A stretch of 64,000 bases of DNA from Colwellia sp. PAMC 20917. Lineage in GTDB: Bacteria > Pseudomonadota > Gammaproteobacteria > Enterobacterales > Alteromonadaceae. The position numbers were made by a program, and so were the translations under genes. This document shows, one piece after another, positions 1-64,000 of this stretch (positions are counted from its first letter, which is position 1; each line of letters opens with the position of its first letter). The notes under the pieces were generated by a model. The model made no database searches. It was not told where the DNA came from and was given only the letters and a program-made list of their open reading frames with translations. Location: the NCBI RefSeq assembly GCF_001767295.1, contig NZ_CP014944.1, positions 372,001 to 436,000 of the forward strand, in the 5' to 3' direction.

Positions 1-421
1 TTTTCAGCATCAATTCTTTTTTAACTGAACTAGACACATCTTGGATCAGAATTTCACATAAGCGTTCATTGGGAGAAGTATTGATGCTTTTAATCGATAT
101 TTGCTGCTGTATACGGTAATTGTTATCACCGATATGGCTTTTATGGAATAACGCTAAAGGTTTAGGATTAAAAGTATTAGAGAGTTTAGTGGGCAATCCT
201 AACGTTAATGCTTCACTGCATGCATCACTTAAGCGAGAATAGTTAAAACCCTCTAGAATATCACCAAGTTTACAACCAAAACCTTTATCATCGACTATAA
301 CAGAATGATCTTTTATCCACTGATTATAGAAAACTACCTGATGGTTTTCATCAATAATGATAATACCAAGAGAAAGATCATTAACAGAACTGAACAATAT
401 ATCTTTTGTTAAATTATTCAT
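1..421 (-). CDS. PAS-domain signalling protein, N-terminal fragment
   Basis: The minus frame opens with ATG at 421-419 and runs off the left edge, giving about 140 residues. It starts MNNLTKDILFSSVNDLSLGI, continues with a stretch typical of a PAS fold (IIIIDENHQVVFYNQWI) and ends in a beta-rich region (LCEILIQDVSSSVKKE) like the last PAS strand. PAS domains sense small molecules or redox state and usually feed an output domain; that domain is outside the window, with GGDEF or histidine kinase the likely options. It begins 8 bases after the CheC-like gene, which suggests co-transcription with it and the receiver gene. Confidence 0.75.
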   Translation of the reverse strand, partial: MNNLTKDILFSSVNDLSLGIIIIDENHQVVFYNQWIKDHSVIVDDKGFGCKLGDILEGFNYSRLSDACSEALTLGLPTKLSNTFNPKPLALFHKSHIGDNNYRIQQQISIKSINTSPNERLCEILIQDVSSSVKKELMLK

Positions 422-428
422 AGCAGTG

Positions 429-1052
429 CTAAGCTTCACTTTTGTTAGTAATACCAAAAACAAATTTTCGCACAGATTCTTGAAAAATCTCTAACGAGGT
501 AATATCCATAATAAAAGAAATAAAGCCTTCAATATTATCATCGGGTAAAGAGAACTTAACTTTTATATATAAAGACCAATCATTTTCGCTGCTATATACA
601 TAAACTTTATTAATATCCCCTTGTATAAACTCCGGCATTTCAATTTTTATTGAAGATTTAAGAAAGTTAATGACCGTTCCAAAACAAGCATTTAAAATAA
701 CGTTGCCTATTTCTACTAAAGAATCTTGCTCAAGATCAGACAAAGCCTCGGGTGGAAACTTATTACCAAGTAAAGTACTCACTAATTGCAAACCACTTTC
801 TTTGCTAAACATGAGTAATGCTTGGCCTTTAAAATCACCTTCAAACCGTTGAATTACAGCACTTATTTCTGTATCACTAGAAAATTTCAATTTGGATTTT
901 GCTATTTTGTTAGAGACGATTTCGACTTTTGGGATAGTTAAATCAACCGGTTGAGATACCATTTTATTCAGGGAGTTGGCCGCTCTACCAATACCGATGT
1001 TAAATATTTCGGTGAGGGCATCAATTTCAAGTGGTGATAAATTATCCTTCAT
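429..1052 (-). CDS. CheC/CheX-like chemotaxis phosphatase
   Basis: This 207-residue protein carries two copies of the CheC-type active-site pattern: Glu and Asn in EIFNIGIGRAANSL near residues 15-28, and again in LVEIGNVILNACFG near 112-125. CheC-family proteins dephosphorylate CheY-P-like receivers. Here the likely partner is the stand-alone receiver encoded 8 bases upstream (1061-1417), and a PAS protein follows directly. This arrangement of receiver, CheC and PAS output looks like a small phosphorelay module rather than a full chemotaxis operon, since no cheA or cheW is nearby. The family assignment is firm; the partner is inferred from neighbourhood. Confidence 0.85.
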   Translation of the reverse strand: MKDNLSPLEIDALTEIFNIGIGRAANSLNKMVSQPVDLTIPKVEIVSNKIAKSKLKFSSDTEISAVIQRFEGDFKGQALLMFSKESGLQLVSTLLGNKFPPEALSDLEQDSLVEIGNVILNACFGTVINFLKSSIKIEMPEFIQGDINKVYVYSSENDWSLYIKVKFSLPDDNIEGFISFIMDITSLEIFQESVRKFVFGITNKSEA

Positions 1053-1060
1053 ATGCTTCC

Positions 1061-1417
1061 CTAACTATTTAAAAAATGGCTAATGAGTTCTTCGGTAATT
1101 GGCTTAATTAAAAACACAACACCTGCTTGCTCAGCCTGCTGTTTTATTTCATCTTGGATATTTGCGGTTAACAAAGCGCGCTTAGGAATTGAAATTAGCT
1201 TATCTAATGCAAAAATTAATTCAATGCCTGTCATACCAGGCATATTATAATCAAAAATCGCAATATCAATTTTACTTTCCGCCGTTAATTGACTCAAGCA
1301 CTGCTCACCACCTCCAGCTTCAATAATGTCGACTCCAGGTATATAAGATTTAACAATTTCTTTGAGCATCATTCGAGAAACAATACTATCGTCGACAATT
1401 AATACAACTTTACTCAT
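1061..1417 (-). CDS. Stand-alone response regulator receiver (CheY-like)
   Basis: A single receiver domain of 118 residues without an output domain. The acidic pocket D9-D10, the phospho-acceptor D56 (IFDYNMPGMTG), the Thr/Ala switch around T84 and the conserved K105 (LIKP) are all present, so it should be phosphorylatable. The cognate kinase is not in the window next to it. Immediately downstream lies a CheC-like phosphatase, which probably resets this receiver, and then a PAS protein. It is the first gene of that short minus-strand operon. Confidence 0.9.
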   Translation of the reverse strand: MSKVVLIVDDSIVSRMMLKEIVKSYIPGVDIIEAGGGEQCLSQLTAESKIDIAIFDYNMPGMTGIELIFALDKLISIPKRALLTANIQDEIKQQAEQAGVVFLIKPITEELISHFLNS

Positions 1418-1749
1418 TTAAATACCCAATTATTTTTAATAATCTATCTCATAAAAGCATATAAACGAATGAGTTTATTTGCAAGCTAATATGTTGAAAT
1501 ATAATTAGTAATTTGAGCAAGGTATAAAAAGAAGCTGTGATTTTAAAAACATAGCTCTTAAGAGGGGTGTTTTTGGTTAGAGTCAATGAGCCTAAGGTGA
1601 ACGTTAAAAGCCTGTAAGTCGACGTTAAAAAGGTGGGGGGCGATTAAGTAACTTTTGTAATGCCGGCAACAATAAGGTTTGGCTACATGATAAATATTCA
1701 CGTTATCAAAGTTTATAATTGGCCTATAAACGTCAATAAAATTAACCTG
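1418..1749. other. Non-coding stretch upstream of the receiver operon
   Basis: The part next to the receiver gene should hold its promoter, but no convincing -35/-10 pair or operator was recognised. The rest merges into the eroded 3' end of the ABC exporter relic. No gene is supported here. Confidence 0.4.
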
Positions 1750-2165
1750 ATGTACAAATATTAATCCGTCGAAAAAGTGAGTAACCTCTGTTTGTGTTTT
1801 CTTACATGGGCAAGAATATTGATCATCACCACTTCTTAGTTCCCTAGATCTAGGCCTTTGGTTGGCTCGTCTAAAATCAGCACCTTTGCTGGACGTAACA
1901 ACCACTGTGAAATCTGTAATCGTTGTGCTTGGCCTCCCGATCATCCTGCATTTTTAGAACCTAGCCAAGTATCAATACCAAACGATAAGCTATCAATAAA
2001 TGAAGTTAGCTTTACTAATTGACATACCTCAAGCATTTCTTGGTAGCTAGCATCATCTTTTGCTGGGTTTATAGGGTTTTATAGATGTTGTAGATAAGAA
2101 GCCTTATTCCGCCTACAAGGATACCTTTACCAGAAATAGATAAACCTCTTGTTAGCCAGCGGCTA
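1750..2165 (-). pseudogene. Relic of an ABC exporter ATPase, CydC type
   Basis: Read on the minus strand, the segment 2065-1750 still translates as an ABC ATPase: NPAKDDASYQEMLEVCQLV, then SFGIDTWLG, an in-frame TGA just before the signature SGGQAQRL, then the Walker B stretch [16 protein letters not shown], a TAA stop and the continuation INILAHVRKHKQ. At least three stops interrupt it and the transmembrane half is missing. The pattern resembles the C-terminal ATPase of CydC/CydD glutathione-cysteine exporters, which support cytochrome bd assembly. A bd oxidase operon lies 21 kb away, but the exact subfamily cannot be settled by eye. Confidence 0.75.
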
Positions 2166-2244
2166 AAGCAAAATATCCAACATTATTAGCACATTCGATA
2201 TTTTACTCAATGTACGCATAGAGTAACTATATGCACAGCAAAGA

Positions 2245-3081
2245 TTAACTCTTCGGACGTATAAATGGCATATGTCTATTTACATCTTTATATAATAAGT
2301 ATCTAAATGGACCTGGGCCACCGGCATAGCAAGATTGCGGACAAAAAGCACGTAACCACATAAAGTCACCCGCCTCTACTTCAACCCACTCACCGTTTAA
2401 ATGATAAACAGCTTTACCTTCTAAAACATATAATCCATGTTCCATCACATGTGTTTCGTCAAAAGGGATCACGCCGCCTGGTTCAAAAGTTACAATGTTT
2501 ACATGCATATCATGGCGCATATCTGATTGCTCAGTAAATCTTGTGGTTTTCCATACACCACCGGTATTAGGCATTTCAATAGCTTCAACTTCATGGTCAC
2601 TGGTTACAAAAGCTTCTGGTGCATCGATGCCTTCAACAACTTGATAAGCTTTGCGGATCCAATGGAATTTTACATTTTCTAAACTATTATTTTTAAGTGT
2701 CCATTTGGCACCAGCAGGTAAATAAGCATAGCCGCCTGATGTCATATGGTGGTTTGTCCCTTCGATAGTAACATCCATTTCACCTTCAACAATAAAGAGT
2801 ACACCTTCAGAATTTTTATCAAGTTCTGGTTTTTCAGAGCCGCCGTTTGGTGCTACTTCTACTATGTATTGAGAAAAAGTTTCTGAAAAACCACTCAATG
2901 GACGAGCCAGCACCCACATCCTCATATTATTCCAAAAGGGTAAATAACTGATAACAATATCAGTTAACACACCTTTAGGAATAATTGCGTAAGCTTCGGT
3001 AAAAATAGCGCGGTCAGAGATCAATTGTGTTTGTGGGGGTAATCCACCTTTAGGCGCATAATATGTACTTTTATTAGACAT
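2245..3081 (-). CDS. allE: (S)-ureidoglycine aminohydrolase
   Basis: A 278-residue bicupin protein. The sequence after the start (MSNKSTYYAPKGGLPPQTQ) and the internal cupin motifs match the family that releases ammonia from (S)-ureidoglycine to give (S)-ureidoglycolate in the cytoplasm, a Mn-dependent step of allantoin breakdown. An upstream in-frame ATG would give 303 residues, but that extension lies inside glcB; the chosen ATG sits in an 8-base overlap with the glcB stop (ATGTCTAA), a translational-coupling arrangement. Its presence implies an allantoate amidohydrolase and a ureidoglycolate-degrading enzyme encoded elsewhere. The symbol follows the enterobacterial name; UGHY or ylbA are alternatives. 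Confidence 0.9.
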   Translation of the reverse strand: MSNKSTYYAPKGGLPPQTQLISDRAIFTEAYAIIPKGVLTDIVISYLPFWNNMRMWVLARPLSGFSETFSQYIVEVAPNGGSEKPELDKNSEGVLFIVEGEMDVTIEGTNHHMTSGGYAYLPAGAKWTLKNNSLENVKFHWIRKAYQVVEGIDAPEAFVTSDHEVEAIEMPNTGGVWKTTRFTEQSDMRHDMHVNIVTFEPGGVIPFDETHVMEHGLYVLEGKAVYHLNGEWVEVEAGDFMWLRAFCPQSCYAGGPGPFRYLLYKDVNRHMPFIRPKS

Positions 3082-5269
3082 TTTCGTTTTTCCTTGTTGT
3101 TTGGGCTTCATTAAATTCTTTCCTATAAGCGTGAAGTAAAGGCTCGGTATAACCATTGGGCTGTGTTTTTCCTTTAAAGATGAGATCTAATGCTGCTTGA
3201 AAAGCTAAACTACTGACAAAGTTAGCAGACATTGGCTGATATAAAGGGTCATGGGCATTTTGTTGATCAACAATAACCGCCATTTTTTCTAAGGAAGACC
3301 TCACTTCAGACTCAGATAAAATACCATGTATTAGCCAGTTACAAATGTGCTGACTAGAAATTCGTAATGTCGCTCTATCTTCCATTAAGCCAACATTGTT
3401 AATATCGGGGACTTTTGAGGCGCCCATGCCTAAATCAACCCAACGAACTACATAACCCAAGAGACCTTGGGCATTGTTATTAAGCTCTTTTTCAATAGCC
3501 TCTTTACTCAATTGCTCAGATTTTTTTAATAAGGGTACTGTTAATATATCATTTAAACGAGCACGAGGACTTTGCGAAACACTATTTTGTACTTTAAAGA
3601 CATTCACTTGATGGTAATGTATTGCATGTAAGGTGGCCCCGGTTGGTGATGGAACCCATGCCGTATTAGCACCTGATAAAGGATGAGCAATTTTCATTTT
3701 CATCATATCAGCCATTTCATCAGGAATAGCCCACATCCCTTTACCAATTTGTGCTTTACCCGAAAAACCGCAGGCTAAACCTATATCTACATTCCAATCT
3801 TCGTAAGCTTTAATCCAGGGTTGTGCCTTCATCTCACCTTTTAACACCATAGGACCTAGTAGCATACTGGTATGTATTTCATCGCCCGTTCTATCTAAAA
3901 AACCAGTATTAATAAATACAACGCGATTTTTTACGGCTCTAATACACTCTTTCAGGTTGACTGTTGTGCGACGTTCTTCATCCATTACCCCAATTTTAAT
4001 GGTATATCTGACAAGACTTAAACCGTCTTCAACAGCATTAAACAGTTTGTTAGCAAAAGCCACTTCATCAGGGCCATGCATTTTAGGCTTAACAATGTAG
4101 ACACTACCCTTTCTTGAATTACGGTGAATACTATTTTTTTGTAAATCGTGTAAGGCTATTAAGGTGCTTATCATAGCGTCCATGATACCCTCTTGAATTT
4201 CGAAGCCCTTTTGATCGAGTATTGCAGCACTGGTCATTAAGTGACCAACATTTCGACAGAATAATAAGCTGCGTCCTGGCAAATTTAAGTTGCCACCGTT
4301 AAGGTCCTGATAAATTTTATCAGCTTGTAATACTCGCTGGGTTATTTTACCTGCTTTATCAATAGTTTCACTTAAGTTACCTTTCATTAGCCCTAACCAA
4401 TTACGATAAACATGAATTTTTTCTTTAGCGTCTACTGCAACTACCGAATCTTCAAAGTCTTGTATTGTGGTTAATGCTGATTCTAAAGTAATATCTTTTA
4501 TATTTGCAGCGTCTGTTTTACCAATAGCTGAGCTTGCATCTATTTCTATCGCCACACGTAAATTATGATGGTTAAGTAAAATTGAGCTAAGCTTATTCTT
4601 ATCTCCCTGAAAGCCAATAAATTGTTCAGTATTTTTTAATAGTGAAGTACGACCATCAATTAAAGTGACTAAAAGCTTTTTATTGTCAATAGTATAAGCA
4701 CATGACTGATGATGTGAGCCATTGACGAGTGGAAAGTGATCATCTAAAAACTCACGGCCGTAAGCGACTACTTTTGCTGCTCTAATAGGATTATGCGTTG
4801 CTTTTTTCTCAGCACCATCTTCACCACTAATGACATTAGTTCCATAAAGGGCATCGTATAAACTTCCCCAGCGCGCATTAGCGGCATTTAATGCAAATCT
4901 AGCGTTGGCAGCGGGAACAACAAGTTGTGGTCCAGCTTGTGAGCTGACTTCACTATCTACGTTGTTTGTGTTGATAAGAAAGTCATCACCTTCAGGGCTC
5001 AAATAGCCTATATCAAAAAGAAATTGTTTATATTCCTCAATATCAAAATTATCTTGATGCGCGAGATTCCAATCATCAAGTTGTTCCTGTAATTGAGTGC
5101 GTTTTACTAATAAGGCTCTGTTTTCAGGGCCTAATTGATGAGTTATTGTTGATAAGGATTTCCAAAAAATATCAGCAGAAATGTTTAAGCCGAGTAAAAC
5201 CTCGTCTTCTATGAATTTTACTAAATCAATATCTACTTTTAGCAAGTTTTTCTGTTGATATATTGTCAT
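3074..5269 (-). CDS. glcB: Malate synthase G
   Basis: 731 residues, close to the usual 720-730 of the monomeric G form. It condenses glyoxylate and acetyl-CoA to malate in the cytoplasm. Conserved blocks seen include VVPAANARFALNAANARWGS, the substrate-loop region RSLLFCRNVGHLMT, MHGPDEVAFAN and the late NFVSSLAFQAALDLIF. It overlaps allE by 8 bases, so the pair is almost certainly one mRNA and malate synthase is the sink for glyoxylate released from ureidoglycolate. A tandem 27-bp operator lies about 140 bases upstream of the start, and is repeated ahead of puuD, which points to shared control by one of the regulators at 9.1-10.5 kb. Confidence 0.95.
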   Translation of the reverse strand: MTIYQQKNLLKVDIDLVKFIEDEVLLGLNISADIFWKSLSTITHQLGPENRALLVKRTQLQEQLDDWNLAHQDNFDIEEYKQFLFDIGYLSPEGDDFLINTNNVDSEVSSQAGPQLVVPAANARFALNAANARWGSLYDALYGTNVISGEDGAEKKATHNPIRAAKVVAYGREFLDDHFPLVNGSHHQSCAYTIDNKKLLVTLIDGRTSLLKNTEQFIGFQGDKNKLSSILLNHHNLRVAIEIDASSAIGKTDAANIKDITLESALTTIQDFEDSVVAVDAKEKIHVYRNWLGLMKGNLSETIDKAGKITQRVLQADKIYQDLNGGNLNLPGRSLLFCRNVGHLMTSAAILDQKGFEIQEGIMDAMISTLIALHDLQKNSIHRNSRKGSVYIVKPKMHGPDEVAFANKLFNAVEDGLSLVRYTIKIGVMDEERRTTVNLKECIRAVKNRVVFINTGFLDRTGDEIHTSMLLGPMVLKGEMKAQPWIKAYEDWNVDIGLACGFSGKAQIGKGMWAIPDEMADMMKMKIAHPLSGANTAWVPSPTGATLHAIHYHQVNVFKVQNSVSQSPRARLNDILTVPLLKKSEQLSKEAIEKELNNNAQGLLGYVVRWVDLGMGASKVPDINNVGLMEDRATLRISSQHICNWLIHGILSESEVRSSLEKMAVIVDQQNAHDPLYQPMSANFVSSLAFQAALDLIFKGKTQPNGYTEPLLHAYRKEFNEAQTTRKNENV

Positions 5270-5715
5270 TTACTTAACCACTTATTCCTTAATCATACGT
5301 TAATTGTTATGTTAATTATCTGTTGAGGTCTTCGCTGATAATTGTCTTTATCTAAAGCTGCAATGTTGATGAATGTAAACAAATTCACAACATCTGTCAA
5401 TAAAGGCAGTTAATTGTAAACACTATTGTTGACAATAAAACTTTAAGTCAACTCTATTAAGGTCAAACAATATTTATGCTTAATGAAATACCTTAAGAAT
5501 CACGTGTAATTTACCGAGAAGTTGACCTACAATGCGAGTAATGCACATAAAAATAAATAATAATCATTAACTTACTGGTTTAATGACTAATACTGACGGT
5601 CACAAACAAACGAGTGATTGCTTGACGACACCAAGATTGAAGTTGGAGAATACGTTATCATGTTCCATGTGGCAGACTACTTTTCAAATAAGAGGGTTAG
5701 CAAGATAAACCACCA
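5270..5715. other. Regulatory region upstream of glcB
   Basis: A 446-base gap that holds the glcB promoter and the tandem operator at 5410-5436. A second, poorer match with TGTAAACAAATT begins near 5374. Beyond about 5470 there is no convincing gene; the sequence may be the eroded start of the membrane-protein relic on the plus strand. Confidence 0.5.
5410..5436 (-). promoter_or_regulatory. Tandem ATTGT-N2-ACA operator upstream of glcB
   Basis: Read on the plus strand the box is TTA followed by ATTGTAAACACT and ATTGTTGACAAT. The second 12-mer is a perfect inverted repeat (ATTGT-TG-ACAAT). The same 27 bases, with two changes, occur inverted at 8971-8997 ahead of puuD. Two near-identical copies before two genes of one pathway are strong evidence for a shared operator. 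TTGT-N2-ACAA dyads are typical of GntR/FCD regulators, so the GntR gene at 9819-10523 is the best candidate; the TetR protein is the alternative. Confidence 0.75.
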
Positions 5716-6065
5716 TTGTTGAATCGTATTCCAACTCATCTTGGCATTTTGACGCTAACGCAAATTACTATGTCCGTTAGCGCGAGTATGTTGGCGAGTT
5801 ATTTTATGGGAGCAGACATTTTTGGTGCGTTAACTATGCCTTTTTTAGCGGTTAGAAGAACAGATCATCGTGGTTTTATGGCTAGTGAAACCTTTGTTTC
5901 AACTTACTTCTTTTGAGGGGGCATTGTAATATTTTTACCCTATGCTCAATCTGTTAACAACAACACCAGTCAAATATCTTAAATTAAGGCTCTTGGTGTT
6001 GTTGCTGTATCACTAGCTTTAGCTATTTACTCTGCTTACTACTTATTCTGCTTTATGGTTTGCTA
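5716..6065 (+). pseudogene. Eroded membrane-protein remnant
   Basis: The plus frame reads a hydrophobic stretch (LGILTLTQITMSVSASMLAS), hits a stop at 5914-5916, then continues in frame with GGIVIFLPYAQSVNN, another stop, and a further hydrophobic tail (VVAVSLALAIYSAYYLFCF) ending at 6065 inside the end of puuE. It resembles the C-terminal helices of a secondary transporter, which would fit a purine locus, but I do not recognise the family. The two in-frame stops and lack of an N-terminus argue that it is dead. Confidence 0.4.
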
Positions 6066-6963
6066 ACCAGTGCTCTGCAATATCTTGCCTTCTACACACC
6101 CAGACATCATTATATTTTCCAATATAATCTAGGAACTTAACCAGACTTGCAAAACGACCTGGTCGGCCAATAATACGGCAATGCAAACCAATAGACATCA
6201 TTTTTGGCGCATCAGCCCCTTCAGCATACAAGGTATCAAAAGTATCTTTTAAGTAACAATAAAACTGTTCACCTGAATTAAAACCTTGCGGACTAGCAAA
6301 ACGCATATCATTGGCATCTAAACTATAAGGGACAATTAAATGTGGCTTTTCTTTACCTTTTACATAATAAGGTAAATCATCAGCATAACTATCAGCATCA
6401 TATAAAAAAGAGCCTTCTTCCATTACCAACTGTCGAGTATTTTCGCTCATGCGGCCAAGATACCAACCTTTAGGTTTTTGTCCTGTCATTTCTTTGTGAA
6501 TAGCTATCGCTTTTTTTAAATGTTCACGCTCGGTTTCAATCGGTACATTTTGATAATCTATCCACCTGTATCCATGACTCGCAATTTCCCAATCTGCTTT
6601 TAACATCGCTTCAACCGCTTCAGGATTACGTTGCATTGCCATCGCGACACCAAAAACAGTTACAGGTAAGCCCCGCTGAGAAAATAAGCGATGTAATCGC
6701 CAAAAACCTGCACGGCTGCCATATTCATAAAAAGACTCCATGTTCATATGTCGTTCGTTAACAAACGGTTGTGCGCCAATGATTTCTGATAGAAAAGTTT
6801 CCGAGGCATTATCACCATGTAAAATACAATTCTCGGCTCCTTCTTCATAGTTGATCACAAATTGCACCGCCACTTTTGCCTTATTTGGCCAAGTAACCTT
6901 AGGCGCATGCTCTCCGTATCCTTTCATGTCTCGAGGATAATTATTCATATCTATTTCACTCAT
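6043..6963 (-). CDS. puuE: Allantoinase, polysaccharide-deacetylase type
   Basis: 306 residues of the NodB/polysaccharide-deacetylase fold, not the amidohydrolase-type allantoinase. It opens allantoin to allantoate without a classical dinuclear metal site. Recognised blocks are YPRDMKGYGEHAPKVTWP at the N-terminus, VAVQFVINYEEGAENCILHG, the ASHGYRWIDYQ motif and the C-terminal SIGLHCRIIGRPGR. Its neighbours PuuD, ureidoglycine aminohydrolase and malate synthase form the expected urate route. There is a broken Tsx-like gene immediately upstream, so it may be read from the puuD promoter. No strong separate promoter was seen. Confidence 0.93.
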   Translation of the reverse strand: MSEIDMNNYPRDMKGYGEHAPKVTWPNKAKVAVQFVINYEEGAENCILHGDNASETFLSEIIGAQPFVNERHMNMESFYEYGSRAGFWRLHRLFSQRGLPVTVFGVAMAMQRNPEAVEAMLKADWEIASHGYRWIDYQNVPIETEREHLKKAIAIHKEMTGQKPKGWYLGRMSENTRQLVMEEGSFLYDADSYADDLPYYVKGKEKPHLIVPYSLDANDMRFASPQGFNSGEQFYCYLKDTFDTLYAEGADAPKMMSIGLHCRIIGRPGRFASLVKFLDYIGKYNDVWVCRRQDIAEHWLANHKAE

Positions 6964-6991
6964 ACTAATGTCAACTCAATAGTTTCGTTTT

Positions 6992-7542
6992 CTAAAGTAA
7001 GTTCATCACAATGTTTGCCGGTATCGACCCTATCAAAGACGATAACAAAATCGATCTTTTTTCTGATATTAAGGGCATGTGCCAAATTCCTGCATGAAAG
7101 TTAAAGCCTTGTTGTCCATGGGTTACAAAAACCTGTAAATTTGCACTAGAAACAGAATCACCTGCCATTTTGACTCTCTTGGAAGTGAACTTGTTAGAGG
7201 TCATATCAGCTTGAACAAGGGTGTAAACCCTTTAATTGCATCGTTATCATCAGGTTTAAAGAGGCAATAGCGAGGACCAAACTCGATATGTGTACCACAG
7301 ATTCAATTAACATCACTGGCATGGGTTACATCGGCAAAAAGATAGCTATCACCCCACGTAAAGCCTGTTGCATTTGCAATAGTGAACGTTGCTTCATTGC
7401 CATCAGGGCTTGGTTTATCATGGCCTGTGTCCTATAAACTTGCTACTTTAATTGTACTAAAAGTAGCAAGTTGCGTTGTAGCCAAACTCAAACCAAGAAA
7501 TAGAAACGAGGCAACACTAATTACTGTGGTTATCATATTCAT
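6992..7542 (-). pseudogene. Relic of a Tsx-like nucleoside/purine outer-membrane channel
   Basis: The minus strand starts with a good signal peptide (ATG at 7542, MNMITTVISVASFLFLGLSL). A TAG stop follows, then frame-preserved text FTWGDSYLFADVTHASDVN, a TGA, then THIEFGPRYCLF. A frame change at the GGG run near 7230 leads to TLVQADMTSNKFTSKRVKMA and a final stop at 6992. WGDSY-F-D-T and the E-GPR-SL-type block are characteristic of Tsx/OmpG-like nucleoside channels. It sits between puuD and puuE, so it probably once imported purines across the outer membrane. Two nonsense codons and one shift make it a pseudogene. Confidence 0.7.
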
Positions 7543-7613
7543 TTATCTTCTCGGTTTTTGTTTTGTTGTAACTTTATTCCGTGATTATTTAGTTATATAA
7601 AGTAAAGGTAAAA

Positions 7614-8861
7614 TTACTCTTTTGTTGTTTGACCTTGTTGGTACCACAGTGCAATTAACTTCCGCTCTGAGTCAGTAATTTTAGTTAAATTACCTATAGG
7701 CATAGCTTTAAGGACTACGGCTTGTTGATAAATTTGGGTGGCTTGCGCTTTAATTTGTTCAGGTGTGTCATAAATAAAGCCTTTAGGCGCAGCGGCAAAA
7801 CCAGCTTGAGTGGGTTTGTCTGCATGACAAGATGAACAACGCTGTTGAATAATGGCTTGAACTTGAGAGAATTCTACTGGTGAGACCGTTGAATCAGTGT
7901 TCGTCACGATTGACTTAGGCGCCATAGCCCAGATAACGACGACCATAATAACTATAGCAGTAACTAACGCTCCTGTTAGTGGTTTTCCTGGCGTGTGACG
8001 CGAAACAAAGAACACCCGTATTAAAGCACCGGCCATAGAAATACCCATTAATATTAACCAGTTATATTCATGGTTATAGGTCATGGCATAGTGATTACTT
8101 ATCATCACAAAGACAACAGGTAAGGTAAAATAAGTGTTATGAACAGAACGCTGTTTACCTGCTATTCCGGGGGCGGCGTCAACTTTCTCGCCTGCAATAA
8201 GCCTTTCGACCATTTTCTTTTGGCCAGGAATAATAACAAAGAATACGCTAGCGGCCATAATAGTACCTAACATGGCACCAAAGGTCATAAAAGCGCCACG
8301 ACCACTAAATATGTGTGTTAATGCATAAGCGGCGGCAGAGACAAGTGCAAAAATTACAACACCTAAAACTAAATCGTTTTTAGCTAAAGCAGATTTACAT
8401 AAGAAGTCGTAAATAAGGTAGCCACCAAACATAAAGCCTAAGCTAATTGCAATGGCTGTGCTTTGCGATATATCAGCAACACTTGTATCAATAAGGTAAA
8501 TATCAGCGCCATACCAGTAGACAATAGCCATTAAAAAGAAACCACTGATCCACGTTGTATATGCTTCCCATTTAGACCAATGAAGATTATCGTCTAAAGG
8601 TTGATTTTTGGGACCCAACATGTATTTTTGCGAATGATAAAAACCACCACCGTGTACCGCCCATAACTCACCAAAAACACCATTTTTGGTATCTGCAGGA
8701 TTTTTAGGTGTATGTAATGAATTATCTAGCATAACAAAATAAAATGATGCACCGATCCAAGCTATGCCGGTAATGATATGAAAACTTCGCACTAAAAAAT
8801 TTAATACATCGAACAAATACGCTTCCAAATTTCTGACCCTTCTAAAGAATTTATATTGCAT
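7614..8861 (-). CDS. puuD: Urate hydroxylase PuuD (membrane protein with cytochrome c domain)
   Basis: 415 residues. The first 320 form about eight membrane helices with conserved HIITGIAWIGASFYFVMLDN and NNHYAMTYNHEYNWL-like blocks. The C-terminal domain is a monohaem cytochrome c with C342-x-x-C345-H346 and a likely axial Met387 (KAMPIGN). The family oxidises urate to 5-hydroxyisourate and passes electrons to the respiratory chain, replacing soluble uricase. The operator box at 8971-8997 lies about 110 bases upstream. Enzymes for the next two steps (hydroxyisourate hydrolase, OHCU decarboxylase) are not in the window. Confidence 0.93.
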   Translation of the reverse strand: MQYKFFRRVRNLEAYLFDVLNFLVRSFHIITGIAWIGASFYFVMLDNSLHTPKNPADTKNGVFGELWAVHGGGFYHSQKYMLGPKNQPLDDNLHWSKWEAYTTWISGFFLMAIVYWYGADIYLIDTSVADISQSTAIAISLGFMFGGYLIYDFLCKSALAKNDLVLGVVIFALVSAAAYALTHIFSGRGAFMTFGAMLGTIMAASVFFVIIPGQKKMVERLIAGEKVDAAPGIAGKQRSVHNTYFTLPVVFVMISNHYAMTYNHEYNWLILMGISMAGALIRVFFVSRHTPGKPLTGALVTAIVIMVVVIWAMAPKSIVTNTDSTVSPVEFSQVQAIIQQRCSSCHADKPTQAGFAAAPKGFIYDTPEQIKAQATQIYQQAVVLKAMPIGNLTKITDSERKLIALWYQQGQTTKE

Positions 8862-8970
8862 TTATAGCGCGGCTTAATTTGCCAACCTAACTATAGCTTA
8901 AGGCTTGTGTTGTGTTGTGTAATTTACATTCATTACTAAACATCAACTTAGCATATGAAACAAAAACAGC

Positions 8971-8997
8971 ATTGTCAACAATCTTGTTTACAATTAA
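8971..8997 (+). promoter_or_regulatory. Tandem ATTGT-N2-ACA operator upstream of puuD
   Basis: On the minus strand this reads TTA, ATTGTAAACAAG, ATTGTTGACAAT: 25 of 27 positions identical to the box at 5410-5436. It is in the same orientation relative to its downstream gene, puuD, as the first copy is to glcB. The two 12-mers are in direct tandem, so two dimers could bind on neighbouring faces. It lies between puuD and the regulator genes, so it could also affect read-through from them. Confidence 0.75.
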
Positions 8998-9125
8998 CCA
9001 TCAGTAAAAACAAGTATTTTTGCCCGTAAACTAAAGCCAAAAAATTCCAATGACTTTATGTTTTTAAAAAATATAGGTGATTTTTCTACAGGAAGGGATT
9101 GAAATTATAAGAGTTATATCTATTA

Positions 9126-9788
9126 TTAGCGCTTCTCAGCAAGCTGCATACCACAACCTTTTAAAATGATATGTTTTATCGTTCTTTTAGCATCATCAAA
9201 GTCGCTATTAGTCAGCGGCCTATCTAAAGCAGCTTCAATCTCAACTGAAAAGTTCGCATAATGTTGAGTTGCCCCCCAAATAGTAAACAACAAATGGTAA
9301 GCTGATATTTGCTCATCTAACTTTCCTTGCGCTTGCCATGACTCAATAATGTTAGCTTTGTCAGTGATCCACTGTTTAAAATCTGTTTTCAAATATTGAC
9401 TTAAATAAGGCGCGCCATGCAGTAACTCACTAGCAAAAATAATTGAAGGAGTAGGATTAGTTCTTGAATACTCTATTTTCGCATCTATGTAGCTTGCAAT
9501 TGCTTTTGCTGGGTCATCATTGGGCTTTATATCAGCAAAAGCTTGATTCCATAAATTGATAATATTAGTCAACACCGCACCATAAAGCGCGAGTTTATTA
9601 GTAAAATAATAATGGATGTTGCTTCTGGGTAACATTGCCGTTTCAGCAATACGAGCAATGGACGCACCATTAAAGCCATATTTCTTAAATTCTTCTTCAG
9701 CAGCTTTTATTATTTTATTTTTGTTTAATAACCTAGCTTTTTGTTGTGTATTGACTAAATCATCATCAGTAATTTTTATTATTGCCAT
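9126..9788 (-). CDS. TetR-family regulator, RutR-like
   Basis: 220 residues. The N-terminal helix-turn-helix is clear (KIIKAAEEEFKKYGFNGASI, then IARIAETAMLPRSNIHYYF), and the C-terminal part (FASELLHGAPYLSQYL, then LLFTIWGATQHYANF) matches the RutR/YcdC ligand-binding domain, whose founding member senses uracil or thymine. Here, upstream of puuD, it more likely senses a purine metabolite. It follows the GntR gene by 30 bases and is co-directional with the catabolic genes. Ligand and target site are inference. Confidence 0.85.
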   Translation of the reverse strand: MAIIKITDDDLVNTQQKARLLNKNKIIKAAEEEFKKYGFNGASIARIAETAMLPRSNIHYYFTNKLALYGAVLTNIINLWNQAFADIKPNDDPAKAIASYIDAKIEYSRTNPTPSIIFASELLHGAPYLSQYLKTDFKQWITDKANIIESWQAQGKLDEQISAYHLLFTIWGATQHYANFSVEIEAALDRPLTNSDFDDAKRTIKHIILKGCGMQLAEKR

Positions 9789-9818
9789 ATTTTAACCAAA
9801 TATCTCACCGTTAACGCA

Positions 9819-10523
9819 TTAACGTTTTTTAAATATATCAACTAAATCGCTAGTAAATTCTTTTTCATCTAAATTTAAACGCGTTTCAATACTATGAATA
9901 TGTTGATACATAAGTGTTGTAGCTTTTTCAACCTGACCTTTTTCCATAACGTCGATAAGCTCGAAGTGTTCAAAATGTGAGCACTTTGGCGCATCAGGGT
10001 TTTCATACAGTACGATCACTAAAGAGGTTTGCGGTATTAAGGTTGTCAGAATGCGCTCAAGCGTGGTGTTTTTTGATATCTTCGCCAGCATCAAATGAAA
10101 GTCGCCACCGAGTTGAATACCTTCAACCATATGTTCACGTTCGATATTATTTTCTTCTGATTTAACTATTTTTTTCAATAAGTCGAAGTCACTATGCGTT
10201 GCATGCTTAATGACATCTTTAACAATCTCTACTTCAATTAATTTTCGAGCTTCGAGAATATCTTTGCCTTGTTTAACGGTAGGACTTGCGATAAATGCCC
10301 CTTTGTTCGGTTGAATTTCAATGATGTGATCTTGAGAAAGTCGCAGCAAAGCACTACGAATCGTTGTTCGACCCACATTGAATATTTTCGATAAATTTTC
10401 TTCAGTGAGCCGAGTACCAGGGCGTAAACGAAACGATAATATGGCATCAAAAATTTCTTGGTATATTTCTTTATCGCTAATTTTTTTAATTTTTTCGTCA
10501 GACTTCAACTTAGCTTTCATCAC
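9819..10523 (-). CDS. GntR-family regulator with FCD ligand domain
   Basis: 234 residues. A winged helix-turn-helix (FRLRPGTRLTEENLSKIFNV, GRTTIRSALLRL) is followed by an all-helical FCD domain with acid/His positions near residues 110-215 (LGGDFHLMLAKIS, HFEHFELIDVME). FCD members usually respond to small carboxylates and bind TTGT-type dyads such as those upstream of glcB and puuD, so this is the best candidate for the shared control of the locus. A degenerate copy of the same operator is seen at 10596-10616, upstream of its own start. The IS110 element sits 130 bases upstream and may have replaced part of the original promoter. Confidence 0.87.
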   Translation of the reverse strand: MMKAKLKSDEKIKKISDKEIYQEIFDAILSFRLRPGTRLTEENLSKIFNVGRTTIRSALLRLSQDHIIEIQPNKGAFIASPTVKQGKDILEARKLIEVEIVKDVIKHATHSDFDLLKKIVKSEENNIEREHMVEGIQLGGDFHLMLAKISKNTTLERILTTLIPQTSLVIVLYENPDAPKCSHFEHFELIDVMEKGQVEKATTLMYQHIHSIETRLNLDEKEFTSDLVDIFKKR

Positions 10524-10669
10524 AATCCTAAATACAAATTGACCACTTGGTACTAATCCTCTTAGATTATAGTATATAGAGTTTTATGTTAACTAGTCAT
10601 TGAACTTCATTACAATCAATCATCTTATCGCTAATTTAAATAAATAGACACAATGACTCCCCACAAGGT

Positions 10670-10746
10670 GCTAGCCTCTAAATGTGGGTTAGTTTTACAA
10701 ACCAGAGCCATAATATATGTGTCAACATTATCAAACAGAGGCTAGC
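10670..10746 (+). promoter_or_regulatory. Inverted repeat that would hide the transposase RBS
   Basis: GCTAGCCTCT (10670-10679) is repeated as its exact complement AGAGGCTAGC (10737-10746), and the second arm contains the AGAGG ribosome-binding site directly before ATG 10747. A transcript that starts outside the element would fold this stem and mask the RBS, whereas one starting between the arms would not. Several insertion sequences use this logic to avoid activation by read-through; its use here is inference. Confidence 0.6.
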
Positions 10747-11901
10747 ATGATAAAACATAACATACTTTTCATTGGCTTAGATACCCATAAAACATTTACT
10801 GAAGTCGCTTATATTGAAGACCAACGTGGCGCTAAATCAACTCATCTAGGTAAAATACTCAGTAATAAAGCCGCCTTTAAAAAACTCGCACGACAATTAC
10901 AATCAAAATATCCAGATGCCACACTTCATTTTGTTTACGAAGCAGGTCCTTGTGGCTATTGGATTTACCGCTTTCTCACCAGCCTTAATCATTGTTGCTA
11001 TGTCATCGCACCTTCTCTTATCCCTAAAAAACCAGGAGATAAAATCAAAACCGATAAACGTGATGCGCTCAAACTTGCAAAGCTGCTCAAGTCTGAAGAC
11101 TTAACATCTATCTATGTCCCTGAGCCCGAAGATGAAGCCGTACGGGACTTATCTCGGGCACGAGAAACAGGCATGAAAGACTTAAAGGATGCTAAATATC
11201 AACTTAAAGCATTGTTATTACGTAACAACATTAACAGCAAAATAAAAGATAACTGGTCATTACAACATTTGCGTTGGCTCGCTGAATTAGTATTACCTCA
11301 TCCTTGTCAGCAAATTGTTTTGCAAGAAGCGGTTTTAACCATTAATGAACGACTAAAACGCTTAAAAAGGCTGGATAATGAATTAACACATCAAGTGAAA
11401 AACTGGCGGTTTTATCCTGTAGTTAAAGCGATACAGGCGCTCCGTGGTGTGAGGTTATTAGTCGCCACAGGAGTGATTGCCGAACTAGGTGACTTATCAC
11501 GGTTCGACCATCCCAGAAAATTAATGAGTTACCTTGGTCTTGTACCAAGTGAACATTCAAGTGGCGATAAACGCCATTTAGGTGCTATTACCAAATGCGG
11601 TAACAGCCGTGCAAGACGACTACTGGTCGAAGGTGCACATTCGTATAAACACAACGCCAATATTTCAAAAGAAATGCAATTAAGACAAGAAGGGTTAAGC
11701 AAAGAAATTATTGATATGGCTTGGCAAGCTCAACTGAGGTTGTGCCGCCGCTATCAACGACTCATGCATAAAGGCAAACATCGTAATGTGGTCGTTACGG
11801 CCATCGCCAGAGAAATGATCGCTTATATTTGGGCTATTTCTCGAGAGGTAGTGCTACCAAAAATTGATGTGAAGCTAAGAATATCGAGAGTACCTGCATG
11901 A
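10747..11901 (+). CDS. IS110/IS1111-family transposase
   Basis: 384 residues from the ATG at 10747, chosen because AGAGG precedes it; an in-frame ATG at 10717 is less likely. The N-terminal DEDD RuvC-like domain is visible (GLDTHK, FVYEAGPCG, KTDKRDALKLA). The C-terminal Tnp20 domain contains the serine-bearing block SEHSSGDKRHLGAITKCGNS followed by RARRLLVEGAHSY. The protein is full length with no stops, so the element may still be mobile. Family members use an RNA encoded by the element to choose the target. Confidence 0.93.
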   Translation: MIKHNILFIGLDTHKTFTEVAYIEDQRGAKSTHLGKILSNKAAFKKLARQLQSKYPDATLHFVYEAGPCGYWIYRFLTSLNHCCYVIAPSLIPKKPGDKIKTDKRDALKLAKLLKSEDLTSIYVPEPEDEAVRDLSRARETGMKDLKDAKYQLKALLLRNNINSKIKDNWSLQHLRWLAELVLPHPCQQIVLQEAVLTINERLKRLKRLDNELTHQVKNWRFYPVVKAIQALRGVRLLVATGVIAELGDLSRFDHPRKLMSYLGLVPSEHSSGDKRHLGAITKCGNSRARRLLVEGAHSYKHNANISKEMQLRQEGLSKEIIDMAWQAQLRLCRRYQRLMHKGKHRNVVVTAIAREMIAYIWAISREVVLPKIDVKLRISRVPA

Positions 11902-12194
11902 ATAAAAGTTTTGAGTTAGCGCATGGGATCAAGCATCGGGTGTGGCACAATCACCGACGGCGTTAGGACGGCAATAGCCTAACGGCTATTGAACCGCGAA
12001 CATAGACTGAAGACAGGTGCCACGACGAAATGAGTAAGGTAGGCGCTGCTAGCAAACAAGTTAGTAATCCACGAATATCAGCATGATAACCGACGAAATT
12101 ACTTGCTTCATTCTATGCGTTAACTCACTTAATACTAAAAGTGAATACAATGGTTCTGAAATTAATGAACAAGGATCAGTGTATTTAACTTGAC
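11902..12194 (+). ncRNA. Candidate guide (bridge/seek) RNA region of the IS1111-type element
   Basis: The 290 bases between the transposase stop and the right repeat carry no ORF but are rich in pairing. There is a perfect 8-bp stem CAATAGCC/GGCTATTG around a TAAC loop (11972-11991), enclosed by GTGGCAC (11942-11948) pairing with GTGCCAC (12017-12023). In IS1111-group elements a guide RNA is encoded on this side. Boundaries and loops that recognise donor and target were not determined. Confidence 0.45.
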
Positions 12195-12206
12195 GTGGGG
12201 AGTCAT

Positions 12207-12555
12207 ACCAACGCCTAACTAGTGCTAATTTTCTTATCATTACTCAAATTGTACAAAACATCTTTATATATTCATGATTCCGCTCGACTTAATTCATTTA
12301 TTTCAGTTATAGGTACTAATAAGTCATGACCTGGGCAGTTTGCTTATAGATAAGCCTAGGCGAGTTCTTTACCCGCAGCCATTAAAATGACTTGAGTGCT
12401 CGTAAATATACTTGAGCCTCAAGTCAGCAGAAAAGAGCGCTAAAACAACTGACTCACAGCTTAAACCTTTACTGTTATACTGTGATATTTCATTGACGAC
12501 CTCCTTACTTAACTTCGCTTTTACAATAAATTTTTTTACCTAATAAAGATTTACG
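12207..12555. other. Gap between the IS and the GST relic
   Basis: No convincing gene in either strand. A minus-strand stretch around 12400 reads LARLKYIYEHSSHF between stops and may be more eroded coding DNA, but it could not be assigned. Confidence 0.3.
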
Positions 12556-12760
12556 ATGAGCCTGATTGTTTATGGTCTTCCTCTTTCCCTACTTGTACGT
12601 AAGTTGCGTCTTTGCCTAATTGAAAAAGCACTCGATTACCAACTGGAAATTATTTTACCTTTTAATCAACCGGATTGGTTTTGAGATAACAACCGTTTAG
12701 CTCGTATTCCAGCAATTAAGACGGCGACTTAACATTAGCCTTTTTATGATGAACGACATC
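12556..12760 (+). pseudogene. Glutathione S-transferase N-terminal relic
   Basis: From ATG 12556 the frame reads MSLIVYGLPLSLLVRKLRLC, then LIEKALDYQLEIILPFNQPDWF, a TGA at 12682-12684, and RIPAIK. After one missing base it continues DGDLTLA. This is the thioredoxin-fold N-terminus of a GST, including the usual cis-proline context (ARIPAIK). The C-terminal helical domain is absent. A stop codon, a shift and truncation make it non-functional. Confidence 0.75.
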
Positions 12761-12865
12761 TATGGTGGCTTTGTTAGCCGTTATTGGTGGGCTTTGGTTA
12801 GGTGAAACAGCTATTTTATGCCTGTTGATATCTACCTTTGAGAGCAGTTTTAATAAACGTTGATT

Positions 12866-13396
12866 TTAATTACCGGTATTCTTTTGTACTGACAAATTAA
12901 ACGTTTTTACATCGCAGTTACTCAAGGCATCACAACCTCTTATAATAAACCTTAAGCTTGATAGGTCTTTATCTTGAAAAGACTCGCTTCCTACAGATTC
13001 GTTTCCAAAAGAGCAAGATAAGCTGTTGTCATCAATTCCACATTGAACTTCACCTGTTGCGTTTGGGCAGAGTGAGAAAGAAGCGCTACCACATTTAAGC
13101 CCAGCTATTTTATTATCGTCAGAATATACGTCGCCGTTAATCGATAAGTATAAATCTATTCTGTAGGCTGCAGAAGTGGGTGATACCCACTGAACTTCAA
13201 AGCGGGTACCTTCTGTAACCGTAACCTGTTCTCCTTCATAATAATCTATTGAATCAAAGCGAATATTTTGTAAGGTGAAGCCTTCTTCAGCAGGTGGCAA
13301 TACATTAATCTCTGGTGTTTTTTTATCAGCACCGCCGCCACAAGCGCTAAGCACGATTAAAGTAGTGGTTAGTATAGTTAATAAAATATGTTTCAT
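12866..13396 (-). CDS. Putative lipoprotein of unknown function
   Basis: 176 residues with a clear lipoprotein signal: a short basic start, a hydrophobic run (ILLTILTTTLIVLSACGGG) and cysteine at residue 19 in the lipobox LSAC. The mature part has several cysteines (LKCGSASFSLCPN, VQCGIDDNSLSCSF, GCDALSNCDVK) that could form disulfides. No known domain was recognised. It is flanked on both sides by decayed genes in the opposite orientation and appears monocistronic. Confidence 0.65.
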   Translation of the reverse strand: MKHILLTILTTTLIVLSACGGGADKKTPEINVLPPAEEGFTLQNIRFDSIDYYEGEQVTVTEGTRFEVQWVSPTSAAYRIDLYLSINGDVYSDDNKIAGLKCGSASFSLCPNATGEVQCGIDDNSLSCSFGNESVGSESFQDKDLSSLRFIIRGCDALSNCDVKTFNLSVQKNTGN

Positions 13397-13559
13397 AAAT
13401 GTCCTTATTATTACCTTAAATGTATTCCATACTTCACAGCTCAGTAGCCAAAGAAGACATTAAGCGTTTCAGTTCATTACGTCAATAACAGGCACTAAAT
13501 TCATGCTAATATAACTGAGTAGCGGGAGGTGTCGGTTCGATTTGAGTTGCGTTAGCAAG

Positions 13560-14039
13560 TGCACTAACATGCGCGACTGTGATTGCTCCGGCGTCACGTG
13601 ATAGCTCTGCAAAATGGTTAAAAAAACTGGGGCAGATTATGTTATCGATCACTCTAAATCATTAATAGCAAAAATTGAACAATTAGCTATAGGACAAGTG
13701 AAACACGTTGCTAGTTTAACCCATACCGACTCCTATTTAGATAGCTTTGTTAAACTGTTAACTTCAATGGGAAAGATAGCCTTAATTGACGATCCTAAGT
13801 CGCTTGATATCAGTAAACTTAAAGTTAAAAGTTTGTCACTGCACTGGGCGTTTATGTTTACACGTTCAATGTTCAAAACAACCGATATCAATGAGCAACA
13901 TAGCTTACATAACAAAATTGCAAACTTGATTAACCAAGGGTATATCCAAACTACGGTCGGTAAAGACTTAGGAAAAATTAGCGCTACCCCCTAAGGACGA
14001 GTCGTGAATAGTATTGCGCAACGCTTAGGTAAACATTAA
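13560..14039 (+). pseudogene. Zinc-type alcohol dehydrogenase/quinone reductase, C-terminal relic
   Basis: The frame reads TVIAPASRDSSAKWLKKLG, then must shift by one base at the GGGG run near 13630 to continue ADYVIDHSKSLIAKIEQLA and KIALIDDPKSLDISKLKVKS. An in-frame TAA at 13992-13994 precedes GRVVNSIAQRLGKH and the normal stop at 14039. This is the second half of a ZADH/YhdH-like NAD(P)-binding dehydrogenase. The N-terminal domain is gone. Its end overlaps the last bases of the FMN glutamate-synthase-like gene. Confidence 0.75.
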
Positions 14040-15682
14040 AAAATTTGCTTAACAGCTAATTCAGGTGGTACTAAAGGCGCAATATCATTAACATAAAAAG
14101 TGTCGCTAGAGGCTTGATTCCACCAGGTTAACCACATCCCAGTAATGTTTTCTTGCGTTAACTGACTATCAGTCAGTTCAGGTACTGTGTGGGTATTAGA
14201 TTCTAACATGCCGTTTGGTGTTCTACGTTTTATCATGTTGTAAGTTAACTGCGAGACATCATCTAATCCCATGCTTCCCAATAATTCAAAGAAGCTATTT
14301 AGGGTGTGATGATGAAATGAGGTTACACGTTTACCTTTTACTTCAATATCGATAGCTTTAGAACGATTTTTATCTTGTGTGGCGACCCCCGTTGGGCACA
14401 TATTGGTGTCACATTGCCTAGATTGAATACAGCCTAATGACATCATAAATGTTCGGGCCGCATTGACAATATCAGCACCGAAGGCAACCTTGTTAAGCAT
14501 GTCAAAACCAGAAGCTGTTTTACCGGCTGAAATCACCCGTATCTGTTTACGTAGTCCTAATCCAACAAGTGCCTGATGAACAAAATAGGTTCCTTCCAAG
14601 CAGGTCATACCCAGTCTGTTACTAAATTCCACGGGTGCAGCGCCTGTGCCCCCTTCTGCGCCATCAACCGTAATAAAATCAAGGTATATGTTACTTTCCA
14701 ACATGGCTTTGCCAAGACATAAAAATTCAGCGGGGTTACCAACACAAAGTTTGATACCAATGGGCTTACCTCCACTTAACTCTCTAAGTTGGCTAACAAA
14801 TGACAGTAATTCAAATGGGCTATTGCATTCAGGGTTAATCGCCGGAGAGACACAATCTTCTTCTTTACTAACACCTCTGATCTGTGCGATTTCATCTGTT
14901 ATCTTAGCTTTAGGAAGTACGCCACCATGACCAGGTTTAGCACCCTGCGACAACTTTATTTCAATCATTTTTACTTGTGCTAATTGAGCTGTTTTAGCAA
15001 ACATCTTAGGATTGAATCGGCCATCTTCATTTCGACAGCCAAAAAGCCCCGTACCTATTTGCCAAACCAAGTCTCCACCATGCTTTAAATGATAAGGGCT
15101 AACACCACCTTCTCCAGTATTATGATAAAAGCCACCCGCACCTGCGCCTAGATTCATCGCTTCGATAGCTTCTGCACTTAAAGAGCCATAACTCATTGCT
15201 GATATATTTAATCTTGACGCTTTATAGGGTTTTGAACATTGTCGCCCACCGACGGTAACGTGCTTAGATTCATCCTTTATTGTTTTTGGTGCTAGCGAGT
15301 GCCATATACTTTGATAGTTAGTTTGCATTAAATCTCGTTGAGTGCCAAAGGGAATGGTGTCTGTCACCGACTTTGCACGTCGATAAACCAGATCTCTTTG
15401 TTCGCGATTAAAAGGCATTTCTTCGGTGTTATTGGCAATAAAATACTGTTGAACTTCAGTTCGAATCGATTCAAAGAAGTAACGAAAATAAGCAAGAACA
15501 GGATACAGTCTATTTAAGGTATGTTTACTTAGGGTAAGATCATATGCACCTACTATTGAATAGGTCAGGGTAAAAAACACCAAAAAACCAGGAAACCAAC
15601 CACCAATAGTATAAAGTAAGATAAAGCTACTGATATTACCTAGGGTTAAAACTTGCCAGTAAAATTTTTGAGCTGAAGTCAT
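14036..15682 (-). CDS. FMN-binding glutamate-synthase-family protein
   Basis: 548 residues. Two hydrophobic segments near the N-terminus (ISSFILLYTIGGWFPGFLVF, then FFTLTYSIVGAY) precede a GltS-type barrel: ISAMSYGSLSAEAIEAMNLG, TGEGGVSPYH, the FMN-binding DGAEGGTGAAP and the iron-sulfur cysteine cluster CIQSRQCDTNMCPTG. Unlike GltB it lacks the glutaminase domain. Such stand-alone proteins are common in proteobacteria and their substrate is generally unknown. It is apparently monocistronic. Confidence 0.88.
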   Translation of the reverse strand: MTSAQKFYWQVLTLGNISSFILLYTIGGWFPGFLVFFTLTYSIVGAYDLTLSKHTLNRLYPVLAYFRYFFESIRTEVQQYFIANNTEEMPFNREQRDLVYRRAKSVTDTIPFGTQRDLMQTNYQSIWHSLAPKTIKDESKHVTVGGRQCSKPYKASRLNISAMSYGSLSAEAIEAMNLGAGAGGFYHNTGEGGVSPYHLKHGGDLVWQIGTGLFGCRNEDGRFNPKMFAKTAQLAQVKMIEIKLSQGAKPGHGGVLPKAKITDEIAQIRGVSKEEDCVSPAINPECNSPFELLSFVSQLRELSGGKPIGIKLCVGNPAEFLCLGKAMLESNIYLDFITVDGAEGGTGAAPVEFSNRLGMTCLEGTYFVHQALVGLGLRKQIRVISAGKTASGFDMLNKVAFGADIVNAARTFMMSLGCIQSRQCDTNMCPTGVATQDKNRSKAIDIEVKGKRVTSFHHHTLNSFFELLGSMGLDDVSQLTYNMIKRRTPNGMLESNTHTVPELTDSQLTQENITGMWLTWWNQASSDTFYVNDIAPLVPPELAVKQIF

Positions 15683-15831
15683 TTTTTAAATATCCTACTA
15701 TATTTCTAATTTGCTTATTTAACCCCATTAATTAATGGGACAATATTATTTTTTGATGCATGACGGTAATAAATAGGTGTAAAGTCTATAGAGACTAAAA
15801 ATCTTTATCAACAATGTTCACCCTCCACCAG

Positions 15832-17157
15832 CTAATGTAATTTCAGGTTAGGCCTTAACGCTCTATTAACTCTACCAACAAGGACAATGAGTAAGGTTTT
15901 AAGCACACCAAAAAGTGTCACTTGGTGCATACGGTATAACCCAATATAAACCAGTCTTGCCAACTTACCTTCGATGAACATGCTACGTTGATTAATGTTT
16001 CCCATTAGACTGCCTACTGCCGTATAAGATGACAATGACACCAAGGAACCATAATCGATATATTCATAAGCGACTAAGGGCTTCAATGCTAATTTAGCAA
16101 TAATATTGGTAAAGACAGTCGATGCCATTTGATGTGCTGCTTGCGCCCTAGGGGGAACTTTTATCCCTTTTAATGTCGTGCATGAAGCACAGTCGCCAAG
16201 GGCAAATATATCGGTGTCTAAGGGAGTTTGCAGGAATGGATTAACCAGTAATTGATTGTTCTTTGCGCTTTCCAAACCGCCAATAGCTTGCATAAAATCA
16301 GGTCCCTTTATGCCCGCCGCCCAAACAGTAATGCTGCTAGCGATTTCACGGCCATCTTTTGTTATTACACTGTTGGGCGTAACTTCAGTAACCGCGGTGT
16401 TAGTATTTACGGTGATACCAAGCGCCTCTAGTTCTTGTTGTGCACTTTGCGCTATACGTTCAGGAAGTGCAGCAAGGATCCGAGGCCCTGCTTCTACAAT
16501 GTGAATATCTAGACTCTTTTTTGATAAATGGTCATATCCATAATTTCTCAGTAATTCAGAGGTTTTTACTATTTCTGCAGCAAGCTCTACGCCTGTAGCA
16601 CCACCACCAATAATGGCAATATTGAGACTGCTGCGCGTATCGTCCCCTTTAAGTCGTAAAAAAGCATTGAGTAACTCAGTATGGAATCGCTCTGCATTTT
16701 CACAAGTATCAAGAAATGTACAGTACTGCTTTGCGCCCAATGTATTGAAGTCATTCGTTACAGACCCTAACGCAAAGACCAATAATGAGTATTTCACCTG
16801 GCGAGCAGGAAATATTAAAGCACCATCTTGATCATTTAATTGTTTTAAAAGTACATGCTTCGATTCTCGGTTGAGTCCATCAACTACACCTAGCTGAAAC
16901 AAAAAACCATTACGCGCGCCATGGGATAAATAGTCAACACAATCTATATCAGCGTCAAGTGAGCCTGAAGCGACTTCATGTAAAAGTGGTTTCCAAACAT
17001 GTTTTCTATTTTGATCGATTAAAATAATTTTTTGTTTGGTTTTTAGAAAATACTTGCCGAGTTTAGTGGCAAGCTCTAAACCTCCTGCACCGCCACCGAT
17101 TATAACAATGGGGTCTGAAGAAATGGTCGGTTTTCGCCACCAAGGCCTGATTAACAT
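15832..17157 (-). CDS. NADH dehydrogenase-like FAD protein (type II)
   Basis: 441 residues with two Rossmann motifs: IVIIGGGAGGLELATKLG near the start for FAD and IAIIGGGATGVELAAEIV near residue 182 for NAD(P)H. The block TDIFALGDCASC is the typical C-terminal FAD-binding signature of NDH-2 enzymes. It probably oxidises NADH and reduces quinone at the inner face of the membrane without proton pumping. The C-terminal amphipathic region (HQVTLFGVLKTLLIVLVGR) could anchor it. It lies 149 bases from the glutamate-synthase-like gene, same strand. Confidence 0.88.
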   Translation of the reverse strand: MLIRPWWRKPTISSDPIVIIGGGAGGLELATKLGKYFLKTKQKIILIDQNRKHVWKPLLHEVASGSLDADIDCVDYLSHGARNGFLFQLGVVDGLNRESKHVLLKQLNDQDGALIFPARQVKYSLLVFALGSVTNDFNTLGAKQYCTFLDTCENAERFHTELLNAFLRLKGDDTRSSLNIAIIGGGATGVELAAEIVKTSELLRNYGYDHLSKKSLDIHIVEAGPRILAALPERIAQSAQQELEALGITVNTNTAVTEVTPNSVITKDGREIASSITVWAAGIKGPDFMQAIGGLESAKNNQLLVNPFLQTPLDTDIFALGDCASCTTLKGIKVPPRAQAAHQMASTVFTNIIAKLALKPLVAYEYIDYGSLVSLSSYTAVGSLMGNINQRSMFIEGKLARLVYIGLYRMHQVTLFGVLKTLLIVLVGRVNRALRPNLKLH

Positions 17158-17307
17158 TTTATTCGCTGATCCTTAAACTATAATGAGCCAACACCATTAA
17201 AAGCTAGCGTTATTTGTATTAGATATTCCCTACCTTAATCTATGCTTAAGTTAGCGAATATGTAATAAACTATCATGCTATCTTTATGAATGCACTAAGG
17301 GTAAAAC

Positions 17308-17515
17308 GTGTCTTCCTGGTTTAAACGTTTAGGTCCATCTCTTGGTGTTGTGTTCTTTCTTATGGCTGCGACACGCAGTCTATTTTAAATTAGAACATTT
17401 TAAATATGCAGACTCTCTTTCAGCCTTGAGTAGTACATCTAGTTGGGTTATCGGCCTTGGTGTTATACTTACTTTGGTAAATCATTTGATCTGCAGCCTT
17501 ATTAATAATAAGTAA
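17308..17515 (+). pseudogene. Small membrane protein gene broken by a frameshift
   Basis: A GTG at 17308, preceded by AAGGG, begins VSSWFKRLGPSLGVVFFLMA and stops after RSLF. One frame over, the text continues YFKLEHFKYADSLSALSSTS and WVIGLGVILTLVNHLICSL to a TAA at 17515. Joined, this is a roughly 68-residue protein with two membrane helices and a conserved-looking linker. Either a +1 insertion broke it or the base call is wrong. No family recognised. Confidence 0.5.
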
Positions 17516-17530
17516 TATTTAGGCTAGAAT

Positions 17531-17770
17531 TTACAGATCTTTTATGTTGTTAAGATAGTTTTTATAGTTAGACTTTTTATCTTCGAATAATTTCAGTAAA
17601 TCTAAAGTAACAAAAACACCATGCTGTTGTTCGCTGTTAGTCGTTAAACCAAAAGAATAAGTATTGTTTATGTGAAACATAACCCCGTGAGATACCGACT
17701 TAACTGAAACTCTATCGGCATAGGTAGAGACGACTGAAAGTCCCAAAGGTATCTTTAACTGCCATTGACA
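17531..17770 (-). other. Open frame truncated by the IS605-type element
   Basis: About 75 codons run from the element edge to a stop at 17531, including VKSVSHGVMFHINNTYSFGL and GVFVTLDLLKLFEDKKSN. It looks like a real C-terminus whose upstream part was cut off. The fragment on the other side of the element (S9 peptidase) does not join to it by eye, so a deletion probably accompanied insertion. Family unknown. Confidence 0.3.
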
Positions 17771-17773
17771 GCT

Positions 17774-17794
17774 CCTGCACCGCAAGCGGTGAGG
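17774..17794. repeat. Subterminal hairpin at the tnpB end of the IS605-type element
   Basis: CCT-G-CACCGC, loop AA, GCGGTG-AGG: a 9-bp stem with one bulged base. The copy at 21002-21022 has the same core and loop and a bulged T. Bulged imperfect palindromes are the single-strand recognition sites of IS200/IS605 transposases. Confidence 0.75.
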
Positions 17795-17802
17795 ATTCTT
17801 GA

Positions 17803-19104
17803 TCAGGCCACGTGAAATAGCTCAGACGGTGTTTTACCACCTGCACTCGAAAGTGCCTGAGCCGCATCAAGGGTGTTATCAAGCAACATGCCATCTGTCA
17901 GATGGACTACGCAGTTCAGCCTTATTACAGGGACTTTTACAGGTCTGCGATACTTTGCCACAAGTGGCGGGAGAAGGTATCCTTTTTCTATTCTACCGTT
18001 CTCGAATTTATTTTTAATGTTGGCCGAACCGACCAAATCCCGCACTCCAATGAAATCACATTCTGGATTTTTACACTGGTAATTGCGCCCCGAAGGTTTG
18101 TGTCTATGACCGCATTTCGGGCAAGTCTGAGTGGTGTACTGCTCTCCTATTTTATCAAGCTCTACACCTTGGAATTTACCTTTGTATTTAAGATAGGTGA
18201 GTAGCTGCCCAAGGGGATTGTTGCTGTTCATTTGATTTGAACGTCTTGAGCCTTTCTTCTTTTTCCGAGCATTCTTACTCATATTGATGCAATCGCCCAC
18301 AACAAGCATACCTGCTTGTTGTTTCACGCAATAATCAATCATTTGCTTGGATGCATGATGGAGAAAATTGCGCTGCTGATTGTCATTTCTGAACAGCATT
18401 TTAGCTTTTGCTACTCGTAATTTTCGGCTCCGTCTAGACCCTTTCTTGCATTTTGAAAGCAGTCTTGAGAATTCAGCGAGCTTCTTGTTTCTATACTGAA
18501 TTAACGAGCGAAGACCGCGACCAACTATGATCTCCGACGTTTCGCCATCGGTCATCGCTGCAAGATGAATTACACCTAAGTCAGCAGCAACTACGTTGCT
18601 GCCAGCGGACTTAATGATTTTGATATCTTGCTTTATCGTGAGCCTAAGCTCCCGAAAACTAAGCTCCGCCCCTGTGATTTTACCAATGGGTATATCTTTT
18701 GGAATGCGAACGATGAGTTTTTTAACTCCAAGTCCGTTTGAAAGAATGACGCGGTTACCTTTTCTTTTTATCGCCGAAGCCTTGTACATTACTACCTGGA
18801 AGTGCTTCCTGTCACGGTACGGATAACGAGCTTTTTTATCGCCAGCTTTTCGATTCTCTGAGGTTGTTTCGATGTTAGCAAAGAACTTTTTAATAAGCGC
18901 CTGGTTTGTCTGGCTATGAAGACGGTACTTACTTTTAAAGTGCTTTTCAAAATCACCTCTAAAAGGCCACTTCCATCGGCGTTTTCGGATGAATTTGTGC
19001 AGTTTAACCATATCGTTCCAAAGGCGAGCTGACTCTCTTCGCAACTCTGTTTGCAAAGGTGTTGTCTGACCGATATTAAATTTCGAAACGCTGATTAAAC
19101 TCAT
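17803..19104 (-). CDS. tnpB: TnpB RNA-guided nuclease, variant with rearranged RuvC site
   Basis: 433 residues, full length. RuvC-I Asp is D175 (VVAADLGVIHLAA), the zinc finger is C328-x2-C331 with C344-x4-C349, and RuvC-III Asp is D356 (VRDLVGSANI). The canonical RuvC-II glutamate position is glycine (MLVVGDCINM, G270). A glutamate lies 51 residues further on, E321 in KIGEQYTTQTCPKCG, matching the rearranged-glutamate TnpB/Fanzor class. The C-terminus is longer than usual by about 60 residues beyond the last RuvC motif. The guide RNA would be expected around 17770-17900 on the minus strand. Confidence 0.9.
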   Translation of the reverse strand: MSLISVSKFNIGQTTPLQTELRRESARLWNDMVKLHKFIRKRRWKWPFRGDFEKHFKSKYRLHSQTNQALIKKFFANIETTSENRKAGDKKARYPYRDRKHFQVVMYKASAIKRKGNRVILSNGLGVKKLIVRIPKDIPIGKITGAELSFRELRLTIKQDIKIIKSAGSNVVAADLGVIHLAAMTDGETSEIIVGRGLRSLIQYRNKKLAEFSRLLSKCKKGSRRSRKLRVAKAKMLFRNDNQQRNFLHHASKQMIDYCVKQQAGMLVVGDCINMSKNARKKKKGSRRSNQMNSNNPLGQLLTYLKYKGKFQGVELDKIGEQYTTQTCPKCGHRHKPSGRNYQCKNPECDFIGVRDLVGSANIKNKFENGRIEKGYLLPPLVAKYRRPVKVPVIRLNCVVHLTDGMLLDNTLDAAQALSSAGGKTPSELFHVA

Positions 19105-19509
19105 AATGACGACTATACTGTATAAATAAACAGTGTCAATAAGTGTCTGTATGAAATATAAAAAGAGCGCTCATTCTTCGTATTTAATTCAAGCTCACAT
19201 TATATTTGTTACTAAATATCGTGAGCGGAAGTTTACGAGCGAGATGTTATATAAAATGAACTTTATAATAAAAAGAGAATGTTTAAAACTAAAGTCAGAA
19301 TTGGTTGAGTTTAATGGGGAGTCAGATCATGTTCACATGATTATCTCTTACCTGCCTTCTATTTCAATTTCACGATTAGTTAATGTTTTAAAAAGCATTG
19401 CAGGTCGAGAGATGAAGTTGTGGTTTCCGCAGTTAAATCAGGTAGCTTGGAGGTAGAATGCACTTTGGAGCTCTGGTTATTATGCATGCTCTGTCGGCGG
19501 AGCGCCGAT

Positions 19510-20919
19510 CAATGTCATTAACTTAAGGTTAATTTAAATATTTACAATAGGTTACCCTGTTGCTAACCTGTCTATGAATTAAAAATAGAGAGAAATCACC
19601 AATGCACTGTTCAGTATTTAATTCAAATAGTACAAAAACTAACCAATAAAATTCATTCAACTGAATTTTTAGAAAATCACCGTAAAAAACCTACTGATTT
19701 CACTCGAAATCGCACGCTTACTTTTCCTCGTTTAATGAGTTTTATGTTGAATGCTCTCAACGCTTCAATTCAAGCTGAGCTTGTTCGTTTTTTCAATGTT
19801 ATCGATGATAGTTATTTATCGACAAAATCAGTCAGCACCGCCGCTTTTTGTAAAGCAAGAATGAAGCTCTCTCATAAGGCGTTTATTGAATTAAATGATG
19901 ACTTAGTTCAAGCCTACTATGAAACTGCAACCCTTGATAAATGGCAGGGCCATAGGTTGTTAGCTGTTGACGGCTCAGTCACACAATTACCTATTTCTGA
20001 TGAGTTACTCAATCACTTTGGTAAAGCACGTTCACAAGCTTCTATGCCTGCCGTTCGCCTTTCTCAACTTTATGATGTTAATAATAATATTACTGTAGAT
20101 TTACAGGTAGAGAGCCATTCAACAGGTGAGCGTGAAATGGCATTAAAGCATTTAAATAAAACCGAAATAGGCGACTTAGTGCTTTACGACAGAGGTTACC
20201 CTGCCGTTTGGTTTTATAAGTACCACATGCTAAAGAATGTTGATTTTTGCATGCGCATTGTTAAAAGCCCTAATATTATTAAAGCATTCTTAGGCAGTGG
20301 TGAATATAGTGATATCGTTGATTTTCCTTGCACTGAGAAGTCACTTCGTCGGTGTAGAAAAGACAATATATCTACAGAGTCCATACGTTTAAGGCTAGTG
20401 AGAGTTGATTTGCCATCGGGTGAATCAGAAGTTTTAGTTTCGTCATTAACTGACTTGAAAGCTTATCCTACTTCAATTTTTGCTGATTTATATCACCAAC
20501 GCTGGGGAGTTGAAGAAGACTACAAAGTATTAAAAAGCCGCCTTAATATTGAAAATTTCTCAAGTGTTTCTGTAGAGGGCGTTTTACAAGATATACACGC
20601 AAAACTACTCACCAAAAACATTACGGCTTGTGCAATTCACGATGCAAAACAAAAGCTTGAGAACACTAAAAACAACAGGATTTATAATTATAAAATAAAC
20701 TTCACCTTTGCGTTAAATCAACTCAAAGACAATATTGTACGATTCACAATGAAGCTAGCAAAGTGTCAGCTATATGAGTTGTTGATAAGTAAAATATTGA
20801 AGAGCTTGAGTGCTATTCGTCCAAACAGAAAGTTTATTAGAAAAGAACGAACCTTTGTACCCAAAAAATACCCTATGAGCTACAAACGCATGTGTTAATT
20901 CCTTAAGTTAATGACATTG
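19510..20919 (+). mobile_element. IS4-family insertion sequence nested in tnpA
   Basis: A 1410-bp element bounded by perfect 19-bp inverted repeats, CAATGTCATTAACTTAAGG at 19510-19528 and its complement at 20901-20919. The 10-bp sequence GAGCGCCGAT is directly repeated at 19500-19509 and 20920-20929, a target duplication of the length usual for IS4 elements. The intact duplication and repeats indicate that this insertion is recent relative to the IS605-type host element. Confidence 0.93.
19735..20898 (+). CDS. IS4-family DDE transposase
   Basis: 387 residues from the first ATG. Catalytic residues are D79 (LLAVDGS), D152 (VLYDRGYP) and E260 in the YREK signature Y253-x2-R256-x3-E260-x6-K267. 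The coding frame stays open upstream to at least 19603 and reads family-like text (KLTNKIHSTEFLENHRKKPT, DFTRNRTLTFPRL), so the true N-terminus is probably about 45 residues longer. No ATG is in that frame; an ATG at 19602 is in a different frame. Either a non-ATG start is used or one base change has altered the start. Confidence 0.9.
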   Translation: MSFMLNALNASIQAELVRFFNVIDDSYLSTKSVSTAAFCKARMKLSHKAFIELNDDLVQAYYETATLDKWQGHRLLAVDGSVTQLPISDELLNHFGKARSQASMPAVRLSQLYDVNNNITVDLQVESHSTGEREMALKHLNKTEIGDLVLYDRGYPAVWFYKYHMLKNVDFCMRIVKSPNIIKAFLGSGEYSDIVDFPCTEKSLRRCRKDNISTESIRLRLVRVDLPSGESEVLVSSLTDLKAYPTSIFADLYHQRWGVEEDYKVLKSRLNIENFSSVSVEGVLQDIHAKLLTKNITACAIHDAKQKLENTKNNRIYNYKINFTFALNQLKDNIVRFTMKLAKCQLYELLISKILKSLSAIRPNRKFIRKERTFVPKKYPMSYKRMC

Positions 20920-21001
20920 GAGCGCCGATAGAGGTTCTTAAGCAATACATCGAGCAGCAAGATAGGCCGCATTAGATTGCTATGCAATCTCGGCTATCCA
21001 T

Positions 21002-21022
21002 CCCTCACCGCAAGCGGTGGGG
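21002..21022. repeat. Subterminal hairpin at the tnpA end of the IS605-type element
   Basis: CCC-T-CACCGC, loop AA, GCGGTG-GGG: a 9-bp stem with a bulged T. It shares the 14-bp core with the hairpin at 17774-17794. Confidence 0.75.
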
Positions 21023-21234
21023 CTTTTCGCCGATTTCGGTAAACATTCGTTCTGATTGCATTAGAACTGTACCTGAATTTGGATCTTCTTTACCGTGGAG
21101 CATCAATATAGGCTCATTAATTTTTTCTGCATCAAAGAACGGTGACATCGATGCATAGGCTTGTTGACCTTCCCAAAAATTACGCTCTGCTCCTTGAAAG
21201 CAGAAGGGCTCGGTGGGTATTTCACTTACAAAAC
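21005..21234 (-). pseudogene. S9-family peptidase fragment cut by the IS605-type element
   Basis: The minus strand reads PFCFQGAERNFWEGQQAYAS, MSPFFDAEKINEPILMLHG and KEDPNSGTVLMQSERMFTEI before running into the element. This is the C-terminal alpha/beta-hydrolase part of a prolyl-oligopeptidase-like enzyme, with the catalytic aspartate in HGKEDPNSG. The part with the catalytic histidine would follow and is missing; the serine-bearing upstream part is also absent. No start is present. Confidence 0.75.
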
Positions 21235-21358
21235 ATCTATTCTCGCAATAATTACTTTATAATTAGGCCATAAAAATCCGATAGCACTTCAACTTAATCT
21301 TGCTTAGGTTACAATCTAGCAAGACATAAAAACCAATTAATTCGTCCTAAGGAAATTC

Positions 21359-22726
21359 ATGAATCAGTTACTACGTGCCGACGATAAAGGTACATCACTT
21401 TTTATCATCAATAAAAATAACTATAACGACTGGTTAAGCGAGCAAACTCAGCAAAACCAAGCATGGTTAGCCAATACTAATTATAAAGCTGAAGGTTTAG
21501 CGTTATTACCTAATACTCAAGGGGGGTTGTCTCTAGCGTTATTTGTTGTTGAAGATGCCAATCACTTCTTTGCCTGCGGCGAATTAATTAAGCAACTTCC
21601 TCCTGGTCAGTATTTGTTACATGCGACAGATGAACAGCAACAAGCCATCTGTTTTTCATGGCTAATGGGCGCCTATAAGTTCGATCGTTATGTAACAAAA
21701 AACAAAAAAAATGACCCACTTCCCTGCTTAGCCGTTAATAATCAAACCATTGTCGACAGTGCCATTAAATATGCCGAAGCAACGACTTTAGTCCGTGACT
21801 TAGTCAATACGCCAGCAGCTGATATGATGCCAATAGATCTTGGTGACTGCGCGCAAAACTTGGCTGATAGGTATCACGGCCAAGTTCAGCAAATTATTGG
21901 TGATGAACTGGTCGAACAAAATTACCCAACCATACATGCCGTTGGTCGAGCGAGTGCTCATGCGCCTCGTTTAATTGACTTAACTTGGGGTAGTAGCCAT
22001 CACCCAAAAGTGACGTTAGTGGGTAAAGGCGTTTGCTTTGACAGTGGAGGTCTCGACTTAAAACCCGCTGCTGGTATGCGTAATATGAAAAAAGATATGG
22101 GCGGATCTGCACATGTCCTCGGATTAGCTCAGTTAATTATGTCGCATAACCTACCGATTAATTTACGAGTACTCATTCCCGCGGTAGAAAATGCCGTGTC
22201 GAGCAATGCCATAAGACCTGGTGATGTTATTACTACACGCGCAGGTATTACCGTTGAAATTCACAACACTGATGCAGAAGGTCGATTAGTATTATGTGAT
22301 GCTCTAACAGAAGCTGACACCGAACAGCCTGATTTAATTATTGATTTTGCAACCCTCACTGGCGCAATGCGTGTTGCTTTAGGCACAGAATTACCAGGAT
22401 TTTTCTCAACAAGCGATGATGTTGCTGCGGGTATTACCCAAGCGGGCAGCAAAATTAGCGATCCGGTCTGGCGTATGCCGCTTTATAGCCCATACGGTGA
22501 TCTACTGAAAAGTTCTATTGCTGATATGACCAATTGCGCGGCAATACCCTTTGGTGGTGCAATTACCGCGGCATTATATCTACAAGAGTTTGTTAAAAAA
22601 GAGACTGATTGGGTTCACTTTGACGTGATGGCATTTAATATCAGAGCTTTACCAGGGCGCCCCCTTGGCGGCGAAGCATTCGGTATTCGCGCCGTATTTG
22701 ATTACTTACAAACCAAGTATACATAA
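21359..22726 (+). CDS. M17-family leucyl aminopeptidase
   Basis: 455 residues. The dinuclear zinc site is present: GKGVCFDSGGLDLKP (Lys and Asp ligands), MKKDMGGSAHVLG, and the hallmark NTDAEGRLVL at about residues 301-310. The cytoplasmic enzyme removes N-terminal residues from peptides. Length and N-terminal domain fit the PepA/PepB-like group found in Alteromonadales rather than classical 500-residue PepA. AAGGA at about 21348 precedes the ATG. It appears to be a single-gene unit followed by a weak hairpin. Confidence 0.92.
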   Translation: MNQLLRADDKGTSLFIINKNNYNDWLSEQTQQNQAWLANTNYKAEGLALLPNTQGGLSLALFVVEDANHFFACGELIKQLPPGQYLLHATDEQQQAICFSWLMGAYKFDRYVTKNKKNDPLPCLAVNNQTIVDSAIKYAEATTLVRDLVNTPAADMMPIDLGDCAQNLADRYHGQVQQIIGDELVEQNYPTIHAVGRASAHAPRLIDLTWGSSHHPKVTLVGKGVCFDSGGLDLKPAAGMRNMKKDMGGSAHVLGLAQLIMSHNLPINLRVLIPAVENAVSSNAIRPGDVITTRAGITVEIHNTDAEGRLVLCDALTEADTEQPDLIIDFATLTGAMRVALGTELPGFFSTSDDVAAGITQAGSKISDPVWRMPLYSPYGDLLKSSIADMTNCAAIPFGGAITAALYLQEFVKKETDWVHFDVMAFNIRALPGRPLGGEAFGIRAVFDYLQTKYT

Positions 22727-22762
22727 CCAATTAAGAAAAAGATCGCCATAAAAATTTATAAT

Positions 22763-22790
22763 TGCGGTGCTTTTGCGCCGCATTTATTGA
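22763..22790 (+). terminator. Possible terminator after the aminopeptidase gene
   Basis: TGCGGTGC, loop TTTT, GCGCCGCA: an 8-bp stem with one G-T pair, followed by TTTATTG. The T run is short, so the call is tentative. Confidence 0.45.
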
Positions 22791-22935
22791 TAAATGTCTA
22801 TCGCTATCAAAGCTAGTTCTTATTGATGCTTTCCCCACTTTTCTGTCGGTACCTCACTTAACAAGACCTTGCTTGTTCATCAGCTGAGTACCTCACTCAA
22901 CAATCAAAAAAAAGTCATAATATTCAAAATAACAC

Positions 22936-22949
22936 TTGATCTAAATCAA
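22936..22949 (+). promoter_or_regulatory. Perfect FNR/Anr box upstream of the GbsR-type gene
   Basis: TTGATCTAAATCAA is an exact TTGAT-N4-ATCAA. Its centre lies 55 bases before ATG 22998. With the usual -41.5 placement, transcription would start near 22984. It also lies inside a longer in-frame ORF from 22869, which argues against that upstream start. Oxygen control here fits the bd oxidase operon that follows. Confidence 0.7.
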
Positions 22950-22997
22950 CAAAGGTTTAAGCTTTCAGAAATTACTGAAAGTTCAGAAGACTTAATT

Positions 22998-23543
22998 ATG
23001 ATTATGACAGCTAAAATTGAATCGTTCGTTATGCACTGTGGTGAAATGGGCAGTCGCTGGGGCTTTAACCGCACCGTAGGTCAGATGTATGGTTTATTAA
23101 TTATCCACAATGACTCACTCACTGCGCTACAAATATCAGAAGCCCTCAACATTTCTCGCGGTAATGTCAGTATGGGTATTAAAGAATTACAGTCTTGGCG
23201 CTTAGTTCAAGTACAACATAAACCCAAAGATCGCAAAGAATATTACTCACCTGCTGGCTCTATTTGGGAAATGGCAATACGTGTCTTTGAAGAACGTCGT
23301 AAACGTGAGGTTGACCCTACCCTGTCACTGTTACGCGATAATCTTTTAGATGAACCCGCTAACCCTCAAGAACAATATGCTCAGCAAAAAATGCATGAGA
23401 TGCATGACCTACTTGAAACGATTACCCATTGGGCGGCAGAACTACAAAGTATGAGCCCAGAAAAACTTACTACATTAATGAAACTTGGTGCAGGTGTCAG
23501 TAAAGTTATTGATATAAAAGATAAACTTTTAAATAAAAACTAA
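22998..23543 (+). CDS. GbsR/MarR-family transcriptional regulator
   Basis: 181 residues from ATG 22998; an ORF start at 22869 is rejected because an FNR box and presumed promoter lie within it. The winged-helix segment is LTALQISEALNISRGNVSMG followed by IKELQSWRLVQVQHKPKDRK, typical of GbsR-like proteins (FVMHCGEMGSRWGFNRTVGQ at the N-terminus). It sits 119 bases before cydA on the same strand, so control of the bd oxidase is likely. The repeated AAATTGTCACTTT between the two genes is a candidate site. Ligand unknown. Confidence 0.85.
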   Translation: MIMTAKIESFVMHCGEMGSRWGFNRTVGQMYGLLIIHNDSLTALQISEALNISRGNVSMGIKELQSWRLVQVQHKPKDRKEYYSPAGSIWEMAIRVFEERRKREVDPTLSLLRDNLLDEPANPQEQYAQQKMHEMHDLLETITHWAAELQSMSPEKLTTLMKLGAGVSKVIDIKDKLLNKN

Positions 23544-23652
23544 ATTGTCACTTTGACTTTTTTAAAGCCAACACATTAATGTTATAAAAAATTGTCACTT
23601 TAAACGTTAAACGATAAACCCTTTGATACTACTCGTGTTTTCTAGGGTTTAT
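23542..23652 (+). promoter_or_regulatory. Direct repeats and hairpin upstream of cydA
   Basis: AAATTGTCACTTT occurs at 23542-23554 and again at 23589-23601. Downstream, ATAAACCCT (23614-23622) pairs with AGGGTTTAT (23644-23652), ending one base before the GGAG ribosome-binding site of cydA. The repeats may bind the regulator encoded just upstream; the stem may affect cydA translation. Both roles are inference. Confidence 0.45.
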
Positions 23653-23662
23653 GGAGTAAATC

Positions 23663-25029
23663 ATGTTAGAAACCTTAATGCTTTCACGCATCCAGTTTGC
23701 CGCTAATATTAGCTTTCATATCCTGTTTCCAACAATAACCATCGCACTGAGCTGGTTTTTATTTTATTTCAAATTACGCTTTGACCAAACCAATGATCCT
23801 ATCTGGATGCGAGCCTATCGTTTTTGGGTCAAAATATTTGCTCTTACCTTCGCAATAGGTGTGGTTACCGGTATTACTATGTCGTTTCAGTTTGGCACTA
23901 ACTGGCCAAAATTTATGGAAACAGTCGGTAATATAGCGGGACCATTATTGGGTTATGAAGTACTCACGGCATTCTTTTTAGAGGCTGGTTTTTTAGGCAT
24001 TATGTTATTTGGTATGAATCGAGTTTCGGCTCGAGTACATACATTATCAACGTTAATTGTCGCTTTTGGTACCAGTTTATCGTCATTTTGGATCCTAGCA
24101 CTTAACTCTTGGATGCAAACGCCTCAAGGTCATGAGATGCGCGATGGTGTCGCATTTCCCGTTGACTGGTTTGCTATTATTTTCAACCCGTCATTCCCTT
24201 ATAAATTGTCTCATATGTTGGTTGCCTCTGGTTTAACGGCGGCATTTTTAGTTGCGGGTATAAGTGCTTATCGCTTACTCAAGGGGATAACAAAAAAGCG
24301 CCACAATTAACGCTTAAAATAGCGTTAACAGTCGCTGCAGTGCTGGCACCAGTACAGATATTGTTAGGTGATATGCATGGTTTAAATACCTTAGAACATC
24401 AACCACAAAAAATTGCTGCCATGGAAGGTATCTGGCATACCGAAAAAGGCGCACCACTGTTGTTATTTGCACTTCCTGATGAAGAGCAAAAAACCAATCA
24501 TTTTGAAATAGCCGTTCCTAAAATGGCCAGCTTTATTTTGACACACGACTTTGATGGCGAAATAAAGGGGCTAAACGAATTTGAAGGTAACCATCCCCCT
24601 GTTGCGCCGGTGTTCTTTGCTTTTAGAATCATGGTAGCTTTAGGCCTCTTCATGTTTATTGTCGCTTGGTTTAGTCGTTTTCAATTGTGGCGTAAAAAAC
24701 AATTGCCCCCTTGGCTATTAAAAGTGCTGGTTGCGATGAGCTTCTCGGGTTGGGTCGCCACATTAGCGGGCTGGTATGTCACTGAGATTGGCCGTCAACC
24801 TTGGCTAGTGACAGGAATTTTAACGGTAAAAGATGCAGCGACAGATATAGCACCAGCAAATGTAGGAATAACACTTACACTTTATTTGACTTTATATGTT
24901 GTCATTATGGTTGCCTACCTACACACCCTATTTACGATGGCAGGACGAGCGATTGAACTTGAAGAATTCAGTATCGATGAACAAGTAAAATCTGTTATTC
25001 ACACACCTAATAAAATAATCGAGGGATAA
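23663..25029 (+). pseudogene. cydA: Cytochrome bd-type quinol oxidase subunit I (CioA-like), single-base frameshift
   Basis: Two consecutive frames encode one protein: 23663-24310 (SRIQFAANISFHILFPTITI with the haem-ligand His, then FGTSLSSFWILALNSWMQTP) and, one frame over, from about 24290 to 25029 (KIALTVAAVLAPVQILLGDM, GWYVTEIGRQPWLVTG). Adding one base in the GGGG run near 24283 restores LLKGDNKKAPQLTLK and about 455 residues. The short Q-loop and RVSARVHTLST fit the cyanide-insensitive CioA branch. Everything else is conserved, so a sequencing error is as likely as a true loss. cydB follows 3 bases after the stop. Confidence 0.85.
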
Positions 25030-25032
25030 GTT

Positions 25033-26031
25033 ATGTTTGAAGAAAATACCTTAGCGCTAATTTTTGTCTCATTAATGGGTCTTTCAATCTTACTTTATGC
25101 CATTTTAGATGGCTATGATTTAGGTGTCGGCATTATGCTACCGCTCGATCAAACAGACAATGCAGATACCATGATAGCTTCAATAGGCCCTTTTTGGGAT
25201 GCTAACGAAACTTGGTTAGTATTAGCGATTGGTTTATTATTGATAGCCTTTCCTGCGGCGCACAGTTATATATTTAAAGAGCTCTATTTACCCACCGCGG
25301 TATTATTAATTAGTTTGGTGCTTCGTGGTGTTGCTTTTGATTTTCGTGCTAAGGCCGCCTTTGGTCATAAGCCTACGTGGAATAAAGTCTTCAAAACAGG
25401 CTCGTTACTCGCTGCTTTAAGCCAAGGTTACATGTTAGGTATGTATGTTATGGGCTTTGAAAACACTGTAGCCGCTTATTGTTTTAGTTTACTGAGTGCC
25501 TTTGGTGTTGCGGCCGCTTATAGCTATATAGGTGCTTGTTGGTTAATTATGAAAACTGAAGGTGAACTACAAATACAAGCGGTAGCTTGGGCGAAAAAAT
25601 CAGGACTAATTTGTTTCCTTGGTATTATAGCTGTCTCCTTTGTTAATCCGTTAATTAATCCAGGTGTCTATGAAAAATGGTTTACTTGGCCAAATACTTT
25701 ACTGATATTAACGTTACCCGCTATTTGCTTTGGGTTATTTATTTTTAGCCTAATACAATTAAAGCAACTACCTAAAGTAAATGACAAAGGCTGTTGGCGA
25801 CCTTTTGTCGCGGCAGTGATTATTTTCACTCTATGTTTTTTTGGTTTAGCCTTTAGTTTTTTCCCGTACATAGTGCCTAACAAACTGACTATTTGGGAAA
25901 CAGCCGCAGCACCTGAATCTTTGAGCTTTCTCTTATGGGGAACCTTCATTGTGGTACCGGTTATATTTAGTTATACCGCCTTTTCTTATCGGGTATTTTG
26001 GGGCAAGGTGCGAGAGCTCAGATATTATTAA
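25033..26031 (+). CDS. cydB: Cytochrome bd-type quinol oxidase subunit II (CioB-like)
   Basis: 332 residues, intact. The N-terminal LYAILDGYDLGVGIMLPL and IGPFWDANETWLVLAIGLLL blocks are diagnostic for CydB/CioB. Eight to nine membrane helices are visible. With CydA it forms the terminal oxidase that takes electrons from quinol to oxygen with high affinity. It is in one operon with cydA and probably with the GbsR-type regulator. If cydA is truly frameshifted, CydB would be an orphan. A strong terminator follows at 26116. Confidence 0.95.
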   Translation: MFEENTLALIFVSLMGLSILLYAILDGYDLGVGIMLPLDQTDNADTMIASIGPFWDANETWLVLAIGLLLIAFPAAHSYIFKELYLPTAVLLISLVLRGVAFDFRAKAAFGHKPTWNKVFKTGSLLAALSQGYMLGMYVMGFENTVAAYCFSLLSAFGVAAAYSYIGACWLIMKTEGELQIQAVAWAKKSGLICFLGIIAVSFVNPLINPGVYEKWFTWPNTLLILTLPAICFGLFIFSLIQLKQLPKVNDKGCWRPFVAAVIIFTLCFFGLAFSFFPYIVPNKLTIWETAAAPESLSFLLWGTFIVVPVIFSYTAFSYRVFWGKVRELRYY

Positions 26032-26115
26032 GCGTGAATTTATCCTTAAGTAAACTAAGCACAGACACTTAATTATTGATGTTCTTCTATTAAGTATTTT
26101 TGCTAAGCGTCGTTC

Positions 26116-26153
26116 TTAATTAAAAACCAGCCTTGTCGCTGGTTTTTAATTAA
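26116..26153. terminator. Bidirectional terminator between cydB and the molybdenum hydroxylase genes
   Basis: A perfect 16-bp stem, TTAATTAAAAACCAGC paired with GCTGGTTTTTAATTAA, around a 6-base loop. An A run precedes and a T run follows on both strands, so it can end transcripts from both convergent operons. Confidence 0.9.
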
Positions 26154-26177
26154 CGTCATTATACTTTGGTTATCATA

Positions 26178-28379
26178 TTAAGCGTTAATTGGTAAACGCA
26201 TTGGTCTTTTACCTAAGACCGCCAATGCATTGGCAACTGCTGGGGCAATAGTGGGTACGCCAACTTCACCAAAACCACCGGGTTCATTAGCACTTTCAAG
26301 CAACTTCACTTGAACAATCGGCGCTTCAGCCATTTTAATGATAGGGTAATCATGAAAATTGCTTTGTTTAACACCGCCACTTTCAATATCACAACGTCCA
26401 TAAAGTGCCGCCGTTAATCCAAAGAGCACGCCACCTTCGACTTGAGCTATTGCTGAGTCTGGGTTGACCACCACACCACTGTCCGTCACTATCCAAACAC
26501 GATGAACATGCGCTTGGTTATTTTGCAGTGAAACTTCAGCAACGGTAGCAACCATAGTGCCAAAACTTTTTTGTACAGCAACGCCCATTGCTTTACCGTC
26601 AGAGCTAACACCGTATTGCCAATTGCACAGTTGCGCCACTTCCTTTAAGCATTTGGCATGATCGTCGTTATTATCGAGTAATGCTAATCGATATTTAATG
26701 GGATCAACCTGTGCTTTTTCAGCCAATATATCGATAAAACTCTCGTTGAAAAATGCATGTTGACTATTTTCGACACTACGCCAAAAACCAATAGGCACGG
26801 GAGAAGGATGATTAGCAAACTGCACCTTAATATTATCGACGTTATAAGGTGGCATAGAAGCTGGCGCGCCACCTTCGCTGCCATAGCTTGCCGATAGCCA
26901 ATAACGTGGTTTAGCGTTTTCGTCAAGCTGTGCTGAAAATTTTGCCAGAACTGCCGGTCGATAAACATCTTGTCTCGTGTCAGCCTCACGCGACCAAGTG
27001 AGTTTGATAGGAAACTTGTATTTTTTTACTAGAGTGACAACTTCATCAATCCACATTATTGGATTGTCTTCACTCATGCTAAAACCGACACGACGACCAA
27101 AGCCTCCTCCCATTGAATGGGCATGAAAAACAACATCTTCTACGTCCATATTAGCGACTTTTGCCGCATGGACACGAGCATAAAGTGGATTTTGTACACC
27201 TGCCGCAACATGAAGCTTATCACCTTCGAACCAAGCGCTCGCATTCATCGGTTCCATAGTAGCGTGTGCTAAATAAGGCACCCAAAATTCAGCTTCAACA
27301 GTTTCACCGCTACCGCCTAACACAGACGCTACATCGCCAATATTGTGAGCATCACTCAATTCTCCTTGCAAACTCTCACGTTGAAAAGTTTTAATACTTG
27401 CTGAACTTAAATCACTATTTTTATGGGATGCTGCCGTAATTTTTAACGCTTTTATCGCTTGCTCTGCTCGCCAAGGATTATTAGCGATAACAGCAACGGA
27501 TAGCCCCATATTTTCAACACCCAGCACACCCCGCATCGAGGTAATTTCAGCTAAGTTATCAATAGTGGCGACATTAGCGCCAAAGACACCGCTATGTGCA
27601 ATAGCTGCATAGCGCATCCCTTCCACATGGCGATCGATACCGTATTGTGTTTCAAGAAATATTTTATCCGGTAAATCATGACGAGGCATTGCCTTACCAA
27701 TAAACTTACGATCACCTTTTGCACGAAGTGTGTAGTTTTCAGGAACGTCTAAAGTTGCCGCATGCTCAACCAGTTCCCCATAACTCCAGCGGCTGTCGCC
27801 ATCAACAACATATCCAGCATCGGTAGTCGTATTAGTACTTGCGCCGTATTTATCGATGGCTGCGTTAATCAGCATTTGACGTGCAGCTGCGGCTGCTTCA
27901 CGCATAACTTGCCAGCCAGTAAAACGAATAGAGGCGCTCCCCCCAGTCATTTGCATATTCAGTAAATCAGCTAGGCGGTTGAAAGCATTACTAGCAATAT
28001 GCTCTGCCCAGGCTGGTGGCTTACCGATCATTTCACTAACAAAGCCTTCAAAAACGCCACCATTGGAAAATGCAGTGGTCGCAGGCGCAAGCTCTAGTTT
28101 GATTTGCTGCCAATCCAAGTCAAGTTCATCAGCCACTATTTGGGTTAAACCAGTACCAGCGCCTTGACCAAGCTCGGTATGCGGAGAAAGTAGTGTAACG
28201 GTATTGTCTTTGTTGATACGAAGCCACAAGTTGAGTAAGGTGTCTTTGGTGTTGCCATCTCGCTGCACACCAAGGCGATCATGCATGGCCAAATGTGTCC
28301 CTAAACCAATAACCCCTAGCGCTAATCCGCCGCCAATCGCTGCACCACCAAAAACAAACATCCGACGAGTAAGACTCAT
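26178..28379 (-). CDS. Molybdopterin-binding aldehyde/isoquinoline oxidoreductase large subunit
   Basis: 733 residues of the xanthine-oxidase family, of the IorB-like type. The start MSLTRRMFVFGGAAIGGGLA is a Tat signal (twin Arg followed by a hydrophobic run), so the folded cofactor-containing enzyme is exported. Recognised cofactor blocks include SPHTELGQGAGTGLTQIVAD, HSMGGGFGRR and EPGGFGEVGVPTIAPAVANA, which carries the active-site glutamate region. It overlaps the 2Fe-2S subunit by 4 bases. No FAD subunit is present, as usual for this exported two-subunit type that passes electrons to cytochromes. Substrate unknown; a link to purines is possible but not shown. Confidence 0.9.
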   Translation of the reverse strand: MSLTRRMFVFGGAAIGGGLALGVIGLGTHLAMHDRLGVQRDGNTKDTLLNLWLRINKDNTVTLLSPHTELGQGAGTGLTQIVADELDLDWQQIKLELAPATTAFSNGGVFEGFVSEMIGKPPAWAEHIASNAFNRLADLLNMQMTGGSASIRFTGWQVMREAAAAARQMLINAAIDKYGASTNTTTDAGYVVDGDSRWSYGELVEHAATLDVPENYTLRAKGDRKFIGKAMPRHDLPDKIFLETQYGIDRHVEGMRYAAIAHSGVFGANVATIDNLAEITSMRGVLGVENMGLSVAVIANNPWRAEQAIKALKITAASHKNSDLSSASIKTFQRESLQGELSDAHNIGDVASVLGGSGETVEAEFWVPYLAHATMEPMNASAWFEGDKLHVAAGVQNPLYARVHAAKVANMDVEDVVFHAHSMGGGFGRRVGFSMSEDNPIMWIDEVVTLVKKYKFPIKLTWSREADTRQDVYRPAVLAKFSAQLDENAKPRYWLSASYGSEGGAPASMPPYNVDNIKVQFANHPSPVPIGFWRSVENSQHAFFNESFIDILAEKAQVDPIKYRLALLDNNDDHAKCLKEVAQLCNWQYGVSSDGKAMGVAVQKSFGTMVATVAEVSLQNNQAHVHRVWIVTDSGVVVNPDSAIAQVEGGVLFGLTAALYGRCDIESGGVKQSNFHDYPIIKMAEAPIVQVKLLESANEPGGFGEVGVPTIAPAVANALAVLGKRPMRLPINA

Positions 28380-28834
28380 AAAGACATCTCCTTTGCTATA
28401 TCAAGAATGGCAGCTTTAACTCGGCTGTAAGTTCCGCAACGACAGATATTGGTCATTGCTGTATCGATATCGTCAGAGCTTGGATTAGGAGTACTTGCTA
28501 ATAATGCAGCTGCTGCCATCATCATTCCTGACTGACAATAACCACACTGAGGAACTTGGTGTTTAATCCAAGCAGCCTGTAAAGCGTGCGGAGCCTCTTT
28601 TGAGCCGAGAGTTTCAACCGTATTCACTTGCTTACCTTGGGCTGCAACCGCCGGATACATACAAGAGCGAACGGCCTGATTGTCAACGTGTACCGTGCAA
28701 GCACCACATTGTGCTATGCCACAGCCAAACTTAGTGCCGCGAAGACCTGCTTCTTCGCGGATCAACCAAAGCAAAGGCATATCGTCTTCGACATCAAATA
28801 ATTGTTCGCGGCCATTAAGGTTGATCGAAATCAT
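28376..28834 (-). CDS. 2Fe-2S subunit of the molybdenum hydroxylase (IorA-like)
   Basis: 152 residues with both clusters: plant-type C38, C43, C46, C58 (FGCGIAQCGACTV) and the helical-domain C97, C100, C131, C133 (QCGYCQSGM, NICRCGTYSRVK). Length is standard. It transfers electrons from the molybdenum cofactor subunit encoded 4 bases into its own end. It has no signal peptide, so it is likely co-exported with the Tat-targeted partner. It is the first gene of the two-gene operon. Confidence 0.93.
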   Translation of the reverse strand: MISINLNGREQLFDVEDDMPLLWLIREEAGLRGTKFGCGIAQCGACTVHVDNQAVRSCMYPAVAAQGKQVNTVETLGSKEAPHALQAAWIKHQVPQCGYCQSGMMMAAAALLASTPNPSSDDIDTAMTNICRCGTYSRVKAAILDIAKEMSL

Positions 28835-29777
28835 AGGGGTTCCTTGCTAAAATATTATAAAGAGAGATAAAAATTTCCACTAAAATCAATCGATAAGATT
28901 AATCTAAGAAATCAAAACTGACGGTTATTGTGTTTGAGTTTGCGACTATCATCGCTAAAAACTATTCTCGTCACAATAGCAGCTATTGATAATTTACAAC
29001 GATGTTCTTCGCAATTAATCACTTTGAGCAGAACCTATTAAAGGTTATTCACGTTTATTGAATAAAATAAATATTATGTTGCTTTCTATTTTGAGTCAAT
29101 AATTACCTTATAATCACTCAATTTCTTAGCGTGCCCCCCTAAAATTTAATGTTTAATATCGTTAGATTTCGGCTGTTTTTCTAAGGAGGGTGAATGTGAC
29201 TTCGTTAAAGATAGTGCAGATAAGCTGACTTTAATTTCTAACAAAAAACACTTCAAAGCAAACGATATCGTCGCCCTTTATTAAAACGACATGTGAGAGA
29301 TTTAACGATTAATTAAGTAAATACTAGATGTTGACAAGGTTAACAATAATAAAAAAAGCATCCACTATGGAATATTCATTAACGTTAGTTTTAGACAAAG
29401 CGAGGAGATTAACAGCAATGCTTACCTGATGCTTTGCGCTGACTTAAGGTGATATTAATTTTAACGGCTAACTTTTGATTGAAAAATATAGACTAAACGC
29501 TTCTTCTCTTAGGCTGAACATATTCTAAAGTAGCTAAAAATAGAGAGTAATGGCTATGCAACCTTCGCTTAGACATTATCTCGTTCAAAACTAGTTAAAT
29601 CTAAACATTCATTAGCTCTATGGATAAGGCATCGTAAATACAATTGTTTATTGTTTATTTTATCTAGATAAAATTTAACTGTTAATTTAGGTTGTTGCGG
29701 GTCAATATTATTTCAACTCAAAACAGGTAGGCAGTGGTAAATAATGACCTGCGTCTTTGTTTATAAGATTTACTATA
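28835..29777. other. Long gap without recognisable genes
   Basis: About 940 bases, AT-rich. Short frames begin after an AAGGAGGGT at about 29185 but stop within a dozen codons. No protein fragment, repeat or RNA structure was recognised. It probably holds the promoter of the molybdenum hydroxylase operon and decayed DNA. Confidence 0.4.
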
Positions 29778-31363
29778 TTAACTCGCTTTAAAACCAATTC
29801 TAAAACCTCCCCAATGTTTGCCATTAACAAAAATGGGTGCGGAAACATCATGCATTATTTCCCCTGTATCGCGCTTATAGGTTTGTAATAAAAATTTATC
29901 TGTGTGTTTTCCACAGCGAATACCTGTAGGGTCATTAAATAAACGTTTAGTGCGATTATTAATAGCATCTATTGCCTGATTACCGGTTAGCGGCTTTGAA
30001 AAACATTTGTTATGCGTAGGAAAATAACCATTAATATCAACAGCGCCTGCATAAATCATGTTAGAGAATTCTACTAATAAAGGTTCTTGAATAGCAGGTA
30101 AATGTTGGTCTGTGAATTTATCAAAACTGGTGGTAAATTTTTTCGGCTCGGTAAGTCCCAAAGGTTTATAATTAAAATCAAATAACTGCAGCTCTGTTAT
30201 CTCATTATTTTTAATACTTTTTTCAAATAACTGACCAATTTTACTGGCTGTATACTGCGCCTGATTGCACATATTACTTATTAAAGTATCACTAGAAAAA
30301 TTAGAGATATGTACAAATATCGACTCGGTGCCATTGGATAATGTTGTCGCTTGCTTTGATACAGACTTCGTTTCGTGGCTTTTATCCACTAAAAAGTCAT
30401 GTAAATTTATAATAGCGGTTGAAATTTCATTAGCGGCTAAATCTTGTTCTTTTAAAGCGTGACTTATTTGATCACTCGCGCCCGATGAATCAGCCATAAG
30501 CTGATCAATGTCTTTGAAACCTTGTGATAAATCAGTCATGGTGACGACAACACTATCAGTTTTTTCAACAATTTCCGCTATTACTTGGGTTGTTTCAGTG
30601 GTTTCGTCACTAATTTGTTTAAGCATGTCAGCTATTTTTCGAGTAGCATCAGCAGTTTTTCCTGCCAGCGCTCTGACTTCATCGGCAACAACAGCAAAAC
30701 CGCGACCTTGTTCGCCTGCGCGAGCAGCTTCTATCGCCGCATTTAAAGCCAGTAAGTTTGTTTGGCTTGATATGCCATCTATTACATCAGTAATACTCTG
30801 TATTTGCTGTGTTTTGCTGGCCAGTGATTCAATTTTTTTTGTGGCGATACTAACCGCATCATGAAGCTCATTGACGGTATCAATGTTGTGGCTTAACTTT
30901 GCTGAACTTGAGCTGCTAGCGGTCATTGCTAGACTCGCTTGTTCTGAGGCTAATGAAGAATTTTCGTTTATTTGCTTACTGTTAGCCGACATTTCTTCCG
31001 CTGCAGTCGCTAATCGGTCGACATCTTCACTTGATATTTCTATCGCTTGGGCCAATTGGTTTAAAAAGAAGCTTACCTCTGCAGAATTAATCGCTAACTC
31101 ACTGGCGGTATTACCGATAGAATAACCTATTTTGGCAAGCGATTCGGTTGTTAAATTGTCACGTTGCTTTTTTGTTTCGTCTTTTTTTATATTTTTATAG
31201 CAGTGACTTACGCCTAAAAAAACAGCAAAAAAACTAACGACTGCTACACCAGTGAAGCGAGCAATACTGATGAAAAAGCTTTGTGGCTAGCATATGCAAT
31301 TGAAGTGATCATTATGGTAATGACTAATGAAACAAGTACTGATTTCTGTAATTTATTTTCCAT
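29778..31363 (-). pseudogene. Methyl-accepting chemotaxis protein, frame-disrupted near the N-terminus
   Basis: ATG at 31363 begins MENKLQKSVLVSLVITIMIT, a membrane helix, and stops early. Adding one T to the run near 31276-31280 fuses it to a second helix ([19 protein letters not shown]) and the long open frame that runs to 29778. The signalling hairpin is perfect ([38 protein letters not shown]). A C-terminal extension of about 140 residues (YPFHKCF-like [40 protein letters not shown]) resembles a Cache/PAS-like sensor placed after the signalling domain. If the shift is real, translation from an internal TTG would give a soluble receptor. Confidence 0.75.
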
Positions 31364-31925
31364 ATGACGACTCACTATAATATTACGTTATTGATATCAG
31401 ACAAGATATCAGACAATAAGAGGTAGTTAATTTGTCTTTAATAACTACATTAATACATAATTATCAACAATATGCACCGTAGACCTTAGTATTATAAATC
31501 TTATTGTATTACTAAAGTCTCACCGCTAACGTTTAGTACGTGAACTACCCCGCGACTTTCGCTTCGCTCGGATCACGGGGTTTTCTCGACAGGTTCGATA
31601 AAAGTAAATACTTCTTGAGCCTAAAAATTTTTCCCTAAAATAAAATGATACACTTGGGTCACCTAAGTAAAGACCCAAACGGCCTTTAGTGTTATTTAAT
31701 CCGCTACATGTTGACAAAAATTTTATATAACTATCAAAGCCAAAGTAGCATACTAGACGATAAGCTTATGGCTTACATTACAGGGGCGTTACATAATGCA
31801 TGAGTAAATAAAACTAAGCTTTTGGCTTAATTAGGTTTATTCGCCTTTAGCAATGTTATAACCTATTAAATAAGATCTTTTGTACTTTTTGTTGACCTTA
31901 CCTGGATTTGATAATCTAAATATTT
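31364..31925. other. Gap between chemoreceptor and hybrid kinase
   Basis: No gene is supported. It contains the GC-rich hairpin at 31547-31581, and the last 60 bases before 31926 should hold the kinase promoter, with TTGACC near 31890 and TAATCT near 31912 as possible hexamers. Confidence 0.4.
31547..31581. repeat. Isolated GC-rich hairpin, possibly an IS200/IS605-type end
   Basis: ACCCCG pairs with CGGGGT around a loop rich in TTCGCTTCGCTCGG, followed by TTTTCTCG. The GC content is far above the surroundings. Such hairpins with a trailing T run are common at IS200/IS605-type ends, but no transposase is nearby; a rho-independent terminator is the alternative. Confidence 0.35.
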
Positions 31926-34900
31926 ATGAAATATAATTTATCGCTTGTTAATCACGTTATCTGCTTTGTTATGCTATTTATTGGAACGATTGCTCCAGCA
32001 TATAGTAATGAGTCGCCTTCAAAGCTCATAAATGAATACTCGGTTAAAATGCTCAACGAGGAAGATGGCTTTATTTCTTCTGAGATATATTCAATTATTC
32101 AGGATAACCAAGGGTTACTTTGGTTTGGTACCGCTGAAAATGGCGTTATGCGCTATGATGGTCGAAAAATAACCCTATTTGAATTTGATAGTATGAGTTC
32201 AAACGGTTTATCGCATAATGATGCTGGAAACCTGATGTTGGACCACGCTGGAAATATATGGATTGGCACTTGGGGAGGAGGCGCTAGCCTATATGAACCA
32301 AAAACAGGAAGCTTTAGTAATTTCATTCATGATCCGCTTCGCCTTGCTTCTATTTCATCTAATCGAATTCAATCCTTATTTCATGACCAAGAGGACAGTA
32401 TTTGGTTAGGCTCATATGATAAAGGGCTAAGTCGATATTTAGGTAATAATAGCTTTGAGCATATTACAAAGACTGATGATTCACCATCAAGTTTATCCCA
32501 TAATAGAATATGGGATATTGAAAACAACAATAGTAATAGCCTCTGGGTTGCCACTAGCTTTGGCTTAAATTTATATGACAAAACTAAGCAAACCTTTTCT
32601 CATTTTTTCCCTGCTCCAGAAAATAAAACACCAACAGGCGCAAATGAAATACGCAGTATTTTAAAAACGTCAAAAGACAAGCTTTATGTAGGTACTCAAC
32701 AAGGTCCATTCTCCTTCGATAAAGAAAATGGTCTTTTTACACGATTAAAAACACTTGATAATCAATATTTAGATCAAGTGAATTCTATGATAGAAGACCA
32801 AGAGGGTTACGTTTGGTTTGTCACCAGCAAAGGCTTGTTTCGACAATCAAACACCGGCCCTCAAATTGAACAACTTGACCTTGGCAATAACAAGGGTCTA
32901 AGAATAATTTTCGAAGATAGCTCTAGAACCATCTGGGTCACTAGCGAAACTCACGGCATATATAAGTTAGTACCACATCGTAAATTTAAATCGATAAATA
33001 GCCCTGAACTGACCGCGCCAAATGGAATAACAACAGATGCTAATGGTGATCTTGTCATTGTATCTTCGTCATCGCAGTTATATAAGTGGCAGGTATCATC
33101 ACAAAAACTAGCCACATTATCAGCACCAATATTTAGCGATGAGAATGGCTATGGCGCTAATAGACTATTAGAAAATCCCATTATATTTCTTGATGGTAAT
33201 AATAGTTTATGGGTTGCACAAGATGAAGGTTTAGCTAAATTCAACTTAGACACTCAATACGTTGAGTTATTAACCTACCCTAAAACAGATCCAAACCATA
33301 AAGAGTTCAGAGAGTTACGAGCCCTTAACATGGACCAATATGGGTACCTTTGGATTGGTACTTATAAAAATGGTGTATATCGCTATAACCCTTCGACTAA
33401 AGCCTTTACTCATTTAAATGAATCTTTGGGATTATCTCACCCCGAAGTTTTGAAAATATTTAAAGATAGTGAACAAAATATGTGGGTTGGAACCGGTAAT
33501 GGTGTAAATCTTTGGCAAGCAGACGAACAAAAATTCATTTCATTTCAAAGTAATAAAAAACAATCTGATAGTTTATTAGGAAATATCGTACAGGATATCC
33601 ATCAAAGTAGAAATGGCAACGTTTGGATTGCTACGCAAAAAGGACTCAACTTATACCTTCCAGAAACAAAAACCTTTAAACATTTTGATAAAAGAAATGG
33701 ATTACCTACCTCTTTAATCCGTGCAATTGCTGATGATAAAAGTGGTCATTTATGGCTAACGACCAATAAGGGGATCTCAAGATTAGACCCTTTATCAGGA
33801 AAAGTAACTAATTTTGACAGCTATAATGGCTTATTAGGAATGAATTATTATCCAAATAGCCTAGTAAAAGGCGCAAATGAGACATTTTTCACCAGTAGCC
33901 AACGCGGCATTGAGTATTTTAGCGCTTCAGATATAGAAACATCCAATGATGAATTCAATCTTGTTTTAACCGGCTTTAATAAAATGGGTCATCCGATAAA
34001 GCTTGATAGACCTTATTCTTATGTCACTGATATTGAACTGACTTATCATGACTACTTTTTCTCTTTTGAGTTCTCTCTTTTAGATTTTATTTCACCTAAC
34101 AAAAACAAGTATGCTTATAAACTTGAAGGCTATGATGATAATTGGATTGAAGTGGGTAATAGAAATATTGCTTCATTTACTAATCTAGATGGAGGTACAT
34201 ATAAACTGCTTGTCAAAGCAACAAACAGCAGTGGTGAGTGGGGAGAAAAATTACTGTCTATTAACTTGTATATATCTCCACCGCCTTGGAAAACCTGGTG
34301 GGCATACAGTTTATATGTATTATTAACCTTAATTGTCATATTTATTACCATTTATTTAAGAACACGTTTACAGCAGACAGAAATAGACAGACAAAAGCAA
34401 TTTGTGTTAACACTTGAAGAGCAAGTGACTGAGAAAACAGCTTCGCTAAAGAAGCAGGCTAAGGACTTAATTGCAGCATTAAAAAAATCAGAAGAAGCAA
34501 CACAACTCAAATCAGAATTTTTAGCTAATATGAGTCACGAAATAAGAACACCAATGAACGGGGTTTTAGGTATGCTGGGTTTACTCATTGATAGTGACCT
34601 AACAAAAGAACAAGCCCAAAACGTAAGCATAGCCAATACCAGTGCCCACGCTTTATTGGCACTTATTAATGATATTCTTGATCTTTCAAAGATTGAAGCG
34701 GGTAAAATAGAACTTGAGTATATAGATTTTAATTTACGTAACTTAGTGGGAGAGCTTGCCGAATCTATTTCACTTGCCGCGCAAAGAAAAGGCGTTGAAA
34801 TAATACTCGATTTAACAGGTATTCCCTGCTCTTTCATTAAATCAGATCCGGGACGAATACGACAAATCCTCACCAATATTTTAAGTAATGCCATAAAATT

Positions 34901-36098
34901 TACCGATCAAGGTCAGATAGTCATTAAAGCTAAACTCGAACCTGCCCAAAAAGATCATCACTTTATATTTAGTTGTGAAATTCAAGATACTGGCATTGGT
35001 ATTCCAGCAGAAAAAATATTTTTACTGTTTGGCTCATTTAGCCAAGTTGACGCTTCTACAACCAGAAAATATGGCGGTACCGGGTTAGGATTAAGTATAA
35101 CAAAAAAACTATGTAAACTGCTCAATGGTGATGTAACGGTATTGAGTAATATAGGCCATGGCAGCTGCTTTAAAGTATCATGTCTAGTACAAGAAAGTGA
35201 ATTATCGACCCCCGTAGTGCCACCGATAGAAGGCTTAAGGTTAAATATTTTAATTGTCGATGATAATAAAACTAGCCGTGAGGTGTTGCGCAGGCAATTA
35301 GAGTGTTGGGGGATAAACGTCACTGAAGCTGAAAGTGCTAAAGAAGCTTTATTTCTTTGTGATGAATGTTTTTCTTCATCAAATTCAACGATATTTGATC
35401 TGGCATTAGTGGACATGGAAATGCCATCGATGAATGGAGAAGCGTTAGCTAAAATAATTCGAGCGAATAAAAGCTATGACCCAATGGCATTAGTGATGAT
35501 GACGTCAATCGATGAAAAACACGACGCTAAACACTTTGCAGACTTGGGTAGTAGTACTTATTTTCCTAAACCAGCAACAACCCGCAATTTATTTAATGCT
35601 TTAGCGGTTATTAAAAATAATACCAATACATTAATAACGGCGCATAACAGTATCGACCTAGCAGCAATAAAAAAACCTAATATCGCTGAAATGAAAGGTC
35701 ACTGGCCTAGAGAAATGCATGTGCTACTTGTTGAAGATAACCGGGTAAACCAAATGGTAGCGCTAGCTGTCTTAAAAAAAATCGGCTTAATCGCAGATCT
35801 AGCGACTAATGGTGTTGACGCCTTAAATAGATTAAAAGAAGCGACAGTTATTAAACCCTATACAGTTGTGATCATGGATTGCCAAATGCCAGAAATGGAC
35901 GGTTATGAAGCAACAAGGAGAATAAGAGCAGGTGATGCTGGAGTAGAAAACACCGCAATTCCAATCATTGCAATGACAGCTAATGCAATGCAAGGTGACA
36001 AAGAAAAATGTATAGAAGCGGGTATGGATGATTATTTAACCAAACCAATCGAGCCAATGTTGGTGCTTGAAAAATTAAAGTTATGGCGCCATAAATAA
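31926..36098 (+). CDS. Hybrid sensor histidine kinase with double propeller sensor and two receivers
   Basis: 1390 residues. A signal peptide ([18 protein letters not shown]) is followed by about 14 propeller repeats with the LWFGT/IWIGT-type motif (to about residue 670), a Y_Y_Y domain (680-780), a membrane helix near 785-805, a coiled coil, HisKA with His869 ([15 protein letters not shown]), HATPase ([16 protein letters not shown]) and two receivers with [21 protein letters not shown] and [24 protein letters not shown]. This differs from Bacteroides polysaccharide sensors in lacking an AraC output; it probably relays phosphate to a separate regulator such as 36576-37268. Its ligand is unknown. 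Confidence 0.92.
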
Positions 36099-36151
36099 AG
36101 ATGTTATCGGGCTTGAGCTATTATTATCTTTATAGTATCGGTGTTTAACAT

Positions 36152-36316
36152 ATGGATGTGAACTCTGCCCTCGCCTTTTCTACTTTAAAAGAAGTTGCTA
36201 ATGAACTATTACTGGTATCAACTTTAGACGACCTTTCAACAGACTTTACTAAAGCTCAAACCCTTCTTGAAAGTACGACCCTATTTATATTGTCAGCTAT
36301 TTTAAAATATGGTTGA
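36152..36316 (+). CDS. Short ORF of 54 codons, unknown
   Basis: ATG 36152 to TGA 36316 reads MDVNSALAFSTLKEVANELL, then LVSTLDDLSTDFTKAQTLLE and a hydrophobic tail LFILSAILKYG. It starts 54 bases after the hybrid kinase stop on the same strand. Composition is protein-like, and it may be the truncated N-terminus of a longer signalling protein. No clear ribosome-binding site was seen, so confidence is low. The rest of the 36099-36575 gap shows nothing else recognisable. Confidence 0.35.
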   Translation: MDVNSALAFSTLKEVANELLLVSTLDDLSTDFTKAQTLLESTTLFILSAILKYG

Positions 36317-36575
36317 CGTGAGCATATATACTCTATGACTTTATGCCCCAAAGTGCATAGAAACTGTAAAGTAGTGGTTAAGATGAACAAGCCACAATAT
36401 ACAGCCCTCATGCTTACTCCTGACTTTTTATTTATGTTTCTTTAAATAAAAAAACAAAAAAATATTTTAAATATTCTTTGTATATGTATTAAATATATAA
36501 TTGATGATACTGAACCATTACGCCTTGGTAAATATTCATGTACGGCGTGATGCGCGTATTGCAAACTAAAGTAGA

Positions 36576-37268
36576 ATGAACTTAATGAATACAATATTAA
36601 TAGTTGAAGACGATGATCATATCCGCGAGATGGTACTTTATATTCTACAAAAAGAGGAATATACAGTAACAGGTGTTGCCAGTGCAGAAGCGGCGTTGTC
36701 ATATTGTATGCAAGAAAAGCCCGATTTAATAATCCTTGATATTGAATTACCAGGAATCAATGGTTATCAATTTTGTGAGCGTTTACAAAAAAATATCTCT
36801 AATGAGATGCCAGTAATTATTATGTTAACCGATCAAATAGATATCAGTGATATGGAAAAGGGTCTAGCAAGTTATGCTGATGATTATATTGCTAAACCTT
36901 TTAACCCTCGCCTCCTTGTGGCACGCATAAAAGCGAATTTGAGGCGACTATCAGGGTTGACTGAACCAGTAGCAAGCGAACGACTTTCATACTTTGGCGT
37001 TGCTATTGATATAACCTCTCGGCACGTAACTTTAAATGATGAACATATACAGCTTCAGAAAATGGAATTTGATATTTTGTATTTATTAATGTCATCACCC
37101 AATAAAGTATTTTCGCGAGATGCCATTATCTCTCACAGCAAAGGAGATAATTACTATATTGCAGATCGTGCTATTGATAACCAAATATATAAGCTACGGA
37201 AAAAACTCGGTGAGGCTGGAAAACATTTAGAGACAGTATCAGGGATAGGTTACCGCTTCTCTGATTAG
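36576..37268 (+). CDS. OmpR/PhoB-family response regulator
   Basis: 230 residues; the true start may be the fourth residue (MNTILIVEDDDHIREM). The receiver has E11-D12-D13, phospho-acceptor D55 (LIILDIELPGING) and Lys in DYIAKPFNPR. The winged helix is typical (LQKMEFDILYLLMSSPNKVF, DRAIDNQIYKLRKKLGEAGK, ETVSGIGYRF). It lies between two hybrid kinases, 3' of one and convergent with the other, so either could phosphorylate it. It probably acts as a DNA-binding output of this signalling cluster. Confidence 0.92.
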   Translation: MNLMNTILIVEDDDHIREMVLYILQKEEYTVTGVASAEAALSYCMQEKPDLIILDIELPGINGYQFCERLQKNISNEMPVIIMLTDQIDISDMEKGLASYADDYIAKPFNPRLLVARIKANLRRLSGLTEPVASERLSYFGVAIDITSRHVTLNDEHIQLQKMEFDILYLLMSSPNKVFSRDAIISHSKGDNYYIADRAIDNQIYKLRKKLGEAGKHLETVSGIGYRFSD

Positions 37269-37269
37269 G

Positions 37270-39012
37270 TTACTTAGCAGTCAATATCGCTTGAATAGCC
37301 GTGTGTAACTCACTAAATGCAATGGGCTTGGAGATGACATCGTTAATGATCGCTAATTCTTGTGCACCCACAACTTGCTCAGGTGTTGCGGTGATAATAA
37401 TCACAGGTTGTTCCGCAGCTATGGTTTGTATCTTATTTGCAAATTGTATGCCTGTCATTTCTGGCATATTCAAATCAGAAATTACCACATCAAATTTTTC
37501 TGGCTCATTACCAAAGGCAGTTAATGCTTTATTACAATTACTAAATGGTATCACTTGATAACCCAATCCTGATAACCTCCTTTTGACTAAAGTCAGCACT
37601 GACTTATCATTATCAAGTAGTAATATGCGCTTATTTTGTGTTAGTTGAGCACATCCAGTCTTTTCTTCAGCTTGTTGCCCAATAGTTCCAGGCCTTGGCA
37701 ACCAAACATTAAAACAACTACCTTGATTCAACTCACTGGTAACATTGATATGTCCCGAGTAACCTTCAACAATGCTATAACATAAAGATAACCCCAGCCC
37801 AGTACCGCCAAGCTGTTTTCTGGTAGTAAAATAGGGTTCAAAAATTTGTTGCTGCTGTTGTTGACTCATGCCACAACCGCTGTCTTTTATCGTCAGACAA
37901 TAGCCGGCTTGCTCTAAATAGCTTTGTTCGCAGATATCTATGACCAGTTGCCCCGGCTCTGTTGCCATCGATTGCAGGGCATTAGTACAGAGATTTAATA
38001 ATACTTGATATATTTTTGTTGGATCTGCCACTATTGTGAAACACGGATGGGGATCAAATTGCTTTATTACCTTGATATTATCCGCAATGGTCGGTGCGAT
38101 AGATAACAACAATTCATTTACTTCGTCTTTTAGATCAATTAATTCTTCTTGAACAGAAAGCTTTTGCTGTCCGCCAATCGCTCTTATTTGCTGGGTTAAT
38201 CGTTTTGCCCGATATGAAGCCTCTAAGACTTGCCCAAGTGCAAATTGAATATCTTCTTTTTTTGGTTCTGTTTTTGCGAGTTCAGCGTAGCCAATAATTG
38301 ATGTCAGTATATTGTTAAAGTCATGACCAATTCCGCTAGCTAAGGTGCCTACAGCTTCAAGTTTTTGTTTTTGGTATAACTGCTTTTCCAAATCACTTTG
38401 CTGTTGAATCAAGGCAACACCACGACGGAAAATGGCCAATAACGTTAATAACAACAACAATAATATATAGGCATAAACATCTGCATTTTGATAACTACTG
38501 TCTGTGCCTACCAAGGAACCACTCATTTGATTGACCAGTGCTTTAACCGGCTTCATGCTTTCTGTGCGCCAATAATCTAGGGCAAAAATGTCAATCAACA
38601 GTAGCACAACAATAAATTGAACTCGGCGAATATTGGCAGGATCAAAAGGTTTCTGTACATCTACGGTCACTAACATCCGTCTGATTGTAGCCAATATGGC
38701 GAGAAAAAGCATAGAAGTGAGCAATGACAAGCCAGCTTGGGTTAACCAATAAGTCTCTAGGTAGGTATCTAAACCCGGCACCATTATTTCAATAGCAAGT
38801 CCTGACACGTATGTTAAGAGTATTGAATCAGGTTCCCCACCCAGGCCAAATAGCATTTCATGCCCTAGCGGCCACCAACTAAGAAAGTCTAATCCCCAAT
38901 ACATCACACCAAAAAAATTAACCAACTGAATTAAAGTGACTATAGCAACAAGATAAAAAATGAGCGTGAGCACATAACGTATTTTAAAGTCAGGGAGTTT
39001 TATTAATTTCAT
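37270..39012 (-). CDS. Hybrid histidine kinase with membrane sensor and C-terminal receiver
   Basis: 580 residues. The N-terminal 200 residues hold about five membrane helices (YVLTLIFYLVAIVTLIQLVN, LSLLTSMLFLAILATI, VLLLIDIFAL, LLLLLTLLAIF) and no recognised sensor. HisKA follows with His near 229 (GIGHDFNNILTSIIGYAELA), HATPase with DSGCGMS and [12 protein letters not shown], and a receiver with Asp near 512 (VVISDLNMPEMTG). The GHDFNN phospho-acceptor box is of the HisKA type seen in Alteromonadales hybrid kinases. It is convergent with the OmpR-type gene, with stops one base apart. Confidence 0.9.
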   Translation of the reverse strand: MKLIKLPDFKIRYVLTLIFYLVAIVTLIQLVNFFGVMYWGLDFLSWWPLGHEMLFGLGGEPDSILLTYVSGLAIEIMVPGLDTYLETYWLTQAGLSLLTSMLFLAILATIRRMLVTVDVQKPFDPANIRRVQFIVVLLLIDIFALDYWRTESMKPVKALVNQMSGSLVGTDSSYQNADVYAYILLLLLLTLLAIFRRGVALIQQQSDLEKQLYQKQKLEAVGTLASGIGHDFNNILTSIIGYAELAKTEPKKEDIQFALGQVLEASYRAKRLTQQIRAIGGQQKLSVQEELIDLKDEVNELLLSIAPTIADNIKVIKQFDPHPCFTIVADPTKIYQVLLNLCTNALQSMATEPGQLVIDICEQSYLEQAGYCLTIKDSGCGMSQQQQQQIFEPYFTTRKQLGGTGLGLSLCYSIVEGYSGHINVTSELNQGSCFNVWLPRPGTIGQQAEEKTGCAQLTQNKRILLLDNDKSVLTLVKRRLSGLGYQVIPFSNCNKALTAFGNEPEKFDVVISDLNMPEMTGIQFANKIQTIAAEQPVIIITATPEQVVGAQELAIINDVISKPIAFSELHTAIQAILTAK

Positions 39013-39208
39013 TTAATGGCCCAAAAAATTCATCGCAGCCAAGCATACGCTAATTTTAAGTGAAGAAAAAATGACAATTAAAAAATATTAGGGTGAACAC
39101 GAGTTTATATACTTCACTTCACTTTCTGACTGCCTTGATTCTTGTGTTCAAGCATCATCATGAGCAGCTTTAATTAAATTTTAAATTTACTAGCAAATAG
39201 GATGTACT

Positions 39209-40300
39209 GTGAAAAATTCAATAATTAACAAAACTTACCTGACAAAAGGCACTAGCTCAAAAATTGCCATAGCTTGTAGCTCACTGCTACTAGCGTTTAC
39301 TGTAGTGGGCAAAGAGCCGCCAGTACCAACATATAACCTAGATACAAACTCAAAAACAAAAATTATAACTTCAATTATTAATGAATTAGAACAGGGCTAT
39401 ATTTTCCCTGAAAAAGCCGTAAAAACTGGGGAAATATTGCGTCGCTTCCAGAAAAAAAACAAGTATAAAACCATTAGCGATGCCAATGAGTTTGCGACAA
39501 CCTTGACTGAGCAATTACAGCAAGAAACTGGCGATAAACATCTGCAAGTTGAATTCAGTAGCGAAATTATTCCTACCGACACTGACACCAAAGCACAAGC
39601 GGCTAGAGCCGCATTTGAAATGGAGATGTGGCGTGCGCATAACTTTGGCTTTGAAAAAATTGAACGAATGAAATTCAATATAGGTTATTTCAAATTAACG
39701 GCATTTGGCCCCGTCAAAGAAGTTGGCCCTTTGCTTGCCTCTGCCATGAACTTATTAAATAATACCGATAGCTTGATCATTGATCTTAGAGGTAATTTCG
39801 GCGGTAACGAACAAACGGTACAGTTGCTTGCCAGTTATCTATTAAACCAACGTACTCATTTACTCGATATGGTTAAACGCAAAGGTAATCGTATAGATCA
39901 GCATTGGAGCAGTGACTATGTTGAAGGACAACGCTTTGGAGAAGAAAAAGATGTATACATTCTAATCGACAAAAACAGTTTTTCAGCTGCCGAAGATTTC
40001 AGCTATACGATGAAAAACCTCAACCGTGCTACTTTGATCGGTGAAACTAGCGGTGGAGCGGCGAACTCTGGCGACACGGTGAGATTAGATGAGCATTTTA
40101 ATCTATTTTTACCTACTGCTCGTGGCGTCAGCCCAATAACGAAAACAAATTGGGAAGGCATCGGCGTGATCCCTGATATTAAAGTCGCAGGGGAAGATGC
40201 CCTAAACAAGGCACAGGCAGTGATATTAACTAAATTGATGGCGAGTGAACAAGACCCTCGTCGAATGGAGCGAATAAAAGCTCGAATTGCTGAACTTTAA
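39209..40300 (+). CDS. S41-family (tail-specific-protease-like) peptidase
   Basis: 363 residues with an export signal (IAIACSSLLLAFTVVG). The S41 catalytic serine is in DKNSFSAAEDFSYTMKN near residues 253-270, and the lysine region is GETSGGAANSGDTVRL. SLIIDLRGNFGGNE is the family's conserved strand. There is no PDZ domain between signal and catalytic domain, as in the IRBP-like subgroup. It probably acts in the periplasm on damaged or signal peptides, but its substrate is unknown. Monocistronic; a hairpin follows at 40370. Confidence 0.87.
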   Translation: MKNSIINKTYLTKGTSSKIAIACSSLLLAFTVVGKEPPVPTYNLDTNSKTKIITSIINELEQGYIFPEKAVKTGEILRRFQKKNKYKTISDANEFATTLTEQLQQETGDKHLQVEFSSEIIPTDTDTKAQAARAAFEMEMWRAHNFGFEKIERMKFNIGYFKLTAFGPVKEVGPLLASAMNLLNNTDSLIIDLRGNFGGNEQTVQLLASYLLNQRTHLLDMVKRKGNRIDQHWSSDYVEGQRFGEEKDVYILIDKNSFSAAEDFSYTMKNLNRATLIGETSGGAANSGDTVRLDEHFNLFLPTARGVSPITKTNWEGIGVIPDIKVAGEDALNKAQAVILTKLMASEQDPRRMERIKARIAEL

Positions 40301-40680
40301 TATGTTACCAAAATACCTGAGCAAATTTGGCAAGTTACACCGGCTAGTAGCTAACTAATAAATGATAGTGTCACCCGCATGAATAGCGGGTGACGTTAAA
40401 ACATGGTACTTGGTGACAAATAATTTCAAAATAACAAATTCCACATCCCATAGTCAGATTCACCGTTCATTATTGTTCTCCTTGGATTCGTTTTCCTTTC
40501 TGCCAAAGGCTGTGTAAAAACTCTCAGAGTAAATTTTTTATGTGAAGCTACGAGAATTAACAGGTGGTTTTACCTCAAACATACTACAAAATATAATCTA
40601 CGGAGCCTTTTTACGTTGATATTATCAAATAACTCAAGTTAGAAATAGTTTTCACACAAGCTGGCCAATCTTAATACCTT
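40301..40680. other. Gap between the protease and the copper island
   Basis: Only the hairpin at 40370-40394 was recognised. No coding frame is supported on either strand. Confidence 0.4.
40370..40394. terminator. Perfect 9-bp hairpin between convergent operons
   Basis: GTCACCCGC, loop ATGAATA, GCGGGTGAC. It lies 70 bases after the S41 protease stop and faces the end of the minus-strand copper operon. No T run follows on either strand, so intrinsic termination is uncertain. Confidence 0.5.
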
Positions 40681-40959
40681 CTATATACCTTCCTTGTAGG
40701 CTTTATTTTTCTCTGTTAACGCTTGAAATGTTTCCGGTGTCTCTTCGTCAGATGAAGCTTCATCATGATGCTCATGCTTACCGTGACTGCCATGCATAAA
40801 AACGTGCATCAAAGGACAGAGTAGTAGGATGATAAATGGCAGGTACTCAAAGAAATGTTGCCGATGCTCTACAAATAAAAAGTATCAGGCCGCATCAATT
40901 ACCGCCAAAGCGTCCCACCCAGTAGGTGTTGACCAAAATGAGCGCTGTTTATTACTCAT
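40681..40959 (-). pseudogene. DUF2933-type small membrane protein with an in-frame stop
   Basis: The frame reads MSNKQRSFWSTPTGWDALAV, IDAA, then TGA at 40887-40885, then YFLFVEHRQHFFEYLPFIIL, LCPLMHVFMHGSHGKHEHHD and an acidic tail to the stop. The membrane helix followed by CPLMH-FMHGxHG-HEHHD is characteristic of DUF2933 proteins that accompany copper and heavy-metal ATPases. One sense-to-stop change seems to be the only lesion. It overlaps the preceding PII-like gene by 8 bases (ATGAGTAA), so the two were translationally coupled. Confidence 0.75.
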
Positions 40960-41325
40960 GTTCGCCTCCTGAATAATCTTTCAAAGGAGAATCATTAAAA
41001 GTAAAATCGTTAACTTGCGCTGGTGTTTGTTGATAAACGCAAAACAATTCATCTACCGTCGTTATGGCGACAAGTCCTTCACTGTTGAGTGCAACATCGA
41101 CTGTTTTCATGATCAACTGAGCTACTTTCTCGCATGTTCTCCTGATGTATATACTTCAAATTTTTTGCATACAACCCGTCCATCCTTTGTGTAGTTATTA
41201 CAATAATTACCCCGGCCTTTAACAGAATGAATAGTGAAGCCTGTCACGCCATGATCACAGAGCGCCTTTTCGACATTATCCAATTGCATTTCATCAATAA
41301 TCGCTGTAATTTTTTTAATCGTCAT
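40952..41325 (-). pseudogene. PII-like (GlnB-fold) protein of metal-efflux loci, single-base frameshift
   Basis: Frame one (41325-41122) gives MTIKKITAIIDEMQLDNVEK, VTGFTIHSVKGRG and FEVYTSGEHARK, then stops. Adding one A in the AAA near 41126 continues VAQLIMKTVDVALNSEGLVA, ITTVDELFCVYQQT to a TAA at 40952. The joined product of about 124 residues has the ferredoxin-like PII layout with the T-loop region replaced by a short GRGNYCNNYTKDGRVVCKK segment. PII-like proteins of this kind occur beside RND and P-type metal pumps. It is one of several single-base breaks in this window. Confidence 0.7.
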
Positions 41326-41344
41326 AAATTACTTCTATCTATCC

Positions 41345-41701
41345 CTATTCAACAATCAAAGTGCCTGTATACATTTTCATTGGACAATGAAATGGATACT
41401 CTCCCGATGGCATTGGAGGCAACTCTACGGATTTATTTATCTCTAACGGTAGTTCTTCACTGACTTCAACGTTTGGAAATATAACGGTAGCAGCGCATGG
41501 GCTACCGTCTTTTCTAAAGAAATGAAGCGTTGTTTTCTTGCCTGCTGCTACTTTTATCCTCGACGGTTGATAGACACCGTTATTAACGACAATCGTTATA
41601 CTTTCAATGCTCGAGTCAACAGCTTTTTCAGGTTTATATAACCAAAACCACCAAACAATTAATGCGATTAGTGCTAAGCCAATTAAATTTATTATCATCA
41701 T
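41345..41701 (-). CDS. Membrane-anchored cupredoxin-domain protein
   Basis: 118 residues. An N-terminal helix (MIINLIGLALIALIVWWFWL) anchors a cupredoxin fold of about 90 residues (VNNGVYQPSRIKVAAGKKTT, LHFFRKDGSPCAATVIFPNV). Possible copper ligands are the Cys in SPCAA and Cys/His/Met in YPFHCPMKMYTG. It lies 29 bases after copA on the same strand, and probably receives or buffers copper at the outer face of the inner membrane. The family is close to the EfeO-type cupredoxin domain. Confidence 0.85.
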   Translation of the reverse strand: MMIINLIGLALIALIVWWFWLYKPEKAVDSSIESITIVVNNGVYQPSRIKVAAGKKTTLHFFRKDGSPCAATVIFPNVEVSEELPLEINKSVELPPMPSGEYPFHCPMKMYTGTLIVE

Positions 41702-41730
41702 ATTGAATTCTCCTTAACTCTTTATATTCG

Positions 41731-44007
41731 TTAATGATCTTGAGGTTTAAAAAAACGTAACCGATTAGCATTACTTACAACAGTTAACGATGAAAACGCC
41801 ATAGCAGCGCCTGCGATTACGGGGTTAAGTAACAGACCAAAAAACGGGTAAAGCACACCAGCAGCAAAAGGCACCCCAGCAACGTTGTAAATGAAAGCAC
41901 CAAAAAGGTTTTGTTTGATATTGCGTAAAGTCGCTTTGCTCACAGCAATAGCATCGGCTAGCCCATGTAATGAGCCTCGCATTAAGGTAATATCAGCACT
42001 TTCAATGGCAACATCTGTACCAGTTCCAATAGCAAACCCTACATTGGCCAATGCCAATGCAGGGGCATCATTGATACCATCACCTGTCATACCGACAATT
42101 TCTCCTTGCGCTTGTAACTCAGCAACTTTATTTGCTTTATCTTCAGGTAGGACTTCAGCAAACACTTCTGTAATGCCTACTTTTTTAGCAACGGCATTTG
42201 CTGTTGCTCTATTATCTCCAGTAAGCATAACTACTCGGATACCATTGGCTTGAAGTCTTTTAATCGCTTCAATAGAATCACTTTTTATGGGATCAGAAAC
42301 AGCAATAATAGCGGCAAGTTTTTTATCAATGGCGAGATACATTGGGGTTTTTGCTTCCTTAGCAAGCTGCTGAGCTTGTGCGACAAAACCGTTTAGAGCC
42401 ACTCCGTATTTCAACATCAACTTTTGATTACCAAAGAGCAACTTATGGTCATTAAATACAGCCTCTACTCCATGTCCGGCGATAGCATGAAAGTCAGTGA
42501 CATTTTCTGGGTCGATACCTTTTTCGATGGTCGAGTCTACAATAGCTTGTGCCAATGGATGTTCTGAGCCACTCTCAATACTCGATGCAACCGTTAAGAT
42601 ATATTCTTCAGTGTAATTATTGTCTGCAATTACAATATCAGTAACTTTCGGAGCACCTTCAGTAATAGTGCCTGTTTTATCGAGGATCATTGCGGTAATT
42701 TTTGATGCGGTTTGCAGTGCTTCACCATTGCGAATGAGTACTCCTGCTTCGGCGGCTTTGCCAACCCCAACCATGACAGACATCGGTGTTGCTAAGCCAA
42801 GCGCACAAGGGCAAGCAATAATTAAAACCGTTGTTGCTGAGACAACAGCGAAAGCTAATGCGGGATCGGGTCCAAAATTAAGCCAGACTAATGCACTAAC
42901 GATTGCGGTGATCATAATAACTGGAACAAAATAAGCAGAAATAATATCCGCTAATCGGCCAATCGGTGGTTTTGAGTTTTGTGCTCGTTTCACCATGTTG
43001 ATAATTTGAGCGAGTGCAGTGTCTTTACCTACACGTGTTGCTTTAAATAAAATTGAACCTGATTTGTTTAAGGTTCCGGCAACGACTTCATCTTCTTCAA
43101 ACTTTTCTACCGGCATAGGCTCACCTGTTAACATCGATTCATCAATTGACGTGTGCCCTTGAGTTACCATACCATCTACGGGAATTTTTTCTCCTGGCCG
43201 CACCCGAACAATGTCGTTAAGCAGTACTTGCTCAATGGCGATATCAATTTCCTTTTTATCCCGTACAACACGGGCTGTTTTAGCCTGTAATCCAATTAAG
43301 CGTTTTATCGCATCACTCGTCCTTCCTCGTGCTTTCACTTCCAATGCTAAGCCTAAATTAATCAAACCAATGATCATCGCCGTGGCTTCAAAATACACAT
43401 GTCTTGCCATTTCAGGTAATGCCATGGGGAAAAACACCACGACCATCGAATAAATCCAAGCAGTGCCTGTTCCCAATGCAATTAGCGTATCCATGTTGGC
43501 TGTATGGTTTGTAAAAGATTTCCACGCACCCACATAAAAATGTTTACCCGCAAAGTACATAATAGCTGCACACAAAAGACCGATAAACAACCAAACACCA
43601 CGCTCTAATGTGGTGTCAACGGTCATAGGTCCACCCGCAAGGCTATAAATCATCAAAGGCACACCTAAACCTAAGGCAACCCACATTTGTCTCATTAGGC
43701 GGATATAATATTTTTGATCGGCTATTTCCTTTTCATCTAATAGTTCATCATCACTTGCTTCATTGGCTGATTTAGCGTTATAGCCGATTGTTTCTATTGC
43801 CTTTATAAGAAGATCAACACTTACTTGCCCAGTAACCAAAACGGTTCGCAAGGCAAAATTCATTTCAGCGTTGTCAACATCAGGAATACTTTTCAAGGCA
43901 AGTTCTATTTTCCCAACACAGCTAGCACAACCAGCACCTTCAATAATTAGTTCTTGAGTACTTTTGTTCGCAAGAGGGTTATCAAGCTTACCAGTTAATT
44001 TATTCAT
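41731..44007 (-). CDS. copA: Copper-exporting P1B-type ATPase
   Basis: 758 residues from ATG 44007, which follows GGAGATAATA; an upstream ATG at 44031 lies within merR. One HMA domain with [12 protein letters not shown], eight membrane helices with the CPC motif ([13 protein letters not shown]), actuator TGEPMPVEK, phosphorylation site DKTGTITEG and hinge [13 protein letters not shown]. The protein exports Cu(I) from cytoplasm to periplasm. Its start overlaps the merR stop by 8 bases (ATGAATAA). A cupredoxin follows. Regulation is through the MerR-type promoter at 44489-44519. Confidence 0.95.
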
Positions 44008-44440
44008 TATTATCTCCATTATGATGTACATCTCCTTCTAGCCCTACACTTTCAATTAAGTGACAGATCATATGTCCCGTAGGGTCTTTATTGGGTTTGC
44101 TTTGCCATTCACTTATTGCGTTCCTTAGCTTTTCTCTTAATAACAACGCTGCTTGAAATTGCTTTTCGGTTTCTTCAAGGCGATGTTGCACAATACCTCT
44201 AACTAGAGGGCAAGCCGTATGGCCTTTATCCGCTTCAACTAAGATGTCTTTAATTTCATCCACTGAAAAACCTAACTGCCTAGCACTTAAAATAAATTTC
44301 AATCGCTGTTGAACGGTTTTACCATAAATTTTGTAGCCATTCTCAGGATTTTTAACGGGAGAAATAAGCCCAATACGGGTGTAATAACGCACCGTATCTG
44401 CCGTTGTATTCATAGTGTTCGCTAATTCCGTTACTCTCAT
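44000..44440 (-). CDS. MerR-family metal-responsive regulator
   Basis: 146 residues from ATG 44440, preferred over the in-frame ATG 18 bases upstream because GAGGA lies 8 bases before it. The winged helix reads [40 protein letters not shown]. The dimerisation helix is followed by a metal-binding end with Cys in HTACPLVRG and in GHMICHLIE, nearer to the CadR/ZntR/PbrR pattern than CueR's CxxxxxxxC loop, although its target is a copA operon. The operator it should bind is the dyad at 44496-44516. Confidence 0.9.
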
Positions 44441-44488
44441 TACACAATCCTCATTCAAAACAAAGTGGCTATTTAACGATCTAAGCTT

Positions 44489-44519
44489 AGCTTACACCTA
44501 TGTCTAAGACACAGGTCAA
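44489..44519 (-). promoter_or_regulatory. MerR-type promoter with 19-bp spacer
   Basis: On the minus strand TTGACC (44519-44514) and TAAGCT (44494-44489) are separated by 19 bases. The spacer holds the dyad ACCTGTGTCT-T-AGACATAGGT (44516-44496), with 9 of 10 arm positions paired. Over-long 19-20 bp spacers with a central dyad are the hallmark of MerR-regulated promoters. It drives merR-copA and onward. Confidence 0.9.
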
Positions 44520-44609
44520 GTAACAAACTAAAACAATCTATTTTTACTGGCAGTAGCTTTGAAATTTAATTCCTTTGCTACTGCCATATCATTTGGATAA
44601 ACCAAAATT

Positions 44610-45149
44610 CTACTTGTTCAGAAAACCAATAATGGCTTTCATGTCATCCTGCGTCATAGGATATTTTGGCATAGCAGAAGCTGTGTTATTAAATTTAGGG
44701 TTAGCTAACTTTTTAAGTACAAACGCTTCACCTTTACTCAATACCACGTCATCTAAAGCTGGTCCTAATTTTCCACCTTCTCCTTTAATTTGATGACAGC
44801 CCTGACAACCCAATTGTGTAACTAATTCAGCGCCTGTTCTCTTCGGTGCGACAATTTGTGTCTGTGTATTTTGAACATCAGCCGTTAATGTGCTCGCTAG
44901 AAAAGCTTCTACTGCAAGGGTTTCTTTACCTGTCATGTGTGCTTTAGCTCTCATATGAGGCATAACCACTGACCATTCTTTTTTAGAGTACTCCTCTGCG
45001 GGACGCGCATTGTGACAGCGTCCACAGTTTTCACCGTATATTTTTGCGCCTTTGGCCACTAACGACGGATCACTTACATGCTCTGCTTGTACTGAAAAGG
45101 CACTGAGGGTTAACGTAATCAATGGTAATAATAATTTAACTAATTTCAT
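44610..45149 (-). CDS. Dihaem cytochrome c, periplasmic
   Basis: 179 residues with a signal peptide (LVKLLLPLITLTLSAFSVQA). Two haem sites are present: C42-x2-C45-H46 (NCGRCHN) and C115-x2-C118-H119 (GCQGCHQ). Candidate axial methionines lie in HMRAKAHMT and SAMPKYPMT. The second half resembles a small class-I cytochrome c. It lies between a porin gene and merR in the copper island and probably handles electron flow linked to periplasmic copper or to the PepSY reductases further upstream. The partner is not known. Confidence 0.85.
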   Translation of the reverse strand: MKLVKLLLPLITLTLSAFSVQAEHVSDPSLVAKGAKIYGENCGRCHNARPAEEYSKKEWSVVMPHMRAKAHMTGKETLAVEAFLASTLTADVQNTQTQIVAPKRTGAELVTQLGCQGCHQIKGEGGKLGPALDDVVLSKGEAFVLKKLANPKFNNTASAMPKYPMTQDDMKAIIGFLNK

Positions 45150-45160
45150 GAGTGTTCTCC

Positions 45161-46350
45161 TTAAAAGCCAAACGCTAATTGTAAAAATACGCGATCATCG
45201 ACTATTCCACCGTGACCTGAACCTTCATTGTCGATTGATGTGCTTTCAGCACCCAACTTCAATACCGCACTTGGTTCTAACCAGTAATTGATACCGTAAT
45301 AAATACGGCTGCCCATTTTGCCAGCATCCTCTTCAAAAGCATGCCCAATACTGCCATCAAAATCTGACTCAATATCAGAGTAGCGAACGACTAACTCAAT
45401 TGGGTTTAACCAAGCTTTACCTAGCTGACGTGCCTGCCAAGTACCTTGGATATACCAACCATTTTTGTCAAAATCTTTTACCCACTCTTCTCCGTGCTCT
45501 CCTTCTACTTCTGCCTCGGTCTCACCTTCGGTTTCTGCACTAGAACCAAAAATTTCACCACGTACACTGGCGTAGCTACCAACCCAGTTAAAATCAATGT
45601 TATAAGCGCTGTAGTTTAAGTCACCGTCGCTACTGTAATCACCCGAATAATAAGAAACACCTATTTCCCATTCAGGTAAAAAAGCATAAGCAACACGGCC
45701 ACCAAAGGCCATACTGTCATTGTTATCGCCTTTTTAGCCTCCATTTCAACGCCACCACCATGATCTCCGGCTTCTTGACGTGGACCACTTACCGTATAAA
45801 AATCGGTAAAAATACGACCTGCATCTCCTAAGGTCCATGTATTGGCAATGTTAATACCCGTATCACCCATGATACTTGTAATGCCACCCAATGAGCCGTT
45901 GCCACCGTGACCACCATAAAGACCAGGATTACTCGCCGCCTTGTTGATCCAACTTGGGTGTAAATTTGCACCAAATTGCCCAAATGGCAGTAAAAACTTA
46001 CCCGCAGTAATAATAGTATTATCATTAAAGAAGTAATGTATATTGGCATATTCAAGTTCGGTTTCTGTTTCACCTTCAGCATTGGTACTAAATTCTATTT
46101 CAGCTTCAATGTGAATTTTTTCAGAGAGTTGGAATAAAAAGATCGGAACAAAGCGTGCAACGACGTTATTCTGAATGGCATTTCCTTCTTCATCTTTCAT
46201 GTTTGATTGTGCGATATAAGTCACATCGCCATAACCAGCAAGAGCCAAGCGGCCAATATCTAGAGTTGAGTTTTCTTGAGCTGTAGCAGTTGTCACCGTT
46301 GACATTAATATGGCTGCTGCGACAGCCGAATAGAGAGTTACCTGTTTCAT
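45161..46350 (-). pseudogene. Outer-membrane porin-like protein, single-base frameshift
   Basis: The first frame (46350-45661) has a signal peptide (LYSAVAAAILMSTVTTATAQ) and beta-barrel text (LPFGQFGANLHPSWINKAAS). At the AAAAA run near 45734 the sense frame moves by one and continues GDNNDSMAFGGRVAYAFLPE, WEIGVSYYSGDYSS, and ends in LQLAFGF with a terminal Phe, the barrel-export signal, at 45161. Adding one A restores about 395 residues. Acidic Glu-rich loops (AETEGETEAEVEGEHGEE) suggest metal interaction. It would form an outer-membrane channel in the copper operon. Confidence 0.75.
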
Positions 46351-46556
46351 GGTATTACCTTAATACTTTATTAAAACGTAGGGCATAGCCTCTTACGATT
46401 TGAGCATTCAAAAATAAGATTATAAAATGTAAATTGTTGAACCAAAGAGATAGCGTCTCGATGCTAGGGGGACATGAAATCACCACCACTTGGCTTTACA
46501 CGTTAAAGCGAGTTAAAGAAACCAGCAGCCAAATTTAAGGCACACTGATCCTATGC

Positions 46557-46970
46557 TTAGGTAACTATTGGAGGTCGGTAAGGAGTAGTATGAAGTTGAG
46601 AGATAAAATTTTGTTCAGGCATAATTAAAATAGTTGTGGCTACGGGTAAATATCCAGTCAACACACAATTTTGCACAAGTGAATAGTTTGCTTGTCCTGA
46701 TATATTTTGAACACAGTCACAATCAATACACTGGCAATTATCCATTGTTTTAGATCCTGACATATCATGTGCCATGATGCTCTGCTCAACCTCTTCGTGA
46801 TAAATAGCTTCTTGATTATGCTCGTGAATATTTATAGCGTTTTGAGAAGTTGAGAGTACTGTTGACGTTAATGCCATTTCAGGACATATATGAATAGCTG
46901 TTGCAAATACTTGTCCGTTAACAGACAAATAAATAAATATCATTAACAACCAATTAAATCGAAATAACAT
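46557..46970 (-). CDS. CopL-like Cys/His-rich exported protein
   Basis: 137 residues from ATG 46970. The upstream ATG at 47015 overlaps the -10 box at 47014-47019, so it should not be in the mRNA. A signal helix (FNWLLMIFIYLSVNGQVFA) is followed by a region rich in His, Met and Cys (MAHDMSGSK, NCQCIDCDCV) and a C-terminal PYRPPIVT. The last motif recurs in the protein at 58862-59248 (LYRPPILS), so the two are paralogues of the CopL-type family found in copper loci. It is probably a periplasmic metal-binding or regulatory protein. Confidence 0.7.
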   Translation of the reverse strand: MLFRFNWLLMIFIYLSVNGQVFATAIHICPEMALTSTVLSTSQNAINIHEHNQEAIYHEEVEQSIMAHDMSGSKTMDNCQCIDCDCVQNISGQANYSLVQNCVLTGYLPVATTILIMPEQNFISQLHTTPYRPPIVT

Positions 46971-47013
46971 CCGTTTGGCAAACCTATTACGACCTGTATT
47001 ATCAATACCTAAC

Positions 47014-47054
47014 ATTATATAGTTGTGTCACTAACAGACCTTGATTAAGATCAA
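47014..47054 (-). promoter_or_regulatory. Class-II FNR-type promoter
   Basis: On the minus strand a perfect FNR box TTGATCTTAATCAA (47054-47041) is followed after 21 bases by a perfect TATAAT (47019-47014). This places the box centre close to -41.5 from a start near 47007, the class-II activator geometry. It implies anaerobic or low-oxygen induction of the CopL-like gene and what follows. Confidence 0.85.
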
Positions 47055-47150
47055 CTTTTAACCCTATTCCCACTATTAATGTAAGGTTAATTTATAATTA
47101 TGACAAAAATAAATTACACTTATTTACCTTAACGGAAATTAAACACAGAA

Positions 47151-47663
47151 CTAATTATGTAAATGACTACCGGATTCCTTAGGTTTATAATCACGGCTAG
47201 ATGAATGACTGTGTACTAACTTCCAAAAGCCGTCAACTTTTCGAAAAAGAAAGGTTTGATAGCCACTTTTGTCAAACTCACGGCCGTTCTTGTTAACTTT
47301 ACCTTTTACGCGGGTATTGGCAATGGCCCAAGCGAAGCTTTTATTATTACCTTCAAAGTGAATTTCAATATCGCTAAAATGAAGTTTTAAGTATTCAAGG
47401 GCATCTTTCTCAGGTTCAACGTGATGCTCAACTAAAGAATCCAATCCAGCGTTCTGTCCACCACCTTCAATATAGCGAGCACCTTTAAAATCGAGGAAGT
47501 TTTTTCTAAAAGGTGTTCCATCTCCATTTTCCCAGCCATATTTAATGCTCGACAGTATATCGATTATGGCCTGTTTTTCCTTGTCATTATGTTGTTCATC
47601 ACTATGGGCGAAACTAATAAAACTTAAGGTAAGCAGTAAAACTATTGTGATATATTTAATCAT
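47151..47663 (-). CDS. NTF2/SnoaL-like exported protein
   Basis: 170 residues from ATG 47663, chosen for the AAGGA nearby and for the signal peptide it gives ([17 protein letters not shown]). An ORF start at 47738 would overlap the preceding gene. The fold is that of DUF4440/NTF2 proteins: a helix ([20 protein letters not shown]), then beta strands ([35 protein letters not shown]). The C-terminus has SGSHLHN. It follows a similar gene at 47705, suggesting an old tandem duplication. No catalytic function can be assigned. Confidence 0.75.
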
Positions 47664-47704
47664 TATTATTATCCTTTTTATCCTTTTATCATTTAATTTA
47701 ATTA

Positions 47705-48190
47705 TTAATTTGACCAATGGATATGAACTATTTTCCATTCACCTTGTTGCTTTTCTAGCACCATAGTCTCCATACCTTCATACTTTAGTTCTTTTCCTTT
47801 GTAAGTCCCCATAGTTTTACTGCGTGACATCGACACAGCGCTGTTACCCATAACTTTTACATTATGCTCTAACGGTTCACTTTTCATAGCAGCAAGGTAT
47901 TTCATATCTGACAACATATGATGGTGAGCGTATTCATCGGCTGAGCGTTCCACTCCACCACCTTCAAAGATTAAAACATCATCTGCCAGTAGCTTCCTCG
48001 CTGTAGTTTGATCATCGGTTTTCAGCGCTAGATGGAATTGCATAACCACTTTTCCGGCAGGTGAATCAACACCGATAAACATTTCAGTTTTTTGACCAGA
48101 ATAATGTTCATTATCTTTCGCAATACTTACATTTCCCCAAAATACTACGACTAAACAGACAATCAACATGGGTATTTTAATTTTTATCAT
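47705..48190 (-). CDS. NTF2/SnoaL-like exported protein, second copy
   Basis: 161 residues with signal ([20 protein letters not shown]). The core matches DUF4440: [40 protein letters not shown], then [17 protein letters not shown]. It shares the EGGG and WK-VH elements with the next gene (47151-47663). Such proteins recur in copper operons with CusCBA in marine Gammaproteobacteria. ATG 48190 is used; a GTG one codon upstream is also possible. Confidence 0.75.
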
Positions 48191-48223
48191 CACTTATCCC
48201 TTTTTCTTAAATTTAATTAGACA

Positions 48224-48757
48224 TTAATCTATCGCGGTAAGTATTTGGTATTGCTCTGGTGTCAAAGTCGGTAATCGTTTTATAAAAGCAACCATTGCCC
48301 ATATACGTTCATCGTCGTGTGTTTTCCCCCAAGCAGGCATGCCTGATGCCTTAATTCCATGCTTAATCACCCAAAAACTCTTACGATCAGCTTGTGCTGC
48401 ATCGCCGTGTTCGTGCCCTTCATGACTTTCAGGAGAAAGTGATAAGTTAGGTGGTGCGGGATACAAGCCTACGCTCAGATCACTCTCACGCTGACCAGGC
48501 TTTAAATGGCAACTAGAGCACATAAATTCGTAGTCATTGCCTCCTGTTAATAACAGTTCAGGAGCACTTAAATCAGGTACATCAATAGCTTGAGCTGATT
48601 TTTTTATAGAGTTTTCTCTGGTTTCTTCTAAAAGCCAGTGGACCAAATCACTATGAGGCTCATCAGCCGCAACATCAACTACACCTGAATACATCACCGT
48701 AGCCGCTGCACCTATACCTAATACAGCAAATAGTAATAATGATTTAATAATTTTCAT
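48224..48757 (-). CDS. Monohaem cytochrome c, membrane-anchored or exported
   Basis: 177 residues from ATG 48757. The N-terminal helix (IIKSLLLFAVLGIGAAATVM) can serve as signal or anchor. The haem motif is C80-S-S-C83-H84 and the likely axial Met is in IKASGMPAWGKTH. A His-rich insert (SPESHEGHEHGDAAQ) may bind metal. It is 27 bases after the NTF2-like gene and 60 before the Met/His repeat gene in one operon. Its C-terminal IWAMVAFIKRLPTLTPEQY is typical of small cytochromes c. Confidence 0.85.
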   Translation of the reverse strand: MKIIKSLLLFAVLGIGAAATVMYSGVVDVAADEPHSDLVHWLLEETRENSIKKSAQAIDVPDLSAPELLLTGGNDYEFMCSSCHLKPGQRESDLSVGLYPAPPNLSLSPESHEGHEHGDAAQADRKSFWVIKHGIKASGMPAWGKTHDDERIWAMVAFIKRLPTLTPEQYQILTAID

Positions 48758-48816
48758 ATGCTTTCCTTTAAGCAAAAAGCCACCTAACACAGACGCTAAG
48801 TGGCTATTTGAGTTAA

Positions 48817-49146
48817 TTAATGGTTATGTTCGTTATCACCATCTTTCTTTTTCGTTTTTTGCTCAGTTTTTTTCATTTTACTGTGATCCATTTTACTATG
48901 ATCCATCTTACTGTGATCCATCTTACTATGATCCATTTTATCTTTTGACTTCTCAGCCTGCTTCATACATTTTTTCATCATAGCGATAGCGACAGGATCT
49001 TTCATATCCATCTTGCTGTGATCCATTTTGCTACAATCAGCTTTTTTAGCCTTTTTGACATGCAATTTAGGATCATGTGCTGTAGCTGCCATTGATAAAG
49101 TGATGGCTGGTATTAATACCAAAGCTATTTTTGTTAAAGTTTTCAT
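48817..49146 (-). CDS. Met/His pentapeptide-repeat metal-binding protein
   Basis: 109 residues with a signal peptide (TKIALVLIPAITLSMAATA). The mature protein consists mainly of the pentapeptide KMDHS: one copy near residues 40-45, then four in tandem near 71-90, with extra Cys (DCSKMD, KKCMKQ) and a terminal NEHNH. Spaced Met and His suit Cu(I)/Ag(I) binding in the periplasm. The rest is Lys-rich. It lies between the PepSY reductase and a cytochrome c in the Cus operon, so a copper sponge or shuttle is likely. Confidence 0.85.
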   Translation of the reverse strand: MKTLTKIALVLIPAITLSMAATAHDPKLHVKKAKKADCSKMDHSKMDMKDPVAIAMMKKCMKQAEKSKDKMDHSKMDHSKMDHSKMDHSKMKKTEQKTKKKDGDNEHNH

Positions 49147-49178
49147 GGTTTACTCCTAGGTTAATAAATTATTAAGGG

Positions 49179-51044
49179 TTATTGTGTAAATTCATCAAAT
49201 GCAATATTGCTTGCATCTACATTCTTTGTTTTCAGTAAATCAATGGTTGTACTCATCATGTCTGGTGGTCCACACAAATAAAATTCAACATTATTTATTT
49301 GACTGATACCTTCAATTTGTAATTTTAAAAGCTCTTGAACATAGCCTTTTGCTCCCGTCCATTCAGCCGATGGTTGCGATAACACCGGAAAATAATTAAA
49401 GTTGGCAAATTGTTTAGCTAATTGAAAGAATTCACTTTGGTACAACAAATCATCCTCCGTTCTAGCACCATAGAAAAAGTAAATATCCCTTTTAATTATG
49501 CGTCCTTTTTCAGCCTTACTTTCAAAATAAGTTAATTGTTCTTCAATCAAAGATTTGAGCGGTGCCATACCTGAGCCTGCACCGACTAGTATCATTGTTT
49601 TATTGCTAAGTGGTTTCGCACAAAAATATTCAAAGGGTCCAACCGCGTCGATTGTTTGTCCTAAAGCTAAGTTACATAAATAACTTGAACCAACACCTGG
49701 CAATATACTTCTGTTCGGCGCATTTTGAATTTTAATGGTAAAGACCAATTCTTCTGCACCACCGTCATTTTCACCTTTACCATTAGCTAAGGAATAGTTA
49801 CGACTACAGGCTTTATGCTCATATTCTAAATGGTCAATGTGATGCCAATGAGGCTTTAACTTTTCCGGTAACCGTTGTGGAATAGAGACACCTTTGGCAG
49901 CCGGTATGAAAAATTGCATATGCGCTCCTGCTTTAAAAGCAAGTTTATTACCGCCTACTATTTTAAAGCGAAGCTCTTTGATAAATGGGCTGATAAACTC
50001 ACTGCTCGTTAGTTCAAGTAAATGCTTTTTCGCTTTCGTGACATCAACAAGGGTTAGCCGCTCAATTTCAGTGCCATTATGCTGGCAAGCTAAACGAAAA
50101 CCTTGCTGCAATTCATCAGTTGTAAATTGGGTAGAGTCTGCCGAAGTAACTCTAACCCTTTTATCAAGCAGTACTTTACACTGGCCACAGGTGCCACCGC
50201 CGCCACACGTTGACGACAAAAAAATGTCATGTTCAATTAAGCCGTCCAGTAAGTTTGTTTTAGTCGATACATCAATTTCTCCCATTGACTGGTGATGCTT
50301 ATCAAACAATGCTAATTTGCGTTTTTTTCGCCCTAAGGTGACTTTATATTGACCATTAAAGGCCAATTCAATTGTCCAAATTAAACCTGTTAAAGAAAAG
50401 AATAACGTGAAGATAGCAAAAACAATGTTTTGAACATTATTAAAACTGCCTTCACTACCATAATCCATAAAATGCAGCATGAAGAAAATATCAACAAAAC
50501 GCTTATCATCATTACTATGCTTAATAATACGTCCTGAGCCAGCATCTATGTAAACACTAGTATTAATGTGATCAGCATAATTTATTTGCCAAACATGGTT
50601 TTTTTCACGCGGTATATCGTCATAAGGCGGAGATAACTTAATGGCTCTTTTAATAGCTCCCTGGCCATTATAAGAAGATTGCGCCAGCTTTGTTGCTATT
50701 GCCTCATCAATGAGGACAGGCTCTCCCGTATAAGCATCAACTAAAGAATAATTGTTGATAAAGTGGCTATATAGTCCCTTTTGATGGGTTAACAAATAAT
50801 AAGGTTGAGCTAACAAAGATATTTGTTTTAATGATACTGACCGCTTAGATCTAGACAGCACCAGTTGAGGCTCAACTAATCGGCTTATATCAACCTGCGC
50901 GATAGTTGGACGTTGACGAAATTGATTACCCGATGCCTTTTCATGATCCATTAGATTGAAATATAAGCCAGTACCTAACCAAATGAATAGTTGCAATCCG
51001 ACCAATAACGACAACCACTTATGCAGTTTTTTAAGGAGTAACAT
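49179..51044 (-). CDS. PepSY membrane domain fused to a 2Fe-2S/FAD/NAD reductase
   Basis: 621 residues. Residues 1-235 are a PepSY-associated membrane domain (LHKWLSLLVGLQLFIWLGTG; second helix IVFAIFTLFFSLTGLIWTI). A plant-type ferredoxin follows with STCGGGGTCGQCK near 277-289 and a fourth Cys near 320. FAD and NAD domains of the NqrF/ferredoxin-reductase type complete it (ACSRNYSLANG, ILVGAGSGMAPLKSLIEEQ, FYLCGPPDMM). It should take electrons from NAD(P)H to a periplasmic or membrane acceptor, perhaps Cu(II), ferric complexes or the cytochromes encoded nearby. It overlaps the next PepSY gene by one base. Confidence 0.88.
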   Translation of the reverse strand: MLLLKKLHKWLSLLVGLQLFIWLGTGLYFNLMDHEKASGNQFRQRPTIAQVDISRLVEPQLVLSRSKRSVSLKQISLLAQPYYLLTHQKGLYSHFINNYSLVDAYTGEPVLIDEAIATKLAQSSYNGQGAIKRAIKLSPPYDDIPREKNHVWQINYADHINTSVYIDAGSGRIIKHSNDDKRFVDIFFMLHFMDYGSEGSFNNVQNIVFAIFTLFFSLTGLIWTIELAFNGQYKVTLGRKKRKLALFDKHHQSMGEIDVSTKTNLLDGLIEHDIFLSSTCGGGGTCGQCKVLLDKRVRVTSADSTQFTTDELQQGFRLACQHNGTEIERLTLVDVTKAKKHLLELTSSEFISPFIKELRFKIVGGNKLAFKAGAHMQFFIPAAKGVSIPQRLPEKLKPHWHHIDHLEYEHKACSRNYSLANGKGENDGGAEELVFTIKIQNAPNRSILPGVGSSYLCNLALGQTIDAVGPFEYFCAKPLSNKTMILVGAGSGMAPLKSLIEEQLTYFESKAEKGRIIKRDIYFFYGARTEDDLLYQSEFFQLAKQFANFNYFPVLSQPSAEWTGAKGYVQELLKLQIEGISQINNVEFYLCGPPDMMSTTIDLLKTKNVDASNIAFDEFTQ

Positions 51045-51787
51045 TATTTTGCTTCTCCTGTAATTTCTTTAGCAAAACGGGCTGCGTTTGTAGTGTTTTT
51101 TGCTCGGTTTTTAAAAATAACAAAGTAACTTAATACTCCACCAAATATTGATGCCAATATCGAAAATAAGGTGAACCAAAACAATAGTTGATTACTCGGA
51201 TCTTCATCTTCGTAATCCATCACATGCAAGCTAAACATTAAATCAAAGATACGCCAAAATTCATGTCGTTTACTGACAAGTTTCCCCGTCTGAGCTGAAA
51301 CATAAATCGAAGGGTTGCCAAAATCATCAAAGTTAACTCGCCAAGCGGGTAAAGCTCGACGACTCAATTCAAATGGCGGATTTTCTTGAATAAGTTCAAC
51401 TTCTGCCACGCCTCCTTTACCACTATAATAATGTTGAGCGGCTCGGATCGCGGATACCTCATTTAACGGAGAAAGCTGCTGGCCCGTTTGAGCATCAACG
51501 AGATATTTATTATCCCCTTGCTTAAAACGATAAACAGCTTGATCAATGAAAACCTCAACTTCTATGCTTTCGGCATCGGGGTATTGCTGACGTAGTTTTG
51601 AGAACGGATAAGTAATAGTATCTGCATCAAGTTTAGTTTGGTGATTAACCACCAAACTATCACCATGAATATAGTCAATATCAAATATCACCATATAGGC
51701 TCCTGATATTGACCAGATCAAAAACTGAAGGCCCAAAAACAACATTAACCATTTATGAAATTTACGGCTAGTTTTTAATAACTTCAT
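51044..51787 (-). CDS. PepSY-domain membrane protein
   Basis: 247 residues: an N-terminal helix (FHKWLMLFLGLQFLIWSISG), a periplasmic PepSY part of about 150 residues (VDAQTGQQLSPLNEVSAIRA, AQHYYSGKGGVAEVELI) and a C-terminal helix (LFWFTLFSILASIFGGVLSY). It aligns by eye with the N-terminal third of the adjacent reductase fusion (same HKWL, AQ-YSGKG and HVMDYEDED-like LHFMDYGSEG blocks), so the pair arose by duplication. It probably forms a complex with that reductase. Starts 5 bases after cusA. Confidence 0.85.
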   Translation of the reverse strand: MKLLKTSRKFHKWLMLFLGLQFLIWSISGAYMVIFDIDYIHGDSLVVNHQTKLDADTITYPFSKLRQQYPDAESIEVEVFIDQAVYRFKQGDNKYLVDAQTGQQLSPLNEVSAIRAAQHYYSGKGGVAEVELIQENPPFELSRRALPAWRVNFDDFGNPSIYVSAQTGKLVSKRHEFWRIFDLMFSLHVMDYEDEDPSNQLLFWFTLFSILASIFGGVLSYFVIFKNRAKNTTNAARFAKEITGEAK

Positions 51788-51791
51788 ATTG

Positions 51792-54700
51792 TTATGCCTT
51801 CTTTGCCGTACTTTTTACCGATGACGAGCGCCATAAATAATACAACGTAGGTAAAACAAGTAATGTCAAAATAACCGCACTCAACATTCCACCTACCATA
51901 GGTGCAGCAATTCTGCTCATCACTTCAGAGCCTGTACCTGTGCCATATAAAATCGGTAATAAACCAATAATGACTGTACCTGCGGTCATCATTACTGGGC
52001 GAACACGCATGCCAGCACCATATAATACCGCCTGAAAAACATCCGCTTTTATTGTGGTAATACCTTGTTCTTGATGTTTTTTAAGCATGTCTCGATAAGA
52101 TTGGTTTAAATAAACCAACATAATCACGCCAATTTCTACTGCAACACCTGCTAAGGCTATAAATCCCACCCCGACAGCAACGGAAAAATTGAAACCTTCA
52201 AGGTACATTAACCAAATACTGCCTACCATCGCGAGCGGCAACGTCCCCATAATCATTGCGACTTCAATAACATTTCTAAAATTTAAGTACAGGAGAATAA
52301 CAATGATGAATAAGGTAAGCGGTACCACGTAAGTCAGTTTTGCTTTTGCACGTTCCATGTATTCGTATTGCCCTGCCCAAGCAATAGAATACCCCGTTGG
52401 CAGTGATAACTTATCAGTAACCACTTTTTTGGCTGACTCAACATAAGTGCCAACATCAACGCCTTCAATATCAATAAATGCCCAACCATTTAAACGGGCA
52501 TTTTCAGATTTTATGCCTGGAGGTCCATCTTCAACAAAAATATTGGCCACATCGCCAAGAGAAATGCGCTGCCTATTAGGCGTAACAATCGGTAGTAATG
52601 ATAATTGCTCAGGAGAGTTTCGATAATCTTGAGGGTAACGTAAATTCACCGGATAACGCTCTAACCCTTCAATGGTTTGAGTAACATTTATGCCGCCAAT
52701 AGCGGTAGCAATAACTTGTTGTATATCACTAATATTTAAACCATAACGAGCCGCTTTGGCCCGCTGAATATCCACATTAATGTAACGTCCTCCTGCGACA
52801 CGCTCTGAATATACTGAGGCGGTGCCTGGCACATCTTGTAAGATATTTTCAAGTTGTTGACCAATATCTTGGATAACATTGAGTTTAGGTCCAGCTATTT
52901 TAATACCTACTGGCGTTTTAATCCCCGTTGCGAGCATATCAATACGTGTTTTTATTGGCATAACCCAAGCATTGGTTAACCCAGGAATGTTAACTAGCCC
53001 ATCAAACTCTGCTTTTAAACTATCGGTGGTAATACCTTCTCGCCATTCACTTTGAGGCTTTAATTGGATAAATGTTTCGATCATCGTCAAAGGCGCCGGA
53101 TCAGTCGCTGTTTCAGCACGCCCAACTTTCCCAAAGGCAGTTTCAACTTCTGGCACCGTTTTAATTAACTTATTAGTATGTTGCAATAATTGACGAGCTT
53201 CGCCAATAGAGATCCCTGGATAAGTAGTTGGCATATACATCAAATCGCCTTCATCAAGTGGAGGGATAAACTCACTACCAATTTTATCTAGTGGGTATAA
53301 ACCAATAGCAAACACAGCTAGTGCAGCAACAAGTGTCACTTTAGGAAAATTTAACACCGCTTTTAGTGCAGGCATATACATGGCTGTGAGAAATCGATTC
53401 ACGGGGTTTTTTTGTTCTGGAAGCACTTTACCACGAATAAAGTAGCCCATTAATACGGGTACTAAAGTAATCGCTAATGCCGCAGAAGCCGCCATGGCAT
53501 AAGTTTTGGTATACGCTAATGGCGAGAACATTCGTCCTTCTTGTGCTTCTAAGGTAAACACAGGAATAAAACTAACGGTGATTATCATCAAGCTAAAAAA
53601 TAATGCTGGACCTACTTCTGTAGCGGCATCGGCGACAATACGCCAACGATTATCCTTGCTCAGTGGAGTCCGTTCCATATGCTTGTGCATATTCTCTATC
53701 ATCACAATAGCACCATCTACCATTGCGCCAATAGCAATAGCAATGCCCCCTAATGACATAATATTAGCGTTCAATCCTTGAGCATGCATCACAGCAAAGG
53801 CGGTTAAAATGCCAACAGGGATACTGAAAATAACCACTAAAGAAGAGCGTAAATGAAACAAGAAAACCAAACATACAAGCGCAACAACAATAAATTCTTC
53901 TACTAACTTATCGGCTAGGTTATCGACCGACCGTTCAATAAGGGCGGAGCGGTCATAAACTGTCACAATTTCTACACCATCGGGTAAACCCGCTTTAAGC
54001 TCCTCAAGTTTTGTTTTAACGCGTGCGATCACTTCTTGTGCATTCTCTCCAAAGCGCATCACAATGATGCCACCAACGGTTTCACCTTCACCATTAAGCT
54101 CGGCAATACCGCGACGCATTTGTGGTCCCGTACCAATGTCAGCAACATCTTTAAGCAATAAAGGGGTACCATTTTGGTTTACCCCTAAAGGTATATTTTC
54201 TAAATCGTCAACACCTTTCAAATAGCCTGTAGCTCTGACCATATATTCAGCTTCAGCCATTTCAACCACAGAGGCTCCAATCTCTTGATTTCCTTGCTTT
54301 ATCGCTGTTTGGATCATTGAAAGCGGAATACCAAAAGCTCTTAACTTATCGGGGTCCACTTGTATTTGGTATTGTTTGACCATTCCGCCAAGGGCAGCAA
54401 CTTCAGAAACCCCTTTTACCGCTTGTAATTCATATTTTAAAAACCAATCTTGAACACTACGTAATTGGCTCAAATCATGTTGGCCTGTTTTATCGACTAA
54501 CGCGTAAAGATATACCCAGCCAACGCCTGTTGCATCAGGCCCGAGTTGAGGTCTAGCTTCTGTTGGTAGACTAGGTGCTACTTGACTCAAATACTCAAGT
54601 ACTCGTGACCGCGCCCAATATAAATCTGTATCTTCATCAAAGATGACATAAACATAAGAGTCACCAAAGAATGAAAAACCACGTACCGTTTCAGCACCTG

Positions 54701-54929
54701 GTACTGACAGCATTGCAGTTGTTAATGGATAAGTCACCTGATCTTCAACCACTTGCGGGGCTTGTCCTGGGTAACTGGTTTTAATAATTACCTGAACATC
54801 TGATAAATCAGGTAAGGCATCTATTGGGGTATTCTTTACTGCATATAGCCCCACACCGACAAGAATGGCGGTGGCTAACAATACGAAAAATCGATTACCT
54901 ATAGACCAACGAATGATAGAAGCTATCAT
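51792..54929 (-). CDS. cusA: Cu/Ag efflux RND transporter, inner-membrane pump
   Basis: 1045 residues, standard for heavy-metal RND pumps. Recognised: IIRWSIGNRFFVLLATAILV start, DLSDVQVIIKTSYPGQAPQV, the conserved GGIAIAIGAMVDGAIVMIEN in helix 4, EFIPPLDEGDLMYMPTTYPG and 12 membrane helices. Methionines in the periplasmic cleft (MPIKTRIDMLATGIKTPVG) fit the Cus rather than Czc branch. With CusB and CusC it expels Cu(I) or Ag(I) across both membranes. It follows cusB by 17 bases in the operon. Confidence 0.93.
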   Translation of the reverse strand: MIASIIRWSIGNRFFVLLATAILVGVGLYAVKNTPIDALPDLSDVQVIIKTSYPGQAPQVVEDQVTYPLTTAMLSVPGAETVRGFSFFGDSYVYVIFDEDTDLYWARSRVLEYLSQVAPSLPTEARPQLGPDATGVGWVYLYALVDKTGQHDLSQLRSVQDWFLKYELQAVKGVSEVAALGGMVKQYQIQVDPDKLRAFGIPLSMIQTAIKQGNQEIGASVVEMAEAEYMVRATGYLKGVDDLENIPLGVNQNGTPLLLKDVADIGTGPQMRRGIAELNGEGETVGGIIVMRFGENAQEVIARVKTKLEELKAGLPDGVEIVTVYDRSALIERSVDNLADKLVEEFIVVALVCLVFLFHLRSSLVVIFSIPVGILTAFAVMHAQGLNANIMSLGGIAIAIGAMVDGAIVMIENMHKHMERTPLSKDNRWRIVADAATEVGPALFFSLMIITVSFIPVFTLEAQEGRMFSPLAYTKTYAMAASAALAITLVPVLMGYFIRGKVLPEQKNPVNRFLTAMYMPALKAVLNFPKVTLVAALAVFAIGLYPLDKIGSEFIPPLDEGDLMYMPTTYPGISIGEARQLLQHTNKLIKTVPEVETAFGKVGRAETATDPAPLTMIETFIQLKPQSEWREGITTDSLKAEFDGLVNIPGLTNAWVMPIKTRIDMLATGIKTPVGIKIAGPKLNVIQDIGQQLENILQDVPGTASVYSERVAGGRYINVDIQRAKAARYGLNISDIQQVIATAIGGINVTQTIEGLERYPVNLRYPQDYRNSPEQLSLLPIVTPNRQRISLGDVANIFVEDGPPGIKSENARLNGWAFIDIEGVDVGTYVESAKKVVTDKLSLPTGYSIAWAGQYEYMERAKAKLTYVVPLTLFIIVILLYLNFRNVIEVAMIMGTLPLAMVGSIWLMYLEGFNFSVAVGVGFIALAGVAVEIGVIMLVYLNQSYRDMLKKHQEQGITTIKADVFQAVLYGAGMRVRPVMMTAGTVIIGLLPILYGTGTGSEVMSRIAAPMVGGMLSAVILTLLVLPTLYYLWRSSSVKSTAKKA

Positions 54930-54946
54930 AATAATTAACTCCTATA

Positions 54947-56737
54947 TTAGTGGTTTGAGTGGTCGACAGCATCAGCACCAGAAACAGGTACTAATGGTGA
55001 AATATCATTGATGATAAAATTGCCATCTCTAATTTCAAAGGTAAATTTAACGTCCATTCCTTGGCTAAGCCCAGCCAAACTCACGCCATCATCGGTAATA
55101 AAATCTACTGTTGCCGCAGGTCTATTCCATTTTTCAATGGCAGAACGACTAATATTAATCATTCCATGATCTATCATTAATGAATTTATCTTTCCCGTCA
55201 CTGTTGCAAAAGAAGTGTTAGAGCTGGCTTCAATGCTATTATCAGTCGCGTTAATGTCACCATCATCTGGCACATGGATGTTACTCACTTGATAATCACC
55301 ATTTGATGTTTTAGTTATTTCCACGTGTAAGCTAAGACCTTCTTTAAGTTGTGATAAATCTACAGAGTCTGTAGAGATGAAGTCCATTGTCATTTCTGGC
55401 CAGCCCCACTCAGGGATAGGGGCATGTATTAACGTCAACATTTTATGATTGGCCATCACACTTTGTATTTGAGCTGAAACCCACACAGAAGCAGGAACTG
55501 AATCATCTATTTTTGATTCATCATGGTTCATCCGTTTAAAATCAGATGACTTGCTTGATTCTGAATCCAATAAAAATTGCGCAGAGCTAACGATTTTTTC
55601 ACCATCGCTGAGTCCTTCAAGTATCTCTACACTTTCATTATCATAACGACCCACTTTAACAATCACTGACTTAAAGCTTCCCTCGCCTAAAGCGAGAACA
55701 ACTCTATCTTGGGTACCAGTCCTAATAAGTGCTTCTTTAGGGATAAGTAACGCTTGTTCATCACTCGTTTGATGAATAGTTATTTGAGCAAACATATTAG
55801 GTTTAAAGTCACCGTTTTCATTTTTAAAACGTATACGTACTTTCACTGTGCGTGTTTTTTGATCAAGTGTCGGATAGATGAAGTCCACTTGTCCTTGCCA
55901 AATTTTCCCCGGTAAATAATCCAACGTCATCGTAATCGGTGCTCCTGTCTTGACTTGTCCTGCCTGTCTTTCAAAAACTTCACCTTCAATCCAAACTTCT
56001 GATAAATCAACAATTGACATAAGGGTTGAACCAGGTTTAACAAAAAAGCCTTCACGTATCTTTAAGTTTTCGACAACACCATTTTGAGGCGAATAGAAAG
56101 TAATGGTTTGTTGAACTTTTTTAGTTTCCTTCAACTTCTCAATAGCGGATTTAGGCAATTGCAATGCGGCCAATCGGTTTTCAGCAGCGCTGATTAACCT
56201 ATTGTTTTTACGATCCAGTGCTAATAATAGTTCTTCTTGAGCATTAACTAACGCAGGAGAATATATATCGTATAAAGGCTGATTCTTCTTAACAGGGTCA
56301 CCAACTGCCTTAACGTATAATTTTTCTATCCAACCTTCAACTCGCGGATGAATATGAACTAACTTATCCTCATCGTAGGTAACATATCCGACTGTATTTA
56401 TTTCTGTATGTAATGACTTATAGCTAGCTGTTGACGTTCTAACACCTAAGTTATTCACTACATCAGGAGAAATCCGGATGGTTCCTGGGCCTTCATCAGG
56501 TCCTTTACCACCATCATCATAAACAGGTACTAAATCCATGCCCATAGGTGATTTACCAGGCTTATCTCTTTTATAATTTGCATCCATCGGTGCAACCCAA
56601 TATTGCGGTTTTTTTTCTTCAGATACCGCATTTATACCTTGTTTATTCCCTGATGGAATTAACACAGTGTAGGCTCCAAAAGTTAGGATTCCCCCGATAA
56701 TCATGCCTATAATGATAGGTTTAATATTATTGCTCAT
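54947..56737 (-). CDS. cusB: Cus-type periplasmic adaptor with two C-terminal CusF-like domains
   Basis: 596 residues, longer than the usual 400. After a signal anchor there is a metal-binding HMBD (YWVAPMDANYKRDKPGKSPM), then the adaptor body (TEINTVGYVTYDEDKLVHIH; IVDLSEVWIEGEVFERQAGQ). At 416-480 lies a CusF-like domain with His/Trp/Met ligands intact (NHKMLTLIHAPIPEWGWPEM, then TM). A second at 515-582 (DHGMINISRSAIEKWNRPAA) has lost the Trp and both Met. The fusion would hand metal to the pump without a separate CusF. One-base overlap with cusC. Confidence 0.92.
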   Translation of the reverse strand: MSNNIKPIIIGMIIGGILTFGAYTVLIPSGNKQGINAVSEEKKPQYWVAPMDANYKRDKPGKSPMGMDLVPVYDDGGKGPDEGPGTIRISPDVVNNLGVRTSTASYKSLHTEINTVGYVTYDEDKLVHIHPRVEGWIEKLYVKAVGDPVKKNQPLYDIYSPALVNAQEELLLALDRKNNRLISAAENRLAALQLPKSAIEKLKETKKVQQTITFYSPQNGVVENLKIREGFFVKPGSTLMSIVDLSEVWIEGEVFERQAGQVKTGAPITMTLDYLPGKIWQGQVDFIYPTLDQKTRTVKVRIRFKNENGDFKPNMFAQITIHQTSDEQALLIPKEALIRTGTQDRVVLALGEGSFKSVIVKVGRYDNESVEILEGLSDGEKIVSSAQFLLDSESSKSSDFKRMNHDESKIDDSVPASVWVSAQIQSVMANHKMLTLIHAPIPEWGWPEMTMDFISTDSVDLSQLKEGLSLHVEITKTSNGDYQVSNIHVPDDGDINATDNSIEASSNTSFATVTGKINSLMIDHGMINISRSAIEKWNRPAATVDFITDDGVSLAGLSQGMDVKFTFEIRDGNFIINDISPLVPVSGADAVDHSNH

Positions 56738-58191
56738 TATTTTTCTCCGGCACTAGCTGCATATTGGCCGCTAGAGGTGTAATTCATATTATTAGTCGTC
56801 ATTGCAGTCTTAATGCTGCCAATGAAAAGGTAATTTAGTTCAAGGTTTAATTTTTGCTCTTCTACATTGAGGGTTAACTCATCTATTTCTGCATTTAAAA
56901 CAGCAATACGTGAGCGTGCAACTTCCGCAAAATCACCATCATCATTGGTATATGCTGTAAGTGATGCTTCTGCTTGATCATGTATTTGAGGTAATAACTT
57001 CGATGTGTACAAGTTCTGTCTATTTTTGAGACGTAGCAATCTTCCTTTGGCGCTAGAATAAGAACCAAGTAATTGTCTAAGCAACAATAACTTTTCAGTT
57101 TTAACGGCTTCTGTTTTAAAAATGGCAGACTGCACTTCTTTATCTTGTCGATTTTCGGTAAATAGAGGAAGATCAAACGTCACTCCTACTGAAAGCAAAT
57201 CAGCTCTGCTTCTCCCCATAGGATCATCGGCTCGATATCCATAACTAGCACTTACCCCCCATTCCGGCTGATATTTTTGCTCCGCAAGCTTAATACCTGT
57301 TTTAGTTGCACTCACTTTCTTTTCAATAGCAATAACAGATGGATGGCTTGTGAAATATTGAACTAGCTCTTGTGAATTTAACCAACTTTGGCTGTGAACT
57401 AATTTATTATTAAGCAAATCTATTTGTGGGATTTGATGACTAAGCTCAATGTCATGTAAAGAAAAATCACTATATAAAGTCGTTTCTCCAGAATCATTAC
57501 TTGTCGAAAATTTGGTTAACCATTGAGATAACATGCCTTCAAAACGATTTTTTTGTTGGCCTAACTTTTCTAATCGGTCTTCTAATTGAGTTAGTTCAAG
57601 TTGCGCTCTAACGATATCTTGTTGACGAGTTTTTCCTAATGCCGATGAGTAACTAGCTTCTGCAATATCTGCTAGTTGTTCAAACAAAGATCTGTTTTTT
57701 TCTATTAAAGCGATACTCTGTTGCACTCGATATGCATCCAGCCATAAACTACCTACAGTGACAGCAACCTTTGCTTCTCTATCCTGACGCTGGAAGGGAA
57801 ATGCTTCACTTTGAATTCGAAGTTGCTGGCTTTTAATAGTTAAGGTATCACCACGAGGGAACATTTGAGCTATTCCTATTTTAGCTTGTGTCATCCCTTC
57901 CTGACCAAAATCAAATCCATTAGTAGGTAAATTTGCTAGACCAATAGATATTTTAGGATCAGGTAATGTACTAACTGCTGTACTCATTGACTCAATAGAT
58001 CTTTGTTTATGAAAATTACCCGTAAGCCAAGGGTCACTCTTCTGCGCCGATTTTATTGCCATCTCAAAAGATAAAATGCTTTCAACATTTGATAGGGGTT
58101 GTTGCGCAGCAAGGGATGGAATAAATAAAAGAGCTAATATACTTACCCCGCACTTTGTGCGTAATTTGCTATTAATACTTTGTTTAATCAT
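56737..58191 (-). CDS. cusC: Outer-membrane efflux protein of the Cus system (TolC family)
   Basis: 484 residues with a signal sequence (CGVSILALLFIPSLAAQQPL). Two OEP repeats of helices are visible; typical text is ISIGLANLPTNGFDFGQEGM and GVSASYGYRADDPMGRSRAD. It forms the trimeric channel through the outer membrane for CusBA. The gene shares one base with both neighbours, DUF411 upstream and cusB downstream, so it is co-translated. It lacks the N-terminal lipobox of E. coli CusC. Confidence 0.9.
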   Translation of the reverse strand: MIKQSINSKLRTKCGVSILALLFIPSLAAQQPLSNVESILSFEMAIKSAQKSDPWLTGNFHKQRSIESMSTAVSTLPDPKISIGLANLPTNGFDFGQEGMTQAKIGIAQMFPRGDTLTIKSQQLRIQSEAFPFQRQDREAKVAVTVGSLWLDAYRVQQSIALIEKNRSLFEQLADIAEASYSSALGKTRQQDIVRAQLELTQLEDRLEKLGQQKNRFEGMLSQWLTKFSTSNDSGETTLYSDFSLHDIELSHQIPQIDLLNNKLVHSQSWLNSQELVQYFTSHPSVIAIEKKVSATKTGIKLAEQKYQPEWGVSASYGYRADDPMGRSRADLLSVGVTFDLPLFTENRQDKEVQSAIFKTEAVKTEKLLLLRQLLGSYSSAKGRLLRLKNRQNLYTSKLLPQIHDQAEASLTAYTNDDGDFAEVARSRIAVLNAEIDELTLNVEEQKLNLELNYLFIGSIKTAMTTNNMNYTSSGQYAASAGEK

Positions 58192-58709
58192 TAGAACTGC
58201 TCCTCATATGACTGAACATTTGAATAAATTTCATAGCTTCCATCTGATTTCAAAAGAAGAACTTTATATGGTTGAAATTTATCCCCCATTTCCATACCAG
58301 GAGAGCCTAAAGGCATTGCAGGAACTGACAAGCCAATGACAGTATCATCATACTTTTCGTTCAAGAATTGTTGAATGAATTTTGCAGGTACATGTCCTTC
58401 AAAAGCGTAACCATCTTTAGAAATAGCGGTATGACAAGAGCGATATCGTGGCTGAATCCCTCTTTTTTCTTTAATGCTTGAAATATCATTTCTGTCATAA
58501 ACTTTGGATTGAAACCCATTCTCATCAATATGACTTATCCACTTCTTGCAACAGCCACAAGTCGGACTTTTATATACGTCTAGAGCTATAGGTTGTGCTT
58601 TAGCAGTATTCGATTCTGCTCTAACTGCATCACTCTCAGAACAACTTGCGATCAATGCCACTACGAAAAATGTAGCGATGGTCTTTAAACTATATTTATT
58701 TGGAAACAT
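58191..58709 (-). CDS. DUF411 exported metal-binding protein
   Basis: 172 residues. A lipoprotein-like signal (IATFFVVALIASCSES) leads to the family core: LDVYKSPTCGCCKKWISHID with the CxCC motif, then YRSCHTAISKDGYAFEGHVP, and PAMPLGSPGMEMGDK with paired Met. The fold is thioredoxin-like and the motif is thought to bind copper. It is the first gene directly coupled to cusCBA. Function in copper resistance is by association only. Confidence 0.87.
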   Translation of the reverse strand: MFPNKYSLKTIATFFVVALIASCSESDAVRAESNTAKAQPIALDVYKSPTCGCCKKWISHIDENGFQSKVYDRNDISSIKEKRGIQPRYRSCHTAISKDGYAFEGHVPAKFIQQFLNEKYDDTVIGLSVPAMPLGSPGMEMGDKFQPYKVLLLKSDGSYEIYSNVQSYEEQF

Positions 58710-58861
58710 AATTCCCCCAATGGGATATTGATTAATTTTTTGATTAATTAGATTATTTTTAATGTTTAGTAATGAATTTAAATAAATTCAGGGATAAAAA
58801 AAGCCTAATACAGATATTAGTTATATAAATTACCCAAATTTTGGACACACTTATTCTGTAT

Positions 58862-59248
58862 TTAACTAAGTATTGGAGGTCTATAAAGAGATGTGGATTG
58901 TTGGCTTTGTGCCAACGATAAATACGAGGGTATTTTTGAAGATAAATCTATAATTGGGTTACTGCCAGCGTATTTCAATAATGTTGCAAGACTTGAACAA
59001 CTACCAGTAAAACAGCTACATGCTTGTACGCAACAATCATCTTCTGATGTTTCAGAATCACTAGAAGAATCATTAGCCATTTTATGCTTGCTATGATCCA
59101 TCATTGACATATCTTGTGATTGCTCTTGGTCATTCATAACTTTCATACTCATCATATGATAAGACATAAGAGTAGACGCCATTGCCTGACCAACAAAGGC
59201 CAAACATACTAGCAATACTAATAATGTTTTAGGAAAATTAAAAGTCAC
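58862..59248 (-). CDS. CopL-like Cys/His/Met-rich exported protein
   Basis: 128 residues with signal (TLLVLLVCLAFVGQAMA). The mature part is rich in Met and His (MSYHMMSMKVM, DMSMMDHSKHKM), then a cysteine cluster (DDCCVQACSCFTGSC) and a terminal LYRPPILS. It shares this layout and C-terminal motif with 46557-46970. CopL-type proteins are found beside copA/copB and cus genes and are needed for copper-induced expression in Xanthomonas; the same role here is inference. It stands 152 bases upstream of the DUF411 gene, so it may start the Cus transcript. Confidence 0.75.
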   Translation of the reverse strand: MTFNFPKTLLVLLVCLAFVGQAMASTLMSYHMMSMKVMNDQEQSQDMSMMDHSKHKMANDSSSDSETSEDDCCVQACSCFTGSCSSLATLLKYAGSNPIIDLSSKIPSYLSLAQSQQSTSLYRPPILS

Positions 59249-59493
59249 AAGTAATCAACATAATATATAATTAATTAAATATTCGCATAACAAGTGCTTT
59301 TTTACAATAAGTAAATGTTGGCGATATAAATAAAACGACATTAATGTGTAGTAGTGTCATAACCAAGGGAACTATTGCGACTTCAGAAAACCATTAATTT
59401 TTAATTAATTGTCCTGCTAAATATCAAAAAGTATATTTACCTACCTTTCAAATAAAAACTAAGGAGGCGTGTAAAGCTACCTGCTTTAGTAGA

Positions 59494-59826
59494 CTAAAAC
59501 TTCGCTTCAGAATTTACTTTTAATACTTCGCCTGACATTGTCATCAGGAAATAAATTGTTTTATTTTCTGATTTATTGTTAGCACTAACAATATAACGAT
59601 TAGCTTCTGCCGCATGTAGTTTGAAATCTTCTGAGGTCAAACTCTTCCAGCTCTGGTCTAATTTTCCAACCTTGAAACCTAAATCTTTAAAAGTCAGTTT
59701 TTGGATAGCTTTAGCTGCAATTTGTGTTGCTACTTTAGGGCTTATTTTTCCGTGGTCAGTATGCGCAAATGCTGAACTTGTGGTAAATATCAATGTAATG
59801 AATAAGGCTGCTATTAAAGTTTTCAT
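59494..59826 (-). CDS. Small exported protein, DUF6488-like
   Basis: 110 residues with a signal peptide (TLIAALFITLIFTTSSAFAH) and HTDHGKIS after it. The rest alternates helix and strand (VATQIAAKAIQKLTFKDLGF, NKTIYFLMTMSGEVLKVNSE) and resembles a PepSY-like small domain. Members occur next to HupE and CzcA-type genes. No catalytic residue is evident. A possible periplasmic metal chaperone. Confidence 0.65.
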   Translation of the reverse strand: MKTLIAALFITLIFTTSSAFAHTDHGKISPKVATQIAAKAIQKLTFKDLGFKVGKLDQSWKSLTSEDFKLHAAEANRYIVSANNKSENKTIYFLMTMSGEVLKVNSEAKF

Positions 59827-59891
59827 TTCGGTGTTCCCGTTATTTTAATTAAATTCAAAGTATGTTTGTTTTTATCTCTTACTTGAGGTGA

Positions 59892-60443
59892 TTATTTAAG
59901 GCCATGCTTAGTGTATTCACCTTTTACAATAAGTTGAACAGTAACAGGTGCATTAGAAGTATTTTTCCAATACCAACCATGAGAACCAGCAAATGGTGCC
60001 GTAAAACTCCCTTTCATTTCATCCAGTGTTGCTATTGCATAACTTTCAAAATAGCCCGTGGTGTCGCCTTCTGGTTCGCCATGTAAGTCAAAATACAATG
60101 CTGAACTATCTGTTATCCATTCGTATTCAAGCTTTTGGTATTGCGCCATGATAAATTTGTATTCAACACCGCGACCAGCAGGAACAATTACTTCAATGGT
60201 TTCTGTCGCAACTATTGATTTTTCGGTTAGTTCTTGTGAAGAGAGAGAAGTAGACTGTTCGGCCTTTACGTTATGAAAAACGGTTAGCCCAAGTTTATGT
60301 CCTATGCCTGTGGGATCGATGTTGTATTCCGCAGGTAATATAATGGTTAAAAGTGTAATTGCTGCAAATACTAAACTGAACAGTGTGTATTTGAGCAATG
60401 CTGAATTCGTTAAAGTTATCGTTTGTGGCGTTGTTTGTTGCAT
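59892..60443 (-). CDS. Single-helix transmembrane anchor protein of metal RND loci
   Basis: 183 residues. One N-terminal membrane helix (LKYTLFSLVFAAITLLTIIL) is followed by a periplasmic domain with aromatic-rich beta text (GVEYKFIMAQYQKLEYEWIT, DSSALYFDLHGEPEGDTTGY, GSHGWYWKNTSNAPVTVQLI). HGEP and GSHGWYW are conserved in proteins annotated as transmembrane anchors beside CzcA and HupE. Its job is unknown; His in both motifs could bind metal. Confidence 0.75.
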   Translation of the reverse strand: MQQTTPQTITLTNSALLKYTLFSLVFAAITLLTIILPAEYNIDPTGIGHKLGLTVFHNVKAEQSTSLSSQELTEKSIVATETIEVIVPAGRGVEYKFIMAQYQKLEYEWITDSSALYFDLHGEPEGDTTGYFESYAIATLDEMKGSFTAPFAGSHGWYWKNTSNAPVTVQLIVKGEYTKHGLK

Positions 60444-60493
60444 CGTTTTATCTCTTAAATTAGGGTAAAGTTTAATAGTAAAAATTTAATAAA

Positions 60494-61192
60494 TTAGTTA
60501 ATGAAATAACCAGTCAGTTGAAAACCTACCAACATAAACCCTGCACTCATCAACAAACAATTCGTGTTTGTCGCAAAGCGAGTGAAGCTGCTATGTTTAC
60601 GCCAAAAATTAATCACTAAAAGAATAAAGGCCAAGGCGGTAAACTGTCCTAATTCAACCCCAACATTAAAGGCAATTAAATTAGTAATTAAGCCGTCATC
60701 AGGAAGTTGAAATTCTTGTAATTTGGTTGCTAAGCCGAAGCCGTGAAAAAGGCCAAAAATCAGTACCGCAAGCTTTGCATTGGGTGATTTACCAAAGAGT
60801 CGATTAAAGCCACCTAAATTATCAAAGCCCTTATAAACCACCGATAGCCCAATAATGGCATCGATCAAATAAGCATTAACTTGTATGTCACTTATCACGC
60901 CAAACAATAAGGTTAAACTGTGTCCTAGCGTAAACATACTGACATACAATAAAACATCTCGACTTCTATATAAAAAGAACAGCACACCTACTAAAAACAA
61001 TAAATGATCGTACCCCGTCACCATATGCTTAGCACCAATATACAAAAATGGGATAATTTGTACACCCGTGTTTTGTAGTAAAAATGCTCTTGTGCTTTCA
61101 TCGACACCATGAGCAAAGGCTTCAATCGGTAACCATATGGCTAGTAAAGCGATAAAACTCAACAAGCCATATCGCTGTATAATATTAAACAT
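60494..61192 (-). CDS. HupE/UreJ-family membrane protein
   Basis: 232 residues with a signal-like first helix and about seven membrane helices. GAKHMVTGYDHLLFLVGVLF is the diagnostic HupE block (His and Asp in GYDH), followed by FTLGHSLTLLFG and FGLFHGFGLATKL. The family is implicated in nickel/cobalt or metal uptake. Here it overlaps the end of the RND pump gene by 8 bases, which indicates coupled translation and a role in the same efflux or homeostasis system. Confidence 0.87.
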   Translation of the reverse strand: MFNIIQRYGLLSFIALLAIWLPIEAFAHGVDESTRAFLLQNTGVQIIPFLYIGAKHMVTGYDHLLFLVGVLFFLYRSRDVLLYVSMFTLGHSLTLLFGVISDIQVNAYLIDAIIGLSVVYKGFDNLGGFNRLFGKSPNAKLAVLIFGLFHGFGLATKLQEFQLPDDGLITNLIAFNVGVELGQFTALAFILLVINFWRKHSSFTRFATNTNCLLMSAGFMLVGFQLTGYFIN

Positions 61193-64000
61193 TAACGGTT
61201 TCCTTTGAATGTGTTGTTTCAGGGGAGGTTTCTTCGCGATGTAGTAAACGATATAAAGCTGGAAGAACGAATAGCGTCAAGATAGTTGAGGAGATCACCC
61301 CTCCGATCACCACAGTCGCTAGTGGGCGTTGAACCTCTGAGCCTATGCCCGTATTAAGTGCCATAGGCACAAAACCTAATGAGGCAACAAGCGCGGTTGT
61401 TAACACAGGTCGAAGTCTTGTCAATGCACCTTCGATAATAGCCGTATCTAAAGCAGCTCCTTCGCGTCTAAGTTCTCGTATAAACGAAACCATAACTAGG
61501 CCATTTAAAATGGCGATCCCTGATAAAGCAATAAAGCCAACAGCGGCTGATATTGAAAAAGGAATATCTCTCAATAGTAAAGCAAAAATCCCTCCTGTTA
61601 AAGCTAATGGAACGCCAGTAAAAATAATCATGGAATCTTTAAATGAGCCTAAAGCCAAGAAAAGAAGACCAATAATCATCACCAACGTAATAGGAACCAC
61701 GATAGATAGGCGCTCTGAAGCTGATTGTAATTTTTGGTAGGTGCCGCCATATTCAATCCAGTAACCCGCAGGTATTTCAACAGACTCATTGATAGATGCT
61801 TGAATATCCTTAACAAATGACCCTAAATCTCTCCCTCGAACGTTAGCGGTAACAAACACTCTACGTTTTCCATTTTCTCTATTGACTTGATTTGCACCTT
61901 CAACCAATACCAATTCAGCTAACTCCTGTAATGGAACATAACTGTTATCGAACATCTGTATTGGTAAGTAAGCCAAGGCATCAACATCGGTTCTTAGCTC
62001 ATCTGGAAGACGAACTACTATGTCTGCACGTTGGTCACCTTGATAGAACTTACCCGCAATCGTACCGCCTAACGCTGTGGAAAGTTGATCTTGTAGTTGC
62101 TTCACGCTTATTCCATATTTTGCTAGCTGGGCAAGTTTCGGATTAATCGTCATTAGTGGTAAACCAGTCGTTCTTTCTACTTGAATATCAGCAATCCCCT
62201 CAACATTAATAATAGCTGTATTTATACTTTTTCCTAACGCCGCTAAAGTCTCAAAGTCATCGCCAAACACTTTGATAGCCAGCTCGGCACGAACCCCTGA
62301 TAACAACTCATTAAAGCGCATTTGTATTGGTTGTAAGAACTCATATCGATTACCCGGTATAGGCTCTACTACGGCTGCTAATTCTTCTATAAATTGCGCT
62401 TTAGGTTTATTAGGATTTGGCCATTCACTGCGTGGTTTTAAAATAATAAAATTATCGGCAACACTGGGTGGTACAGCATCTGTTGCAACATCGGCTGTGC
62501 CTATTTTTGCAAAGACACGTTCAACTTCTGGCATTTGATTAATTTTTTCTTCTAAGACTTTTTGTAACGCGACAGCTTGCGATAATGACGTGCCAGGAAT
62601 ACGTAAGGCATGCATGGCGATATCACCTTCATCGAGGTTTGGCACAAATTCGCTACCGAGTTTATTGGCAGAAAATCCTGCTAAGCCGACAAGTCCAACA
62701 GCGAAAATCACAACAAACCAGCGAACTTTAAGCGCAAACGTTAAAGAAGGACGATAAACCGCTAAAGATGATTTAATAATGATATTTTCTTTTTCTTTTA
62801 CAGGGCCTTTGAACAAAATAGCAATAGCTGCCGGAACAAAAGTTACTGATAAGAACATTGCACAACATAGGGCTATAACAACGGTTATTGCCATAGGATG
62901 AAACATTTTTCCTTCAACACCCGTAAGTGCAAAAATAGGTAAATAAACAGCAGTTATAATAAATACGCCAAATAATGCCGGACGGATGACTTCTTTAGTT
63001 GCTTCATAGACTAGTGCTAATCGTTCATTAACTGCCATGGTACGACCATTAGCAGAAGCCGAGCTGAGCTTTCTTAGACAATTCTCAACGATGATAATCG
63101 CACCATCAACAAGTAGTCCAAAATCTAACGCCCCTAAACTCATCAGATTGGCACTTACGCCTACTTGTACCATGCCCGTTACAGTCATTAACATCGCAAA
63201 TGGGATAACCGCAGCAGTAAGCAATGCCGCTCTCATATTGCCTAATAATAAAAGCAACACGACAATAACTAATAGCGCCCCTTCAAATAGGTTCATTTTT
63301 ACTGTATCGAGTGTCTTCTCCACTAAGGTAGTACGGTCATACACAGCAGTAACGGTAATACCGATGGGTAAACTCGCTTTAACTTCGTTTAACTTTATAC
63401 CAACCGCTTTAGCAACATTTCGACTGTTTTCACCAATAAGCATGAAAACGGTACTCATCACCACTTCTCTACCATTTTGGGTTGCTGCACCTGTTCTTAA
63501 CTCTTTTCCTTCTTGTACTTTAGCGACATCAGAAATTCGAATAACACTGCCTTCAGTCGTCCTAACAGGAATATTAGCGATAGCCTCTAAACTTTCTACC
63601 TGTCCGGGAATACGTAATAACCATTGAGCGCCATTTTTTTCTATAAACCCAGCGCCCTTATTATCATTATTATTTTCGATCGCTTGAATAATATCTTGCT
63701 GATTAAGGCCAAATTCCAGTAGCTTTTTAGGCTCAAAGGCAACAAGTATTTCACGTTTAAAACCACCAATAGGGTTAACTTCAACCACACCATCCACTTG
63801 CATTAACTGAGGACGAATAATCCAATCATGAACCGTTCTTAAATCTGTAGCTGTTATTAACTTCCCTTCATCATTACGTGCATTAGGCTCAGCATCCACG
63901 GTAAACATGAATATTTCACCTAACCCAGTTGCTATAGGTCCAAGTTCAGGCTCTAATCCAAAAGGTAAATCTGATTTTGCTGAGACTAAGCGTTCATTCA
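61185..64000 (-). CDS. CzcA/CusA-family heavy-metal RND pump, 5' end outside the window
   Basis: About 938 C-terminal residues of a roughly 1040-residue pump; the frame is open through the right edge (NERLVSAKSDLPFGLEPELG), so the ATG at 63908 is internal. Conserved text: SLGALDFGLLVDGAIIIVEN in helix 4, GSEFVPNLDEGDIAMHALRI, VLPALYRLLH at the end. The DFGLLVDGAI form, with Asp in place of GAMVDGA, is the HME1/CzcA pattern for divalent cations (Co, Zn, Cd, Ni) rather than Cu(I). Together with HupE it suggests a second, divalent-metal system beside Cus. Confidence 0.9.
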   Translation of the reverse strand, partial: NERLVSAKSDLPFGLEPELGPIATGLGEIFMFTVDAEPNARNDEGKLITATDLRTVHDWIIRPQLMQVDGVVEVNPIGGFKREILVAFEPKKLLEFGLNQQDIIQAIENNNDNKGAGFIEKNGAQWLLRIPGQVESLEAIANIPVRTTEGSVIRISDVAKVQEGKELRTGAATQNGREVVMSTVFMLIGENSRNVAKAVGIKLNEVKASLPIGITVTAVYDRTTLVEKTLDTVKMNLFEGALLVIVVLLLLLGNMRAALLTAAVIPFAMLMTVTGMVQVGVSANLMSLGALDFGLLVDGAIIIVENCLRKLSSASANGRTMAVNERLALVYEATKEVIRPALFGVFIITAVYLPIFALTGVEGKMFHPMAITVVIALCCAMFLSVTFVPAAIAILFKGPVKEKENIIIKSSLAVYRPSLTFALKVRWFVVIFAVGLVGLAGFSANKLGSEFVPNLDEGDIAMHALRIPGTSLSQAVALQKVLEEKINQMPEVERVFAKIGTADVATDAVPPSVADNFIILKPRSEWPNPNKPKAQFIEELAAVVEPIPGNRYEFLQPIQMRFNELLSGVRAELAIKVFGDDFETLAALGKSINTAIINVEGIADIQVERTTGLPLMTINPKLAQLAKYGISVKQLQDQLSTALGGTIAGKFYQGDQRADIVVRLPDELRTDVDALAYLPIQMFDNSYVPLQELAELVLVEGANQVNRENGKRRVFVTANVRGRDLGSFVKDIQASINESVEIPAGYWIEYGGTYQKLQSASERLSIVVPITLVMIIGLLFLALGSFKDSMIIFTGVPLALTGGIFALLLRDIPFSISAAVGFIALSGIAILNGLVMVSFIRELRREGAALDTAIIEGALTRLRPVLTTALVASLGFVPMALNTGIGSEVQRPLATVVIGGVISSTILTLFVLPALYRLLHREETSPETTHSKETVNV

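Follow-up and report, generated by a model that had tools for sequence, protein, structure and literature searches.

The window analysed here is a stretch of 64,000 nucleotides from Colwellia sp. PAMC 20917, a cold-sea bacterium (NZ_CP014944.1, 372,001-436,000, forward strand). The genes of its urate locus lie on the minus strand. Malate synthase G is encoded by glcB (3074..5269; NCBIfam NF002825 and TIGR01345, both over cut-off), downstream of which is allE (2245..3156), encoding (S)-ureidoglycine aminohydrolase; the open reading frame listed for allE overlaps glcB, and its family match begins only at residue 29. The only other malate synthase match in the genome lies about 4 kb away from a gene of the isocitrate lyase family, so that glcB at the urate locus is free to serve urate. 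Allantoinase is encoded by puuE (6043..6963; TIGR03212) and the membrane urate oxidase by puuD (7614..8861; PF06181, 411.8 bits), the tail of which has a weak cytochrome c-like match below cut-off (PF13442, 23.1 bits against 27). Two regulatory genes follow. The product of tetR (9126..9788; PF08362) is a RutR-like TetR regulator that scores under both RutR equivalog cut-offs (TIGR03613, 163.3 against 368 bits; NF011584, 145.8 against 230). The product of gntR (9819..10523) has an N-terminal GntR wHTH domain (PF00392, 60.1 bits; cut-off 27) and a C-terminal FCD domain (PF07729, 72.9 bits; cut-off 24.3), the composition of a FadR-subfamily (FCD) regulator. On the plus strand, 5603..5904 contains scraps of a lost divergent operon, comprising a piece of uraH (5603-5686) and a piece of an MFS-transporter gene (5773-5904).

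Two copies of a predicted tandem GntR-type operator, located by pattern match and weight matrix, lie among these genes: box 1 upstream of glcB (5413..5436, plus strand) and box 2 between tetR and puuD (8971..8994, minus strand). The first-pass annotation had described a 27-bp element with two 12-mers, matching at 25 of 27 positions and facing the same way with respect to the gene downstream of each copy. The similarity of 5410-5436 to 8971-8997 is indeed 25 of 27 once one copy is reverse-complemented (9 of 27 on the same strand), and each copy has a core of ATTGTAAACA-NN-ATTGTTGACAAT. The orientation is the opposite of that described: glcB and puuD share the minus strand, the matching strand is plus at 5413-5436 and minus at 8971-8994, and the ATTGTTGACAAT half points along the plus strand, away from glcB, in box 1 (TTGACA at 5429-5434) and toward puuD in box 2. 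Because the box is near-palindromic, the opposite orientation of the two copies is masked. On its non-glcB side, box 1 faces the divergent uraH operon, reduced to scraps in PAMC 20917. The element is better described at 24 bp than at 27 bp, as a pair of abutting 12-bp palindromes, each ATTGTnnACAAT.

Both boxes score 35-36 bits with the 24-nt weight matrix, and 100 shuffles of the window gave no box match at up to 3 mismatches. Boxes 1 and 2 are also the only perfect matches to ATTGTNNACANNATTGTNNACAAT in the 4.68-Mb genome; the remaining strand-matches genome-wide number 18, every one with 3 mismatches, and a reversed-pattern control gave 11. Each ATTGTnnACAAT half is an A/T-rich palindrome with TKGT/ACMA boxes, the form that defines FadR-subfamily operators in the available text of PMC4494728, and we infer that the gntR product would bind these palindromes.

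Conservation of the box in orthologous loci had been set beforehand as a test of the shared operator. Genome samples covered 197 members of the order, 295 of the family and 321 of the class, with loci retrieved for the best matches only, at most 30 at a time. A close gntR (67-100% identical) is present in 10 of the 295 family genomes and in Colwellia ponticola, making 11 genomes; within the genus Colwellia, the GntR is found in only 2 of 6. The box precedes urate/glyoxylate genes in all 11, including one, G466, whose gntR is interrupted within the DNA-binding domain by an in-frame stop and whose box has 2 mismatches. These genomes hold 18 sites of 15 distinct sequences; the columns of the box average 1.66 bits of information, compared with 0.55 and 0.81 for the two flanks. 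The outer ATTGT...ACAAT arms are kept even in the half that has no TTGACA, the flanks less so. G444, a 90%-complete draft excluded from the 18-site count and from the weight matrix, has a 2-mismatch box ahead of allE, and a GntR search of it at E 1e-40 returned no match. The proposal of an operator shared by malate synthase G and urate oxidase, with a GntR/FCD protein as its likeliest regulator, is upheld by these results. Its companion, autoregulation through a weaker operator at 10596-10616 before gntR, is not: that match is noise, the best matrix score in the roughly 240 bp upstream being -1.6 bits, and the gntR upstream regions of 10 aligned genomes have no conserved box.

The placement of the box relative to the predicted promoter differs between puuD and glcB. 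At puuD, the predicted -35 element, TTGACA (8973..8978, minus strand; consensus match), lies within box 2, and a 17-nt spacer separates it from the predicted -10 element, TATGCT (8950..8955, minus strand; consensus match and relatives). Transcription is predicted to start near 8943 at puuD and near 5365 at glcB. The box-internal TTGACA is the predicted -35 in all eight puuD/gcl/omp-side sites compared, and the predicted -10 is TATGCT in seven and TATTCT in the remaining one. At glcB, the predicted -35, TTGACA (5395..5400, minus strand), is kept among relatives and lies 12 nt downstream of box 1, and the predicted -10, TACATT (5372..5377, minus strand; consensus match), overlaps a TTGTNNACA sequence. 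The box-to-(-35) gap is exactly 12 nt, with the same -35 sequence, in 8/8 glcB sites compared, and TTGTNNACA overlaps the -10 in 6/8 (the comparison leaves out the G363 glcB site). The glcB box is upstream of the promoter and does not cover it, a placement that counts against the explanation proposed next.

Given its domains and its co-occurrence with the box, the GntR protein very probably binds both boxes, and these are likely to be operators through which the FCD-type regulator of 9819-10523 coordinates the urate genes and glcB. Somewhat less firmly, it appears to act mainly as a repressor; urate or a urate-pathway intermediate can be put forward, with rather less assurance, as the inducer. 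Without substrate, GntR dimers would sit on the box and block RNA polymerase at the puuD -35, and would keep glcB down from just upstream. As urate or a downstream intermediate accumulated, it would bind the FCD domain and GntR would release the DNA, so that urate oxidation, allantoin breakdown and glyoxylate removal by malate synthase G would start jointly. The glcB box may once have served the divergent uraH operon too, and been retained for glcB when that operon decayed. A point against this reading is that two dimers spaced 12 bp apart may clash.

A tentative alternative is a dual role for GntR: it would repress at puuD, where the -35 falls inside the box (centred near -40), and activate at glcB, where the box is centred near -60. 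The exact 12-nt gap in all eight glcB promoters speaks for it; in three of the genomes concerned, the search turned up no divergent urate gene. However, two-site repression fits equally well, with TTGTNNACA over the glcB -10 in six of the eight, and the related regulator UgmR is described as a repressor in the available text of PMC12694930. An equally speculative combination of these elements would have half of a double GntR operator double as the -35 hexamer. The element would repress at puuD, as it would once have done at the divergent uraH operon, and activate from a phased upstream position at glcB. One FCD regulator would then turn on urate oxidation and prime a dedicated malate synthase for the coming glyoxylate, and the Colwellia/Glaciecola lineage would have built its double site out of the single ATTGTATACAAT of relatives.

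This related single 12-mer accompanies GntRs of about 40% identity in other families. The exact ATTGTATACAAT lies between puuE and uraH in 8/8 genomes of family f21 and 4/4 of f25. In f21 there are 30 sites where the reversed control has 1, whereas f2 has no excess (9 against 9); a site lies at a urate/glyoxylate gene in just 1 of 10 f2 genomes, and in 6 further f2 genomes the site has no urate/glyoxylate query match within 1.5 kb of it. The survey covered these sites except for C129, in G103, and several additional f21 sites that do not lie at urate loci. The three f9 genomes differ: in G175, one GntR is flanked on both sides by ATTGCATGCAAT and a second, near puuE, is preceded by ATTGTATACAAT, in G009 the sole site is far from its GntR, and G055 has no site. 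Across the class, GntR homologues at 31-41% identity occur in 12 other genomes of 321; among the 8 of these 12 whose loci were retrieved, 7 hold urate genes and only 2 have an exact ATTGTATACAAT.

GntR is the likelier binder of the boxes than the neighbouring TetR. That the RutR-like TetR binds the 24-bp quasi-palindrome and GntR has another role is improbable, even though two TetR dimers could also be accommodated on a 24-bp inverted repeat. The tetR genes of relatives with the box are 73-94% identical and adjoin gntR in 10 of the 11 genomes, the exception being G466, and distant TetR homologues (33-39%) occur in the urate/gcl regions of 6/8 f21 genomes and of some f25 and f2 genomes. With its broken gntR, G466 separates GntR from TetR only weakly, and this lowers both the odds for GntR as the binder and the overall confidence. 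Against TetR, the box (at up to 3 mismatches) is absent from 43 urate/TetR loci of genomes without a close gntR; these partly overlapping loci, from 34 genomes and 164 kb in all, surround either the other puuD type or other RutR-like TetRs, of 48-52% identity, and contain 1 exact 12-mer against 0.4 expected. Moreover, in both G743 and G633 gntR sits among urate genes next to an exact ATTGTATACAAT, and a TetR search of the 20 kb retrieved found no match in either. Each 12-mer also conforms to the FadR-subfamily operator form. TetR was rejected as the more likely binder on account of the box-free TetR loci and of the 12-mers beside gntR that have no TetR match. Palindromes sought as a TetR operator across 22 loci with the other puuD type were only weak candidates, such as TTGGC-N7-GCCAA in 6 of 22; allowing up to 1 mismatch, the window has 6 copies of this palindrome, and the boxes are not among them. 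That the shared sequence is simply a strong promoter core copied along with the genes, with no regulator, was rejected as very improbable: TTGACA does sit in the box and fits as the puuD -35, but the ATTGT...ACAAT arms are conserved in both halves, the glcB -35 is outside the box, and perfect copies are confined to urate loci.

Under the preferred reading, in which GntR is the binder, one repressor probably turns on urate breakdown together with the enzyme that disposes of glyoxylate. The result is a urate/glyoxylate regulon that can be tested in Colwellia and its relatives, together with an operator predicted for a group of GntR regulators linked to urate in several families of the class. The conserved operator stays while the glyoxylate-consuming enzyme below it varies, being malate synthase G or glyoxylate carboligase too. 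This type of control is already known; the unusual part looks to be the doubled binding site built into the promoter, and its 12-bp spacing poses the structural question of how FCD dimers share DNA. A literature search, with most subscription papers outside its coverage, found no description of this urate/glyoxylate/malate synthase regulon and no instance of the exact 12-mer ATTGTATACAAT.

The solved chain closest in sequence to the gntR product is 7xp0 (E 3.2e-13), which we take to be PmiR. Among regulators of related function, HpxS is a GntR protein of purine catabolism that acts in hypoxanthine use, and AllR is an IclR-family protein, unrelated to GntR. According to a title cited in PMC12694930, the genes for purine reutilisation in Escherichia coli are controlled by AllR, which senses both allantoin and glyoxylate. 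In the available text of PMC4494728, operators of the FadR subfamily have their TKGT/ACMA boxes 2 or 3 nt apart, and HpxS, MdcY, PrpR and others have 2-nt-spaced sites; the likeness to HpxS, compared by name only, lies in this spacing. PrpR/PmiR (PA0797) of P. aeruginosa is likewise an FCD GntR with a 12-nt palindrome of the 2-nt-spaced form, the predicted operator ATTGTCGACAAT, and a region containing it was used in a gel shift (PMC9765439). Unlike the Colwellia regulator, PrpR controls the methylcitrate cycle, and the available text of PMC9765439 names a single 12-mer and does not mention urate genes.

The closest known system is the regulon of UgmR (PA1520), a GntR-family protein of P. aeruginosa. 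In the available text of PMC12694930, UgmR binds before gcl and the allantoin gene cluster and represses both, and its repression is lifted by uric acid and not by allantoin (citing Xu et al. 2022). In keeping with a UgmR-type regulon, a single type of predicted site stands before genes of both kinds, those for urate/allantoin breakdown and one that consumes glyoxylate, and the GntR gene is alongside; the predicted sites are at puuD and glcB here and at gcl-hyi-puuD and glcB in G345. The comparison is at the level of the described regulon. Unlike in the UgmR system, the glyoxylate sink under the Colwellia box is malate synthase G, with both glcB and gcl under the box in the Glaciecola drafts, and the Colwellia operator is double.

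Two 24-bp boxes, each made of two abutting 12-bp palindromes (12-mers), lie in the urate locus of the window, the first at 5413-5436 (+) before glcB, the gene for malate synthase G, and the second at 8971-8994 (-) between a RutR-like tetR and the urate oxidase gene puuD. All the genes in question, namely allE, glcB, puuE, puuD, tetR and the FCD-type gntR (9819-10523), whose product is the proposed binder, are carried on the minus strand. The agreement of the boxes at 25 of 27 positions, noted in the first-pass annotation, holds once one of them is reverse-complemented; compared on the same strand, only 9 of 27 positions match. Because glcB and puuD share the minus strand and the box matches fall on opposite strands, the same annotation was wrong to give the boxes the same orientation relative to their genes. 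Its third site, upstream of gntR, also falls away: the best score there was -1.6 bits versus 35-36 bits for the boxes, and no box appeared when the regions upstream of 10 gntR genes were aligned. These two details apart, the operator pair is real and conserved. The two boxes are the only perfect copies in the 4.68-Mb, single-contig genome, where the remaining 18 strand-matches each carry 3 mismatches (control, 11), and shuffled sequence (n = 100) gave zero matches at up to 3 mismatches.

Close relatives of this GntR (67-100% identity) were found in 10 of the 295 family genomes searched, and Colwellia ponticola was added separately; the same GntR is present in these named records: Colwellia hornerae, Colwellia sp. 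C1TZA3, C. ponticola and two Glaciecola drafts. As the proposal of a shared operator would have it, the box is kept at orthologous loci in all 11 close-GntR genomes, at 18 sites in total: on the glcB side in the window's genome (G000) and in G197, G346, G380, G396, G434, G232, G345 and G363; at the puuD operon in G000, G346, G380, G396 and G434; at gcl-hyi-puuD in G363 and G345; at omp-permease-allA-puuE in C. ponticola; and at ytoQ-allE in G466. Mean information is 1.66 bits in the box columns versus 0.55 and 0.81 in the 12 nt on either side, a descriptive figure because the genomes are related. When 11 genomes were searched with a strict consensus, 14 zero-mismatch places came back, in urate loci only and in 8 of the 11; G444, which was included in this search and in which GntR was not found, has a 2-mismatch box before allE. 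The gntR of G466 (L090:9920-10588, minus strand) has an in-frame stop within the DNA-binding domain and is probably a pseudogene; since this frame is broken and the box, still recognisable, has 2 mismatches, the G466 box locus may be decaying. Downstream of that box is ytoQ, and a ytoQ-like gene is also found by a 12-mer in G103, where an exact ATTGTATACAAT (L253:4983-4994) adjoins it on a contig other than that of the urate cluster.

The window's locus has itself lost genes. Pieces of uraH (5603-5686, +) and of an MFS transporter (5773-5904, +) are remnants of a divergent operon that is present in G346, G380, G396 and G434, and box 1 owes its orientation to having faced this operon before it decayed. 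The interval between puuE and puuD retains decayed fragments of two more genes, allA (6963-7201, -) and omp (7148-7542, -), the latter for an outer-membrane channel, and the permease of the relatives' puuE-puuD interval has no match in the window's interval. Just upstream of gntR, where the window has an ORF (10717-11901, +) that we take to be an IS110-type transposase, a malic enzyme gene is present in several relatives. Elsewhere, two adjoining ORFs on opposite strands at 17803-19456 are presumably IS200/IS605 TnpB (-) and TnpA (+).

Predicted promoters are arranged around the box in two ways. At the puuD/gcl/omp sites, a predicted -35 TTGACA falls within the ATTGTTGACAAT half in 8/8, with a predicted -10 of TATGCT in seven and TATTCT in G345. 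At glcB there is a separate predicted promoter, TTGACA-17 nt-TACATT (TAAATT in G396), which begins exactly 12 nt past the box in all 8 cases shown. Assuming a start 7 nt after the predicted -10, the box centre is at about -40 at puuD and about -60 at glcB. Read in the other direction, the glcB box gives TTGACA and then TATAGT at 16-18 nt in the 5/5 shown with divergent genes (G346, G380, G396, G434 and G345); TATAGT is absent from this place in G000, G197 and G232, in which no divergent urate gene was found. Retention of box 1 at the exact 12-nt spacing suggests that it still acts at glcB. A TTGTNNACA element (5373-5382, -), found in 6 of 8 genomes, overlaps the predicted glcB -10 and is a possible second GntR half-site; its inner NN is variable (TTGTATACA in G197).

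Two regulators encoded at the locus, the TetR and the GntR, might bind the boxes. RutR-like TetR homologues (133 of 295 family genomes, E 1e-40) and puuD (112 of 295, E 1e-60) are far more widely spread than the close GntR, and the 43 loci fetched around these more widespread types (164 kb from 34 genomes, with some loci overlapping) contained no box at up to 3 mismatches and one exact 12-mer versus 0.4 expected. Outside the family, urate regions have GntRs of about 40% identity in or near them. Across 25 genomes with such a urate-linked GntR, ATTGYATRCAAT occurred at 47 sites versus 11 in the reversed control (f21, 30/1; f25, 4/0; f2, 9/9; f9, 4/1). In family f21, an exact site lies between puuE and uraH in 8/8 and a site directly before gcl in the 7/7 with gcl fetched (six exact, one ATTGTGTACAAT); the exact 12-mer lies between puuE and uraH in 4/4 of f25 and at gcl in 1/10 of f2. 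Many urate regions of f21, f25 and f2 also contain TetR homologues at 33-39%, and therefore these families alone do not exclude TetR. At class level, urate genes lie by GntR in 7 of 8 fetched loci. In G743 and G633 an exact 12-mer site separates gntR from a permease-uraH pair; in G638 and G621 the site has one mismatch and precedes puuE or gntR. TetR had no match in these four loci. Many invariant columns among eight GntRs compared fall within the DNA-binding domains. Judged from these sequences, a GntR regulon of the boxes is credible. Upstream of the distant f21 gntR, double 12-mers (ATTGTATAGATA-ARTGTATACAAT) occur at L154:5568-5591, L157:4473-4496 and L159:2882-2905, and because they keep the same 12-bp spacing, f21 may have a double site and autoregulation. 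In Glaciecola, ATTGTTAACAAT (L087:15629-15640) sits in a longer perfect palindrome before a ghxP-type permease gene that lies near the urate cluster.

Glyoxylate is the end of urate breakdown. Only one further malate synthase match occurs in the genome; it is located at 3.175 Mb, and an isocitrate-lyase-family gene lies roughly 4 kb away (region G000:C1:3175451-3181603, outside the window). The window's glcB therefore appears to be a second copy with a dedicated role. In G345, a Glaciecola draft whose genes were named from similarity and from reading of translations, one box covers glcB-allE plus divergent glxR-uraD-uraH-maeB-ytoQ-usp, and the other gcl-hyi-puuD-omp-permease-glxK-allA-puuE.

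In Pseudomonas aeruginosa, the GntR protein UgmR is described as a repressor of gcl and of the allantoin cluster that binds ahead of each, with uric acid relieving repression (PMC12694930). The same source places PA1504, a YcdC/RutR-type TetR, near the allantoin cluster, which parallels the window's TetR. P. aeruginosa PrpR has a predicted 12-nt palindrome, ATTGTCGACAAT, within a region that the protein shifts (PMC9765439); several FadR-subfamily groups are listed with 2-nt spacing (PMC4494728). Control of this kind is therefore already known. What is new, as far as literature searches show, is the double 12-bp-spaced site with its built-in -35, together with the link to malate synthase G.
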